A stretch of 39,593 nt of DNA from a virus: positions 1-39,593 of IMG/VR virus record IMGVR_UViG_3300034096_000521; one strand, written 5' to 3'. The translations under genes were made by a program, and so were the position numbers. Within the stretch, counting starts at the first letter, position 1; the number at the start of each line of letters is the position of its first letter. The notes under the pieces are model-generated. The model was given only the letters and a program-made list of their open reading frames with translations, had not been told where the DNA came from and did no database searches. Shown here piece by piece: positions 1-39,593 of the stretch.

Positions 1-127
1 ATGGAGGCTGGCAATGGCTGATAAGAAGATAACTGCTTTAACGGCGCTAACTGGCGCCAACACGGCTAGCACAGATGTGTTCCCTATTGTGGATGTGTCG
101 GCTACGGAAACTAAAAAGATTACGGCA
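1..127. repeat. Terminal direct repeat, left copy (contig circularity overlap)
   Basis: These 127 bases are identical to positions 39467-39593. A perfect overlap of exactly 127 bases at the two ends is what a de Bruijn assembler using k=127 leaves on a circular or circularly permuted molecule. It is therefore best read as an assembly overlap, not a biological terminal repeat. Merging the ends gives a 39,466-bp circle and joins the 39194-39487 gene to the gene starting at 14. Confidence 0.95.
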
Positions 128-433
128 GCAGAGTTGGCTGCCGCTATTGCTGTTATTGGTTTGGATGCTGGTGGTGGTGTTCCAACAAAGATTCATGGTG
201 TTGAGTTGCCTGCTACACATATGATTCGTTTTGAGGGTGCTACCGATAACAATTTTGAAACTTTTTTGACGGTTGTGGACCCGACTGCTGACCGTACTCT
301 TACTTTCCCTGATGAGACTGGTACTGTCGCTACTCAGGCTTATGCTGATTCGGCTGCTAGTGCAGCCGCAGCAGCGGCAACAGTTGATTTTGCTGATGCC
401 GATAATGTTTTATGTAACGCAATATTTAACTAG
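14..433 (+). CDS. Small Ala-rich structural protein, fibre/appendage-like
   Basis: A 139-aa protein. Its N-terminus (ITALTALTGANTASTDVFPI followed by a TKKITAAEL stretch) matches the start signature common in phage tail-fibre and appendage proteins of aquatic phages. The C-terminus is an Ala-rich, probably helical segment (residues about 110-125). The ATG has GGAGG at 3-7 and overlaps the end of the upstream gene by 8 nt once the contig ends are joined (39480-39487). It opens the fibre cassette that runs to 3106. The family resemblance is by eye; exact role (fibre, fibre adaptor or spike base) is inferred. Confidence 0.7.
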   Translation: MADKKITALTALTGANTASTDVFPIVDVSATETKKITAAELAAAIAVIGLDAGGGVPTKIHGVELPATHMIRFEGATDNNFETFLTVVDPTADRTLTFPDETGTVATQAYADSAASAAAAAATVDFADADNVLCNAIFN

Positions 434-466
434 GGAACGATTTAACCACTTATTAGGAGATAACAC

Positions 467-829
467 ATGGCAACATTTACTAAGAAGATTCTTTCAGGTA
501 GCACAGACGGCAAAGCCGTCAAGGTCGCCGCTACCGCTACTGCTGGTACAACGATTCATACTGGTTCGACTACGACTACGACTCTTGATGAGGTTTGGAT
601 TTATGCAGTAAACACTTCAGCATCATCAGTCAAATTGACGATTGAGTGGGGCGAGGCTACAGCACCTGATGGCAATATCGAGGTTACTGTTCAGCCTGAG
701 GCTGGTTTGGTGACTGTGATTCCTGGTTTGTTGATTAAAGGTAATGCGACTGCGCTTGTTGTTAAGGCGTTTGCTGCGACAGCGAATGTGATTTGTATTC
801 ACGGTTTCGTTAATCAGATTACGGTTTAA
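467..829 (+). CDS. Predicted virion structural protein (beta-rich)
   Basis: A 120-aa protein with a clear AGGAG 7 nt before the ATG. The sequence alternates Thr/Val/Ala-rich strands with little charge (for example VKLTIEWGEATAPDG and ITV at the C-terminus), typical of small beta-sandwich virion proteins. It lies between an appendage-like protein and the first glycine-rich fibre gene, so a structural role in the fibre assembly is likely. No specific family is recognised with certainty. Confidence 0.7.
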   Translation: MATFTKKILSGSTDGKAVKVAATATAGTTIHTGSTTTTTLDEVWIYAVNTSASSVKLTIEWGEATAPDGNIEVTVQPEAGLVTVIPGLLIKGNATALVVKAFAATANVICIHGFVNQITV

Positions 830-831
830 CT

Positions 832-1704
832 ATGCCGAACAGGCGTGAACTCGGATATGTAAGTGCTGGAAGCACAAGCACTATTCCTGCTACTACAGGT
901 TACGGTGTGGCTACTGGTGGCTCATCTAGTTCTATAACTGTTTCATCACAGAACTATACGCTTCTAACTTTTACTAGTGACGGCAATCTTGTTGTTTCTT
1001 CGGCAGGTTTGTTTGATGTACTGATGTTCGGTGGAGGTGGTGCAGGAGGTTATGGCGCAAACGCCGCCTGGCGAAGTGGCGGTGGAGGTGCTGGCGGTAT
1101 CTTACAAACAACGGTTTATTTAGATGCTGCAACTTATGCAATAAAAATTGGTGCAGGTGGTGCTGGTAGTAGTGCTGATGTAGTTTCTGGTTTTGGTTCT
1201 AGTGTTGGAACTTCTGCAAGGTCTTTAAGTATTGCTGGTGGCGGCGGCGGCGGAGGTGTTACTGCTGGTGATACGCCACCTGCTAAAGGTGGTTGCGGTG
1301 GCGGTGCTTATATGCGTACATATTTGACTGGCGCTGCGGCATTTGTTGATGGTGTTACTGGATATGCTGGCGGAAATGCCTCAGCCGAAGATGGCGCTGG
1401 TGGAGGTGGCGGCACTACGGCTGCAGGTGTAAATGGCACAAGCGGAGAAGTAGGTGGCAATGGCGGTGCTGGTTACGATGTAAGCGCATTTATTGGTGGT
1501 AGCACACTTTATAAAGGAGGCGGAGGCGGTGGAGGTGGTGGTACTACTGCTGGAACAGGTGGTTCAAGTATTGGTGGAACTGCTGGCATGGATTCATCTG
1601 GTGGAACTGCTGCTGCGAATACTGCTAGTGGTGGCGGTGGCGCAAAGAATGGTGTAGGTGGTTCAGGCGGTTCAGGCATTATTTATGTCAGGTTCAAGGT
1701 GTAA
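832..1704 (+). CDS. Glycine-rich tail fibre / adhesin-like protein, copy 1
   Basis: A 290-aa protein. The N-terminal segment (residues 1-60) includes LGYVSAGSTSTI, followed by a strand-rich linker and then a Gly-rich domain from about residue 63 (DVLMFGGGGAGG) to the end, with many GGGG runs. This matches the glycine-rich domain found at the tips of phage fibres, where polyglycine helices pack together as in T-even gp38-type adhesins. The C-terminus (GSGIIYVRFKV) is the usual closing strand. It starts 3 nt after the preceding stop. The N-terminus is shared with the 1938-2822 gene, so the two are paralogues. Receptor binding is inferred. Confidence 0.8.
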   Translation: MPNRRELGYVSAGSTSTIPATTGYGVATGGSSSSITVSSQNYTLLTFTSDGNLVVSSAGLFDVLMFGGGGAGGYGANAAWRSGGGGAGGILQTTVYLDAATYAIKIGAGGAGSSADVVSGFGSSVGTSARSLSIAGGGGGGGVTAGDTPPAKGGCGGGAYMRTYLTGAAAFVDGVTGYAGGNASAEDGAGGGGGTTAAGVNGTSGEVGGNGGAGYDVSAFIGGSTLYKGGGGGGGGGTTAGTGGSSIGGTAGMDSSGGTAAANTASGGGGAKNGVGGSGGSGIIYVRFKV

Positions 1705-1706
1705 TT

Positions 1707-1934
1707 ATGTCAGCACAATACTTCGCACAACTAGACGACAACAATGTAGTAACCCATGTCGCTGTAGTGCAACGAGAGTTCCTTGAAGCGAACCCGCAAC
1801 GCTATACGGGTCGTTGGGTTGAAACCTTTTTTGATACTGAGGGTAAAACTTATGCTGGTATCAGTTTCACTTACGATGAAGCAACACAGGATTTTGTTGC
1901 ACCACCAAGCCCAGTTATCGAGAGTGAGGTTTAG
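1707..1934 (+). CDS. Small fibre-associated protein (YAGI-YTYD family), copy 1
   Basis: A 75-aa protein with an N-terminal QLDDNNVVTHVAVV strand pair and a C-terminal YAGISFTYDEATQDFVAPP motif. This pattern recurs in small virion proteins of cyanophages and other aquatic phages, usually beside fibre genes. It follows the glycine-rich fibre gene by 2 nt, as the 2822-3106 paralogue follows the second fibre gene. It may be a fibre chaperone or a fibre-tip subunit; the sequence does not decide between them. Confidence 0.75.
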   Translation: MSAQYFAQLDDNNVVTHVAVVQREFLEANPQRYTGRWVETFFDTEGKTYAGISFTYDEATQDFVAPPSPVIESEV

Positions 1935-1937
1935 TTT

Positions 1938-2822
1938 ATGGCTGCAAGGTTGATGGGTTATGTTTCGGCTAGCAACACACCGACAATCGTGTTTCCTACG
2001 CCTGCCACTTTAGATGTCGATTATCTTGTTTTAGGTGGTGGTGGCGGCGGCGGTATTGGGAACACCAACGGTAGCGGTGGTGGTGGTGCTGGCGGTATGC
2101 GTTGCACAGTTACAGGGACAGGCGGCGGTGGCAGTCTTGAAAGTGCTTTGACGATTGCAAAAAATGTTAATTATTCGGTTGTTGTTGGTGCAGGCGGCGC
2201 AAAACATAACAGCGGAAATAGCAGCACTTTTGTTGTTACGGCGCAGGGTGGCGGTAGAGGTGGAGCCGCCAATAATGGAGCATTAATTAAAGATGGTGAT
2301 ACGGGTGGCAGCGGTGGTGGCGGCGGCAACATAAATGGTGTGGGTGCAAGCGGCACAACTAACCAAGGTTACGCAGGCGGTGACGCTGCTGGAAATGTGA
2401 ACCCATATCGTGGCGGCGGTGGTGGTGGTGCAGGTGCAGTTGGTGCTACGGGTGGTAGTGGCGCACCAAATGGCGGTGCAGGCGTAGCGTCAAGCATTAC
2501 AGGTTCATCCGTCACTTATGGCGGCGGCGGTGGTGGCGGCGCAGACAATACTTCCGCAGGTAGCGGCGGTGCAGGCGGCGGCGGCGCAGGTGGCGTAGGT
2601 GGCATAGGCACGAACGGGACAGCAAATCGTGGCGGTGGTGGCGGCGGTTCAGGCGGCGCACTATTCAGCACAACAGGCGGAAGCGGAATAGTTATCTTGC
2701 GTTACTTGACTTCGGGCAACACAATTACTGTTGGCGCAGGTTTGACATCATCATCGGCAACAGACGGAAGCCACACAGTCGTGTCGTTTACCGCTGGTAG
2801 TGGAACAGTAAGTTGGGCATAA
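1938..2822 (+). CDS. Glycine-rich tail fibre / adhesin-like protein, copy 2
   Basis: A 294-aa protein with N-terminal MGYVSASNTPTI, matching LGYVSAGSTSTI of the 832-1704 protein. The Gly-rich domain starts near residue 30 (DYLVLGGGGGGG) and fills most of the chain, ending in SGIVILRYLTSG and a short beta-rich tail. It is the second of two paralogous fibre units. Its stop codon overlaps the next gene's ATG (TAATG at 2820-2824), indicating translational coupling with the small partner. The repetitive GGT/GGC codons are likely recombination-prone. Confidence 0.8.
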   Translation: MAARLMGYVSASNTPTIVFPTPATLDVDYLVLGGGGGGGIGNTNGSGGGGAGGMRCTVTGTGGGGSLESALTIAKNVNYSVVVGAGGAKHNSGNSSTFVVTAQGGGRGGAANNGALIKDGDTGGSGGGGGNINGVGASGTTNQGYAGGDAAGNVNPYRGGGGGGAGAVGATGGSGAPNGGAGVASSITGSSVTYGGGGGGGADNTSAGSGGAGGGGAGGVGGIGTNGTANRGGGGGGSGGALFSTTGGSGIVILRYLTSGNTITVGAGLTSSSATDGSHTVVSFTAGSGTVSWA

Positions 2823-3106
2823 TGGCACATTACGCAATTATTGACGAACGCAACATAGTTATTCAAGTAATAACAGGCGTTGAGGAAACCGTTACACAAA
2901 CCGACACAGACGGCACAGAAGTTGGTGGTTCTGCTGAAGCGTGGGAAGCGTTCTATACGGCGCAGTTAAAAAACCCAAACTTGTATGTAAAACGCACTTC
3001 ATATAACGGCACTATTCGTGGAACATACGCTGGCATCGGTTACACCTATGACCCTGTTGCTGACGAGTTTGTTGCACCCGTAGTTGAAGAACCTGCCGAA
3101 CCTTAA
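2822..3106 (+). CDS. Small fibre-associated protein (YAGI-YTYD family), copy 2
   Basis: A 94-aa protein starting at the ATG that overlaps the upstream stop (TAATG); a TTG nine bases earlier is less likely. It begins MAHYAIIDERNIVIQVI and ends with YAGIGYTYDPVADEFVAP, the same frame as the 1707-1934 protein but with a longer middle. The pairing of one such protein with each glycine-rich fibre suggests matched partners. Confidence 0.75.
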   Translation: MAHYAIIDERNIVIQVITGVEETVTQTDTDGTEVGGSAEAWEAFYTAQLKNPNLYVKRTSYNGTIRGTYAGIGYTYDPVADEFVAPVVEEPAEP

Positions 3107-3109
3107 AGT

Positions 3110-4756
3110 GTGGGTCGCAATCTAACAAGGTGGCTTATACCGCTACCAGCAATCCTGTTTGCGGTTATACCGCAAAATGCTAACGCAGAACCAGTTGCGG
3201 GTTTAACAACCACCTATTATACGATTGATGTAATCCCGCCAGTTCAATCAACTGACGAATACCCTGTCTGCGGTACTGAGACAGAGAACAACATCAATCG
3301 CAGTTATGATGGTGAACCATACGAGGATTGCACGGGCGACCTGTTCATGGTTCACATGACAGGCTACATAGACATCCCTGAACACAACACGATTGAGTTC
3401 ATGCTCGCACACGATGACGGCGGTGAGATAACTATTGACGGCAACACATTCGGTGTTTGGAATGACCAAAGTTGTTCGTGGAGTATGTCAGACGAACTAG
3501 AACTAAATGCAGGTAGCCAGCCTTTAGAACTATGGATGTACGAAAACGGTGGCGGAACCTGCCTGATGCTCGCATGGAAAATAGATGGCAACGGCTGGGT
3601 GATTGTGCCAGACGAAGCGTTTACAACTAGCGCAGTTTCGCAGACAACTTCAACAACATCTTCAACAACCACATCCTCAACGACAACCACATCATCTACC
3701 TCGTTACCCACAAGTACCACGGAAGTTGCCACAACAACCACAAGCACGTTACCCCAAACAACAACATCAATTTTAACGACTTCATCTACAACAACCCTTC
3801 CCATAACGACGACCACAGTTCAGTCAACAACAACCACGCAAACGACAACAACAACGTCAACGACGACCATCCCAATTCAAACAACGACCACAACTTTTGT
3901 ACCATACACCCCTCCTCAGACAACGATTGCTATTCCCACCATCGAGACTCAACCGATAACCACCATAACCTTACCCGAAACCATAGTTGTCTTACCCGAA
4001 ACCACAGCACCAGAAACATTTATAACCGAACCAGACGAAGTGATTTTGCCTGACACAACTGAACCAGAAACATTTATACCCTATCCTGACGGTCCTCTTG
4101 AAGAACCTGTTGTGCCTGTTGAGACAACCATTCTTGAGACATTTTTTCCCGACTACGAAGTCGGGCCTGTTCTTGACGAAACAGAACAGCCAGAAGACAC
4201 AATAGAGCTGCCGGAATATATAACAGAAACAACACTATTAGAAGAAACGGATTCATCACCTATTACTCTACCCGAACTTGTAGCAGACGAACAAGTAACA
4301 GAAGTATTGGAAGAAGTCATCGAAGATGAACCCGTCACTGACGAACAAGTAGAACAAATCTTAGAAACCCTTACCGAAGCCGCACCTGAACAGATTGTGG
4401 AGGCTATTACCCAAGTCTTAGCCGCGGATATCACCTCAGACCAAGCCACCGAGATAGCGTCAAGCCCAGAAGTCTTGGCTGCTATCACCGAAACTCAGGC
4501 TGAAGAACTCTTTGAACAAATCGTTGTGGACGAACTGTCTGAGGAACAGTTGGAGGCGTTTACTGAAGCCATTCAGGAAGCGCCAACAGAAATTAAACAG
4601 GCTTTTGAGAAAACTATTGATATTTTTAGTTCCAAATTTGATGAATATGTGCCAACCGGCTCTAACGTGCCGGTTCGCACCCGTAGAACCCTTGTAGTTA
4701 TTGGGTCCTTGTTAACGATGTTACCAAGTGTCCATATTAAGACAGGTAAATTATGA
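3110..4756 (+). CDS. Secreted PA14-domain surface protein with Thr-rich stalk and C-terminal membrane segment
   Basis: A 548-aa protein starting at GTG 3 nt after the upstream stop. Residues 1-26 form a signal peptide (basic start, hydrophobic core, ANA cleavage site). Residues about 28-165 resemble a PA14-like beta-barrel, a carbohydrate-binding fold (HMTGYIDIPEHN, MLAHDDGGEITIDG, WMYENGGGTC). Residues about 175-265 are almost pure Thr/Ser, a mucin-like stalk, then Pro/Glu/Thr-rich to about 395, acidic helical repeats to about 510, and a hydrophobic segment after RTRR near residue 525. The final ATGA overlaps the next gene. A signal peptide is odd inside a virion gene block: it may decorate the host surface, aid lysis, or block superinfection. 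Confidence 0.8.
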   Translation: MGRNLTRWLIPLPAILFAVIPQNANAEPVAGLTTTYYTIDVIPPVQSTDEYPVCGTETENNINRSYDGEPYEDCTGDLFMVHMTGYIDIPEHNTIEFMLAHDDGGEITIDGNTFGVWNDQSCSWSMSDELELNAGSQPLELWMYENGGGTCLMLAWKIDGNGWVIVPDEAFTTSAVSQTTSTTSSTTTSSTTTTSSTSLPTSTTEVATTTTSTLPQTTTSILTTSSTTTLPITTTTVQSTTTTQTTTTTSTTTIPIQTTTTTFVPYTPPQTTIAIPTIETQPITTITLPETIVVLPETTAPETFITEPDEVILPDTTEPETFIPYPDGPLEEPVVPVETTILETFFPDYEVGPVLDETEQPEDTIELPEYITETTLLEETDSSPITLPELVADEQVTEVLEEVIEDEPVTDEQVEQILETLTEAAPEQIVEAITQVLAADITSDQATEIASSPEVLAAITETQAEELFEQIVVDELSEEQLEAFTEAIQEAPTEIKQAFEKTIDIFSSKFDEYVPTGSNVPVRTRRTLVVIGSLLTMLPSVHIKTGKL

Positions 4757-4920
4757 AGAAACTACTTAACTATCTAGCTGAGAACACTTGGACTTGGGCG
4801 GGCACGGGCATGGTATTGATTACCTTGTCTGGACCTACTTTTCGTCAGGCTGTGTTCTTGACAGGTACTGCCGTGGTTCTTCATTCCGTAATAACCCTAA
4901 GTCAGAAAGATGAAAAATGA
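4753..4920 (+). CDS. Small two-helix membrane protein, holin-like
   Basis: A 55-aa protein coupled by ATGA overlaps at both ends (4753-4756 with the PA14 gene and 4917-4920 with the next). It has two probable membrane helices, residues about 13-30 (WTWAGTGMVLITLSG) and 33-50 (AVFLTGTAVVLHSVITLS), and a charged C-terminus (QKDEK). Size, topology and the neighbouring second membrane protein fit a holin or holin partner. Assignment rests on topology only. Confidence 0.65.
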   Translation: MKKLLNYLAENTWTWAGTGMVLITLSGPTFRQAVFLTGTAVVLHSVITLSQKDEK

Positions 4921-5162
4921 ACTCAACAATTGCAAAAGCCCTAGACCTTGGACAACGACTTGTATCGTTGTTTATTGCCAGCGCATTACCAATCATCACA
5001 GGTGGAGCAATCCTCGGTGTTGATGTGATTAAGTCGGCTGGTGTTGCAGGACTTACAGCCTTGTTTGGTGTTGTACAGAAACTTGCCGCAGCGTCAGTTG
5101 ATGGCGAGCTTACATCAACAGAAATTAGCGCAGCGTTTGGAACTAAGACCAAGAAGAAGTAA
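4917..5162 (+). CDS. Putative holin
   Basis: An 81-aa protein with two hydrophobic stretches, residues about 15-38 (LVSLFIASALPIITGGAILG) and about 40-58 (SAGVAGLTALFGVVQ), and a basic C-terminus (TKTKKK). This matches small actinophage holins. It overlaps the upstream membrane gene by ATGA and the large terminase by TAATG. Unusually, the endolysin candidate lies far away at 23751-24245, so lysis genes are split. Membrane location is well supported, holin function is inferred. Confidence 0.65.
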   Translation: MNSTIAKALDLGQRLVSLFIASALPIITGGAILGVDVIKSAGVAGLTALFGVVQKLAAASVDGELTSTEISAAFGTKTKKK

Positions 5163-6757
5163 TGGAATTATCCGACCTTCTCAACGAGAAGGAATGGAGA
5201 AAATGTAAAGGTCCTGAGGACGCAACCTTAGAACAACAGGTTGAAGCATTTGAATATTTCTGTTCCAACTATTGGATGATACGCCACCCTGAACGGGGTC
5301 GTATCAAGTTTGAGTTGCGTGATGCGCAACGAGAAACAATTGCCACATGGTTATCCACCCGATACTCGATAGTGCTTAAAGCACGACAGATTGGGTTCTC
5401 TACCCTTGCGTCTGCATATTCATTTTGGTTGGCTTTCTTTTGGCCTGACAGATTTATTGTTATGCTTTCGCGCACAGAGCGTGAAGCAGCTAAGTTGTTG
5501 CAGAAGTCAAAGTACGGTTACAAGATGTTGCCGGCATGGATGCGCAAACATGGTCCAGAGTTGCTTTCTGATAATCAACTTAAGATTGTGTTCGCTAACG
5601 AGTCTGCGGTTGAGTCGCTGCCGTCAGGCAACGACCCAGCCCGAGGTGAATCGGTATTCTTGGTAATCATTGACGAGATGGCGTTTTTGCCAAACCCAAG
5701 CGAAGCTTGGGCATCCATTGAGCCAATTGCCGACGTCGGCGGTCGTGTCATTTGTCTATCTACCGCCAACGGTGAGGGCAACATATTTCACGAGTTGTGG
5801 GTTGGTTCCCAAACAAAAACAAATAGATTTACGGGAATCTTTTTCCCTTGGTCTGCTGGCGACCGTGACGAAGAATGGTACGAAGCTAAGAAGCGTGACT
5901 TGCCTGATTGGCAAATGGCACAAGAATATCCATCTGACCCAGACGAAGCCTTTATCCGCTCTGGTCGTCCTGTGTTTGATTTGGAAACCTTGCGCGCGTA
6001 TGAGCCCGAAGAACCAAGTCGTGGTTACTTACACAAAGGAATGGGCAAGGGTGTTTATGAGTTCAGGGAAGATGGTGGTGAACTTGCTGTGTGGGAGTTC
6101 CCTGAGCGTGGTCAGGTTTATGTTATTGGTGCTGACGTTGCCGAAGGTCTAGGTCATGGCGACTTTAGTTCTGCACATGTAATCAATGTCGAAACAGGTT
6201 TGGTTGTGGCACATTGGCACGGACATGTGGATGCAGACATATTTGGTGAAGAAGTTTTGTTTGCTTTGGGTTGGTGGTACAACCATTGTCTGATTGGTGT
6301 TGAGTCAAACAACCACGGGTTGACAACCCTAAAAGGGTTGCAACGCGTGGGATACAAGAATCTGTTTCGTCAAAGACGGCTTGGTCAGCGCAACCCAACA
6401 GTCAGCGAGACTTTGGGTTGGCGTACAACATCGGTTTCCAAACCTTTAGCCATTGACGAACTAAACGGGAACATGCGAGATGGTGCTTTGTATATTGCAT
6501 GCAAAGCAACAGTTGCCGAACTACGCACTTTTATCCGTCAACAAAATGGCAAGATGCACGGTTCGCCGCACGACGACAGAGTTATGTCTTTGGCTATCTG
6601 CAACCAGATGCTTAAATATGTTTGGCTACCTGAATATCGAATTACCGTTGCCCCCAAAAAGAATACATTTGATTGGTGGAGCCAGCACATCCTAAAAGCA
6701 CCAAAAGAAGGAAGACAACCAATCGGGGCAGAAAATGTTAGGAAAGTAACGATTTAG
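5162..6757 (+). CDS. terL: Terminase large subunit (DNA packaging ATPase/nuclease)
   Basis: A 531-aa protein that pumps DNA into the prohead and cuts it. The N-terminal ATPase shows a Walker A-like KARQIGFST (73-81), Walker B FLVIIDE (166-172, D171/E172) and coupling motif LSTANG (199-204). The C-terminal RNase H-like nuclease shows GADVAEG (D325), GVESNN (E381) and HDDRVMSLA (D471/D472). All expected catalytic residues are present and length is normal. The start overlaps the putative holin stop (TAATG). Its small-subunit partner is not adjacent: on the circle it lies about 5.4 kb upstream, beyond the fibre cassette. Confidence 0.95.
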   Translation: MELSDLLNEKEWRKCKGPEDATLEQQVEAFEYFCSNYWMIRHPERGRIKFELRDAQRETIATWLSTRYSIVLKARQIGFSTLASAYSFWLAFFWPDRFIVMLSRTEREAAKLLQKSKYGYKMLPAWMRKHGPELLSDNQLKIVFANESAVESLPSGNDPARGESVFLVIIDEMAFLPNPSEAWASIEPIADVGGRVICLSTANGEGNIFHELWVGSQTKTNRFTGIFFPWSAGDRDEEWYEAKKRDLPDWQMAQEYPSDPDEAFIRSGRPVFDLETLRAYEPEEPSRGYLHKGMGKGVYEFREDGGELAVWEFPERGQVYVIGADVAEGLGHGDFSSAHVINVETGLVVAHWHGHVDADIFGEEVLFALGWWYNHCLIGVESNNHGLTTLKGLQRVGYKNLFRQRRLGQRNPTVSETLGWRTTSVSKPLAIDELNGNMRDGALYIACKATVAELRTFIRQQNGKMHGSPHDDRVMSLAICNQMLKYVWLPEYRITVAPKKNTFDWWSQHILKAPKEGRQPIGAENVRKVTI

Positions 6758-6767
6758 GATTGTATTG

Positions 6768-6995
6768 ATGCTTTCCATAACCTGCGAGAACTGTTCAACA
6801 GAGTTTTATGCACCAGAATTGCCAAGACGGGGTGCTATTTGCTTTAAATGCCACATAAGCACGGTAAATTTGGGATTTACTTACGGCAAGGAAGACTTTC
6901 ATGGACCAACCATCAAGGAGCGCCAACAAAAGCAGGTTGCAGATGCCAAGATAAATGGCATCAACGCCGAGCCTGTTGGCAGTCGTTGGATTTAA
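6768..6995 (+). CDS. Small zinc-ribbon protein, unknown function
   Basis: A 75-aa protein from the ATG at 6768 (a TTG one codon earlier is less likely). Two CxxC pairs, ITCENCSTEF (C6, C9) and AICFKCHIS (C25, C28 approximately), form a rubredoxin/zinc-ribbon-like knuckle in the N-terminal third; the rest is polar. It sits between the large terminase and portal genes, where it could assist packaging or head assembly. No family is recognised. Confidence 0.65.
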   Translation: MLSITCENCSTEFYAPELPRRGAICFKCHISTVNLGFTYGKEDFHGPTIKERQQKQVADAKINGINAEPVGSRWI

Positions 6996-6999
6996 TGCT

Positions 7000-7200
7000 A
7001 TGCCTGAAATCTGGGTCCCGATTGTCGTTGCCGTTATTACGGGCCCGGTAGTAGTAGTCCTGAGCAAGTTGCGCAAAGAGAATTCGGAACAACACGCAGA
7101 AGGTAGAGAGTTGCTACAAGCAATAGGCACAAAGGTGGATAAGGTCGGTAGTAAGTTGGATGAACATATTGGTTGGCACAAAGGCAAAGAGGAAAACTAA
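7000..7200 (+). CDS. Small membrane-anchored coiled-coil protein
   Basis: A 66-aa protein starting at MPEIWVPIVV. One membrane helix (residues about 4-23, IWVPIVVAVITGPVVVVLSK) is followed by a polar heptad-rich helix (LLQAIGTKVDKVGSKLDEHI). This one-helix plus coiled-coil layout is common in small actinophage membrane proteins, sometimes annotated as holin accessory proteins. The stop overlaps the portal ATG (TAATG). A longer in-frame start at 6955 would overlap the previous gene and is not favoured. Confidence 0.65.
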   Translation: MPEIWVPIVVAVITGPVVVVLSKLRKENSEQHAEGRELLQAIGTKVDKVGSKLDEHIGWHKGKEEN

Positions 7201-9050
7201 TGGCACGAATGACTAACACAGAAATCTTAAAGAAGTATCGAGAGAAGCTGGAACAGTCACGCCGTTGGCGACAAGAAGAACGCTACGACGACCTTTGGAG
7301 TCGTCTAATTGATTTGTACCGTGGCAAACATCATCGTACCGACATCAAAGAAGACCAGTTGTTGGTAAACATTGCGTTTGCAACTATCAACGTTATTTCG
7401 CCTGCCGTATCTATTAATCACCCAAAAATTACGGTAAACGCCAAACGGCCAGAAGATGCCGATAAGGCAATTGTTACGGAAGCAATTATCAACTACTGGT
7501 GGCAACATTATGGTTGTCAAGAGCAGTTTCGCCGTGCGGTTAAAGACTTTCTTATTTGCGGACACGGGTGGGTCAAGACTGGTTATCGTTACGTTGAAGA
7601 AGAAAAAGCAAAAGACGAAACACCGAACTTTGATTCATACGATGAATTAACAACGCCTGGTCCGGAAGCCGCCGTTGAATCAGAATTAATCATTAAAGAA
7701 GATAGAGCTTTTGTTGAGCGTGTTTCTTTGTTTGACATGTATGTTGACCCAGACGCAACATCAATGGACGATATCCGTTGGATTGCACAACGCACTCGTC
7801 GTCCGCTAGAAGACGTAAAGAAAGACAAAAGATACAATGCTTCTGCGCGCGCGGACGCGGCGCCTTCGCATTATTCAAAGTGGGGACAAGACCAGTTCCG
7901 TCCACGAATGTCAACAGACAAAGATAACTCATATGTTGAGATTTGGGAATGGTATGACATTGATAAAAATACAATGTCCGTGTTTTGTGATGGCTCAGAC
8001 AAGTTTCTTGTTTCGCCAACAAAAATGCCTTTTTTGTTCGGACATCCGTACACAATGCTACGCAACTACGATATACCAGATTATTTTTACCCAATGGGTG
8101 AACTGGAAGCAATTGAACCACTACAACACGAATTGAATCTGACCCGTACACAGATGATGAACCACCGTAAACGGTTCTCTCGTAAGTGGCTATACAAAGA
8201 AACAGCATTTGATACAGATGGTCGCAATGCCCTTGAGTCGGATGAAGACAACGTAATGGTGCCAGTTGTTTCTGACGAAAGCATTAACAACGTAATTACG
8301 CCAATGCCGGCAGTAATTAACCCACCAGAGTTCTACAACCAATCACAATTGATTTCCGAGGATATTCGTTCAGTCTCTGGACTTAACGAATATCAGGGTG
8401 GTGGAATGCCAGAAATTCGTCGAACGGCAACAGAGGCGGCAATTATTCAGGACGCTGCCAATGCTCGCGTTTCGGATAAGTTGGCAATCGTCGAAAAGAG
8501 CATTGGAGAATGCGGTCGTCGTTTGATTATGCTTGCACAACAGTTCATGACTGGCGAACAGGCTGTTCGTATTGTGGGCTCGGAAGCCTCTCCAATCTGG
8601 CTGAAGTTTGACCGAGATTACATTCAAGGTGAATTTGACTTCATTGTTGAGGGTGGTTCAACTCAGCCAGTCAATGAGTCATTCCGTCGCCAGATGGCAA
8701 TGCAGGTTGTGGATGCTATGGCACCGTTTGCTGGTGCTGGCATTTTGGATATGCCGAAACTTGCAACTTACGTTTTGCAATACGGTTTCGGTATTCGGGG
8801 TGCGGCGTCTTTTGTGAACGCCCAACCGATGATGCCTGTACCACCACCCGGCGCAGAACAGGGTGGTCAACCAATGCCACCAGAACAACCAATGCCACAA
8901 GGAATACCAATGCAGCAAGGTCCACCTGTTGATATGGGGCCAATGCCACCAACGGGTGGCATGGCTATGCCGTCAAATATTCCGCCACAAATTCTTGCAC
9001 AATTGCTTGCGCAGGGCGCACCGCTACCAAATACTCAAGGAGCTATGTAA
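7200..9050 (+). CDS. Portal protein
   Basis: A 616-aa protein forming the dodecameric ring through which DNA enters and leaves the head. Recognisable portal features include the N-terminal helical region (KKYREKLEQSRRW), VSLFDMYVDPDATSMDD near residue 190, the YPMGELEAIEPLQHELNLTR helix near 300, and the long helical region with GLNEYQGGGMPEIRRTATEA before residue 430. The last about 80 residues are Pro/Met/Gln-rich and probably disordered. The start is the ATG overlapping the previous stop; a 9-residue upstream extension lies inside the preceding gene. Length fits podovirus-type portals. Confidence 0.9.
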   Translation: MARMTNTEILKKYREKLEQSRRWRQEERYDDLWSRLIDLYRGKHHRTDIKEDQLLVNIAFATINVISPAVSINHPKITVNAKRPEDADKAIVTEAIINYWWQHYGCQEQFRRAVKDFLICGHGWVKTGYRYVEEEKAKDETPNFDSYDELTTPGPEAAVESELIIKEDRAFVERVSLFDMYVDPDATSMDDIRWIAQRTRRPLEDVKKDKRYNASARADAAPSHYSKWGQDQFRPRMSTDKDNSYVEIWEWYDIDKNTMSVFCDGSDKFLVSPTKMPFLFGHPYTMLRNYDIPDYFYPMGELEAIEPLQHELNLTRTQMMNHRKRFSRKWLYKETAFDTDGRNALESDEDNVMVPVVSDESINNVITPMPAVINPPEFYNQSQLISEDIRSVSGLNEYQGGGMPEIRRTATEAAIIQDAANARVSDKLAIVEKSIGECGRRLIMLAQQFMTGEQAVRIVGSEASPIWLKFDRDYIQGEFDFIVEGGSTQPVNESFRRQMAMQVVDAMAPFAGAGILDMPKLATYVLQYGFGIRGAASFVNAQPMMPVPPPGAEQGGQPMPPEQPMPQGIPMQQGPPVDMGPMPPTGGMAMPSNIPPQILAQLLAQGAPLPNTQGAM

Positions 9051-9081
9051 CGGTTTTGCGTTAGGTATAGAGCAAACCGTT
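9049..9081 (+). other. Intergenic RNA hairpin before the scaffold RBS
   Basis: AACGGTTTTGC (9049-9059) pairs with GCAAACCGTT (9072-9081) with one bulged base, enclosing a 12-nt loop. It begins in the portal stop codon and ends directly before the GGAGG ribosome site (9082-9086) of the scaffold gene. There is no U tract, so it is more likely to affect translation or mRNA processing between portal and scaffold, which are needed in very different amounts. Confidence 0.45.
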
Positions 9082-9091
9082 GGAGGACTCT

Positions 9092-9877
9092 ATGAGTAAT
9101 GATAACACCGTTGATAGTGCAATTGAAGCCCCGATAGCAGAAACTGTTGGACAAGCAGAAGTTAGCACGGAAATAGGTGAAGCCCCCGAAGTAAGCACCG
9201 ATTATTTTGCTTGGGACGAATACGCTGACAAACCTGTCAAACTAAACGTCGCTGGTGAGGAAATTGATGTTCCACTAAAGGAGGCGCTTGCTGGATACCA
9301 GCGTCAAGCGGACTATACCCGCAAGACACAGGAATTGAGTGAGCAACGGAAACAGGTGCAGTTTGGTGCTGCTTTGCAAGAAGCCTTGCAAAACGACCCA
9401 AAAAGCACTTTGGAATTGTTGAAGCAACATTATGGTTTAGAAGAACAGCAATCGTCGGAAGACGAACTGTTATTGGACCCAGTTGAGAAACAGTACCGAC
9501 AACTAGAATCTCGAATGAAAGCATTTGAACAAGAAAAAGCAATGCGGGATTTGGAGAAGACAGTTGAGTCTCTGTCACGGAAATATGGCGACGCATTTGA
9601 CGCAGATGAAGTAATTGCTAAAGCTTTGGCTACAGGCAATTCAAATCTGGAAGCCGTCTACAAACAGACAGCGTTTGACCGTATCTTTGAACAAAGTTTG
9701 ACCGCATCTCAGTTAAAAGCTAAGAAGGCGGAAGAAGAACAAGCTATTGTTCAAGCGAAACGGGAAGCGACTGTTGTGTCCAAGGGCGCTTCAGCTAAAA
9801 GCGCCGACGTGTCTTCCAAGCCCGTAACCACACTTCGCGATGCTTTTGAATTGGCGAAACGCCAAATTAACGGCTAG
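9092..9877 (+). CDS. Capsid scaffolding protein
   Basis: A 261-aa acidic, helix-rich protein with GGAGG 5 nt before the ATG. The GEEIDVPLKEALAGYQRQAD block and following YTRKTQELSEQRKQ (residues about 55-90) are characteristic of phage scaffolding proteins, as is the Glu/Gln/Lys-rich coiled-coil body and helical C-terminus. Its place between portal and major capsid protein is the standard one. It should guide prohead assembly and then leave or be degraded; no protease gene is recognised here. Confidence 0.85.
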   Translation: MSNDNTVDSAIEAPIAETVGQAEVSTEIGEAPEVSTDYFAWDEYADKPVKLNVAGEEIDVPLKEALAGYQRQADYTRKTQELSEQRKQVQFGAALQEALQNDPKSTLELLKQHYGLEEQQSSEDELLLDPVEKQYRQLESRMKAFEQEKAMRDLEKTVESLSRKYGDAFDADEVIAKALATGNSNLEAVYKQTAFDRIFEQSLTASQLKAKKAEEEQAIVQAKREATVVSKGASAKSADVSSKPVTTLRDAFELAKRQING

Positions 9878-9900
9878 CACTAACAACAGGAGATATTACT

Positions 9901-10839
9901 ATGGTCGCTGCCAACAGCAACTTTGATAATCTATTAACAACAACGCTTGCGAACTATCGCTCGACGTTGACCGACAACGTATTCACCGCACGTCCTTTGA
10001 CTTACAAGTTGATGGAGGGTGGCCGCATTCGCATGCTTAACGGTGGTACAAAAATCGTTGAGCCTCTAATCTACGGACAGAACAGCACAGTTGGTTCGTA
10101 CAGCGGATACGAGACACTTTCGCTCACACCACAAGAAGGCATCTCAGCAGCTGAGTTTGAGTGGAAGCAATATGCAGCTTCCATCGCAATCAGCGGCATC
10201 GAAGAAGCCAAGAACAACGGTGAGCAAGAAATCATCAACCTTCTTGAAGCAAAAATTATGCAGGCTGAGGAGTCAATGCGCGAGTCATTTAACCAAATGT
10301 TCTTCGCAGACGGCACCGGCAACAGCGGAAAAGACTGGAACGGCTTGGGCAACCTTGTTGAATCAGGCAACACCGTTGGTGGCATCAACTCAACAACTTA
10401 TGAGTGGTGGAAATCAAAGGAAGATAATGATGCTGTAGCTTTGTCACTTGCTGACATGGCATCTTTGTACAACAGCGTTTCGGTGGGCAATGACCACCCA
10501 GACTTGCTTCTCACGACTCAAACATTGTTTGAGAAGTATGAAGCTTTGTTGCAACCACAGTTGCGTTACACAGACACCAAGACAGCGGATGCTGGTTTCC
10601 AGAACCTTCTGTTCAAGGCTGCTCCTGTAATGTACGATGTGCATTGCACAGCTGGTGTGTTCTACATGCTCAACACCAAGTACCTCACACTTGTAGGTCA
10701 CTCAGGCAAGTGGTTCTCACAGACAGCATTTGTGTCTCCGGAAGACGTAGATGCTCGTTACGCACTTATCATGTGCTACGGTAACTTGACAGTCCGTAAC
10801 CGTGCTAAGCAGGGTAAACTGACAGCCAAGACAGCCTAA
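9901..10839 (+). CDS. Major capsid protein
   Basis: A 312-aa protein preceded by AGGAG. It has the features of an HK97-fold coat protein: N-terminal arm, an E-loop-like region around GGRIRMLNGGTKIVEPL, a long helix (NLLEAKIMQAEESMRESFNQM, split around residue 120), the GNSGKDWNGLGNLV loop, and HPDLLLTTQTLFEKYEALLQPQ before the A-domain. Codon choice is noticeably more GC-rich than neighbouring genes, in keeping with high expression. It lies directly after the scaffold gene. No N-terminal processing site is evident. Confidence 0.88.
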   Translation: MVAANSNFDNLLTTTLANYRSTLTDNVFTARPLTYKLMEGGRIRMLNGGTKIVEPLIYGQNSTVGSYSGYETLSLTPQEGISAAEFEWKQYAASIAISGIEEAKNNGEQEIINLLEAKIMQAEESMRESFNQMFFADGTGNSGKDWNGLGNLVESGNTVGGINSTTYEWWKSKEDNDAVALSLADMASLYNSVSVGNDHPDLLLTTQTLFEKYEALLQPQLRYTDTKTADAGFQNLLFKAAPVMYDVHCTAGVFYMLNTKYLTLVGHSGKWFSQTAFVSPEDVDARYALIMCYGNLTVRNRAKQGKLTAKTA

Positions 10840-10867
10840 TAACTTTAACAATTAAGGAGAAACTACA

Positions 10868-11281
10868 ATGCCATTAATCGCAAATGACACAGACGGTGCA
10901 GTAACACGCAAGCGTCTTGAAACTTGGGCAGCCAAGGAAGAAAAAGTAACCGTTGTTGCAGCAACTGATGCAGGAACCACACAATCAGCAGCAACACTTG
11001 CTGGAGCAGCAGAGGTCGTCTACACAATGACCCCAACTACAGGTCGTGCCCTCACGACACCAACAGGTGCTGAATTGGGTGCAGCTTTCACAGACGAAGC
11101 AGTTGGAAGTTCTTTCCGATTCTCGGTTGTGAACCTTGCAGCATCAACACACGCAATTACCCTCACGGCTGGCGCTTCTGGCGTGACGCTTGTAGGTAGT
11201 GCAACAATCGCAGCTGCTGATTCAGCTTCGTTTGTTGGTGTTTTCACCGCAGCAAATACAGTTAGCATCTACCGTAAGTAG
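10868..11281 (+). CDS. Probable capsid decoration / head-associated protein
   Basis: A 137-aa protein with AAGGAG before the ATG, directly after the major capsid gene. After a short polar N-terminus it is Ala/Thr/Val-rich with alternating strands (ALTTPTGAELGAAF, FRFSVVNLAASTHAITLTAG), a pattern seen in beta-sandwich proteins next to capsid genes in aquatic phages. Head decoration or a head fibre is the likely role. No catalytic motif is visible. Confidence 0.7.
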   Translation: MPLIANDTDGAVTRKRLETWAAKEEKVTVVAATDAGTTQSAATLAGAAEVVYTMTPTTGRALTTPTGAELGAAFTDEAVGSSFRFSVVNLAASTHAITLTAGASGVTLVGSATIAAADSASFVGVFTAANTVSIYRK

Positions 11282-11290
11282 ATATAATGT

Positions 11291-11319
11291 TTGGGTGGGG
11301 GATAAAAGCCCCCACCCAA
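11291..11319 (+). terminator. Perfect GC-rich hairpin after the capsid genes
   Basis: TTGGGTGGGGG (11291-11301) pairs perfectly with CCCCCACCCAA (11309-11319), an 11-bp stem with a 7-nt loop. It follows the decoration gene by 9 nt. No U tract follows, so it may be a pause or partial terminator, or a 3' end stabiliser for the abundant capsid mRNA. A TATAAT hexamer at 11283-11288 lies immediately upstream but has no convincing -35 partner. Confidence 0.5.
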
Positions 11320-11336
11320 CAACTATCAAAACACCC

Positions 11337-11534
11337 ATGATGTACGGCAAAAAACCACCTTCAAAAAAGAAGACTCGCGGCCAGAAGGCCGACGCTGCAA
11401 GAAAAACAGCTGAAGCAAAGGCTGTTATTAAATTTAACAATACTCTTAGAGGCAAAAAAGCAATTGGGATTTCGCCATCTAACAAAAATATTCCGAAATC
11501 AATGTCCAAGGGCAGAACCTATAAGGGCAAGTAA
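11337..11534 (+). CDS. Small highly basic protein, unknown function
   Basis: A 65-aa protein beginning MMYGKKPPSKKKTRGQK; a second ATG one codon later is also possible. Lys/Arg make up about a third of the residues and Gly/Pro turns are frequent, so it should bind nucleic acid or coat acidic surfaces. It is flanked by two strong hairpins (11291-11319, 11547-11583), giving it its own transcript segment, and has no strong ribosome site. It resembles in composition the Lys-rich proteins of the early arm at 37-38.6 kb. It could be a minor packaged head protein. Confidence 0.6.
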   Translation: MMYGKKPPSKKKTRGQKADAARKTAEAKAVIKFNNTLRGKKAIGISPSNKNIPKSMSKGRTYKGK

Positions 11535-11546
11535 TTAATTCGTAAT

Positions 11547-11583
11547 TTGGGGTGTGCCCCCCACCTTCCAGGGCATACCCCAA
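11547..11583 (+). terminator. Strong GC-rich hairpin after the small basic gene
   Basis: TTGGGGTGTGCCC (11547-11559) pairs with GGGCATACCCCAA (11571-11583), a 13-bp stem with one G-U pair and an 11-nt loop. It begins 12 nt after the stop of the basic protein gene. It lacks a U tract. With the hairpin at 11291-11319 it brackets one small gene, suggesting mRNA processing or attenuation between capsid and tail genes. Confidence 0.5.
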
Positions 11584-11605
11584 GTAACGAAAAGGACAAG
11601 TAGTG

Positions 11606-11821
11606 ATGAAGAACGCACAATTGTCCGGTGAATATTACGGCGTACCAATACAAGGTATCCGTCCTTCCGCAGAAGTTCCAGGCTCACGCCAAGCACCACC
11701 AAGCGGTCCATATCTTGGACGCGGTAATTTTTGTGCTGCAAACGATGATACATGTACGGGTCGAAAAGCCAAAGGCACCGATTACTGCATGGGGCATCTA
11801 CGAAGCAAAGGTGACGCATAA
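11606..11821 (+). CDS. Small Cys/His zinc-binding-like protein
   Basis: A 71-aa protein starting at ATG 11606 (a GTG at 11603 in frame is equally spaced from AAGGA). The N-terminal half is Gly/Pro-rich (SGEYYGVPIQGIRPSAEVPG). The C-terminal half has FCAANDDTCTGRKAKG then DYCMGHLRSK, a C-x6-C-x10-C-x2-H arrangement that looks like a zinc knuckle. The stop overlaps the adaptor gene start. Function unknown; such small Zn proteins recur in actinophage head-tail regions. Confidence 0.65.
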   Translation: MKNAQLSGEYYGVPIQGIRPSAEVPGSRQAPPSGPYLGRGNFCAANDDTCTGRKAKGTDYCMGHLRSKGDA

Positions 11822-12516
11822 TGACAATGAGCCTTGCCGATGTTCGCACTATGGTGCGAAACATCTCCGACCTTGATTCGGTAGATTTGCCAAACACCAT
11901 TATTGACAATGCTGTGAAGGAAGCATTTCAGCGTATTATCGCCCTTGAGCGCCGATGGCCAAAATACCAAGAAACGTACACATTCAATACAGTTGCTAGT
12001 CAACGCCCATACACAATATCTACAATTGGCGATATTCGAGAAGTCATATCTCTTGTAGACACATCTAGCGCAGGTAGTCGTTTAACGATGATTCCCTACG
12101 ACAACGCAGAAGACATTTGGTTGGGTAATACTGACGTTCCTTCCCGCCCATACTTTTACGCAATATGGGATGCACAGCTACACCTATATCCAAAGCCTGA
12201 TGCCATTTATGCGATAACGCTTCGCGCTTATCGGAACCCTGTTTACACTTGGTTGACGAACACATCTGAGGCAATTGACCTTGATGAGTGGTTCCATGTT
12301 TTGCTTGCATATTTTGTGTTGGCTCGTGTTTATCAGCGCCAAGAAGACCCAGAGCTTTCAGCAATGTATCTCAGGTCGTTTGAAGAAGGCGTAGCTATGG
12401 CTCGCCGTGACTTGATGAAGACCCCTAGCGCAAGACCTTTGTTGATGTCGGCTGGTAGGCAGTACCCAACTATGCGTCGTTGGCTGCAAACCCTTGGCGC
12501 AACCCTAGGTACATAA
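11821..12516 (+). CDS. Head-tail adaptor (connector) protein
   Basis: A 231-aa helix-rich protein. Features of podovirus adaptor proteins are the N-terminal helices (IIDNAVKEAFQRIIALERRWP), the strand block with WDAQLHLYPKPD near residue 120, LRAYRNPV, and the C-terminal helical pair (LLAYFVLARVYQRQEDPELS). This layout matches SU10/T7 gp11-type adaptors that dock under the portal. It precedes a nozzle-like gene with a TAATG overlap, the expected order. Confidence 0.8.
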   Translation: MTMSLADVRTMVRNISDLDSVDLPNTIIDNAVKEAFQRIIALERRWPKYQETYTFNTVASQRPYTISTIGDIREVISLVDTSSAGSRLTMIPYDNAEDIWLGNTDVPSRPYFYAIWDAQLHLYPKPDAIYAITLRAYRNPVYTWLTNTSEAIDLDEWFHVLLAYFVLARVYQRQEDPELSAMYLRSFEEGVAMARRDLMKTPSARPLLMSAGRQYPTMRRWLQTLGATLGT

Positions 12517-14123
12517 TGGCTCAGATTCTTCTTGAGCGCTATGATGACTTTACTGGCGGTTTAAATCTTCGAGCCGACCAGTTTTTGCTTGCTAAGAACG
12601 AATCGCCAGACATGCTTAATGTTGAAATTGACCCTCGTGGTGGCGTGTTTAGTCGTGGTGCAATGCAACGCTTAAATACAACTGCTGTTGCAGGTACTTG
12701 GGCACCTGACAAACTTCATGCCTTCTATGGTGCTACGTCAACAATTATGTTGGCGAATAGCACAAAGGTTTATCGTTCTACTGGTGGAAACTTTTCTACT
12801 CTTGCCTATTCGTTGGGTAATGACATTGCCACAACGAACGCGCATGGCGCGTCGTTTGCTAATTGGGGTTCAACACTATACATCAGCACAGGACCAACAG
12901 CGACGGCTGGATACAAATGGAATACAACAGACACATACGCAACAGCCTTAACCGCATCTGGTCCTACATGGCAAGCTTATGTAAGTCCCGTGGGTGGATA
13001 CATGCCAAAAGCGGAACACAACATTGTGCATGCCAACAAAATGTTCGTAGCCAATACAAGGGAAGATGGCGTAAATTATCCTGACCGAGTGCGTTGGTCG
13101 CACGAAGGTTTGCCTGAGGATTGGATGGCAGACGATTACATTGACGTCAAAGGTGGCGGTAGCGGAGTAAATGGTTTGGCTGTCGTACAGGGTCAATTGG
13201 TTATTTTCAAAACAAACGCAATCTATTTGTTGGTTGGTACAGAATCAGACAACTTCAATGTTGTGGAATTAACAAACACTCTTGGTTGTTCTAGCCGCAA
13301 CAGTATTGCCGCAGCGGAACAAGGTGTGTTTTTTTACTCAACCCCAGAGGGTTTGTTTTACTACAACGGTTCTGTAGTTGAAGATGTTTTTGACGCTCTG
13401 CGCCCAATTGTGGACGACAAAGAACTTAGTGCGTTGAGCACGGAACCTTATAGTGTTTCATATGTTGGTCGTCGTGTTTGGTTGGCGTTACCGTACGATG
13501 ACACATCGTCGGTAACAGCCCCAACTGTTAATTTTATTTTTGACCCATCACTTGGTCGTGGTGGCGCGTACATGCAGTTTGCTACAGCAGATAGCAAAGG
13601 CGTTATTGGCGGTATTAACTGGACCGATTCAAACAATGACAATTTGCGATTGATGATTCACCCAACACAACCGTATGTGTTAAAAGTTGATTTGTACGAC
13701 GAGGAACAAGACAACATCGCAGGAACGCCTGCTGGTTTTGCTTCATACTACAGAACCGGTTGGATTGATGGCAGAACCTATGCTCAGAAGAAAATGTTTC
13801 GCCGTCCAGATATTGCTTTTAAGCAAGTTGACACACAAAGAATTGTAAACGTGAAAGTGTTTCACGATTACGAAGAATCATCTGGTTCTGAACGCAAACA
13901 ATTTAATGCAACCCTTGGTGCGGCGGGTGAAGGAATGATTTGGGGTACCGACCTTTGGGGGACTGGTTTGTGGGGTAAGCAATCAGAAGGTGTTCAAATT
14001 ATTAATGGTTCAAATCTTGGTTTTTGCCGTTCGGTAAGTTTGTTATTTACTGGACCATTATCGCTCGACTGGGGTTTTGACTCTATTGCAATTAAGTACA
14101 ACAACCGAAAGATGACAGGATAA
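12516..14123 (+). CDS. Tail nozzle / stabilisation-like protein (beta-propeller type)
   Basis: A 535-aa protein. The start is the ATG overlapping the adaptor stop; a 12-residue extension upstream is unlikely. Its opening (YDDFTGGLNLRADQFLLAKN) and repeated blades such as HANKMFVANTREDG, GLAVVQGQLVIFKTNAIYLL and YSVSYVGRRVWLALPYDD match tail nozzle proteins of the T7 gp12 / P22 gp10 kind, whose bodies are beta-propellers. It would form the distal end of a short tail. No tape-measure or major tail protein is found, which supports a podovirus-like particle. Confidence 0.78.
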   Translation: MAQILLERYDDFTGGLNLRADQFLLAKNESPDMLNVEIDPRGGVFSRGAMQRLNTTAVAGTWAPDKLHAFYGATSTIMLANSTKVYRSTGGNFSTLAYSLGNDIATTNAHGASFANWGSTLYISTGPTATAGYKWNTTDTYATALTASGPTWQAYVSPVGGYMPKAEHNIVHANKMFVANTREDGVNYPDRVRWSHEGLPEDWMADDYIDVKGGGSGVNGLAVVQGQLVIFKTNAIYLLVGTESDNFNVVELTNTLGCSSRNSIAAAEQGVFFYSTPEGLFYYNGSVVEDVFDALRPIVDDKELSALSTEPYSVSYVGRRVWLALPYDDTSSVTAPTVNFIFDPSLGRGGAYMQFATADSKGVIGGINWTDSNNDNLRLMIHPTQPYVLKVDLYDEEQDNIAGTPAGFASYYRTGWIDGRTYAQKKMFRRPDIAFKQVDTQRIVNVKVFHDYEESSGSERKQFNATLGAAGEGMIWGTDLWGTGLWGKQSEGVQIINGSNLGFCRSVSLLFTGPLSLDWGFDSIAIKYNNRKMTG

Positions 14124-14419
14124 TGCCACTTACAGTACCTTATTCATTTACCAACGGAACAGTTGCTGAAGCTGGTGAAGTTAATAGTAACTTCACCGCT
14201 ATCAAAACATTTGTTGATGGATTGGCAACTGGTGCAAACATTGACAACAATGCACTCGACTCCGATAACCTAACCGCAACTGGCGTAACTGCCGGTTCGT
14301 ACACAACTGCGGATATCACCGTTGACGCCAAGGGCCGCATTACGGCCGCTTCTAGCGGCACGAGCGGAGTAACTGGCGATAGTGACCAACTTGTGTTGGG
14401 TTCGCAGGTGTTTGGATAA
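14123..14419 (+). CDS. Small tail/fibre-like structural protein
   Basis: A 98-aa protein beginning LTVPYSFTNGTVAEAGEVNSNF, a motif frequent at the N-terminus of phage fibre or appendage proteins. The body is Thr/Ala/Gly-rich with SYTTADITVDAKGRITAASS, another recurrent fibre repeat unit. It overlaps both neighbours by TAATG. Probably attached to the tail nozzle; function inferred from context. Confidence 0.7.
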   Translation: MPLTVPYSFTNGTVAEAGEVNSNFTAIKTFVDGLATGANIDNNALDSDNLTATGVTAGSYTTADITVDAKGRITAASSGTSGVTGDSDQLVLGSQVFG

Positions 14420-14592
14420 TGAGAACATGGAATACTCCGATTGTCAACGCATTGAAGACGGACGACGCTATTGCGTTGCAACAAATCTTTTCTTCGTTGT
14501 CGCAGGAGATTGGTCGCATTTATGAAAAAATTGAACAGATACAAATTGAAATGGCTCAATCAAATCGCAGGGATTATCAAAGGATTAAGTAA
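14419..14592 (+). CDS. Small coiled-coil protein
   Basis: A 57-aa protein starting MRTWNTPIVNALK and continuing as a long amphipathic helix (IFSSLSQEIGRIYEKIEQIQ). It shares TAATG overlaps with both flanking genes, strong evidence that it is translated despite its size. It may be a virion-core or chaperone component; no family recognised. Confidence 0.65.
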   Translation: MRTWNTPIVNALKTDDAIALQQIFSSLSQEIGRIYEKIEQIQIEMAQSNRRDYQRIK

Positions 14593-15026
14593 TGGCATAT
14601 AATCCAGCTGAATACGAAGCTCGCAGGCGCGGGTACACGCAACAGTATGGTGCGTCGGGTGCCATGAATGCCTATGCTAATTTTCTTGCTCGCCAACGAG
14701 GAACTCGTGGGCGTCAAGATATGTTGCGTCAATACGAAGAAGCACAACCAAGAGTTGTGGCGGGATATTCTCGACGTGGACTCGTTGGCCCAAATGTTAA
14801 GTCAGGTATTTTTTCTCGTGGGCTACAGACCTTAGCCAAACAACGCGCTCGTAATCTTGGGGATTACGACCAGGAACAATTGGGAGAACAGCGGATGTAT
14901 GACCTTGGCGAAGCGCAGCGTCTTGAGGCGTTCAAAAATCAACTTGCTGACATGGAGTCGGAAAAAGCACAAACCATTGCTAATGCTGCACGTCAGCTTT
15001 ACGCAAACAGAATGGGGATGATTTAA
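14592..15026 (+). CDS. Predicted internal virion protein (small)
   Basis: A 144-aa Arg/Gln/Ala-rich helical protein (MAYNPAEYEARRRGYTQQYG start, EEAQPRVVAGYSRRGLVGPN near residue 50, coiled C-terminal half). Such small helical proteins often come first in podovirus internal-core gene runs, as here before 15026-17093 and the giant protein. Coupled to both neighbours by TAATG. Role inferred from position and composition. Confidence 0.65.
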   Translation: MAYNPAEYEARRRGYTQQYGASGAMNAYANFLARQRGTRGRQDMLRQYEEAQPRVVAGYSRRGLVGPNVKSGIFSRGLQTLAKQRARNLGDYDQEQLGEQRMYDLGEAQRLEAFKNQLADMESEKAQTIANAARQLYANRMGMI

Positions 15027-16204
15027 TGTCTAATATGGAAAATACAGTTGAGGAATCTGGCGTTATTCGTTGGGACCCAGCAGGTAAAGGTTTTAACCCA
15101 TACACAGGTGTAGAAAACGATTTCGGAACTGTTACTAGCCAAATTCCAAGTAACAAAACTACACGAAGTCGTGCAATAATTGCCGAATCTGCTCCTGAGT
15201 TGTTTCCAGCTGTTTCTGGTACGTCAAACCAAAATGATTATTGGCTTAAATTAGCACAAGCATTGGGTGGCTATGGTGCCGGTAGTGGTGGCGGGGACAG
15301 CGGAGCAACAAGACTTGGTTATGCCGAACTTGAATATAAGCGTCGAAAAGATGCGCAAGAGCGCCAAGACGCTCTTGCCGCATTGGGTTACGACCGTGCA
15401 CAAAGCGCTCGCATTCTGGGTGGAATGGAAAACTATTACACAAGCGGTCAGTACGGCAAAGGCTTTGATGAACTGCTTAACATGATTAATCAACAGGGTG
15501 CACTCTCCGAAGGTAATGTTCGGGATGCCTATGGTCGTGCGCAAACAAACATCGGCCAGGGATACGATGTGGCATCTGGTTTGGGTACGGCTGGTTTTAA
15601 TGCGCTTAACCAATATCTTGCACAAAATCAAAACAACCCTTATGCCGGCATGCAGGCAACTGCTGGAACCGCACCAGACGCTCTCACAAGCTATCTGAGC
15701 GCCTATGGTGTGTCCGACCAGCCTGTGCAGGGACAGATTCAAGCAGACCAGCTACAGGCTCAACAGGGGGCTGCAAACTATCAAAACCTTATTGATGTTC
15801 TTAGCGGTATTGCTCAGCAAGGTGCTGGTTCTCGTGGTGCCGAGTCCCAGATGGCACAGTTGTTGTTTAATACTGGTTTAGGTCAAGAACGTGCTGGTTA
15901 TCAAGGACAGGCAGAGAATGCGCAAGCGCAAGCGCTTGCCGCATTACAGCAACAGTTGTTCCAGTCTAGGTTTGGTGTTCAGTCTGACCGCAATAGTTTG
16001 GCTAATCAATTGGCTCAACAAATTATTCAAGCTGGTGGCAGTTTGTCTGGTGGCACATCGGGCGATGGCGGTAAACAGCCTGTAGTTCCTCCATCCTCGA
16101 TTGAACAAATATTGCAGGAAATTGCAGCCCGACAAGAGGCTGGTACGCAAACTGGCGGTCTTTCGGGCGGTATTGCTCCAGGCCTAGAAGCGTATGCGAT
16201 TTAG
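15026..16204 (+). CDS. Predicted internal virion protein (Gln/Ala/Gly-rich)
   Basis: A 392-aa protein. It has a Gly-rich segment (about residues 80-95), then long helices rich in Ala, Gln, Tyr and Gly (GYDVASGLGTAGFNALNQYL, NAQAQALAALQQQLFQSRFG), and a Gly/Ser/Pro-rich end. Composition resembles internal core or ejection proteins of short-tailed phages. No peptidase or muramidase motif is visible. The next gene follows 22 nt later. Confidence 0.65.
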   Translation: MSNMENTVEESGVIRWDPAGKGFNPYTGVENDFGTVTSQIPSNKTTRSRAIIAESAPELFPAVSGTSNQNDYWLKLAQALGGYGAGSGGGDSGATRLGYAELEYKRRKDAQERQDALAALGYDRAQSARILGGMENYYTSGQYGKGFDELLNMINQQGALSEGNVRDAYGRAQTNIGQGYDVASGLGTAGFNALNQYLAQNQNNPYAGMQATAGTAPDALTSYLSAYGVSDQPVQGQIQADQLQAQQGAANYQNLIDVLSGIAQQGAGSRGAESQMAQLLFNTGLGQERAGYQGQAENAQAQALAALQQQLFQSRFGVQSDRNSLANQLAQQIIQAGGSLSGGTSGDGGKQPVVPPSSIEQILQEIAARQEAGTQTGGLSGGIAPGLEAYAI

Positions 16205-16226
16205 GGTAACGAAAGGACTATAAGAC

Positions 16227-17093
16227 GTGGACCCGCTTGAGGAATTTTATTTGCGTTTAGCGCAAATGGGCCAACTTGCTGGCAAACCTGGTTCCCAACT
16301 CAACACAGGTGATTTGAGTAGTCTTCTTTCGTCAAACCTTGGACTTTTAACAGGAACATTGACGAACACAGCACCGAGCGAGGAGGACATATACGCCTCG
16401 GTTGCGCCCAATATTTCTCGTGTTAGGAACAATCCGGATGCCGACCCAATTGCCACTTTGATAGTGCAAAATCTCGAGGGTGGATTTTCGTTGCCACAAA
16501 CACTTATTGAGCTTCGCAAAAAAGTTTCTGGTGGAGATTTGAAAGCGTATCAAGAATACGCAAAAGAAGTTAGCAAAGAAATGGGCGATGTTAAGTCTGC
16601 TCTTGGCAAGAGAAAAACTCCTGCTTCGGAAGCGGGTTTACCCGAACCAGGTGCACAGTATGACCCAACACCGCAAATGGCCAACATCTATTCTCGGTTA
16701 ACCCAACAAGCTCAACCAGTAACGTTGCCAGTACCTGCTGTTGCCCCTGCATCTGAAAAGAAAAACGAAGTTGGATTTAAGGCTTTAGCTAAGACTTTAA
16801 ATCCAATTGCGTTGCTTAGTAAATTGCCTATTACGCCTCGCCTGACTGTGCGACGCTCCAATGGTGACAAAAAACGTGTTGCGCAAGAAGAACAATACAC
16901 AAAAGCTAGTGAGGCGCGACAACAAATTGCCGCTAAAGAATACGAGGATGTTAGAAATCTTTTAGCTAGTGCTATGCAAAAAAATAGTCTTGCTGGTAGC
17001 CCTTTTATGGATGAGGTTATGAAACGCACCATTATGAAAAGGTTGATAGAAAACCCTGGAGCAATCAATAAATTAACCAATCCGCAAGGGTAA
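16227..17093 (+). CDS. Predicted internal virion protein
   Basis: A 288-aa protein starting at GTG with GAAAGGA about 10 nt upstream. It is mostly helical and polar, with a Pro-rich middle (residues about 130-180, including VTLPVPAVAPASEKK) and a basic C-terminal half (SKLPITPRLTVRRSNGDKKR). It ends 2 nt before the giant gene. Family not recognised; position suggests part of the ejected core. Confidence 0.65.
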   Translation: MDPLEEFYLRLAQMGQLAGKPGSQLNTGDLSSLLSSNLGLLTGTLTNTAPSEEDIYASVAPNISRVRNNPDADPIATLIVQNLEGGFSLPQTLIELRKKVSGGDLKAYQEYAKEVSKEMGDVKSALGKRKTPASEAGLPEPGAQYDPTPQMANIYSRLTQQAQPVTLPVPAVAPASEKKNEVGFKALAKTLNPIALLSKLPITPRLTVRRSNGDKKRVAQEEQYTKASEARQQIAAKEYEDVRNLLASAMQKNSLAGSPFMDEVMKRTIMKRLIENPGAINKLTNPQG

Positions 17094-17095
17094 CT

Positions 17096-20000
17096 ATGGC
17101 TAAACCGCCAATTAGTGGAGAAGATTTCCTAAAAGAATTGGGCAAGATTTCTGCCAAAAAACAAACCCAAACCACCACGGGTGGCTTGGGTAAAAGTCCA
17201 TTGCAAAGTTATTTTGAAGCAAGGGACGCTGAGGCTGTAAAAGCAGAACAAGCGTTAGGGCTTGGGGCCAAAATTCTTAAACCAATTTTTAAAGGCATTG
17301 GTGTAATTGACGCACCAAGACGAACCGCAATTTCTGGTGTCAGAGAAATTGTTGATGTGCTTGATAGCGACCCAGACACAAACGCAAGTCTGTCCGATTT
17401 TGTTAGACAGTCAAAAGATTTGACTTATGGTTTTGGTACTGCGTTTCCAATAAAAAATAAATGGGGTGGAAGAATCCTTGGATTTATTGGTGACGTTGCT
17501 CTCGACCCTTGGACTTATGCAACTCTTGGTGGTGCTGTACCAGCCAAGGCAAGCATCAAAGCAATAATGTCGGGTGGCAAAGTTCTTGCTGAAGGTGGCA
17601 AAACAAGAGCGCTTCTAGGTGGTATTAAATACGTAAATGGTCGTGAAGGACGACTAGCTCTTGCGAACCTTGCCAAAGGACGCATGGAGGCAATGAGTGA
17701 AGCAGGAATTAGAACATTTAGCAAAGACGAAATTGGTAAAGCTTTTAGAGACATTTCCGCTCAAGGCAAAAAAGCACTTCCTGGTTATCTGCGTGACGAT
17801 TTGGGTATTCGTGGTCCAGGCATTTATTATTTTGGTTCAAGAGTAAAACTTCCTGGTTCTGGTTCGGTTGGGGCTTTGGCCGAGAACCTTATTACCGGGG
17901 CACGTTTGGGATTGGTAAAAAATCCTGCTGGCAGAAGCATAATGAAATACGTTACACCCGACGGCACATTTCAGGCTGCCTATATTGACAATCAATCCGT
18001 TTTAAGAGACAGAGTAAACCTAGCTTCGGGTACTTTAGAGAACGGTGATTTAATGACACCGCAACAAGCCCTTGACGCTGGTGTTCGTTTGCGCATGGCT
18101 CAACAGCAACGAACAATAACTGCAAAAAATAGAGAGTATGTAACACAGCAGGTTGTGAGAGTTGTGGCGGACCCAGATATGGAAGCCAACAAACTATCTA
18201 TTGCTTCTGTTTTGGAAACCGAAGGTGCTCTGGAAAACGCTGATGAAGTTGTTCAAACACTTGCTGGAAAAATTAGAAATTTTTTCAACGCAAGATTTTT
18301 AGATGTTCAAAAAAGTGCAAACGAAATTTCTCCCGAGTATGCGGCAAAGTTTTCATCAAGACAAAATTACGTTCCACATATCGAGTCGGATGACGCAATT
18401 GTAGACAGATTGAAAATGGGTGAAGAAGCGTGGGATGCCAGAACTGGCGGAGCAGCCATTGATGACAGTCAAAGGTTTGCTTCTTCTTATCGAAAAAGAA
18501 GCTTGCAACCTGGAGATAATTTCTTTGGGCATACCATAGAAAATAGAGCGTACACAATTGACGAACTAAACAATATGGCTAAAAACCCCGGGACACTTTT
18601 GAACCCCAAGACAAAAGCACCATTTGAGCCATTGACTTACAACTTTTATGAAAATGACATGGTTAAGATTTTGCAAAAATACTCTGAACATTTTGCACAA
18701 CAACAAGGCCATAACGCTTATGTTTTGACCGCCCTAAAAGAAGGTGGAGATTTTTTTAGAGTTCTTGCAAAAGATGCGCAATCTGACCCATTGGTTGCAA
18801 TGGACACCAGCAACGCTGTTGGTGAACTTGCTTCCCGTTCAATAACTGCTGCCAATAAAGTTGCTAGCGATGCGGTGGTTGACGCAGAAACAGCTGTGCT
18901 TGCACCAACAAAACTATTGGATAATCAAAACCTTGTGAATTCAATAAATGAATTTGGTTCAACTCTAAATAAGTTAAAAGAAGTATTTGAGAATCCGCCC
19001 GAAATGCTGACAGACATTTTAGATAGATACGAAAAACTTAGGGACAAACTTATCAACAATGTGGACGCCGAGGGGATTGTTGGTGAAACTGTTGCGCAAG
19101 TGCGGGCATTGGCCCGCGACTTGCAAAGAATGGTTGAAATGGGAAACTATGTTCCCAAAAGAACAACCGTTGTAAACAGCGCCGAAATTGGTAGTCGTCT
19201 TGGTTTTGACAACGTAGTAGACAAAAAAACAATTGGCACGATACAGGGCTTAATAAAGAATACGGCAGTTGTCGATGCGGACACAATCGATAGAGCAATA
19301 GCTGTTGCTCTTAGGGATGTATTCAATGGCGTTGACAAACAGTTGTTTGCTTCCGATGAAGCAAAGTTTGGAATCATAAGGGCCTTGTTTAAAAAAGCCG
19401 AAAGATTGAAAAATGTAAGACGAGTAAATCTTAAAAAATCAAATCTACCCAAAGCCGTTATTGCTAAAGACAATTTGCGTTATGGTTTTGTTTTGCAGGA
19501 CATGCAAATTTTTGGAAACATAATTAGGGGAATTGATGAGCGTATAAAACAATATGCTCAATTCAACTTTGGTCCGTCCGTATTGAGCAAACAAGAAATA
19601 GAAGACATCGTGGCAGACGTAACTTTGTCGTATGTTTTCCAATCGGAAAGAGAATTGGCTCGAGTTTCAAGAATACAAAATTTGGTTCAAAAAACCATAA
19701 ACAGTCAAGACAGTTTTGAAAAAAAAGTTTCTGATATCAAGAAATTAATTCCAGATTTAGATTTGTCTTTAAACTCGGAAGAAGACCTTACGTTGTTCGT
19801 ACAGGTCTATCTTGGCGACGCTGTGAACGATGGTTTATTAGAGGCCCAACGCAAACTGTTGCGGCAAAGAGTTCTGGATTTGGAAAGCAATCCTTTTTCG
19901 GATTCTGTTGCTCAGACCGTCTTGGGTCGAGAACCCAAGACTGCTTTGGAAGTTAATAACGAAGTAATAAGAATTAAAAATTTAGTAGACGTAAAAGCAA

Positions 20001-23000
20001 CAAAGATAACTACACAAAGTAAACGTACTGCTCAGTTGCGAAAATACCCTGAGGGTGAACAAAAATTATTTAATAAACATTTGGAACAGTTGAAGGTTAA
20101 AAAGAAAGATATTGAAAAACGCTTACAAAAAATTCTTTCAAGGCAAACCGAAGTTAAGAAAATTCAAATAACCGAAGAAGATATTCGCACATCTATTTTT
20201 GCAAAAATTCAAAAATATATTAATAGCAGTAAAACAAACTTGGAACAATGGTTTCGTCCACAGCCAATTACGGCAACTGACGCAACGTTGTCAACCAGGT
20301 TTAGGGATTTCTTTCTTGAATCAATGCCTCAGGTTTTGGGAAAAAATAAAAGGTATTCAAACCTTGATGATATAACACAAAAATTTGTTAATGAAAATAA
20401 TCCAGCTTTTGATTTACTGGACATATTGTTAACAAAAAATCCGGATGCAATAATTGATACCGCTGATTTTGAAATAGCTTTAGATATTGCGTTTTCCAAT
20501 TCAGCAAGAGCCAAAAAGCTCATGTCTGAAGCCCGAAAAATTAGTAAACGAACAGATATAACAAACTATGACGACTTAAAGAATTTTCTTTTTGAAGAAC
20601 TTGGAGCATCACAAAGAACAAACAAACAGGTTGCAGATGGTTTGTTTGCGTCATTAATGAACGACTTTACTAATGACGTGGCACAGATTTCTAAATCTAC
20701 CGTTGACGAATTGCGTAGAGATGTATTTATTGCCAACAGAGCAATGCTTTTGGCAGAACAGGAAATAGAACAACTACGGGTTCAGATTGATGAATTGTTG
20801 CCAGACGAATATTTTGCAAGATTTCAAAATAGCATATTGCCGGAACGAGCTCAGTTGGCTCTAGACGAGCCAACCGAGGTTCCGTTGGTAAATCGAATTG
20901 ACCCAGAAACGGGCGAAATTGTTGGGCAGCAGAACTTGGCTGCTAATAAACAAATGATGTTGGAAGAAAATGATTTCTATCCACAGGCCAAAGCTGTTTT
21001 GAACCGCATGCAAAACCTGCAACAGCTTGGGGCAATTGACGGAGACATGGTTGACTGGACTTTTGGGGGAAGAATTCAATTTCTGTACAACAATAGCCCA
21101 ATGTCTTTTACGCGCCAAGAGTGGGACGCGTTTGTTAATCCACGCAACACCGCATATGTTCCAAATGATAAAATACAATATATTGTTTCTCGTCTAAAGG
21201 ATGAGGATTTGCGTCGCATTGTTCTGGGCGATGACTATACCGATGACTTTATACCCGATGATGAAATGCTGCAAAGATTTGTTTCGTATATTGCCAAACA
21301 ACAAAACGATGCTTTTGCAAGCGAGCCAACATTTCTTGCGCGGCAAGCAAATATTGGCGAAGCATGGAACAAGTCCGACGCTAACAAATTTCTTTTCGAA
21401 CACAGCCGGGTAAAGAATATGGCTGCTGAGGAAGCAGCAAAAAGACAACCTAAAAACGTTGTAACGGAATTGGACAGAGAAATTAAATCACTAGATAATC
21501 AAATCGATTATTTAACAACTGAAAGAGTTAGGACCCAGGAGTGGTGGGAAACCTACGGAGCAAGTGAAAAGGCGATTGAAGCAGTAAATGTATTGCAACA
21601 ACGAACAAACAAGTTGGTTAGATTAACCAACTTGGAATACAGCGATGTCTATCAGGGGTCCTCCAAAGCTGTGCCCGAAGGTTTGAAACCAAGACCAACT
21701 GCTGGTAGCCCAGATTACACCAATCTGCTCATATTGGGAGTTCCTAAAAATGTTCTTAATTCACCAAATGTTAAAGTCTTAAACGATTGGATGGCAACGC
21801 ACCCAGAAATCTTTAATTCAATTTTGGCAAATTTTAATGATATCCAAATCAGCGATTTGGATGAATTTATTTTAATGACGCCAACAACGCGGGCTATGCG
21901 TGACAGGCAAGTAGAGGTTTTGCAAACAATAAAAAAGAATGGTCTAGAAACCAAGGGTACAAAAAACAAAAAAATTAGCGAACTTATCAGGGAAAAACGA
22001 AAACTGTTTACAACCCCAGACGAAGATAAAGCTCTTGCTGAACGAGTTGCGCAACAACAAAAACAACGAGCAAAAATACAAGAGATTGAAAAAAAACAAG
22101 CCGCAACAAAGGCGGCCAATCAACCCAAACAACCAATTAAACAGCCGTCTGTTGTGTCTGAATACAATCCAGACATTCCATACCATCAGCAAATGGTTAA
22201 TGTTGAGCGACGGACACTACAGTCCGTTGCGTCTTTGCCACCAGAAAAAACAGAAACAATCAATCGTCTTGTTCAGCAATTTGATTCTCAATATGACGAA
22301 TTTGATAAAGCTGCGCAAGCAGAAGCCCTCAAAGAAGCCAGACAAACAAAGGGTGTAATAGCCTCTGATTCAACGGTTGTTGATTTTGATGCTATGGCAA
22401 GGGTTAAAGACGCAGAAAACATTTTAACAAACGTACAAAAACGTGGAGTTGCAACACCCGTTGAAGAAGTTCTTTTGGACGCAGGAACCAAAGAGGCTGA
22501 AGCAATGGTTGTTGCTTCCCGACTTCCTCAAACGGAAGTCGAGGCAAGACTTTTGGATGGTTTGGCTTCTATGGCAAAACCTGCGACCCGAGAACTTCCG
22601 TTCACAGCCGAGGAAACGGGTGTAATGAAGATGGTTGCCGATGGATGGAAGCGCCTTGACGGCAAATTTGACATGATTGAAGTAACTCCAGAGTTTCAAG
22701 AACTCTGGAGAAATGCTTCCTATTTTGAAGACCCAGCATTTGTTCGCCAAATGGTAAATCTTGTTGGTGGTTACACAAAGTTCCACAAGTCTTACGCAAC
22801 TTTTACCCCAGGCTTTCACGTTAGAAACCTTATAGGAAACGTGTTCCAATATGTGCTGGCTGGTGGGCAAATAGCACATTACCGTCGCGCTACAGAAATA
22901 TTTTTTGAATGGGAAAAGGCATACAAGAAAGGCATTCCGTGGAAAAGTTTTGTAAAAACTTTGTCCCCAGAAGAACAAGTATTCGCCACCAAAGCCAGAA

Positions 23001-23749
23001 CAGCAACATTGGGTTCTGGTGGTGGTATCTATAGTGATTTATTCCAAGACCTTGTTCCAGGCAACATATTATACGACAACAGAGCAACTCGTGCTTCTCG
23101 CAGAATTGGTCAAAAGTCAGACAACATGTCACGTTTTGTTCTTGGATACGACTCCGCCGTTCAGGGCATGAGCACGGATATGACGGTAGCAAGAATTAAA
23201 AGATTTTATTTTGACTACGAAGATTTGTCCAAACTCGATAGAACAATGAGACAGTTTGTGCCGTTTTGGATTTGGACCTCACGCAACCTTCCACTACAAC
23301 TACAAAACATGTGGCTCAATCCAAAGCCGTATCAAACCTACAACTCCGTTGTTCGCAACTTGCGAGACACCGAAACCGAACGACAACAACCTCTGCCTGT
23401 TTGGTTGCAACAAATTAACGCATTTAGAATTCCCGGGTTGCCGCTTTATGCGGCACCCGACCTTGGTTTTACAAGAGTCCAACAACAACTAGAACAACTG
23501 GCTATGCCAAAGAAGTTTGGTTCAAACCTTAACCCATTGTTGAGAGTACCTCTTGAACAAACTTTGGGTCAAAATTTGTTCAATGATGAAAAACTCGAAA
23601 CACCTACGGACAGAATAGTTAATGTGGTTCAAGGAAGTTTTGTACCAATCTCGCAGGTTGACCGCTTGCTTAACTCGTATGGCGATGCCAAAATTAATGC
23701 TTGGTTGGGATTCTTTGGTTCACCAATTAAGAAAATCAAAAAGGAGTAA
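17096..23749 (+). CDS. Giant internal virion / polyvalent-type protein (2,217 aa)
   Basis: This gene is about 17% of the genome. The N-terminus has Gly/hydrophobic segments (RILGFIGDVALDPWTYATLG near 125-145). Around residue 425 it carries a QNYVPHIESDD motif seen in large phage virion proteins. Residues about 560-1650 are long Lys/Glu/Gln-rich helices. A Gln/Lys/Pro linker (about 1650-1690) precedes the conserved C-terminal block: TPGFHVRNLIGNVFQ (about 1904) and DYEDLSKLDRTMRQFVPFW (about 2040), typical of polyvalent phage proteins. It is probably packaged in the head and ejected with the DNA. Its codons look A-richer (many AGA, AAA) than the capsid genes. No known catalytic motif is seen. 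Confidence 0.8.
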   Translation: MAKPPISGEDFLKELGKISAKKQTQTTTGGLGKSPLQSYFEARDAEAVKAEQALGLGAKILKPIFKGIGVIDAPRRTAISGVREIVDVLDSDPDTNASLSDFVRQSKDLTYGFGTAFPIKNKWGGRILGFIGDVALDPWTYATLGGAVPAKASIKAIMSGGKVLAEGGKTRALLGGIKYVNGREGRLALANLAKGRMEAMSEAGIRTFSKDEIGKAFRDISAQGKKALPGYLRDDLGIRGPGIYYFGSRVKLPGSGSVGALAENLITGARLGLVKNPAGRSIMKYVTPDGTFQAAYIDNQSVLRDRVNLASGTLENGDLMTPQQALDAGVRLRMAQQQRTITAKNREYVTQQVVRVVADPDMEANKLSIASVLETEGALENADEVVQTLAGKIRNFFNARFLDVQKSANEISPEYAAKFSSRQNYVPHIESDDAIVDRLKMGEEAWDARTGGAAIDDSQRFASSYRKRSLQPGDNFFGHTIENRAYTIDELNNMAKNPGTLLNPKTKAPFEPLTYNFYENDMVKILQKYSEHFAQQQGHNAYVLTALKEGGDFFRVLAKDAQSDPLVAMDTSNAVGELASRSITAANKVASDAVVDAETAVLAPTKLLDNQNLVNSINEFGSTLNKLKEVFENPPEMLTDILDRYEKLRDKLINNVDAEGIVGETVAQVRALARDLQRMVEMGNYVPKRTTVVNSAEIGSRLGFDNVVDKKTIGTIQGLIKNTAVVDADTIDRAIAVALRDVFNGVDKQLFASDEAKFGIIRALFKKAERLKNVRRVNLKKSNLPKAVIAKDNLRYGFVLQDMQIFGNIIRGIDERIKQYAQFNFGPSVLSKQEIEDIVADVTLSYVFQSERELARVSRIQNLVQKTINSQDSFEKKVSDIKKLIPDLDLSLNSEEDLTLFVQVYLGDAVNDGLLEAQRKLLRQRVLDLESNPFSDSVAQTVLGREPKTALEVNNEVIRIKNLVDVKATKITTQSKRTAQLRKYPEGEQKLFNKHLEQLKVKKKDIEKRLQKILSRQTEVKKIQITEEDIRTSIFAKIQKYINSSKTNLEQWFRPQPITATDATLSTRFRDFFLESMPQVLGKNKRYSNLDDITQKFVNENNPAFDLLDILLTKNPDAIIDTADFEIALDIAFSNSARAKKLMSEARKISKRTDITNYDDLKNFLFEELGASQRTNKQVADGLFASLMNDFTNDVAQISKSTVDELRRDVFIANRAMLLAEQEIEQLRVQIDELLPDEYFARFQNSILPERAQLALDEPTEVPLVNRIDPETGEIVGQQNLAANKQMMLEENDFYPQAKAVLNRMQNLQQLGAIDGDMVDWTFGGRIQFLYNNSPMSFTRQEWDAFVNPRNTAYVPNDKIQYIVSRLKDEDLRRIVLGDDYTDDFIPDDEMLQRFVSYIAKQQNDAFASEPTFLARQANIGEAWNKSDANKFLFEHSRVKNMAAEEAAKRQPKNVVTELDREIKSLDNQIDYLTTERVRTQEWWETYGASEKAIEAVNVLQQRTNKLVRLTNLEYSDVYQGSSKAVPEGLKPRPTAGSPDYTNLLILGVPKNVLNSPNVKVLNDWMATHPEIFNSILANFNDIQISDLDEFILMTPTTRAMRDRQVEVLQTIKKNGLETKGTKNKKISELIREKRKLFTTPDEDKALAERVAQQQKQRAKIQEIEKKQAATKAANQPKQPIKQPSVVSEYNPDIPYHQQMVNVERRTLQSVASLPPEKTETINRLVQQFDSQYDEFDKAAQAEALKEARQTKGVIASDSTVVDFDAMARVKDAENILTNVQKRGVATPVEEVLLDAGTKEAEAMVVASRLPQTEVEARLLDGLASMAKPATRELPFTAEETGVMKMVADGWKRLDGKFDMIEVTPEFQELWRNASYFEDPAFVRQMVNLVGGYTKFHKSYATFTPGFHVRNLIGNVFQYVLAGGQIAHYRRATEIFFEWEKAYKKGIPWKSFVKTLSPEEQVFATKARTATLGSGGGIYSDLFQDLVPGNILYDNRATRASRRIGQKSDNMSRFVLGYDSAVQGMSTDMTVARIKRFYFDYEDLSKLDRTMRQFVPFWIWTSRNLPLQLQNMWLNPKPYQTYNSVVRNLRDTETERQQPLPVWLQQINAFRIPGLPLYAAPDLGFTRVQQQLEQLAMPKKFGSNLNPLLRVPLEQTLGQNLFNDEKLETPTDRIVNVVQGSFVPISQVDRLLNSYGDAKINAWLGFFGSPIKKIKKE

Positions 23750-23750
23750 C

Positions 23751-24245
23751 ATGAGAGCAAAAAAAACGTACACAGGCAACAAAGATGGAGATATGGGTCG
23801 TGAGCGACCCGGATTGACTGAGTTAATTAAGCACTTGGTTTACTTGAGTGATGGTGCGTTGTGGAACAACGGCACCTACGTTAATAGACCTAAGCGTGGC
23901 TCAGAGAGCCTTTCCGTGCACGCTACGGGCAGGGCGGTAGACCTTAGTTATCGCAAGACCCCAACAAAGGGTCTGCGCAATGGTCGTGTAGCAGCTGAAC
24001 ACATCGCTGACTTTTTAGTTCGTCATGCGGACGAACTTGGTATTGAGTTGATTCTAGATTATTTCCCAGAACCACACGGTCGTGGTTATAACTGGACTCG
24101 TGGCACTTGGCAGAAATATACCAAGCCGACAATACATGGTGCGCCAAAAGGTGATTGGTTGCATGTTGAATTGAGTCCCCAATGGGCTGACTCTAAACAG
24201 AAGGTTCGGGATTCGTTTCTGAAGATATTTCCGCAGACTCAGTAA
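23751..24245 (+). CDS. M15-type peptidase, probable endolysin
   Basis: A 164-aa protein with AAGGAG 5 nt before the ATG, starting 1 nt after the giant gene. It carries the zinc-peptidase signature SVHATGRAVDL (H57, D64) and DWLHVEL (H138, E140) of the M15/D-Ala-D-Ala carboxypeptidase-like fold that cuts peptidoglycan peptides. No signal peptide or cell-wall-binding domain is present, so it would need a holin; candidates lie at 4753-5162. It is the last gene of the late arm and its end overlaps the convergent gene by 53 nt. It could alternatively be virion-carried. Confidence 0.82.
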   Translation: MRAKKTYTGNKDGDMGRERPGLTELIKHLVYLSDGALWNNGTYVNRPKRGSESLSVHATGRAVDLSYRKTPTKGLRNGRVAAEHIADFLVRHADELGIELILDYFPEPHGRGYNWTRGTWQKYTKPTIHGAPKGDWLHVELSPQWADSKQKVRDSFLKIFPQTQ

Positions 24246-24564
24246 ACTCGTAGACTTCGGCTCGTTGAGCGAACTTGCCTTGCAAATATCGCTCGAATTC
24301 TTCTTTGTCGCCGTATATTTTGGCTTCACTCAAAATCTGTAGTGGGGCTACGTACACAATCATGTCGTAAGGGATTGCCATGATTCCGCAGCAATTACCT
24401 CCGTCTTGGTCAATTGTGGATGCAATGTGAACGTAGTCGTTGTTGTAGGCAACAATATAGCCAATAGAAATGTTTGGGGTTTCTGGTTTTGGGCTGTAGT
24501 GCTCCACACTCATCCACTCATCTTCTGAGTAAGCGTCATCCCAAAGTACAATTACTGGCCTCAT
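24193..24564 (-). CDS. Hypothetical early-arm protein
   Basis: A 123-aa protein. The start MRPVIVLWDDAYSEDEW overlaps the upstream stop (TAATG), preferred to an ATG six codons earlier. The N-terminal VIVLWDDA-EW pattern and the alternating strands (ISIGYIVAYNNDYVHIAST, IMAIPYDMIVYVAPL) are typical of small phage proteins of unknown function that form a beta-barrel. The 3' end overlaps the endolysin gene tail to tail (24193-24245). Confidence 0.7.
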   Translation of the reverse strand: MRPVIVLWDDAYSEDEWMSVEHYSPKPETPNISIGYIVAYNNDYVHIASTIDQDGGNCCGIMAIPYDMIVYVAPLQILSEAKIYGDKEEFERYLQGKFAQRAEVYEFTESAEISSETNPEPSV

Positions 24565-24692
24565 TATGATTCTCGCTTCCATAGCTCTTGCTGTGCGACA
24601 CGAAGTTCCGCGCGCATAGCTTCCAATATTAACTCCAACTCCTCTACCCTATCACGAAGGTAACGCTCTGTTTCTGATGGTTCATTTTGCAT
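24564..24692 (-). CDS. Tiny coiled-coil protein
   Basis: A 42-aa protein (MQNEPSETERYLRDRVEELE start) that is almost one continuous amphipathic helix with leucine heptads. It overlaps the upstream gene by 11 nt and the downstream gene by TAATG, so it fits the coupled operon. Function unknown. Confidence 0.55.
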   Translation of the reverse strand: MQNEPSETERYLRDRVEELELILEAMRAELRVAQQELWKRES

Positions 24693-24966
24693 AAGGGTCT
24701 ATTCCTTCTTCGTCTAGGTGTTGCTCTATTGTTTCAATTAGTGTTTCGAGAAATCCCATAACGTGAATCCATGCTTCTATGTTTCCCTGAATGCCACGCT
24801 CATACGCTTGGCACAATTTAATTGCGCTATCGTTTGTTGCACTCAGGACAACGTTTACACCGTTGTCTAAATTGTTTTGAAGATTTTTTGCTTTGTCTTC
24901 AATTTCTTCAACTTGCTTGGCTGGAATGATGTCATAAATCCAATCGTCGGGCTCATTACTTGCCAT
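24682..24966 (-). CDS. Hypothetical acidic helical protein
   Basis: A 94-aa protein starting MASNEPDDWIYDIIPAKQVE; an in-frame start 16 codons earlier lies inside the preceding small gene. It is acidic and helical (ALIKLCQAYERG-like region, FLETLIETIEQHLDEEGI at the C-terminus). Flanked by overlapping small genes in the same operon. No family recognised. Confidence 0.65.
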   Translation of the reverse strand: MASNEPDDWIYDIIPAKQVEEIEDKAKNLQNNLDNGVNVVLSATNDSAIKLCQAYERGIQGNIEAWIHVMGFLETLIETIEQHLDEEGIDPYAK

Positions 24967-25096
24967 GTTTTTTCTTTCTATTGTGGGCATATAAGCAATT
25001 TGTTTGCAATCCATTTACATGTACGCCTTGGCCAATATCAATGGGGCCGTAATGTTTTTCCAACAAGTTAGCTATTTCTTGTGGGGTGACAGGCAT
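24956..25096 (-). CDS. Tiny hypothetical protein
   Basis: A 46-aa protein starting MPVTPQEIANLLEKHYGPID, one base after the stop of the HTH-DUF1599 gene, and overlapping the next gene by 11 nt. It fills an otherwise empty 130-nt gap and continues the operon spacing pattern. The basic C-terminus (NRKKKHGK) is notable. Existence is inferred from packing, not homology. Confidence 0.5.
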   Translation of the reverse strand: MPVTPQEIANLLEKHYGPIDIGQGVHVNGLQTNCLYAHNRKKKHGK

Positions 25097-25097
25097 T

Positions 25098-25946
25098 TCA
25101 AATCCAATCACTAGCTGACTCGTTCGCATAGTTATCTCCTAAATCCAAATTAAATGTTTCGTCGTTGAGCATTAAAGCTATTACGCAGTACCCAACTATA
25201 TCCCGTAGGGTATCTACGAGTGATTCGTTTTGTGCTTTTGATTTCTTGGATTTAAGATTAATTAATCTCTCAACCTTGTCCGATAGACGGACAAGGACAC
25301 CCTTCATTCCAAATGCAGTTATGTTGCCATGTCCATAGTCATGTTGTTTTGATGCCAGTAGCTTACACATCTCACCCGAGTCCCATTTGTCTCGCATGCG
25401 CAAATCTTGAACTGCCTGAATGGCAATTTCTGTCCATAGTAGCGACACCGGCAATTCATCTTGGTCAAATAAACATACTCGACCCGATGTGATTAGGCGC
25501 TGCAGCTTTGCCACATCTGCCTCTTTTGTTTCCGTAGCAAATGACGCAATGTGCATCACCCATTGACTGGCGGATTGTTCCCAATTGTTTACCACTCTGA
25601 CCTTCTTTCTGATTAGTGGGTGCATTGTAAGTAGTTGTTGTAGTCTAGCATAAGCATTGTTCTTGAGTCGCCAAGCATGTGGCTTGGAAACGCCAAGGCG
25701 TTTACCAAGCTCATCATAAGAAACAAATTCGCTATTGACTGAGTTGATTATAAATTGGTCTTGTTCATCTAGTTGCTCAATGCACATAGCAACTGCTTCC
25801 CGCAGCGGTTGTAGTTCTTCTGCCGACTCCTCAATTACGTCAGACACAGAAAGCATCAACGCCTCCATGGGCGTTTGTGGACGTTGTTTACTTAAGTAAG
25901 TTGATGAAAAGACAAAGTTGTCTTGGGGAATGTCATTCTTCGACAT
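25098..25946 (-). CDS. Sigma-region-4-like HTH fused to DUF1599-like domain
   Basis: A 282-aa protein from the ATG at 25946 (a TTG three codons earlier is in frame). Residues about 50-106 look like a sigma-70 region 4 helix-turn-helix: CIEQLDEQDQFIINSV, YDELGKRLGVSKPHAWRLKN. Residues about 193-260 match the DUF1599 family, linked in the literature to phage nucleotide modification: HDYG (202-205), VRLSDK (219-224), DTLRDIVGYCVIALM. The middle has no recognised domain. It overlaps the upstream gene by 14 nt. It could be a transcription factor, or the HTH may serve DNA binding for a nucleotide-linked role; the sequence does not settle this. Confidence 0.8.
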   Translation of the reverse strand: MSKNDIPQDNFVFSSTYLSKQRPQTPMEALMLSVSDVIEESAEELQPLREAVAMCIEQLDEQDQFIINSVNSEFVSYDELGKRLGVSKPHAWRLKNNAYARLQQLLTMHPLIRKKVRVVNNWEQSASQWVMHIASFATETKEADVAKLQRLITSGRVCLFDQDELPVSLLWTEIAIQAVQDLRMRDKWDSGEMCKLLASKQHDYGHGNITAFGMKGVLVRLSDKVERLINLKSKKSKAQNESLVDTLRDIVGYCVIALMLNDETFNLDLGDNYANESASDWI

Positions 25947-26364
25947 TGCCGTCAAATGCGGAATCGTAAAGAAGTGCCATCACTTCTTCAGGTTGCAGCA
26001 AATAACCCCTCGCTGGGTTATTTGTGCCTTCCGCAAATAAACGTAATCTTGATTTTGGTAAAGTTTTAATATAACGCCTTAATCTGTCTGTAGAAATAAC
26101 TATCATTGCCTCGTTCATAGTATACACATAAACCCACCATTCTGCTTCAGTTATGGCTAGCCCAGAGTCCTTCCAGCCGTGTTTACGCGGGTTCTGAGCC
26201 ACCTCAACAACCATTCTGCCATTGCGATAGCGGTCAGACTTGACTTCAAACGAACCGTTCACAATGCCTTGGAGGAAGCCTTTAACCTGGTCTTCGCCTT
26301 GTTTGCCAAACTCCAAATCTTTTTTAAAGTTTGGTTTTGGTATATCCCATCTTGACTCTTTCAT
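25933..26364 (-). CDS. Putative PD-(D/E)XK nuclease-like protein
   Basis: A 143-aa protein starting by ATGA overlap with the RusA gene. FGKQGEDQVKGFL (residues about 19-31) followed by FEVKSDRYRNGRMVVEV (about 39-55) resembles the E...D/E-x-K core of Holliday-junction-resolvase-like nucleases, with a later strand DSGLAITEAEWWVYVYT. The key acidic residues are only partly clear, so the call is tentative. Recombination or DNA processing is suggested by its position beside RusA. Confidence 0.6.
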   Translation of the reverse strand: MKESRWDIPKPNFKKDLEFGKQGEDQVKGFLQGIVNGSFEVKSDRYRNGRMVVEVAQNPRKHGWKDSGLAITEAEWWVYVYTMNEAMIVISTDRLRRYIKTLPKSRLRLFAEGTNNPARGYLLQPEEVMALLYDSAFDGNVEE

Positions 26365-26702
26365 TTTTTCCTCAACTTTAAACTAATGATTTGTTTGTCA
26401 TCTGTATAGGCTACACCATTGAGGGCATCGAGAATAGCTTTGGCGTAATTATCTATATCCCCACGCAGTTTTGATGGATTCTTTGATGGCCTTAATTCTT
26501 TAATAATTATTTCTGTTTTGTCTTTGTCAAAAATTAACTCAACTTCTAGTGGGCCATCAGCAAAGGCAACACCCGTATAAAGCTCTGAAATAAGTTTCTC
26601 GTACTCTCTTGTTTCTTTGGGTGTGTAGGTATGGCCTGAACGAGTACTTCTTGGGCGTTGTTTTGAACGCGGCTTAACAGCAAAGATTTGTTTGTGAATC
26701 AT
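26361..26702 (-). CDS. rusA: RusA-family Holliday junction resolvase
   Basis: A 113-aa endonuclease that resolves four-way DNA junctions during phage recombination and packaging preparation. It shows the RusA pattern: KPRSKQRPRS near the N-terminus (10-19), TYTP (25-28), and the acidic core GDIDNYAKAILDALNGV (D82, D84) with YTDDKQI (D101/D102). Length is typical. ATGA overlaps link it to the primase gene before and the PD-(D/E)XK-like gene after. Confidence 0.93.
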   Translation of the reverse strand: MIHKQIFAVKPRSKQRPRSTRSGHTYTPKETREYEKLISELYTGVAFADGPLEVELIFDKDKTEIIIKELRPSKNPSKLRGDIDNYAKAILDALNGVAYTDDKQIISLKLRKK

Positions 26703-27580
26703 TCGCCGTAAACGTCAGCAATGATTTTTGAGATGTGCATATCGCCATCTTCACGCAAATAAAATTTACCCCAACGAATATCAGCAGAACGAATAATACC
26801 ATAGGCAACATCAGCCGTTAAACCATCAGACCTAAGCCTGTAAGCAAGACGCACTAATGTGCCAGAACGGTCTGAGTCTGGCAACGGTCCATCCATAAAC
26901 ATTTTTAGCGAATAAGGTCTTAATAGACTTTTTGCCACATCAACAGGAATGGCAGCATTTCCACCAACAAAACTCAATGATTGCTTTGGTACATACATGT
27001 CTGCCAATGGCATTAATTGATTTTCCGTAACACGATTTTTTATGGCTTCTTCAACAAAAACATTAAGCGGCATTGGTTTGTCTGCGCTATCCATAATGAA
27101 GCGAACACCCATTGGTTCAAACAATTCACCTGGATACGGCAAACGAACATAGTTGCCGTAACCAGAAGCTTCTTCTTGTTTTGGATTAATTTCTTTAGCC
27201 GGCACTTTGACGGCAGAGTGTGCGGCGAGCAACGCTCGACGCATCACTCGCGCGGCAACTGGCTCACTTGCAAACACCCAGATGTGAAAGCCCTTGACTG
27301 TGCGTTCAACCCAACTTTCAATAGACTTCAACTTTAGGGCTAGTTGTATATTGCGGGCTTGGTCAATATCATCCACATCAATGTCTGAACACCCCCACCA
27401 AACTGTGTTGGTGGGAAGCATTGGATATATGCCGATATATTCTTGCCCCCACAAATGTTTCAAATACTTTGATGGAGTAACTTCTTCTTTGATGCAGCCA
27501 CCTTCCCACGAACCGTAGGCGTCTGTACGACCGGCAAACAAAGAAGCAAAGTTTTTAACGAGTTCAGAATTGTCGTTCAT
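26699..27580 (-). CDS. AEP-type (TOTE/PrimPol-like) primase
   Basis: A 293-aa protein from the ATG preceded by GAGG; the longer in-frame start is inside the helicase gene. It carries the archaeo-eukaryotic primase signature: VWWGCSDIDVDD (catalytic D66, D68), VKGFHIWVFA (H99) and YGNYVRLP (143-148), with YIGIYPML upstream. The C-terminal DSDRSGTLVRLAYRLRSDGL region resembles a PriCT-like helical domain. It would make primers at the phage fork with the DnaB-like helicase encoded just upstream (17-nt overlap). No phage polymerase is present. Confidence 0.85.
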   Translation of the reverse strand: MNDNSELVKNFASLFAGRTDAYGSWEGGCIKEEVTPSKYLKHLWGQEYIGIYPMLPTNTVWWGCSDIDVDDIDQARNIQLALKLKSIESWVERTVKGFHIWVFASEPVAARVMRRALLAAHSAVKVPAKEINPKQEEASGYGNYVRLPYPGELFEPMGVRFIMDSADKPMPLNVFVEEAIKNRVTENQLMPLADMYVPKQSLSFVGGNAAIPVDVAKSLLRPYSLKMFMDGPLPDSDRSGTLVRLAYRLRSDGLTADVAYGIIRSADIRWGKFYLREDGDMHISKIIADVYGE

Positions 27581-28616
27581 GAAAACCTCGCAAATATTGT
27601 TTTGGTAAATCACCATTTAGTAGTGGCATTAGACGACCAGTAGCTAAATCTATTTCATAATCAATGTCATCTACAAGTTGACCAGCTGGTCGTTTGTTTT
27701 TCAACAAACTGACTGTAACGGTGTACTCGTGAATCTTTGCTTCGTATCGCAGAGAATCGAGGCGCTCCATTGAGCGCTCTGAGTGTGTTTTGTCAAGCTT
27801 GTTGATGATTTCGTTCATCTCAGCCATGATGGAATATTTTTTACGACGCACACCAATGACCGATGTTGCTTGTTGTTCGCCACCAAAAGCACCTGATGAC
27901 ATGGTTAGTTTTGCTCCATCAGCGCCTGAGGAACGGGAAGTTTGATGCAACACCAGCATTGGTATGTCATGTCTACGACCAAACGATTTAACGAATGTTG
28001 CTTTGTCGGGAACCGTTTCGCCTGCTTCTACTAGGTCAAGGTAGTCCACGACTACAAGGTCAGGTACTTGTCCCCACACATCACACACTTCGTTATATGC
28101 CCGCTCCATGTCTATGCCGGTCAATGGTTGGTCAAACACAGCGAGATTGGGGAAGTTTTCTTCGGCGGTTTCTCTAAGTAAATCAATTGCGTCAGTGTCG
28201 TCCATTGCAACTAATCGTTCTAGTTCTCGAGCATCAATGCCGTGGTACATGCAGGTTAGTTTTGTTAAAACAAGTTGGCGTGGTTCGTCTGGAATGAACA
28301 TTGCAATGTGTTTGTCGCGATTCTCAAGCAGGGAATGCAACAACAATAATGTTTTGCCACCGTGCGCATACCCAATCATCATTGACATTTCGCCTGCAGC
28401 AATGCCACGCATTTCGGCATCTATTTGTGGTAATCCTAAATGGATTCTTTCTTGTGGGCTTTGTGCCCATCGGACAAAAGAATGAGCCGCTTCTGAAAGT
28501 GGTTCATACATTTTGTATTCACTTGGCGGGATAATAGAAGATGGTGGAGAATCAGGACTGACCTGCTTCTCCACCATGTCCCAACCCGCAGAAATTTGCT
28601 CTGCGGTAAGTTTCAT
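27564..28616 (-). CDS. DnaB-like replicative helicase (RecA-fold ATPase)
   Basis: A 350-aa protein. Walker A is GYAHGGKT (82-89), preceded by GIAAGEMSMMI; Walker B is LVVVDYLDLV (D191), and a sensor/arginine region VLHQTSRSSGADG follows. This is the RecA-fold motor of DnaB-family helicases, without a full N-terminal DnaB domain (only about 60 residues precede the core). The stop overlaps the primase start by 17 nt, giving a helicase-primase pair. It begins immediately after the stop of the previous gene. Confidence 0.9.
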   Translation of the reverse strand: MKLTAEQISAGWDMVEKQVSPDSPPSSIIPPSEYKMYEPLSEAAHSFVRWAQSPQERIHLGLPQIDAEMRGIAAGEMSMMIGYAHGGKTLLLLHSLLENRDKHIAMFIPDEPRQLVLTKLTCMYHGIDARELERLVAMDDTDAIDLLRETAEENFPNLAVFDQPLTGIDMERAYNEVCDVWGQVPDLVVVDYLDLVEAGETVPDKATFVKSFGRRHDIPMLVLHQTSRSSGADGAKLTMSSGAFGGEQQATSVIGVRRKKYSIMAEMNEIINKLDKTHSERSMERLDSLRYEAKIHEYTVTVSLLKNKRPAGQLVDDIDYEIDLATGRLMPLLNGDLPKQYLRGFHERQF

Positions 28617-29048
28617 TTATCGGGTCTTTGGTGCCCAATAAGCTTTTTCACCCTCAACGGCCCTAAACCAAGGACGCTTTGGGTTGATTGAAAGGCTGTC
28701 ACGGTTGTCGTACACCTTGGTTACACCATCACGCTTACACGCTTTGATGAGCCAATCTGGCAAGTCGCCGTGTTGCTTTCCAACAATCTGCAACGACCCA
28801 ACTGCGGTGGAAGGTGAACCGCTTCCAGAATTATCTGAAACAGTCGTTGCATTGAATGCTTGTTTAGTCATTTCGAAAATCTGAGCGTCAGACTGAGAAC
28901 TCTCAATGACTTCAAAAATTACATCTTTTACGCCCGTAAACAAAAGTGTAAACTCACCCAATTTTGCTTCGGTACTTGCTTCCTTGTTGACCAAATCTGC
29001 TGCAATTTTTGCAGCGACTTGGGTGATTATTGCCCTGTCCTTATCCAT
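28617..29048 (-). CDS. Replication-module protein of unknown function
   Basis: A 143-aa protein starting at the ATG inside the overlap with the Cas4-like gene (8-nt overlap). It has an N-terminal helical half (IITQVAAKIAADLVNK), a Ser/Gly linker (residues about 72-85) and a C-terminal module with GDLPDWLIKACKRDGVTKVY and NPKRPWFRA. The same C-terminal pattern occurs in other phage proteins near replication genes. Single-strand DNA binding is possible but not shown. Confidence 0.7.
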   Translation of the reverse strand: MDKDRAIITQVAAKIAADLVNKEASTEAKLGEFTLLFTGVKDVIFEVIESSQSDAQIFEMTKQAFNATTVSDNSGSGSPSTAVGSLQIVGKQHGDLPDWLIKACKRDGVTKVYDNRDSLSINPKRPWFRAVEGEKAYWAPKTR

Positions 29049-29886
29049 TATCAACCTCCAGTTGATTATCGTTTTGTCCTATACTAGCACCTTTGCAGAC
29101 AGACCACCACGGACACCAGCGGTCTGAACACAAATAATGTTGGTCATTGATTAACCAACGATTTTTTGTGGGTGTTCCTGTTTCGTCACCCATTGCAAAC
29201 CCGTAGGCAACAGCCGACATAGCTTGCTTGATGACAAAATCTCCATGAGCTTTACTGCGATTGACAGAAAGTATTTGGCCGTACGCTTCGTTTACTCGAA
29301 TCATTACGCCAAAATTAAATGTTGAAATATTTTCTTTTGTAAACCCAAGAACGTGTGCTGCATAAGTGTAGATAGATGATTGCACATCTTGAGATTGTTT
29401 TTCAAGCGCAGAATATTTTCGAGCTGCTGTTTTCCAATCCCAAACACCTTTTTCATGCACATAATCCATTGTGCCTTCAAACCAAAGTTGATAACCGTTA
29501 ACCGACGAGCCTGTTGGGGCTACAAATTTTACTTCCGATTGACCGCCGAGCGGAACATGCGGATAAATGTCTTTTACCCAAGCATTTGTTAGGCCAATTA
29601 CATGACGATGCCATGTGCTTGGTTCAACATTTGTGTGCTTAATTCCTTCTTCTTCTATTTCTAAAAAGCGTTTTAAAGAAACTTCTGGTGCATCTTTCGT
29701 GGAACAATTATTGTTTAAGACTGCTTCAATACCGGCATGAACGGCAGTGCCGATTGCGGCGCTGTCATTTGTAGTTTTAAATTCAGGTTGGGTCACGCTA
29801 AGGCGTGACCGTTCTGGACACAGCAACATGTCTTTTAACCAGGATTGTCTTACGTACACAATCTTGGCTTGTTCATCAATTCTCAT
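29041..29886 (-). CDS. Cas4/RecB-like Fe-S exonuclease
   Basis: A 281-aa PD-(D/E)XK nuclease. Motifs: GTAVHAGIEAVL (H50), FEGTMDYV (D141), WDWKTAARKY (D150, K152) and QSSIYTYAAHV (Q169, Y173). Four cysteines, C23 (LLCPERSR) and C253, C258, C264 (LCSDRWCPWWSVC), match the split Fe-S cluster of AddB/Cas4 nucleases. It probably processes phage DNA ends for recombination. The ribosome site AAAGGAAGG lies upstream, and it is the first gene after a 175-nt control region. Confidence 0.87.
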   Translation of the reverse strand: MRIDEQAKIVYVRQSWLKDMLLCPERSRLSVTQPEFKTTNDSAAIGTAVHAGIEAVLNNNCSTKDAPEVSLKRFLEIEEEGIKHTNVEPSTWHRHVIGLTNAWVKDIYPHVPLGGQSEVKFVAPTGSSVNGYQLWFEGTMDYVHEKGVWDWKTAARKYSALEKQSQDVQSSIYTYAAHVLGFTKENISTFNFGVMIRVNEAYGQILSVNRSKAHGDFVIKQAMSAVAYGFAMGDETGTPTKNRWLINDQHYLCSDRWCPWWSVCKGASIGQNDNQLEVDNG

Positions 29887-30061
29887 TTTTTAACCTTCCT
29901 TTTATGTGTACGCATTTTATCACGCCGACCCTTCGGTTGGCGTGATTTGGTTTCTTTGCCCCCCGTTATCATCTCTCCACTGCCCCCCTGGAGGGGGATT
30001 ATAGTAAAGCTCATTTGTGTACGGTCTGTCAAGCATTTAGGTTCAACACCCAAACCCCAAA
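29887..30061 (-). promoter_or_regulatory. Control region upstream of the replication block
   Basis: A gene-free 175-nt gap. On the minus strand it holds TTGACA (30032-30027) and TATAAT (30003-29998), both perfect, but 23 nt apart instead of 17. TGTGTACGG (30016-30024) lies between them and TGTGTACGCA (29905-29914) lies close to the gene; the same core occurs in the divergent region at 38.6 kb. A 12-bp hairpin (29919-29930 with 29935-29946, loop CTTC) sits in the 5' leader. A 66-aa open frame here looks spurious. Confidence 0.5.
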
Positions 30062-30568
30062 TTACGCGCGCCACGGTAGCCATCCGTTTCCGTATTCTTT
30101 ATGCGAATAAAGCCATATTAACCTTGCTGCCAATAGGTTTACCCGAGGTAAATAAAGTTCTTCACAACTATTTAATACTCCAAAGGTTTGCAAGTATCCA
30201 TTTGGATACCATTTTGAGGGTTTGCACCAGTACGCATTGATTTGTGTAAGCCCAAAAGACCCCCCATTGGGGTCTTTGCCATAGTGAACCCATGTAAAAC
30301 ACCGAGATTCTCGATGAATAACTGAATCTAATTTGGCAAGGTCTTGTTCTTCCCAACCTACATTTACGGCTAGTTGAGCCCATTCAGGGCACAACATATT
30401 ATTTGGCAAAATGATTCTGTCTTTATAGGTTTGCGGTGGGCTTTTAGGGATTGAAAATTGCTCTACATTTAGTGGCAACACCTGTATTTTTTGTGGTATT
30501 TTAGGTGGAGTTAGGGTCCATCCAATAAGCAACACCCCAACAACAACAATTAACAATCGTTTAAACAC
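30062..30568 (-). CDS. Membrane-anchored lytic transglycosylase-like protein
   Basis: A 168-aa protein from a GTG with AAAGGAG 5 nt upstream. Residues 1-20 form an N-terminal signal anchor (FKRLLIVVVGVLLIGWTL). The domain from about residue 60 has SVIHRESRC (probable catalytic E87) and GGSFGLTQINAYWC (102-115), the SLT/lysozyme-fold signature. It would cut glycan strands outside the membrane. Its location in the early arm beside whiB, away from holin and endolysin genes, is unusual: it may remodel the wall during infection or block superinfection. Confidence 0.82.
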   Translation of the reverse strand: MFKRLLIVVVGVLLIGWTLTPPKIPQKIQVLPLNVEQFSIPKSPPQTYKDRIILPNNMLCPEWAQLAVNVGWEEQDLAKLDSVIHRESRCFTWVHYGKDPNGGSFGLTQINAYWCKPSKWYPNGYLQTFGVLNSCEELYLPRVNLLAARLIWLYSHKEYGNGWLPWRA

Positions 30569-30570
30569 AT

Positions 30571-30876
30571 TTACTCCTTTAGTTTTATTTTGGAAATTTT
30601 TCTATGTGTAAATAATCTGCCGCCCCAAACGCCTACACAATCATATTCTTTAGCAAAGTTGAAACATTCTTGTTTAACTTTACATTCATTGCATGTTTTG
30701 AATGCGTTATAAAGATTAGAGCCAGGGCTTATAGAAATTCTACCTCCTTTTCCATCTGGCGGAAAGAACCAATCACTAGGGCAATTGGTGCAATTTGCGT
30801 ATTTATAAATCGGATTAAGTTCTTTGGATATTTTTTCGTTTTTTAAATCTTTGAGTTTTACCCATTTTTCAGCCAT
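30571..30876 (-). CDS. whiB: WhiB-family iron-sulfur transcription regulator
   Basis: A 101-aa protein. It has the WhiB pattern: first Cys in YANCTNCPSDWFFPPD (C29 or C32), CNECKVKQEC (C62, C65, C71: CxxCx5C) and the GVWGG turn (82-86), then a basic C-terminus. WhiB proteins bind a [4Fe-4S] cluster and the host sigma factor. The GGAGG ribosome site overlaps the end of the upstream gene. Its presence indicates an actinobacterial host. It may redirect host RNA polymerase to early or late phage promoters. Confidence 0.9.
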   Translation of the reverse strand: MAEKWVKLKDLKNEKISKELNPIYKYANCTNCPSDWFFPPDGKGGRISISPGSNLYNAFKTCNECKVKQECFNFAKEYDCVGVWGGRLFTHRKISKIKLKE

Positions 30877-30878
30877 TA

Positions 30879-31106
30879 TTACCATCCTCCCATTTCGATA
30901 AATGATTCACCATTGATATCCCAACCTTCTTCACGAAGAAGTTGTGATATTATTTCACAACCGGCTTCATAAACGTATGATTGAAGTAATAGTTCTATAC
31001 TTTCTAGCGCAACACACGCAGCCGCACCTTTAAGGTGTGGCATTGCTTCGCGCACATCTGCATCTGTAAATCCAACAGATATTTGCATGGCATAATTGTC
31101 GCTCAT
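30879..31106 (-). CDS. Hypothetical early protein
   Basis: A 75-aa protein starting MSDNYAMQISVGF, with AAAGGA about 7 nt before the ATG and an ATGA overlap with the upstream gene. A longer reading frame to 31157 lacks support. It has two short helices around HLKGAAACVALESIELLLQ and a Gly/Trp-ended tail (FIEMGGW). Ends 2 nt before whiB. Family not recognised. Confidence 0.65.
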   Translation of the reverse strand: MSDNYAMQISVGFTDADVREAMPHLKGAAACVALESIELLLQSYVYEAGCEIISQLLREEGWDINGESFIEMGGW

Positions 31107-31276
31107 ATCATTTCCTTTATTTTTTCTGTTAGCCATACTGTGCATCTTTTGGCCCATGAACTTATTTCGAATAGTTCATCATCATCATATGGACGACCTG
31201 GCGATTCATAATCGCTAAGTGTTTCTTGCAGATAATCAATCAATCCAAGTATATCATTTTTTGTTGCTGTTGTCAT
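31103..31276 (-). CDS. Small hypothetical protein
   Basis: A 57-aa acidic protein (MTTATKNDILGLIDYLQETL start, PYDDDELFEI in the middle). ATGA overlaps connect it to both neighbours, so it is very likely translated. No homologue recognised. Confidence 0.6.
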   Translation of the reverse strand: MTTATKNDILGLIDYLQETLSDYESPGRPYDDDELFEISSWAKRCTVWLTEKIKEMI

Positions 31277-31455
31277 TCTGTTTTTCCTTTGTCTACATGT
31301 TCAACAACATCACGGAACTTGGTTGCGTAACGATTGAATATGATTTCTATTTCTTGGTCTGTAAACACAACACCTTGCTGCGCAAATGCAGAAACAAATT
31401 CGTTAACTGCATTAACTTGCATGATTGAGTTTTCGTATTGTTGTATTTCACTCAT
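31273..31455 (-). CDS. Small hypothetical protein
   Basis: A 60-aa protein starting MSEIQQYENSIMQVNAVNEF, predicted helical. It shares ATGA overlaps with the genes on each side and has GGAAGAAGA upstream. Function unknown. Confidence 0.6.
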   Translation of the reverse strand: MSEIQQYENSIMQVNAVNEFVSAFAQQGVVFTDQEIEIIFNRYATKFRDVVEHVDKGKTE

Positions 31456-31952
31456 TGCGTATCTTCTTCCATCATTTCTTTGATTTCGTTGGTTACTTTA
31501 TTTATCTGATGCTTCAATTTCTTTTTGACTAACTTGTCAACAGCTTGAGCAAGAGTGCCGTTTGCTTTGCCTTCATCGACAATTGTTTTATCTGGGTCAT
31601 CTTGGAATCGCAACACACTTGCAACACCACTAAAATCTGCCCCAACTAGCAAGCGCACCCTGCGACGATTTGGTGACTCTGATGGTACATTGTCACCTAG
31701 TTCCTCTAATGGTGCAGCCCAACCACAGGTTAGAATTGTGAAAAAGTTAGCATCTTTGACGATTTTGAAAGTGTCAGAACTTTTTAGCAAATCATAAACA
31801 TCAAGGTTTTGATGTTTCATTACCATTTTTTTGTTTGCATTCATTACCCACAAAGATGCTCCATCTAGATTCCACGGGTCTTTGAAGTCTTGTAGAATGT
31901 AATTAATATCTTCTTCTGCTTTTGTAACTAATTTTGTTATTGTTTTGGGCAT
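31452..31952 (-). CDS. Hypothetical early protein
   Basis: A 166-aa protein. The central part (VKDANFFTILTCGWAAPLEE, RRRVRLLVGADFSGVASVLR) looks like a compact alpha/beta fold, and the C-terminal 45 residues form a basic-acidic coiled coil (DKLVKKKLKHQINKVTNEIK). Coupled by ATGA and TAATG to its neighbours. No family recognised. Confidence 0.7.
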   Translation of the reverse strand: MPKTITKLVTKAEEDINYILQDFKDPWNLDGASLWVMNANKKMVMKHQNLDVYDLLKSSDTFKIVKDANFFTILTCGWAAPLEELGDNVPSESPNRRRVRLLVGADFSGVASVLRFQDDPDKTIVDEGKANGTLAQAVDKLVKKKLKHQINKVTNEIKEMMEEDTQ

Positions 31953-32236
31953 TAGATTTCTTCCGTTTCTATGTGTTTTTTGTTGTAGTATCTACCATCA
32001 ATTAGCATGATGTGTCCGTCAAGACGCAACATGTCTAGTCGTATTTTTGTTTCATTCATTTTTACTCTGTCATCAGTACGGGCACACTCGACAAGAGTGA
32101 GTCCGTATTCCGAATCAGAGATTTTTTCAAACAACTCCCGCATATGCGGACTAATTGCTTCCAACATTTTTAATTTATTTATGTATTCTCGATGGTAAAA
32201 ACGAGCGCTGGAAAAAGCTTTAATTTTTATAGACAT
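31952..32236 (-). CDS. Hypothetical early protein, winged-helix-like
   Basis: A 94-aa protein (MSIKIKAFSSARFYHREYIN start). Helices followed by RLDMLRLDGHIMLIDGRYYN near the end are reminiscent of the third helix and wing of small winged-helix proteins, but this is weak. TAATG overlaps at both ends. Could be a DNA-binding regulator. Confidence 0.65.
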   Translation of the reverse strand: MSIKIKAFSSARFYHREYINKLKMLEAISPHMRELFEKISDSEYGLTLVECARTDDRVKMNETKIRLDMLRLDGHIMLIDGRYYNKKHIETEEI

Positions 32237-32634
32237 TAAACATCACTTTCTATTCCGAGTTCTTGATTCATTTGAGCAGTAATACGCTCGACGGCTTCGT
32301 CAATGAAGCCGACAGTTGCTGTATTAATGCCACGATTTACTAATGTTTTGAAGCGTTCGTCTTCTAACAAAACAGCCACGATTCTTGCTTTTGCATATTC
32401 AATAATGCGACCATAATCTAAACTTGCAACTACATATTCTGTGACTCTGCTGACATCTATTGATTCTGAAATTTGTCCAATTATGTTGTCACTAATACCA
32501 TTAGAAATTATGTTGTTTATTGATTGTTCGCAGCGTGCTGTTACATTTGTTGTTACATCTCGCAAAAGCCGATTGTATGACTCAACATCAACATCAAACC
32601 TAATTTGTTCGTTAGATACAATTCTAATACTCAT
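32236..32634 (-). CDS. Hypothetical helical protein
   Basis: A 132-aa protein, acidic and almost all helical (SYNRLLRDVTTNVTARCEQS, DNIIGQISESIDVSRVTEYV). Repeated Ile/Val spacing suggests an extended coiled coil or bundle, as in some phage tail or membrane-associated proteins. It is coupled to the next gene by TAATG and to a tiny gene before it by ATGA. Function unknown. Confidence 0.7.
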   Translation of the reverse strand: MSIRIVSNEQIRFDVDVESYNRLLRDVTTNVTARCEQSINNIISNGISDNIIGQISESIDVSRVTEYVVASLDYGRIIEYAKARIVAVLLEDERFKTLVNRGINTATVGFIDEAVERITAQMNQELGIESDV

Positions 32635-32732
32635 TTAGGTGTTCCTTTCTTGGCTAAGCCAATTTCGTATTTGGTTATTTCTACAAAGATGTTTTCCCAA
32701 CCGTCATCTTTGCGTTTAATTTTTCTTTTCAT
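32631..32732 (-). CDS. Tiny basic protein
   Basis: A 33-aa open frame (MKRKIKRKDDGWENIFVEIT start) joined to the next gene by an ATGA overlap and filling the gap after the amidotransferase gene. It lacks a clear ribosome site. Existence is inferred from the overlap and spacing only. Confidence 0.4.
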   Translation of the reverse strand: MKRKIKRKDDGWENIFVEITKYEIGLAKKGTPK

Positions 32733-32745
32733 TTTTTTTCTGCGT

Positions 32746-33777
32746 TTATTGTTTAATTTTTGTTTCACGTGTCATTTCTCCATCTTTTTCATCCCAATTA
32801 ATAAATGATTCACCGTATTCGTAGTGTTCCCAACAATTGCAATCTGTGTTTGCACAAGCTAGACACGTTTTGCAAGCGCCACAATGAGTGGCGCTTGGTT
32901 CTAACGCATCAACATAATAAATTGCGCCACAATTCCAACAATTAACAGTCGCATAATCTTGATTTGAATAATCTGTGAAGATTGTGATTTTGTTCATTAT
33001 TGAAGTATCTGGATACAGCTCATCTTGTATATAATCAACCGTGTCGTCAAATGTCCAAGCGCTATTTGTTTTATGAAACGAACTATTCCAACCACTAACT
33101 TCATCGTCCCAATCGTCATACTGACGATAAATATCAGTTTTGTTATCTGATTTTGGAGTACCAAGATATGGCGAACTATAGCCGTAACCATAATTGTAAT
33201 TTGAATATTTGTATCCGTAATTTTGTTTGTAGGAACTATTAGACCACCACATGCCGGCGTCCCAATGCCCAGATTTTTCATTGACGATATACCAATTATG
33301 TTTGGCTTTTTCGTTTGTAGTCAATACAACCAACTTGTTACCAATTGCCCAATTTTCTAATTCTTCAAATCTTTCTTGATTGTCGAGCGCTTCAACACCG
33401 CCAATCGCTGGAAGGATTAGTTCAGCAAACAGTTTTGTGTCTGAACGATGGTCGTTGATTGGCATTGTTAACGGCAAAATGCCGTTGTGTGCCAACACAG
33501 TGTCTGGCTTGCCATCAACATCAAATGGGTGACAATTGTTTATGTCGGTATGACCGTGTGTTGTAATACGAAAATGGAATAACGCAGGGCCACGATAGGT
33601 TTTTCTTAAATCACTCCATCGCAACCATAGTTTTTCGAAATCCATATCATGGTCTTTGATTATGGCAACACCTGCATGGATAGCAAAACCGAACCCATCA
33701 GGGTTTGATTTTGCGCTCACACGCGCTCGTTCATAGTCGAAATCAATGTTTTCTGGTAGGAAAGTTAATAAACACAT
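32746..33777 (-). CDS. Class II glutamine amidotransferase with C-terminal zinc domain
   Basis: A 343-aa protein beginning Met-Cys, so the Ntn nucleophile is C2. Class II GATase landmarks: CLLTF, NPDGFGFA (25-32), FHFRITTHG (68-75), HPF (83-85), LAHNG (95-99, oxyanion N98/G99) and SDTKLF (112-117). It would free ammonia from glutamine. After the catalytic domain come a Tyr/Asn/Ser-rich tract (about 180-203) and a Cys-rich end (C280, C283, C299, C302, C305, C308, C313, C315), probably zinc-binding. It starts 1 nt after the amidoligase gene, suggesting paired action. Not linked to any biosynthetic synthetase. Confidence 0.85.
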   Translation of the reverse strand: MCLLTFLPENIDFDYERARVSAKSNPDGFGFAIHAGVAIIKDHDMDFEKLWLRWSDLRKTYRGPALFHFRITTHGHTDINNCHPFDVDGKPDTVLAHNGILPLTMPINDHRSDTKLFAELILPAIGGVEALDNQERFEELENWAIGNKLVVLTTNEKAKHNWYIVNEKSGHWDAGMWWSNSSYKQNYGYKYSNYNYGYGYSSPYLGTPKSDNKTDIYRQYDDWDDEVSGWNSSFHKTNSAWTFDDTVDYIQDELYPDTSIMNKITIFTDYSNQDYATVNCWNCGAIYYVDALEPSATHCGACKTCLACANTDCNCWEHYEYGESFINWDEKDGEMTRETKIKQ

Positions 33778-33778
33778 A

Positions 33779-34819
33779 TTATTTTGTATCCGTTTCTGCT
33801 TGCAGAACATTTCTGCTATTAGCTCTAGTAATGAAATTTTGATATAGATTGTCTTGTGCTTCCGCAAATTTAAGCAATGGCGCAAACGAAGTTAGGGCAT
33901 TGTTTTTTATTGCTTCGGCAGCTGTTACTTGTTGCGAATAAGAAAATAAACAATGCACAAATTCGGCATATGCCAAAACTGTAGTAAAACGCAAAGATGG
34001 TCTAAAAATACGCAATTCGTGCGTATTGTAGTTTGAACGATTTACTGCAAGGTTGCGTTCAAATTGACCAGGTACATACTCGCCATTTTTGCGCACACCT
34101 TTAACAACTTCCAAAACAGTTGGTTTGTTTGCTATATCTAGATGTGTAGGTGCGCCCACAAAAGAATCTAAATCAAACTTAGCATAGCCTGATTGGCGAC
34201 CAGCAAACTTAACCAATGTTTTTTTGTTTTTGAATATGAAATACAAAAACTTTGCTTCGTGCTTGGTGTCAGTAAAAGCATTTTTAGATATATGAATGTG
34301 TAAGCCACACGTAGAAGTACCCCATGCGCGATAACCGTTTTTGCGCAAATAGTCTAAACATGTTTTGTAGCGTTGTGCGTGGTTTTGTAAATAGTTTAGT
34401 GTCATTGGATGCGACACAATTTCAAAACCATGATTGATTGAACAATCTTCTTTTAGATATACCAGACCATCAGCTGTATTGTTAATATAATTAGCAGCAT
34501 GAGACAAATAATTTTCATCAACTAACTCCGTTTCTAGTTCGATACCCATCATGGGTTCGTAAATGTTGTTTGTTTTTTGGTGTGTGAGTCTTGCGTTGCC
34601 GTCAGAGTGGTGAAAAATGGTTTCAGGTTTGTAGCTGTAACCATGAATGCCACTACTGTTGCTGTCATTTTCTGCTTCGTATTCTGCTTCGTGAATTACA
34701 TCTGAATAGCAGTCATCGCAATATTGGTCGCCTTCATAGCGGTTTATTTCGCGATTTGTTTCAAATTCGTATTCGCACCTATCGCAATAACCCAATTCTT
34801 CACTTGCTTGTCTTGGCAT
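33779..34819 (-). CDS. Phage amidoligase (GS-like COOH-NH2 ligase) with N-terminal zinc ribbon
   Basis: A 346-aa protein preceded by AAAGGAG. Residues 12-37 form a zinc ribbon (C12xxC15, C34xxC37). The glutamine-synthetase-like core shows GIELETE (92-98), LKEDCSINHGFEIVSHP (122-138), GLHIHIS (172-178) and THELRIFR (266-273), the metal and ATP-binding residues of the Amidoligase_2 family. Such enzymes form amide bonds with ATP, and in phages are predicted to modify proteins, peptides or wall components. The partner GATase-II gene directly follows. The substrate is unknown; a capsid, host protein or peptidoglycan target is possible. Confidence 0.88.
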   Translation of the reverse strand: MPRQASEELGYCDRCEYEFETNREINRYEGDQYCDDCYSDVIHEAEYEAENDSNSSGIHGYSYKPETIFHHSDGNARLTHQKTNNIYEPMMGIELETELVDENYLSHAANYINNTADGLVYLKEDCSINHGFEIVSHPMTLNYLQNHAQRYKTCLDYLRKNGYRAWGTSTCGLHIHISKNAFTDTKHEAKFLYFIFKNKKTLVKFAGRQSGYAKFDLDSFVGAPTHLDIANKPTVLEVVKGVRKNGEYVPGQFERNLAVNRSNYNTHELRIFRPSLRFTTVLAYAEFVHCLFSYSQQVTAAEAIKNNALTSFAPLLKFAEAQDNLYQNFITRANSRNVLQAETDTK

Positions 34820-34831
34820 GTTGAGTCTCCT

Positions 34832-34999
34832 TTATGAGATTCTGTTTCGGTTGTTGTATGACTCTGCTGATTCTTCTATGTTTTCTATTTCCGAATGAAC
34901 CAATAACAATATGTCGTTAATTTTTTCGGATTGATTAGACCAATGACCATTACGATAAATAATTGCCATGATGTGGCGCAATAATTGTTCTTTATTCAT
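34832..34999 (-). CDS. Small hypothetical protein
   Basis: A 55-aa helical protein starting MNKEQLLRHIMAIIYRNGHW; a longer frame to 35062 would run through a GC-rich hairpin and is not favoured. It overlaps the preceding gene by 8 nt and its end supplies the ribosome site of the amidoligase gene, so it belongs to that operon. Function unknown. Confidence 0.6.
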   Translation of the reverse strand: MNKEQLLRHIMAIIYRNGHWSNQSEKINDILLLVHSEIENIEESAESYNNRNRIS

Positions 35000-35291
35000 A
35001 TTTTTTTTCTTTGTTAGGTTGGCTTGCGCCCCGCGAAGCGGGGGGCGCAAGACGACCGACATTTGGTTCTACAACAGAAAGGGATTTGAATTTTCCAAAT
35101 GTTTCGACTTCAATTAAACCTTCATCAGACAAAACATAACGCTTATTGTCTTTGTCAACATAGTGCCACGCCAAATTTTTGGCATCACGCACATCAACAT
35201 TAGTAATAGTGTTTGAAGCTTTTATTAAAGCGTCGTAGAAATTATTTGCTTCTGTTTCGCATTGAACTAACAAACGAATGTTATATTTCAT
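34992..35291 (-). CDS. Hypothetical early protein with hairpin-encoded tail
   Basis: A 99-aa protein starting MKYNIRLLVQCETEANNFYD with AAAGGA 7 nt upstream. The first about 80 residues look like a small alpha/beta domain (RDAKNLAWHYVDKDNKRYVL). The last about 20 (RLAPPASRGASQPNKEKKYE) are encoded by a GC-rich hairpin at 35023-35051 resembling one at 35925-35949, as if a mobile palindrome had extended the gene. Function unknown. Confidence 0.65.
   Translation of the reverse strand: MKYNIRLLVQCETEANNFYDALIKASNTITNVDVRDAKNLAWHYVDKDNKRYVLSDEGLIEVETFGKFKSLSVVEPNVGRLAPPASRGASQPNKEKKYE
35023..35051. repeat. REP-like GC-rich palindrome, copy A
   Basis: CTTGCGCCCC ... GGGGCGCAAG with inner GC/GC pairs, a 2-nt bulge and a GAA loop. 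It closely resembles the palindrome at 35925-35949 in arm sequence, bulge and loop. It lies inside the 3' end of the 34992-35291 gene, so it also codes for protein. Confidence 0.6.
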
Positions 35292-35456
35292 GTTTTTTCC
35301 TTTTTTGTTGAAAATGCCACACCCGAACGGTTGATTGCGACACCCGAACAGATTTAAGCGGTCAGTTGTAGTGACGATTGAGTTTTGAGGCTCTGGTGTT
35401 GGTGTTGGTGTTGGTGTTGTCGCCGTCGCGGTAGCGAACATAGGCGACGGAATTTC

Positions 35457-35477
35457 AAAACGCGCGTTCCGCGTTTT
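35457..35477. terminator. AT-flanked hairpin, possibly bidirectional terminator
   Basis: AAAACGCG (35457-35464) pairs with CGCGTTTT (35470-35477) around a 5-nt loop. On either strand a T run closes the stem, so it could terminate transcription in both directions. It lies just after the larger hairpin at 35491-35536 in leftward transcription. Confidence 0.5.
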
Positions 35478-35490
35478 GCTTCCTAGTAAT

Positions 35491-35536
35491 GCGTTAAGAA
35501 ACCGAGAGTCCTGTGGACTCTCGGTTTCGATAACGC
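35491..35536. terminator. Long hairpin downstream of the 35551-35871 gene
   Basis: A 13-bp perfect stem GAAACCGAGAGTC/GACTCTCGGTTTC (35498-35510 with 35516-35528) is extended by GCGTTA/TAACGC (35491-35496 with 35531-35536) across a small internal loop. It starts 15 nt beyond the stop of the leftward gene. Terminator or mRNA stabiliser is likely. Confidence 0.55.
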
Positions 35537-35550
35537 TTATGCTGAGTGAA

Positions 35551-35871
35551 TTACTCAGACTTGCTTACCGTCAACGCTGTCAACGGCTTGAAGGCTGGTT
35601 GAGTAATAACCAAGTTACCGCCAAGCATTAACTGCTGTTTCGGTTGAGTCAATTCGTACTCAATACCGTCCTTGACATAGGAAGTTACAGGTGAACCCAT
35701 AGCAACCACTTCGTCAATTTCAAGAGTAACTCCAGCACGAATGTTGTGTGTAGTTACAAGTTCGTTAGGCAACCAAGCCCAAGGACGGATTCCGTCAACT
35801 GCCGTAAAAGATACAGCAGTTGATTTAGGACCAGAGTTGCTAACTCCAGCCACGATTAATGTTGTACTCAT
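35551..35871 (-). CDS. Hypothetical small beta-rich protein
   Basis: A 106-aa protein with AAAGGA about 8 nt before the ATG; the longer open frame runs through a hairpin. It alternates strands (TTLIVAGVSNSGPKSTAVSF, GVTLEIDEVVAMGSPV) and could be an OB-type barrel, such as a single-strand-DNA-binding protein, but no diagnostic motif exists. It stands alone between a strong ribosome site and a strong hairpin, suggesting high, separate expression. Confidence 0.7.
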   Translation of the reverse strand: MSTTLIVAGVSNSGPKSTAVSFTAVDGIRPWAWLPNELVTTHNIRAGVTLEIDEVVAMGSPVTSYVKDGIEYELTQPKQQLMLGGNLVITQPAFKPLTALTVSKSE

Positions 35872-35924
35872 TATTGTTTCCTTTCGGTTGTGTTTATATT
35901 GTTTACTTCTGAGAAGCGATTTCT

Positions 35925-35949
35925 TTGCCCCGCGCAACGCGGGGGGCAA
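35925..35949. repeat. REP-like GC-rich palindrome, copy B
   Basis: TTGCCCCGCG, loop CAA, then CGCGGGGGGCAA with a 2-nt G bulge. Same architecture as the palindrome at 35023-35051. It lies between the 35958-36272 stop and the 35871 start in leftward transcription. Confidence 0.6.
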
Positions 35950-35957
35950 GAAACTCG

Positions 35958-36272
35958 CTAATGGTTCTCTCCACAGACACACTCAAAGTTGCGAGCAACC
36001 CAGAGAAATGTCTCATCACATAGCACTTCTGATGGCGATATTGGAAACACATCGCCAACTTTTGCGTCTGAATAATCTGGTTCAACAGACATATTCAGCA
36101 TTGCTCTGAGTTCGTCAGGCTCATCAGCAGGATTTGAATTGATAAGCAAGTCATCAACTTGCTCAACAATGCCAGAGTCATCAAGAGAGCGTTGTCGCCG
36201 TACAGCGTCACGCTCAAACTGGTCTGGCAACTTGATGTTGATTCGCTTAATGTTCTTAAGGTCTAACTTCAT
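35958..36272 (-). CDS. Hypothetical early protein
   Basis: A 104-aa protein starting MKLDLKNIKRINIKLPDQFE with AAAGG upstream. The N-terminus is a basic strand-helix (INIKLPDQFERDAVRRQRSL) like those of small DNA-binding proteins; the C-terminal half is acidic, ending with Cys-rich FECVCGENH. Separated from the previous gene by a hairpin. Function unknown. Confidence 0.65.
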   Translation of the reverse strand: MKLDLKNIKRINIKLPDQFERDAVRRQRSLDDSGIVEQVDDLLINSNPADEPDELRAMLNMSVEPDYSDAKVGDVFPISPSEVLCDETFLWVARNFECVCGENH

Positions 36273-36292
36273 AACAACCTTTCTGATAGAGA

Positions 36293-36327
36293 GTGAACGG
36301 TGCGCGCCATCGGGGCGCACCGTTCAC
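36293..36327 (+). terminator. Strong hairpin between early genes, U-rich on the + side
   Basis: GTGAACGGTGCGC (36293-36305) pairs perfectly with GCGCACCGTTCAC (36315-36327), a 13-bp stem with a 9-nt loop. On the + strand it is followed by GGGTTTGTTTTTTAC, the shape of an intrinsic terminator; the minus side has no T run. It could stop antisense transcripts from entering the early genes, while acting only as an RNA structure in leftward transcripts. Confidence 0.5.
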
Positions 36328-36338
36328 GGGTTTGTTTT

Positions 36339-36599
36339 TTACAAAGACTCCGTAAAGTCTTCTTGACTCTGAATGAACTCAAGGGCATTGTGTGCGCCAT
36401 GCTCATCAGCGAGCGACCATAGTGCTTGAGCCGTGAAACGGTCAAGAACACGGTAAGCCCAGTCACCGTAAGACAACTCAATCAGTTCAATCAAGTTTTG
36501 ATATGGGTCTGCCGTTGTTACTTCTTGATATTCTTCAACTTCTTCATACGCTTGGATGTCGCCAAACATATGAATACCTAACATCGTGTCACTATCCAT
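36339..36599 (-). CDS. Hypothetical acidic early protein
   Basis: An 86-aa protein with AAGGAG 6 nt before the ATG (MDSDTMLGIHMFGDIQAYEE start). It is strongly acidic in the first half (AYEEVEEYQEVTTADP) and helical later (NLIELIELSYGDWAYRVLDR). Small acidic early proteins are often host inhibitors or DNA mimics, but nothing specific is recognised. It is the first gene after the 36600-36956 control region. Confidence 0.65.
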   Translation of the reverse strand: MDSDTMLGIHMFGDIQAYEEVEEYQEVTTADPYQNLIELIELSYGDWAYRVLDRFTAQALWSLADEHGAHNALEFIQSQEDFTESL

Positions 36600-36956
36600 T
36601 ACCTTCTCCTTGTGTCTCAGGAAGGGGCTTATCCCCTTCGCTCCAGCGAGGGGTAAGACCCATCTTGTACACACACACACCACCTACCACCACATACCCC
36701 AGCCACGCAGGAAGGTAGACCCACAGCCAAGGTGGACGCACGGGTGGGGGGAAGTGTCAGGTGTTGTTCATGTTGTGAACAGGTGTTGGAAACAGGTTCT
36801 TACACAGGAAACTGGTCGCAGTCGCAGGACCAGAGGGGGGACACAGGGGGGGTGGGCACGGGTTCAGCAAATGGATGGCATCAGCCCGTAGCCATCTAAC
36901 TCATTTTTTACAAACAGGGGGTACCCATCAACTCAAAAGGGTACCTTATTAAAAAA
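36600..36956 (-). promoter_or_regulatory. Gene-free GC-rich control region, origin or operator candidate
   Basis: These 357 bases have no credible gene. They hold a hairpin (36625-36661), a GT/CA-rich tract, a palindrome TGTTCA-TGTTG-TGAACA (36765-36781), a G-quadruplex motif on the + strand (36835-36862: G6, G7, G3, G3 with loops of 5, 1 and 3), and two GGGTACC sites at 36919 and 36939, exactly 20 nt apart. On the minus strand TTGAGT and TGTAAA flank one GGGTACC with an 18-nt gap, a possible weak promoter. The mix suits an early promoter with operators, or a replication origin. Confidence 0.45.
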
Positions 36957-37190
36957 TTACACCGTTTCGGTTTTTATTTCCTTGCGTTTAACTTGGGCAA
37001 CACAATTTTTGCTGCACAAAAGAATACCTTTATATTCGCGAATGATGGCTCTTTTGGTTTTTTTGCCACATTCTGGGCATACGTGGTTCGAGTCTGGGGT
37101 CAAGCCAACATAGAGTGTTGGCTTGCCGTAGTCTTCTTTGGGTGCTACGGGTGTGCTGGTGCTACGCTTGGCCGGTTTCTTGCCGGCCAT
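36957..37190 (-). CDS. Small basic zinc-finger protein
   Basis: A 77-aa protein. The N-terminal 20 residues are Lys/Pro/Thr-rich; then HVCPECGKKTKRAIIREYKG and LLCSKNCVAQ give a C-x2-C ... C-x3-C zinc knuckle with a basic tail. Probably binds nucleic acid. It starts by TAATG overlap with the preceding gene and is the last of the Lys-rich early block. Confidence 0.7.
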   Translation of the reverse strand: MAGKKPAKRSTSTPVAPKEDYGKPTLYVGLTPDSNHVCPECGKKTKRAIIREYKGILLCSKNCVAQVKRKEIKTETV

Positions 37191-37426
37191 TAGCGGTAAC
37201 TCCTGGTTTTTTTGGCAATCTTTTTTGGTTGGGCAACAAACTGTTTACCAGCTTTGTTGCCCTTGGCTTTGGCTGTGTTGGTGGCACGTTTTTCTGCTGG
37301 GGTTAGCGCATTCCATGCGGCGTCAGGTAAATAACGCTTGCGTCCCTTTGATGGCTTGCCATCTGATGTTCGCCATTTCTGTCCTGTCCAACTTTTTAGC
37401 GATTGTTGCGATTTAGCTAACGCCAT
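37190..37426 (-). CDS. DUF5872-like small basic protein
   Basis: A 78-aa protein: SQQSLKSWTGQKWRTSDGKPSKG, RYLPDAAWNALTPAEKRATN and KQFVAQPKKIAKKTRSYR are the sequence landmarks of the DUF5872 family as I recall it, which occurs in phages and large algal viruses. Lys and Arg are abundant. Function unknown; a nucleic-acid-binding or virion role is usually assumed. Coupled to neighbours on both sides by TAATG. Confidence 0.75.
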   Translation of the reverse strand: MALAKSQQSLKSWTGQKWRTSDGKPSKGRKRYLPDAAWNALTPAEKRATNTAKAKGNKAGKQFVAQPKKIAKKTRSYR

Positions 37427-37614
37427 TAGTTTTTGTATCCGCCGCCAGCTTTTTTATATTGCGATGCAAGAAGCTGTGCTTTTCGAGCCGACCATTCACC
37501 AGGGTCGCCACCCTTTGTGCCTGCTTTAATTTTCTTAAACAAAGACTTGCGCATATTTGGCTTTGTGTAGTTGCCAGCTTGGTTTACTTTTGATTTGGTT
37601 TTTTTGGCTGCCAC
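37426..37614 (-). CDS. Small basic phage protein (KPNMRKSLFKKIKAG family)
   Basis: A 62-aa protein. I prefer the GTG start at 37614, which gives MAAKKTKSKVNQ, matching the MA-KK starts of its neighbours, and overlaps the upstream stop (TAGTG); an ATG at 37626 is possible. The body NYTKPNMRKSLFKKIKAGTK and PGEWSARKAQLLASQYKKAG resembles small conserved phage proteins of aquatic viruses. Function unknown. Confidence 0.7.
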   Translation of the reverse strand: MAAKKTKSKVNQAGNYTKPNMRKSLFKKIKAGTKGGDPGEWSARKAQLLASQYKKAGGGYKN

Positions 37615-37886
37615 TAGCAGTTCCATTTCTTGAGCGCCAACGCTTTACGGGTTGGTTTGCCGTTTGGTTTTTTCATTGGGCCTGGCATGCCACCCATTCG
37701 TGCGCAAAACGATTTGCGCCGCTTGGCAGCTTTCGAGCCTGGCTTTAATTTGCTTGGCTTTGTTGTGACCGCCATTGACAACTTTGAACCAGGGTTCTGG
37801 GCACGATAAGAAGCTATACCTTTGCGGTTTAGCCCACCCTTTGGGTCCTTGCCTTCTTTGCGTTGCCATGCGGCAGTCTTGGCCAT
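37614..37886 (-). CDS. DUF6321-like small basic protein
   Basis: A 90-aa protein with landmarks KGGLNRKGIASYRAQNPGSK, AVTTKPSKLKPGSKAAKRRK, SFCARMGGMPGPM and ALKKWNC, which match a family widespread in aquatic phages and some giant viruses (recalled as DUF6321). The invariant SFCARM and terminal Cys suggest metal or disulfide use. It begins by TAATG overlap with the upstream gene. Confidence 0.8.
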   Translation of the reverse strand: MAKTAAWQRKEGKDPKGGLNRKGIASYRAQNPGSKLSMAVTTKPSKLKPGSKAAKRRKSFCARMGGMPGPMKKPNGKPTRKALALKKWNC

Positions 37887-38296
37887 TATCTACCGTGTTT
37901 GTTTAGACCGCCACCTGTTAGGCGACCGTATCTTGAGCCTTGTCCTCCACCACCAGAACTTGGTCCTGTGCGTGGTGGTGCTGCCATTCCTTTTGGTTGA
38001 GTTCCCTTTGGTTGTGCACGACCACCAGCTTTGGCGTTGCGTATTTTTTCTACTTTACCTGTGCCTTCACCAGCACTTTTTTTAGGTTTGTTAAATTCGT
38101 ACGTTTTTTCATATTTAGCTTTTACTTTGTCTTTATAAGCTGCCAGCTTTAGGTCACGATATCCGTCTTTTAGGTACTGGTTACGCATTCTCTCATTTCG
38201 CACATCTTCTGCACGGCTTGCTTTTAGTTCTGACGGGCTTACATAGTCTCCGCCAACTTTTGGTTTTCTGTTTGACTTAGGTTTCTTGGCAGCCAT
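37886..38296 (-). CDS. Lys/Gly-rich basic protein
   Basis: A 136-aa protein. Residues 1-80 are Lys/Arg/Asp-rich helices (SELKASRAEDVRNERMRNQY); residues about 95-136 are Gly/Pro/Gln-rich and disordered (PPRTGPSSGGGGQGSRYGRL). High net charge suggests nucleic-acid binding or condensation. Both ends overlap neighbours by TAATG. No family recognised. Confidence 0.7.
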   Translation of the reverse strand: MAAKKPKSNRKPKVGGDYVSPSELKASRAEDVRNERMRNQYLKDGYRDLKLAAYKDKVKAKYEKTYEFNKPKKSAGEGTGKVEKIRNAKAGGRAQPKGTQPKGMAAPPRTGPSSGGGGQGSRYGRLTGGGLNKHGR

Positions 38297-38439
38297 TACT
38301 TGTACTCTTTAACCATTGCCTTCGGGTTCTTAACCTTAGAGCTTTTGCCTTTAACCTTCGGTGGGTAAGTTGATGTGCTTGTTCCCGACTTCGGCGTTGC
38401 CGAAGCGTGGCTATCAAGTTGACGGTAGTTGTATGGCAT
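38296..38439 (-). CDS. Small basic protein
   Basis: A 47-aa protein (MPYNYRQLDSHASATPKSGT start, VKGKSSKVKNPKAMVKEYK end) with AAGGAG 4 nt before the ATG and a TAATG overlap with the next gene. Lys-rich C-terminus. Function unknown. Confidence 0.65.
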   Translation of the reverse strand: MPYNYRQLDSHASATPKSGTSTSTYPPKVKGKSSKVKNPKAMVKEYK

Positions 38440-38454
38440 GGTTCTCCTTAGGGT

Positions 38455-38613
38455 TTACTTAACTCTTTTTAATCTTGGATTTTTTGCTTTAGCTGACTTA
38501 GAAGCTTTTCTTGTTGCGCTAGCTAAAATGGCCCCAGCTGCTTTTTTGGAGACGCCCTGTTGTCTGGCTATCTTGCCCTGTACTGCTTTGAAGCCTGGGT
38601 GCTTCTTTTGCAT
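38455..38613 (-). CDS. Small basic HTH-like phage protein
   Basis: A 52-aa protein: KKHPGFKAVQGKIARQQGVS then KKAAGAILASATRKASKSAK and NPRLKRVK. This unit occurs in many phages of aquatic bacteria and resembles a short helix-turn-helix. AAGGAG lies 4 nt before the ATG. It is the first gene of the leftward arm, so probably the earliest expressed. Confidence 0.72.
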   Translation of the reverse strand: MQKKHPGFKAVQGKIARQQGVSKKAAGAILASATRKASKSAKAKNPRLKRVK

Positions 38614-38762
38614 AGCTCTCCTTAAACTCTGACTTGTGTACGCCTTAATCGCAACGCTTGGGGCGTTGCGATTAACAGCTAGTTGGGGAAACCGGGTTTT
38701 TCCGTTTCCCCCCCTATAGTCCCCCCCAAGCGTTACATGCGTAACGAAGTGCGTACACATTG
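38614..38762. promoter_or_regulatory. Divergent control region between the two arms
   Basis: A 149-nt gap between the first leftward and first rightward genes. It holds a perfect 13-bp hairpin TTAATCGCAACGC/GCGTTGCGATTAA (38645-38675), an 8-bp hairpin GGGGAAAC/GTTTCCCC (38685-38711), C7-TATAGT-C7 (38708-38727), a palindrome CGTTAC-ATGC-GTAACG (38731-38746), and inverted copies of TGTGTACGC at 38635-38643 and 38751-38759. The last lies just before the small terminase start. TATAGT is the best -10 on the + side. Promoters on both strands with operators are inferred. Confidence 0.6.
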
Positions 38763-39194
38763 ATGGCAAACTCCGAAGAAATGACCTTGACGGTCGCACA
38801 ACAAAACTATTTGGATTGGTTGTGCACCGCTCCGTCAGAGCGAGTGCCAGCCTCCAAAGCCAAGTACGCCATTGAGTACGGCGTAGATGAAACAACGCTA
38901 CGACGTTGGCAGAAAAAAGAAGTTTTCCTCAACGAATGGAAAAAGCGTGTGGACGACATTCAGGGTTCACCAGAACGCACACAAAAGCTTCTGGACACAC
39001 TTTACAACAAAGCCCTAGAGGGTGACACCAAGTCAGCCCAACTCTACCTACAGGCCACCAACCGTATGTTGCCACCTACGGTAACGGTTCAATCTAATAA
39101 GAAGGCAACGGAGTTGTCCGACTCTGAGCTCGATGAACTTATTGGGCAGATTGCTGCTCATGAGAAGTCGCGACGTAATTTTAAGGTGGTGTAA
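38763..39194 (+). CDS. terS: Terminase small subunit
   Basis: A 143-aa protein from the ATG (a TTG one codon earlier is less likely). The N-terminal half has a helix-turn-helix: TLTVAQQNYLDWLC, SKAKYAIEYGVDETTLRRWQ, as in small terminases that recognise the packaging site. The C-terminal helices (GDTKSAQLYLQATNRM) would oligomerise. It is first in the late arm, about 5.4 kb before the large subunit on the circle. A weak ribosome site overlaps the operator-like GCGTACACA. Confidence 0.78.
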   Translation: MANSEEMTLTVAQQNYLDWLCTAPSERVPASKAKYAIEYGVDETTLRRWQKKEVFLNEWKKRVDDIQGSPERTQKLLDTLYNKALEGDTKSAQLYLQATNRMLPPTVTVQSNKKATELSDSELDELIGQIAAHEKSRRNFKVV

Positions 39195-39487
39195 TGAGTA
39201 CAACTAACGATGCGATGTATGTTGCGTTAAAAGCGCAGTACCCAACGCTGTCTACGCTGGGCGACATGATGTACGCCTTTGCTCAAGACAACGGTTACAA
39301 CTTCCGTGACACACTTGGCTACGAGTTTTATGCCGCTACTGGTGCCGTTGGCACCACTCGCGGTGACTTGGCTAACTCGTACTGGAACGACCCGGACTTT
39401 GCTGTGTTTAACCTTGAGCTTGAAGATGGTAACGATTTTCTCTTAGAGGATGAAGGATTCATTTTGATGGAGGCTGGCAATGGCTGA
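39194..39487 (+). CDS. Hypothetical protein between terminase and fibre genes
   Basis: A 97-aa protein starting by TAATG overlap with the small terminase. It has an N-terminal helical half (MYVALKAQYPTLSTLGDMMY) and an acidic end with repeated ELEDGNDFLLEDEGFILMEA. The end overlaps the start of the gene at 14 (equal to 39480) by 8 nt once the contig is circularised. Family not recognised; a structural role is likely from context. Confidence 0.7.
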   Translation: MSTTNDAMYVALKAQYPTLSTLGDMMYAFAQDNGYNFRDTLGYEFYAATGAVGTTRGDLANSYWNDPDFAVFNLELEDGNDFLLEDEGFILMEAGNG

Positions 39488-39593
39488 TAAGAAGATAACT
39501 GCTTTAACGGCGCTAACTGGCGCCAACACGGCTAGCACAGATGTGTTCCCTATTGTGGATGTGTCGGCTACGGAAACTAAAAAGATTACGGCA
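39467..39593. repeat. Terminal direct repeat, right copy
   Basis: Identical to positions 1-127; an assembly overlap of a circular or permuted genome. Confidence 0.95.
39480..39593 (+). CDS. Partial duplicate of the 14-433 gene (contig overlap)
   Basis: The first 38 codons of the gene at 14-433, cut by the contig end. This is the same gene seen again through the 127-base overlap, not a second copy. Confidence 0.85.
   Translation, partial: MADKKITALTALTGANTASTDVFPIVDVSATETKKITA

Follow-up and report, generated by a model that had tools for sequence, protein, structure and literature searches.

Why does a phage carry two glycine-rich fibre genes in succession, each trailed by a small gene of one and the same family, and how did this arrangement arise? 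The question is raised by the window, by which we mean the whole analysed stretch of DNA, a 39,593-base IMG/VR virus record whose ends are identical over 127 bases. As this terminal repeat is exact, the window is probably a complete circular assembly. Profile searches found a portal protein (phrog_156), a major head protein (phrog_9953), an internal-virion-protein match and a terminase, a set that suggests a podovirus-like phage. A WhiB-like gene (Pfam) hints at the host, which is probably an actinobacterium. Searches for close isolates in 50,697 phage records gave no megablast match to window positions 1-25000, and no tblastn match to the second fibre with the low-complexity filter on, which hides such proteins; a terminase search of genome contigs returned no prophage or host-genome relatives.

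Layout of the fibre locus

Spanning the circular join, the locus is flanked by the genes for the small (38760-39191) and large (5162) terminase subunits. Its core is a single run of four intact ORFs, F1, S1, F2 and S2 (Table 1). As the first-pass annotation had stated, each fibre gene (F) is followed at once by a small protein (S) of the YAGI-YTYD type: S1 (YAGISFTYD) starts two bases past the F1 stop and S2 (YAGIGYTYD) overlaps the F2 stop by one base. Upstream lies the conserved protein A, which in some relatives is repeated along with the F-S units, one locus (L214) holding three A-F-S sets. A gene of the N139 type adjoins the block in several relatives. A diversity-generating retroelement or recombinase was considered as the driver of variation and rejected, as the 30 window ORFs scanned with Pfam included no reverse transcriptase or integrase.

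Table 1. Features of the fibre locus and its surroundings (window coordinates).
Feature	Position	Strand	Evidence or remark
97-aa ORF	39194-39484		downstream of terminase small subunit
N139, small fibre-base-like protein, possible fibre adaptor	14-433	+	PHROG 38058 tail fiber, 3.9e-6
Protein A, conserved, 120 aa, upstream neighbour of fibre slot	467-829	+	PHROG 30535 (phrog_30535), 1.6e-61
F1, glycine-rich fibre, slot 1, 290 aa	832-1704	+	Gly_rich_2, 49.4 bits; phrog_2295, 1.3e-32
Slot-1 anchor of F1 (MPNRRELGYVSAG)	832-870	+	mean pairwise identity 0.97, 23 two-unit genomes
S1, small partner (alpha type), probable minimal fibre chaperone, 75 aa	1707-1934	+	PHROG 14370, 4.1e-20
Slot-1 tail of S1 (IESEV), probable cassette boundary	1917-1931	+	same ending on different slot-1 S bodies
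F2, glycine-rich fibre, slot 2, 294 aa	1938-2822	+	Gly_rich_2, 51.6 bits; predicted fold
Slot-2 anchor of F2 (MAARLMGYVSASNTPT)	1938-1985	+	mean pairwise identity 0.92, 23 two-unit genomes
S2, small partner (beta type), probable minimal fibre chaperone, 94 aa from ATG at 2822	2822-3106	+	PHROG 7759, 4.6e-20
S2 tail (VVEEPAEP), boundary not constant	3080-3103	+	ending found on several different S bodies
PA14 protein	3110-4756		directly after S2
Small ORF	4753-4920		
Small ORF	4917-5162		phrog_26427 'nuclease' match; weak holin PHROG match

Homology and distribution of the two units

Both fibres pass the Pfam cut-off for Gly_rich_2 (PF21722; 24.3), and they have in common the N-terminal GYVSA stretch that had been noticed at first sight (RELGYVSAGSTSTI in F1 and RLMGYVSASNTPTI in F2; BLASTP E 0.008). 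The score of their first 40 residues was matched in only 2 of 5,000 shuffles, and whole-length and body similarity both lay above the expectation from composition (0 of 1,000 shuffles each). Because these shuffle tests were exceeded, the likeness of F1 and F2 goes beyond low complexity and their N-termini are related, which disposes of the contrary case named in the first-pass annotation, a low-complexity likeness between unrelated N-termini. By sequence, neither fibre had a PDB match at E <= 0.1. The small proteins, aligned pairwise as had been proposed, are homologous as well (BLASTP E 6e-8; none of 5,000 shuffles reached the score), and each matches both PHROG 14370 and PHROG 7759. Across 88 S proteins, 86 match PHROG 7759 and 69 PHROG 14370 (E <= 1e-3), both of unknown function in PHROGs. 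The middle part of the S sequence is variable. No tail-fibre assembly model (Tfa/TAP, gp25-like) was among the 19 Pfam families that the 88 proteins matched at E <= 1, and an S profile run against PDB sequences gave a single chance-level match, to a pilus-biosynthesis protein (E 0.61). The YAGIG-YTYD family is also present in cyanophages, and S has relatives in cultured phages, namely Roseobacter phage CRP-143 (gp39-gp40) and Synechococcus phage Bellamy (gp33-gp34).

To collect relatives, viral contigs were scanned with terminase, S2 and protein A in turn, the best 80 loci of each scan yielding loci L003-L238; F never served as a query, and ORFs were assigned to classes from phmmer/HMM matches and their glycine content. 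A glycine-rich ORF lay directly upstream of 208 of the 225 S genes among the matches listed (overlapping loci and six copies from the window included), so that S has the position directly behind a fibre that is a trait of the chaperone families. Of 152 pairs, 86 show a one-base overlap between F stop and S start, and 30 have S starting two bases after the stop. Behind protein A we counted 81 distinct intervals among the matches listed, thinned by identical protein sets only, which leaves near-copies (L087 and L088, for example) counted twice; in 76 a downstream marker closes the interval, and five run into another A. The closed intervals among these matches comprise 38 with one unit (FS), 25 with two (FSFS), seven FFS, two with F only and four with neither, and single-module variants, which comparison with related genomes had been expected to reveal or not, therefore exist. 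Both 'F only' loci (L048, L208) hold a divergent S when inspected by eye, below the thresholds, and the counts were kept as computed. In three of the four loci with neither (L070, L232 and L236 inspected; the fourth is L047), the same or like anchors are borne by bodies that are not glycine-rich. L070 and L232 contained no S-like ORF of at least 60 aa, and in L236 a small ORF terminates in GWTYDGFEF, a YAGI-like stretch.

Constant anchors and exchanged cassettes

All 24 FSFS intervals among the matches listed that start with the window's anchor share one pair of anchors, always identically ordered: slot 1 begins with MPNRREL-GYVS and slot 2 with RL(M/F/T)GYVSASNTPT, where six slot-2 rows were recovered only from MGYVS on and the second anchor of L084 was read separately. 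Identities of anchors and bodies were computed over 23 of these 24 intervals, the window included and L110 left out. Past the nearly constant slot-1 anchor, mean identity drops to 0.57-0.59 (0.57 at F1 residues 27-60), and past the slot-2 anchor to 0.34-0.41 (0.34 at F2 residues 17-30). The F ends have a mean identity of 0.44-0.48. The tail of S is fairly constant in slot 1 (0.69 over the last eight residues, IESEV-like) and not constant in slot 2 (0.38 over the last 14 residues).

The bodies behind these anchors are not tied to one slot. Typing of S, done by eye after the data had been seen and independent of the permutation tests below, gave 18 alpha, four gamma, two beta and one eps in slot 1 (n = 25), and 15 beta, four alpha, four gamma, two delta, one eps and one other in slot 2 (n = 27). 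The F1/S1 cassette type stands in slot 2 of L164, L167, L185 and L207, and the S2 type in slot 1 of L101 and L207. Anchors and bodies thus form a mosaic, and the unit that moves is a cassette, made up of a fibre body and a small-protein body, behind a slot-specific anchor.

Predicted folds and the proposed function

The F2 model (pLDDT 92.9; mean 55 over residues 1-10 and 66 over residues 11-20) matched two known structures well above the next row (Z 5.0). The best match was a tail-tip protein of mycobacteriophage Bxb1 (9d93_Qb; Z 12.7, 158 residues, 34% identity, inflated by glycine), which, unlike F2, belongs to another kind of tail tip. The other was the fibre of cyanophage Pam3, whose gp24 and gp25 form a glycine-rich fibre-chaperone complex (PDB 7YPX; PMC9608196). 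In VIA-align, F2 matched chain 7ypx_A at Z 12.0 (158 residues aligned, 2.6 A) and the Pam3 fibre chain 7yfw_a at Z 11.6; Foldseek placed 7ypx_A first (E 3.8e-3). At F2 residue 262 the match stops, where the solved gp24 chain also finishes (280), and the F2 residues beyond it lie in the region that covaries with S. S16 gp38 polyglycine adhesins were absent among the F2 fold matches listed, which says nothing on the lattice fold.

The S2 model (pLDDT 92.6) consists of eight short strands and one helix (residues 38-49). Its first-ranked VIA-align match was chain 7ypx_a (Z 5.0, 58 residues, 2.4 A, chain residues 3-60), below the tool's safe level; this chain is taken to be Pam3 gp25 from its length of 162 residues, as PMC9608196 gives for gp25. 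Second, and weak, came 5yvq_B from the Mu fibre/chaperone structure (Z 2.4, 56 residues, 3.7 A). In Foldseek, no PDB entry reached E <= 0.001, and 5yvq_B ranked third (E 3.0). Against a viral fold library, S2 matched four uncharacterised phage proteins at E <= 0.001, and two named tail fiber assembly proteins at chance level (E 0.8 and 1.5). That the predicted models of F2 and S2, as independent queries, land on two chains of one Pam3 complex is the best functional clue.

Compared with Pam3 (PMC9608196), the locus likewise pairs a glycine-rich fibre with an adjacent small chaperone candidate, F2 resembling the fibre chain and S2, weakly, the N-terminal beta-sandwich region of gp25. There are also differences. 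S2 lacks the C-terminal helical trimerisation domain of gp25, for which the 75-aa S1 is too short. The F2 model contains no helix of four or more residues, so that a short anchor takes the place of the long N-terminal helical docking domain of gp24. F2 also runs about 30 residues past the match, and the window holds two units per genome. From Mu-type Tfa (PDB 5YVQ), the second-ranked match, S2 is set apart by having no sequence match, a weak fold match and no second domain. Alteromonas phages A5, V22 and P24 have a tail fibre with its cognate chaperone as a module common to distant phages, with DUF4376 chaperones in A5 and V22 and an alpha-helical chaperone body; the passages of that study covered here describe no two-slot layout (PMC10579305). 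Two fibre proteins per phage are also found in T5-like DT57C (PMC4728585).

Taken with family membership, the F2 fold makes F1 and F2 likely glycine-rich receptor-binding fibres; S is a likely, though putative, minimal, one-domain cognate chaperone that is not a member of the known chaperone families at the sequence level. We consider it probable that the whole is a two-slot receptor-binding locus, in which a glycine-rich tail fibre and a small assembly chaperone dedicated to it fill each slot, and cassettes are exchanged. In such a locus, the first 13-18 residues of F would form a slot-specific docking peptide, and the rest a glycine-rich lattice with receptor-binding loops that closes in a variable C-terminal strand segment. 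S would bind its own F at the C-terminal part while that fibre folds, in the manner of gp25 and gp24 in Pam3. The need for S to fit its own F would make fibre body and S body travel from phage to phage as a single cassette. Of the two recombination joins, one would lie immediately past the F anchor and the second within the end of S or beyond it; a given cassette type could occupy either slot. More tentatively, the slot-specific N-terminal peptides may let one virion show two glycine-rich fibres, with fibre-chaperone cassettes from a pool entering either slot, which could give access to different or more receptors.

Alternatively, S might remain on the finished fibre as a structural tip or cap and itself contact the receptor, instead of acting only transiently as a chaperone. 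The variable middle part of S would suit such a role, as would its covariation with the distal end of the fibre, which a chaperone would show equally, and the chaperones of Ur-lambda and Mu are present in mature phages according to the Pam3 paper (PMC9608196). Against it, the same paper reports Pam3 gp25 as undetected in virions, and the best fold match of S2, though weak, is the Pam3 chaperone chain; we regard a tip or cap as unlikely.

If the two-slot reading holds, adhesin specificity is swapped wholesale, with virion assembly left intact, in otherwise near-identical genomes, and the YAGIG-YTYD family (PHROG 7759/14370) is a one-domain class of fibre chaperones. A small protein family found in many uncultured phages would thereby receive a testable function, a natural exchange seam would be placed just behind the fibre anchor, where fibre and helper are swapped as a unit, and S type could mark fibre-tip type in uncultured phages. 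Fibre/chaperone modules common to distant phages were already known (PMC10579305). The new elements here are the two-slot layout, anchors that stay constant while cassettes are exchanged behind them, and the function proposed for PHROG 7759/14370; papers listed by searches of the open-licence PMC literature included none describing a two-slot glycine-rich fibre/chaperone locus.

Covariation of fibre ends and small partners

Similarity between S bodies correlated with that between F C-termini (Spearman 0.577, 0 of 999 permutations, 132 pairs), as opposed to anchor versus S (-0.005). In this test and in the segment matrix, the cut behind most slot-2 anchors fell some five residues too far along; with the cut corrected, the values were 0.583 (0 of 499 permutations) and -0.012 over 137 pairs. 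Thinning to 117 pairs left the F-S correlation at 0.56 (0 of 999). By type, alpha S stood behind fibres with VRFKV-like ends in 28 of 28 cases, and beta/delta S behind GAGLT-TAGSG or FTAGTG ends in 77 of 80; regex typing misplaced one S (L166) in these C-terminal classes. F C-termini were more alike in genomes with two F and one S (n = 7, 0.60) than in FSFS genomes (n = 27, 0.32; Mann-Whitney p 0.008, lineages not independent), and among the seven, L198 (0.31) and L218 (0.22) have unlike C-termini and L199 is intermediate (0.42).

Since F stop and S start overlap or nearly touch, some of this coupling must be plain linkage. That all of it is the mere physical linkage of neighbours, with a role of S unrelated to the fibre, is improbable, because near segments on the other side are uncoupled. 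With the next gene downstream of S as a negative control, 55 F-S-next-gene triples (gaps of up to 700 bases allowed) gave 0.69 for F-S (0 of 499) versus -0.02 for S and next gene (306 of 499). Within S, in the segment matrix, residues 1-25 correlated with the F end at 0.57 and with the last 15 S residues at 0.08, and S body against S tail gave 0.07-0.08. L070 and L232, in which another body follows a like anchor, showed no S. Two further observations speak for linkage. In Synechococcus phage S-SSM5, S homologues lie away from fibres; neither there nor in phage DSL-LC04 does a glycine-rich gene directly precede the S relative, and a 6.9-kb stretch of OX376641 with an S relative showed no glycine-rich ORF among its ORFs over 200 aa. 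In first slots, moreover, the anchor is itself coupled to the cassette: for 64 fibres directly behind protein A, anchor-S was 0.297 and anchor-F C-terminus 0.379 (0 of 499 permutations each). As the anchor correlates with both S and the F end there, some cassette types go with some anchors, owing to shared ancestry or restricted exchange. F and S are linked more strongly (0.488, and 0.425 with the anchor partialled out, against 0.139 for anchor-S given F). A separate test over 83 pairs gave 0.31 for anchor versus F C-terminus. Protein A, considered as a candidate docking partner of the anchor, correlated with it at 0.41 over 83 pairs (0 of 499), and at only 0.06 in the 25 with terminase, where the ungapped terminase comparison is unreliable for rows of other length.

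History of the two-unit state

The first-pass annotation had read the locus as a tandemly duplicated unit that then diverged. Its core stands, in that there are two homologous fibre/partner units; the simple local tandem duplication finds no support. Compared with copies in other phages, S1 is 93% and S2 80% identical, whereas the two are only 37% identical to each other. The direct repeats found in the DNA are short, 22-33 nt and mostly glycine-codon runs, so that no recent duplicate is visible. This lack of a long DNA repeat, together with S identities that point elsewhere, speaks against a recent duplication of the unit. The fixed anchor order in the FSFS intervals and the scattered switching between one and two units count against tandem duplication as well. 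In a tree built from the terminases of 32 loci, six changes are required for the FSFS state, five of them forced by well-supported branches, and the state is more clustered than in shuffles (mean 8.7; as low in 20 of 500). Relatives with an incomplete interval, such as L003, L004 and L007 (100% terminase identity), do not allow the number of units to be placed.

The window's nearest terminase relatives on the tree, L005 and L006, are single-unit and carry another anchor family (SRYGQRT). At the DNA level, L006/L037 match the window at 95.6% from position 3109 on, at 99% or more up to 38439 and at 84% from 38603 to 780, with weak partial matches only at 780-3109. Because identity drops here within matching flanks, an exchange has affected the fibre units and, less strongly, the genes that precede them. 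The idea that one fibre-partner unit was recently duplicated in place and diverged in the window's own lineage, for which the tandem order of homologous units with like anchors (GYVSA/GYVSA) can be cited, accordingly retains little probability. Like-anchor pairs also occur in other two-fibre lineages, ARRQLGYVSS with SYLGYVSS and RVSTYTSAWMPTGDE with RVSTYTSAWMPTGDE; L100 pairs unlike anchors, and the second anchor of L205 was not recovered. Such matched anchors within two-fibre lineages fit a duplication of the anchor at some earlier time, or a docking site common to both fibres.

Related fibre loci

The sets formed by protein A (the conserved upstream neighbour of the fibre slot), a glycine-rich fibre gene F and its small partner S, a putative fibre chaperone, recur in relatives: one contig (L214, 339-8817) carries three A-F-S sets with an extra S ahead of them, and another (L110, 332-5375) has the order A-F-S-F-S-A-F-S. 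Since the same or similar N-terminal anchors also sit on bodies that are not glycine-rich (L232, 6361-8300; L070, 2208-3879; L236, 6370-6930), the anchor may be a docking tag of general use.

Many S proteins (for example L008, 5920-6273) are longer forms that contain an additional conserved stretch of about 40 residues, PYPSW-W-PP-P-W-E-W, which is absent from S1 and S2. Relatives of S were also found in cyanomyophages. In Bellamy (L239, 5001-5435) the relative is preceded by a glycine-rich ORF, whereas in S-SSM5 (L242, 4001-4381) it adjoins ferrochelatase and oxygenase genes.

Other genes in the window

Behind the fibre block lies a PA14-domain protein, unusual in phage, with a signal peptide that by eye appears probable, a long Thr/Ser-rich stretch and a later acidic part. 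Of the 76 closed intervals (A to a downstream marker gene), 60 likewise have a relative of this protein after the fibre genes. It possibly acts at the surface or in lysis.

Additional genes with Pfam matches
Feature	Window position	Strand	Pfam match
PA14-domain protein	3110-4756		PA14, 9.3e-8
Primase-like ORF	26699-27616	-	TOTE archaeo-eukaryotic primase, 6.8e-20
WhiB-like regulator	30574-30885	-	8.9e-9
Adjoining Amidoligase_2-like and class-II glutamine amidotransferase-like genes	32749-34819	-	3.7e-5; 4.2e-4 (weak, below cut-off)

A DnaB-like helicase gene adjoins the primase-like ORF. The Amidoligase_2-like and amidotransferase-like genes could form a pair modifying peptide or cell wall. 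Because a WhiB-like regulator is encoded, there is a hint of an actinobacterial host.
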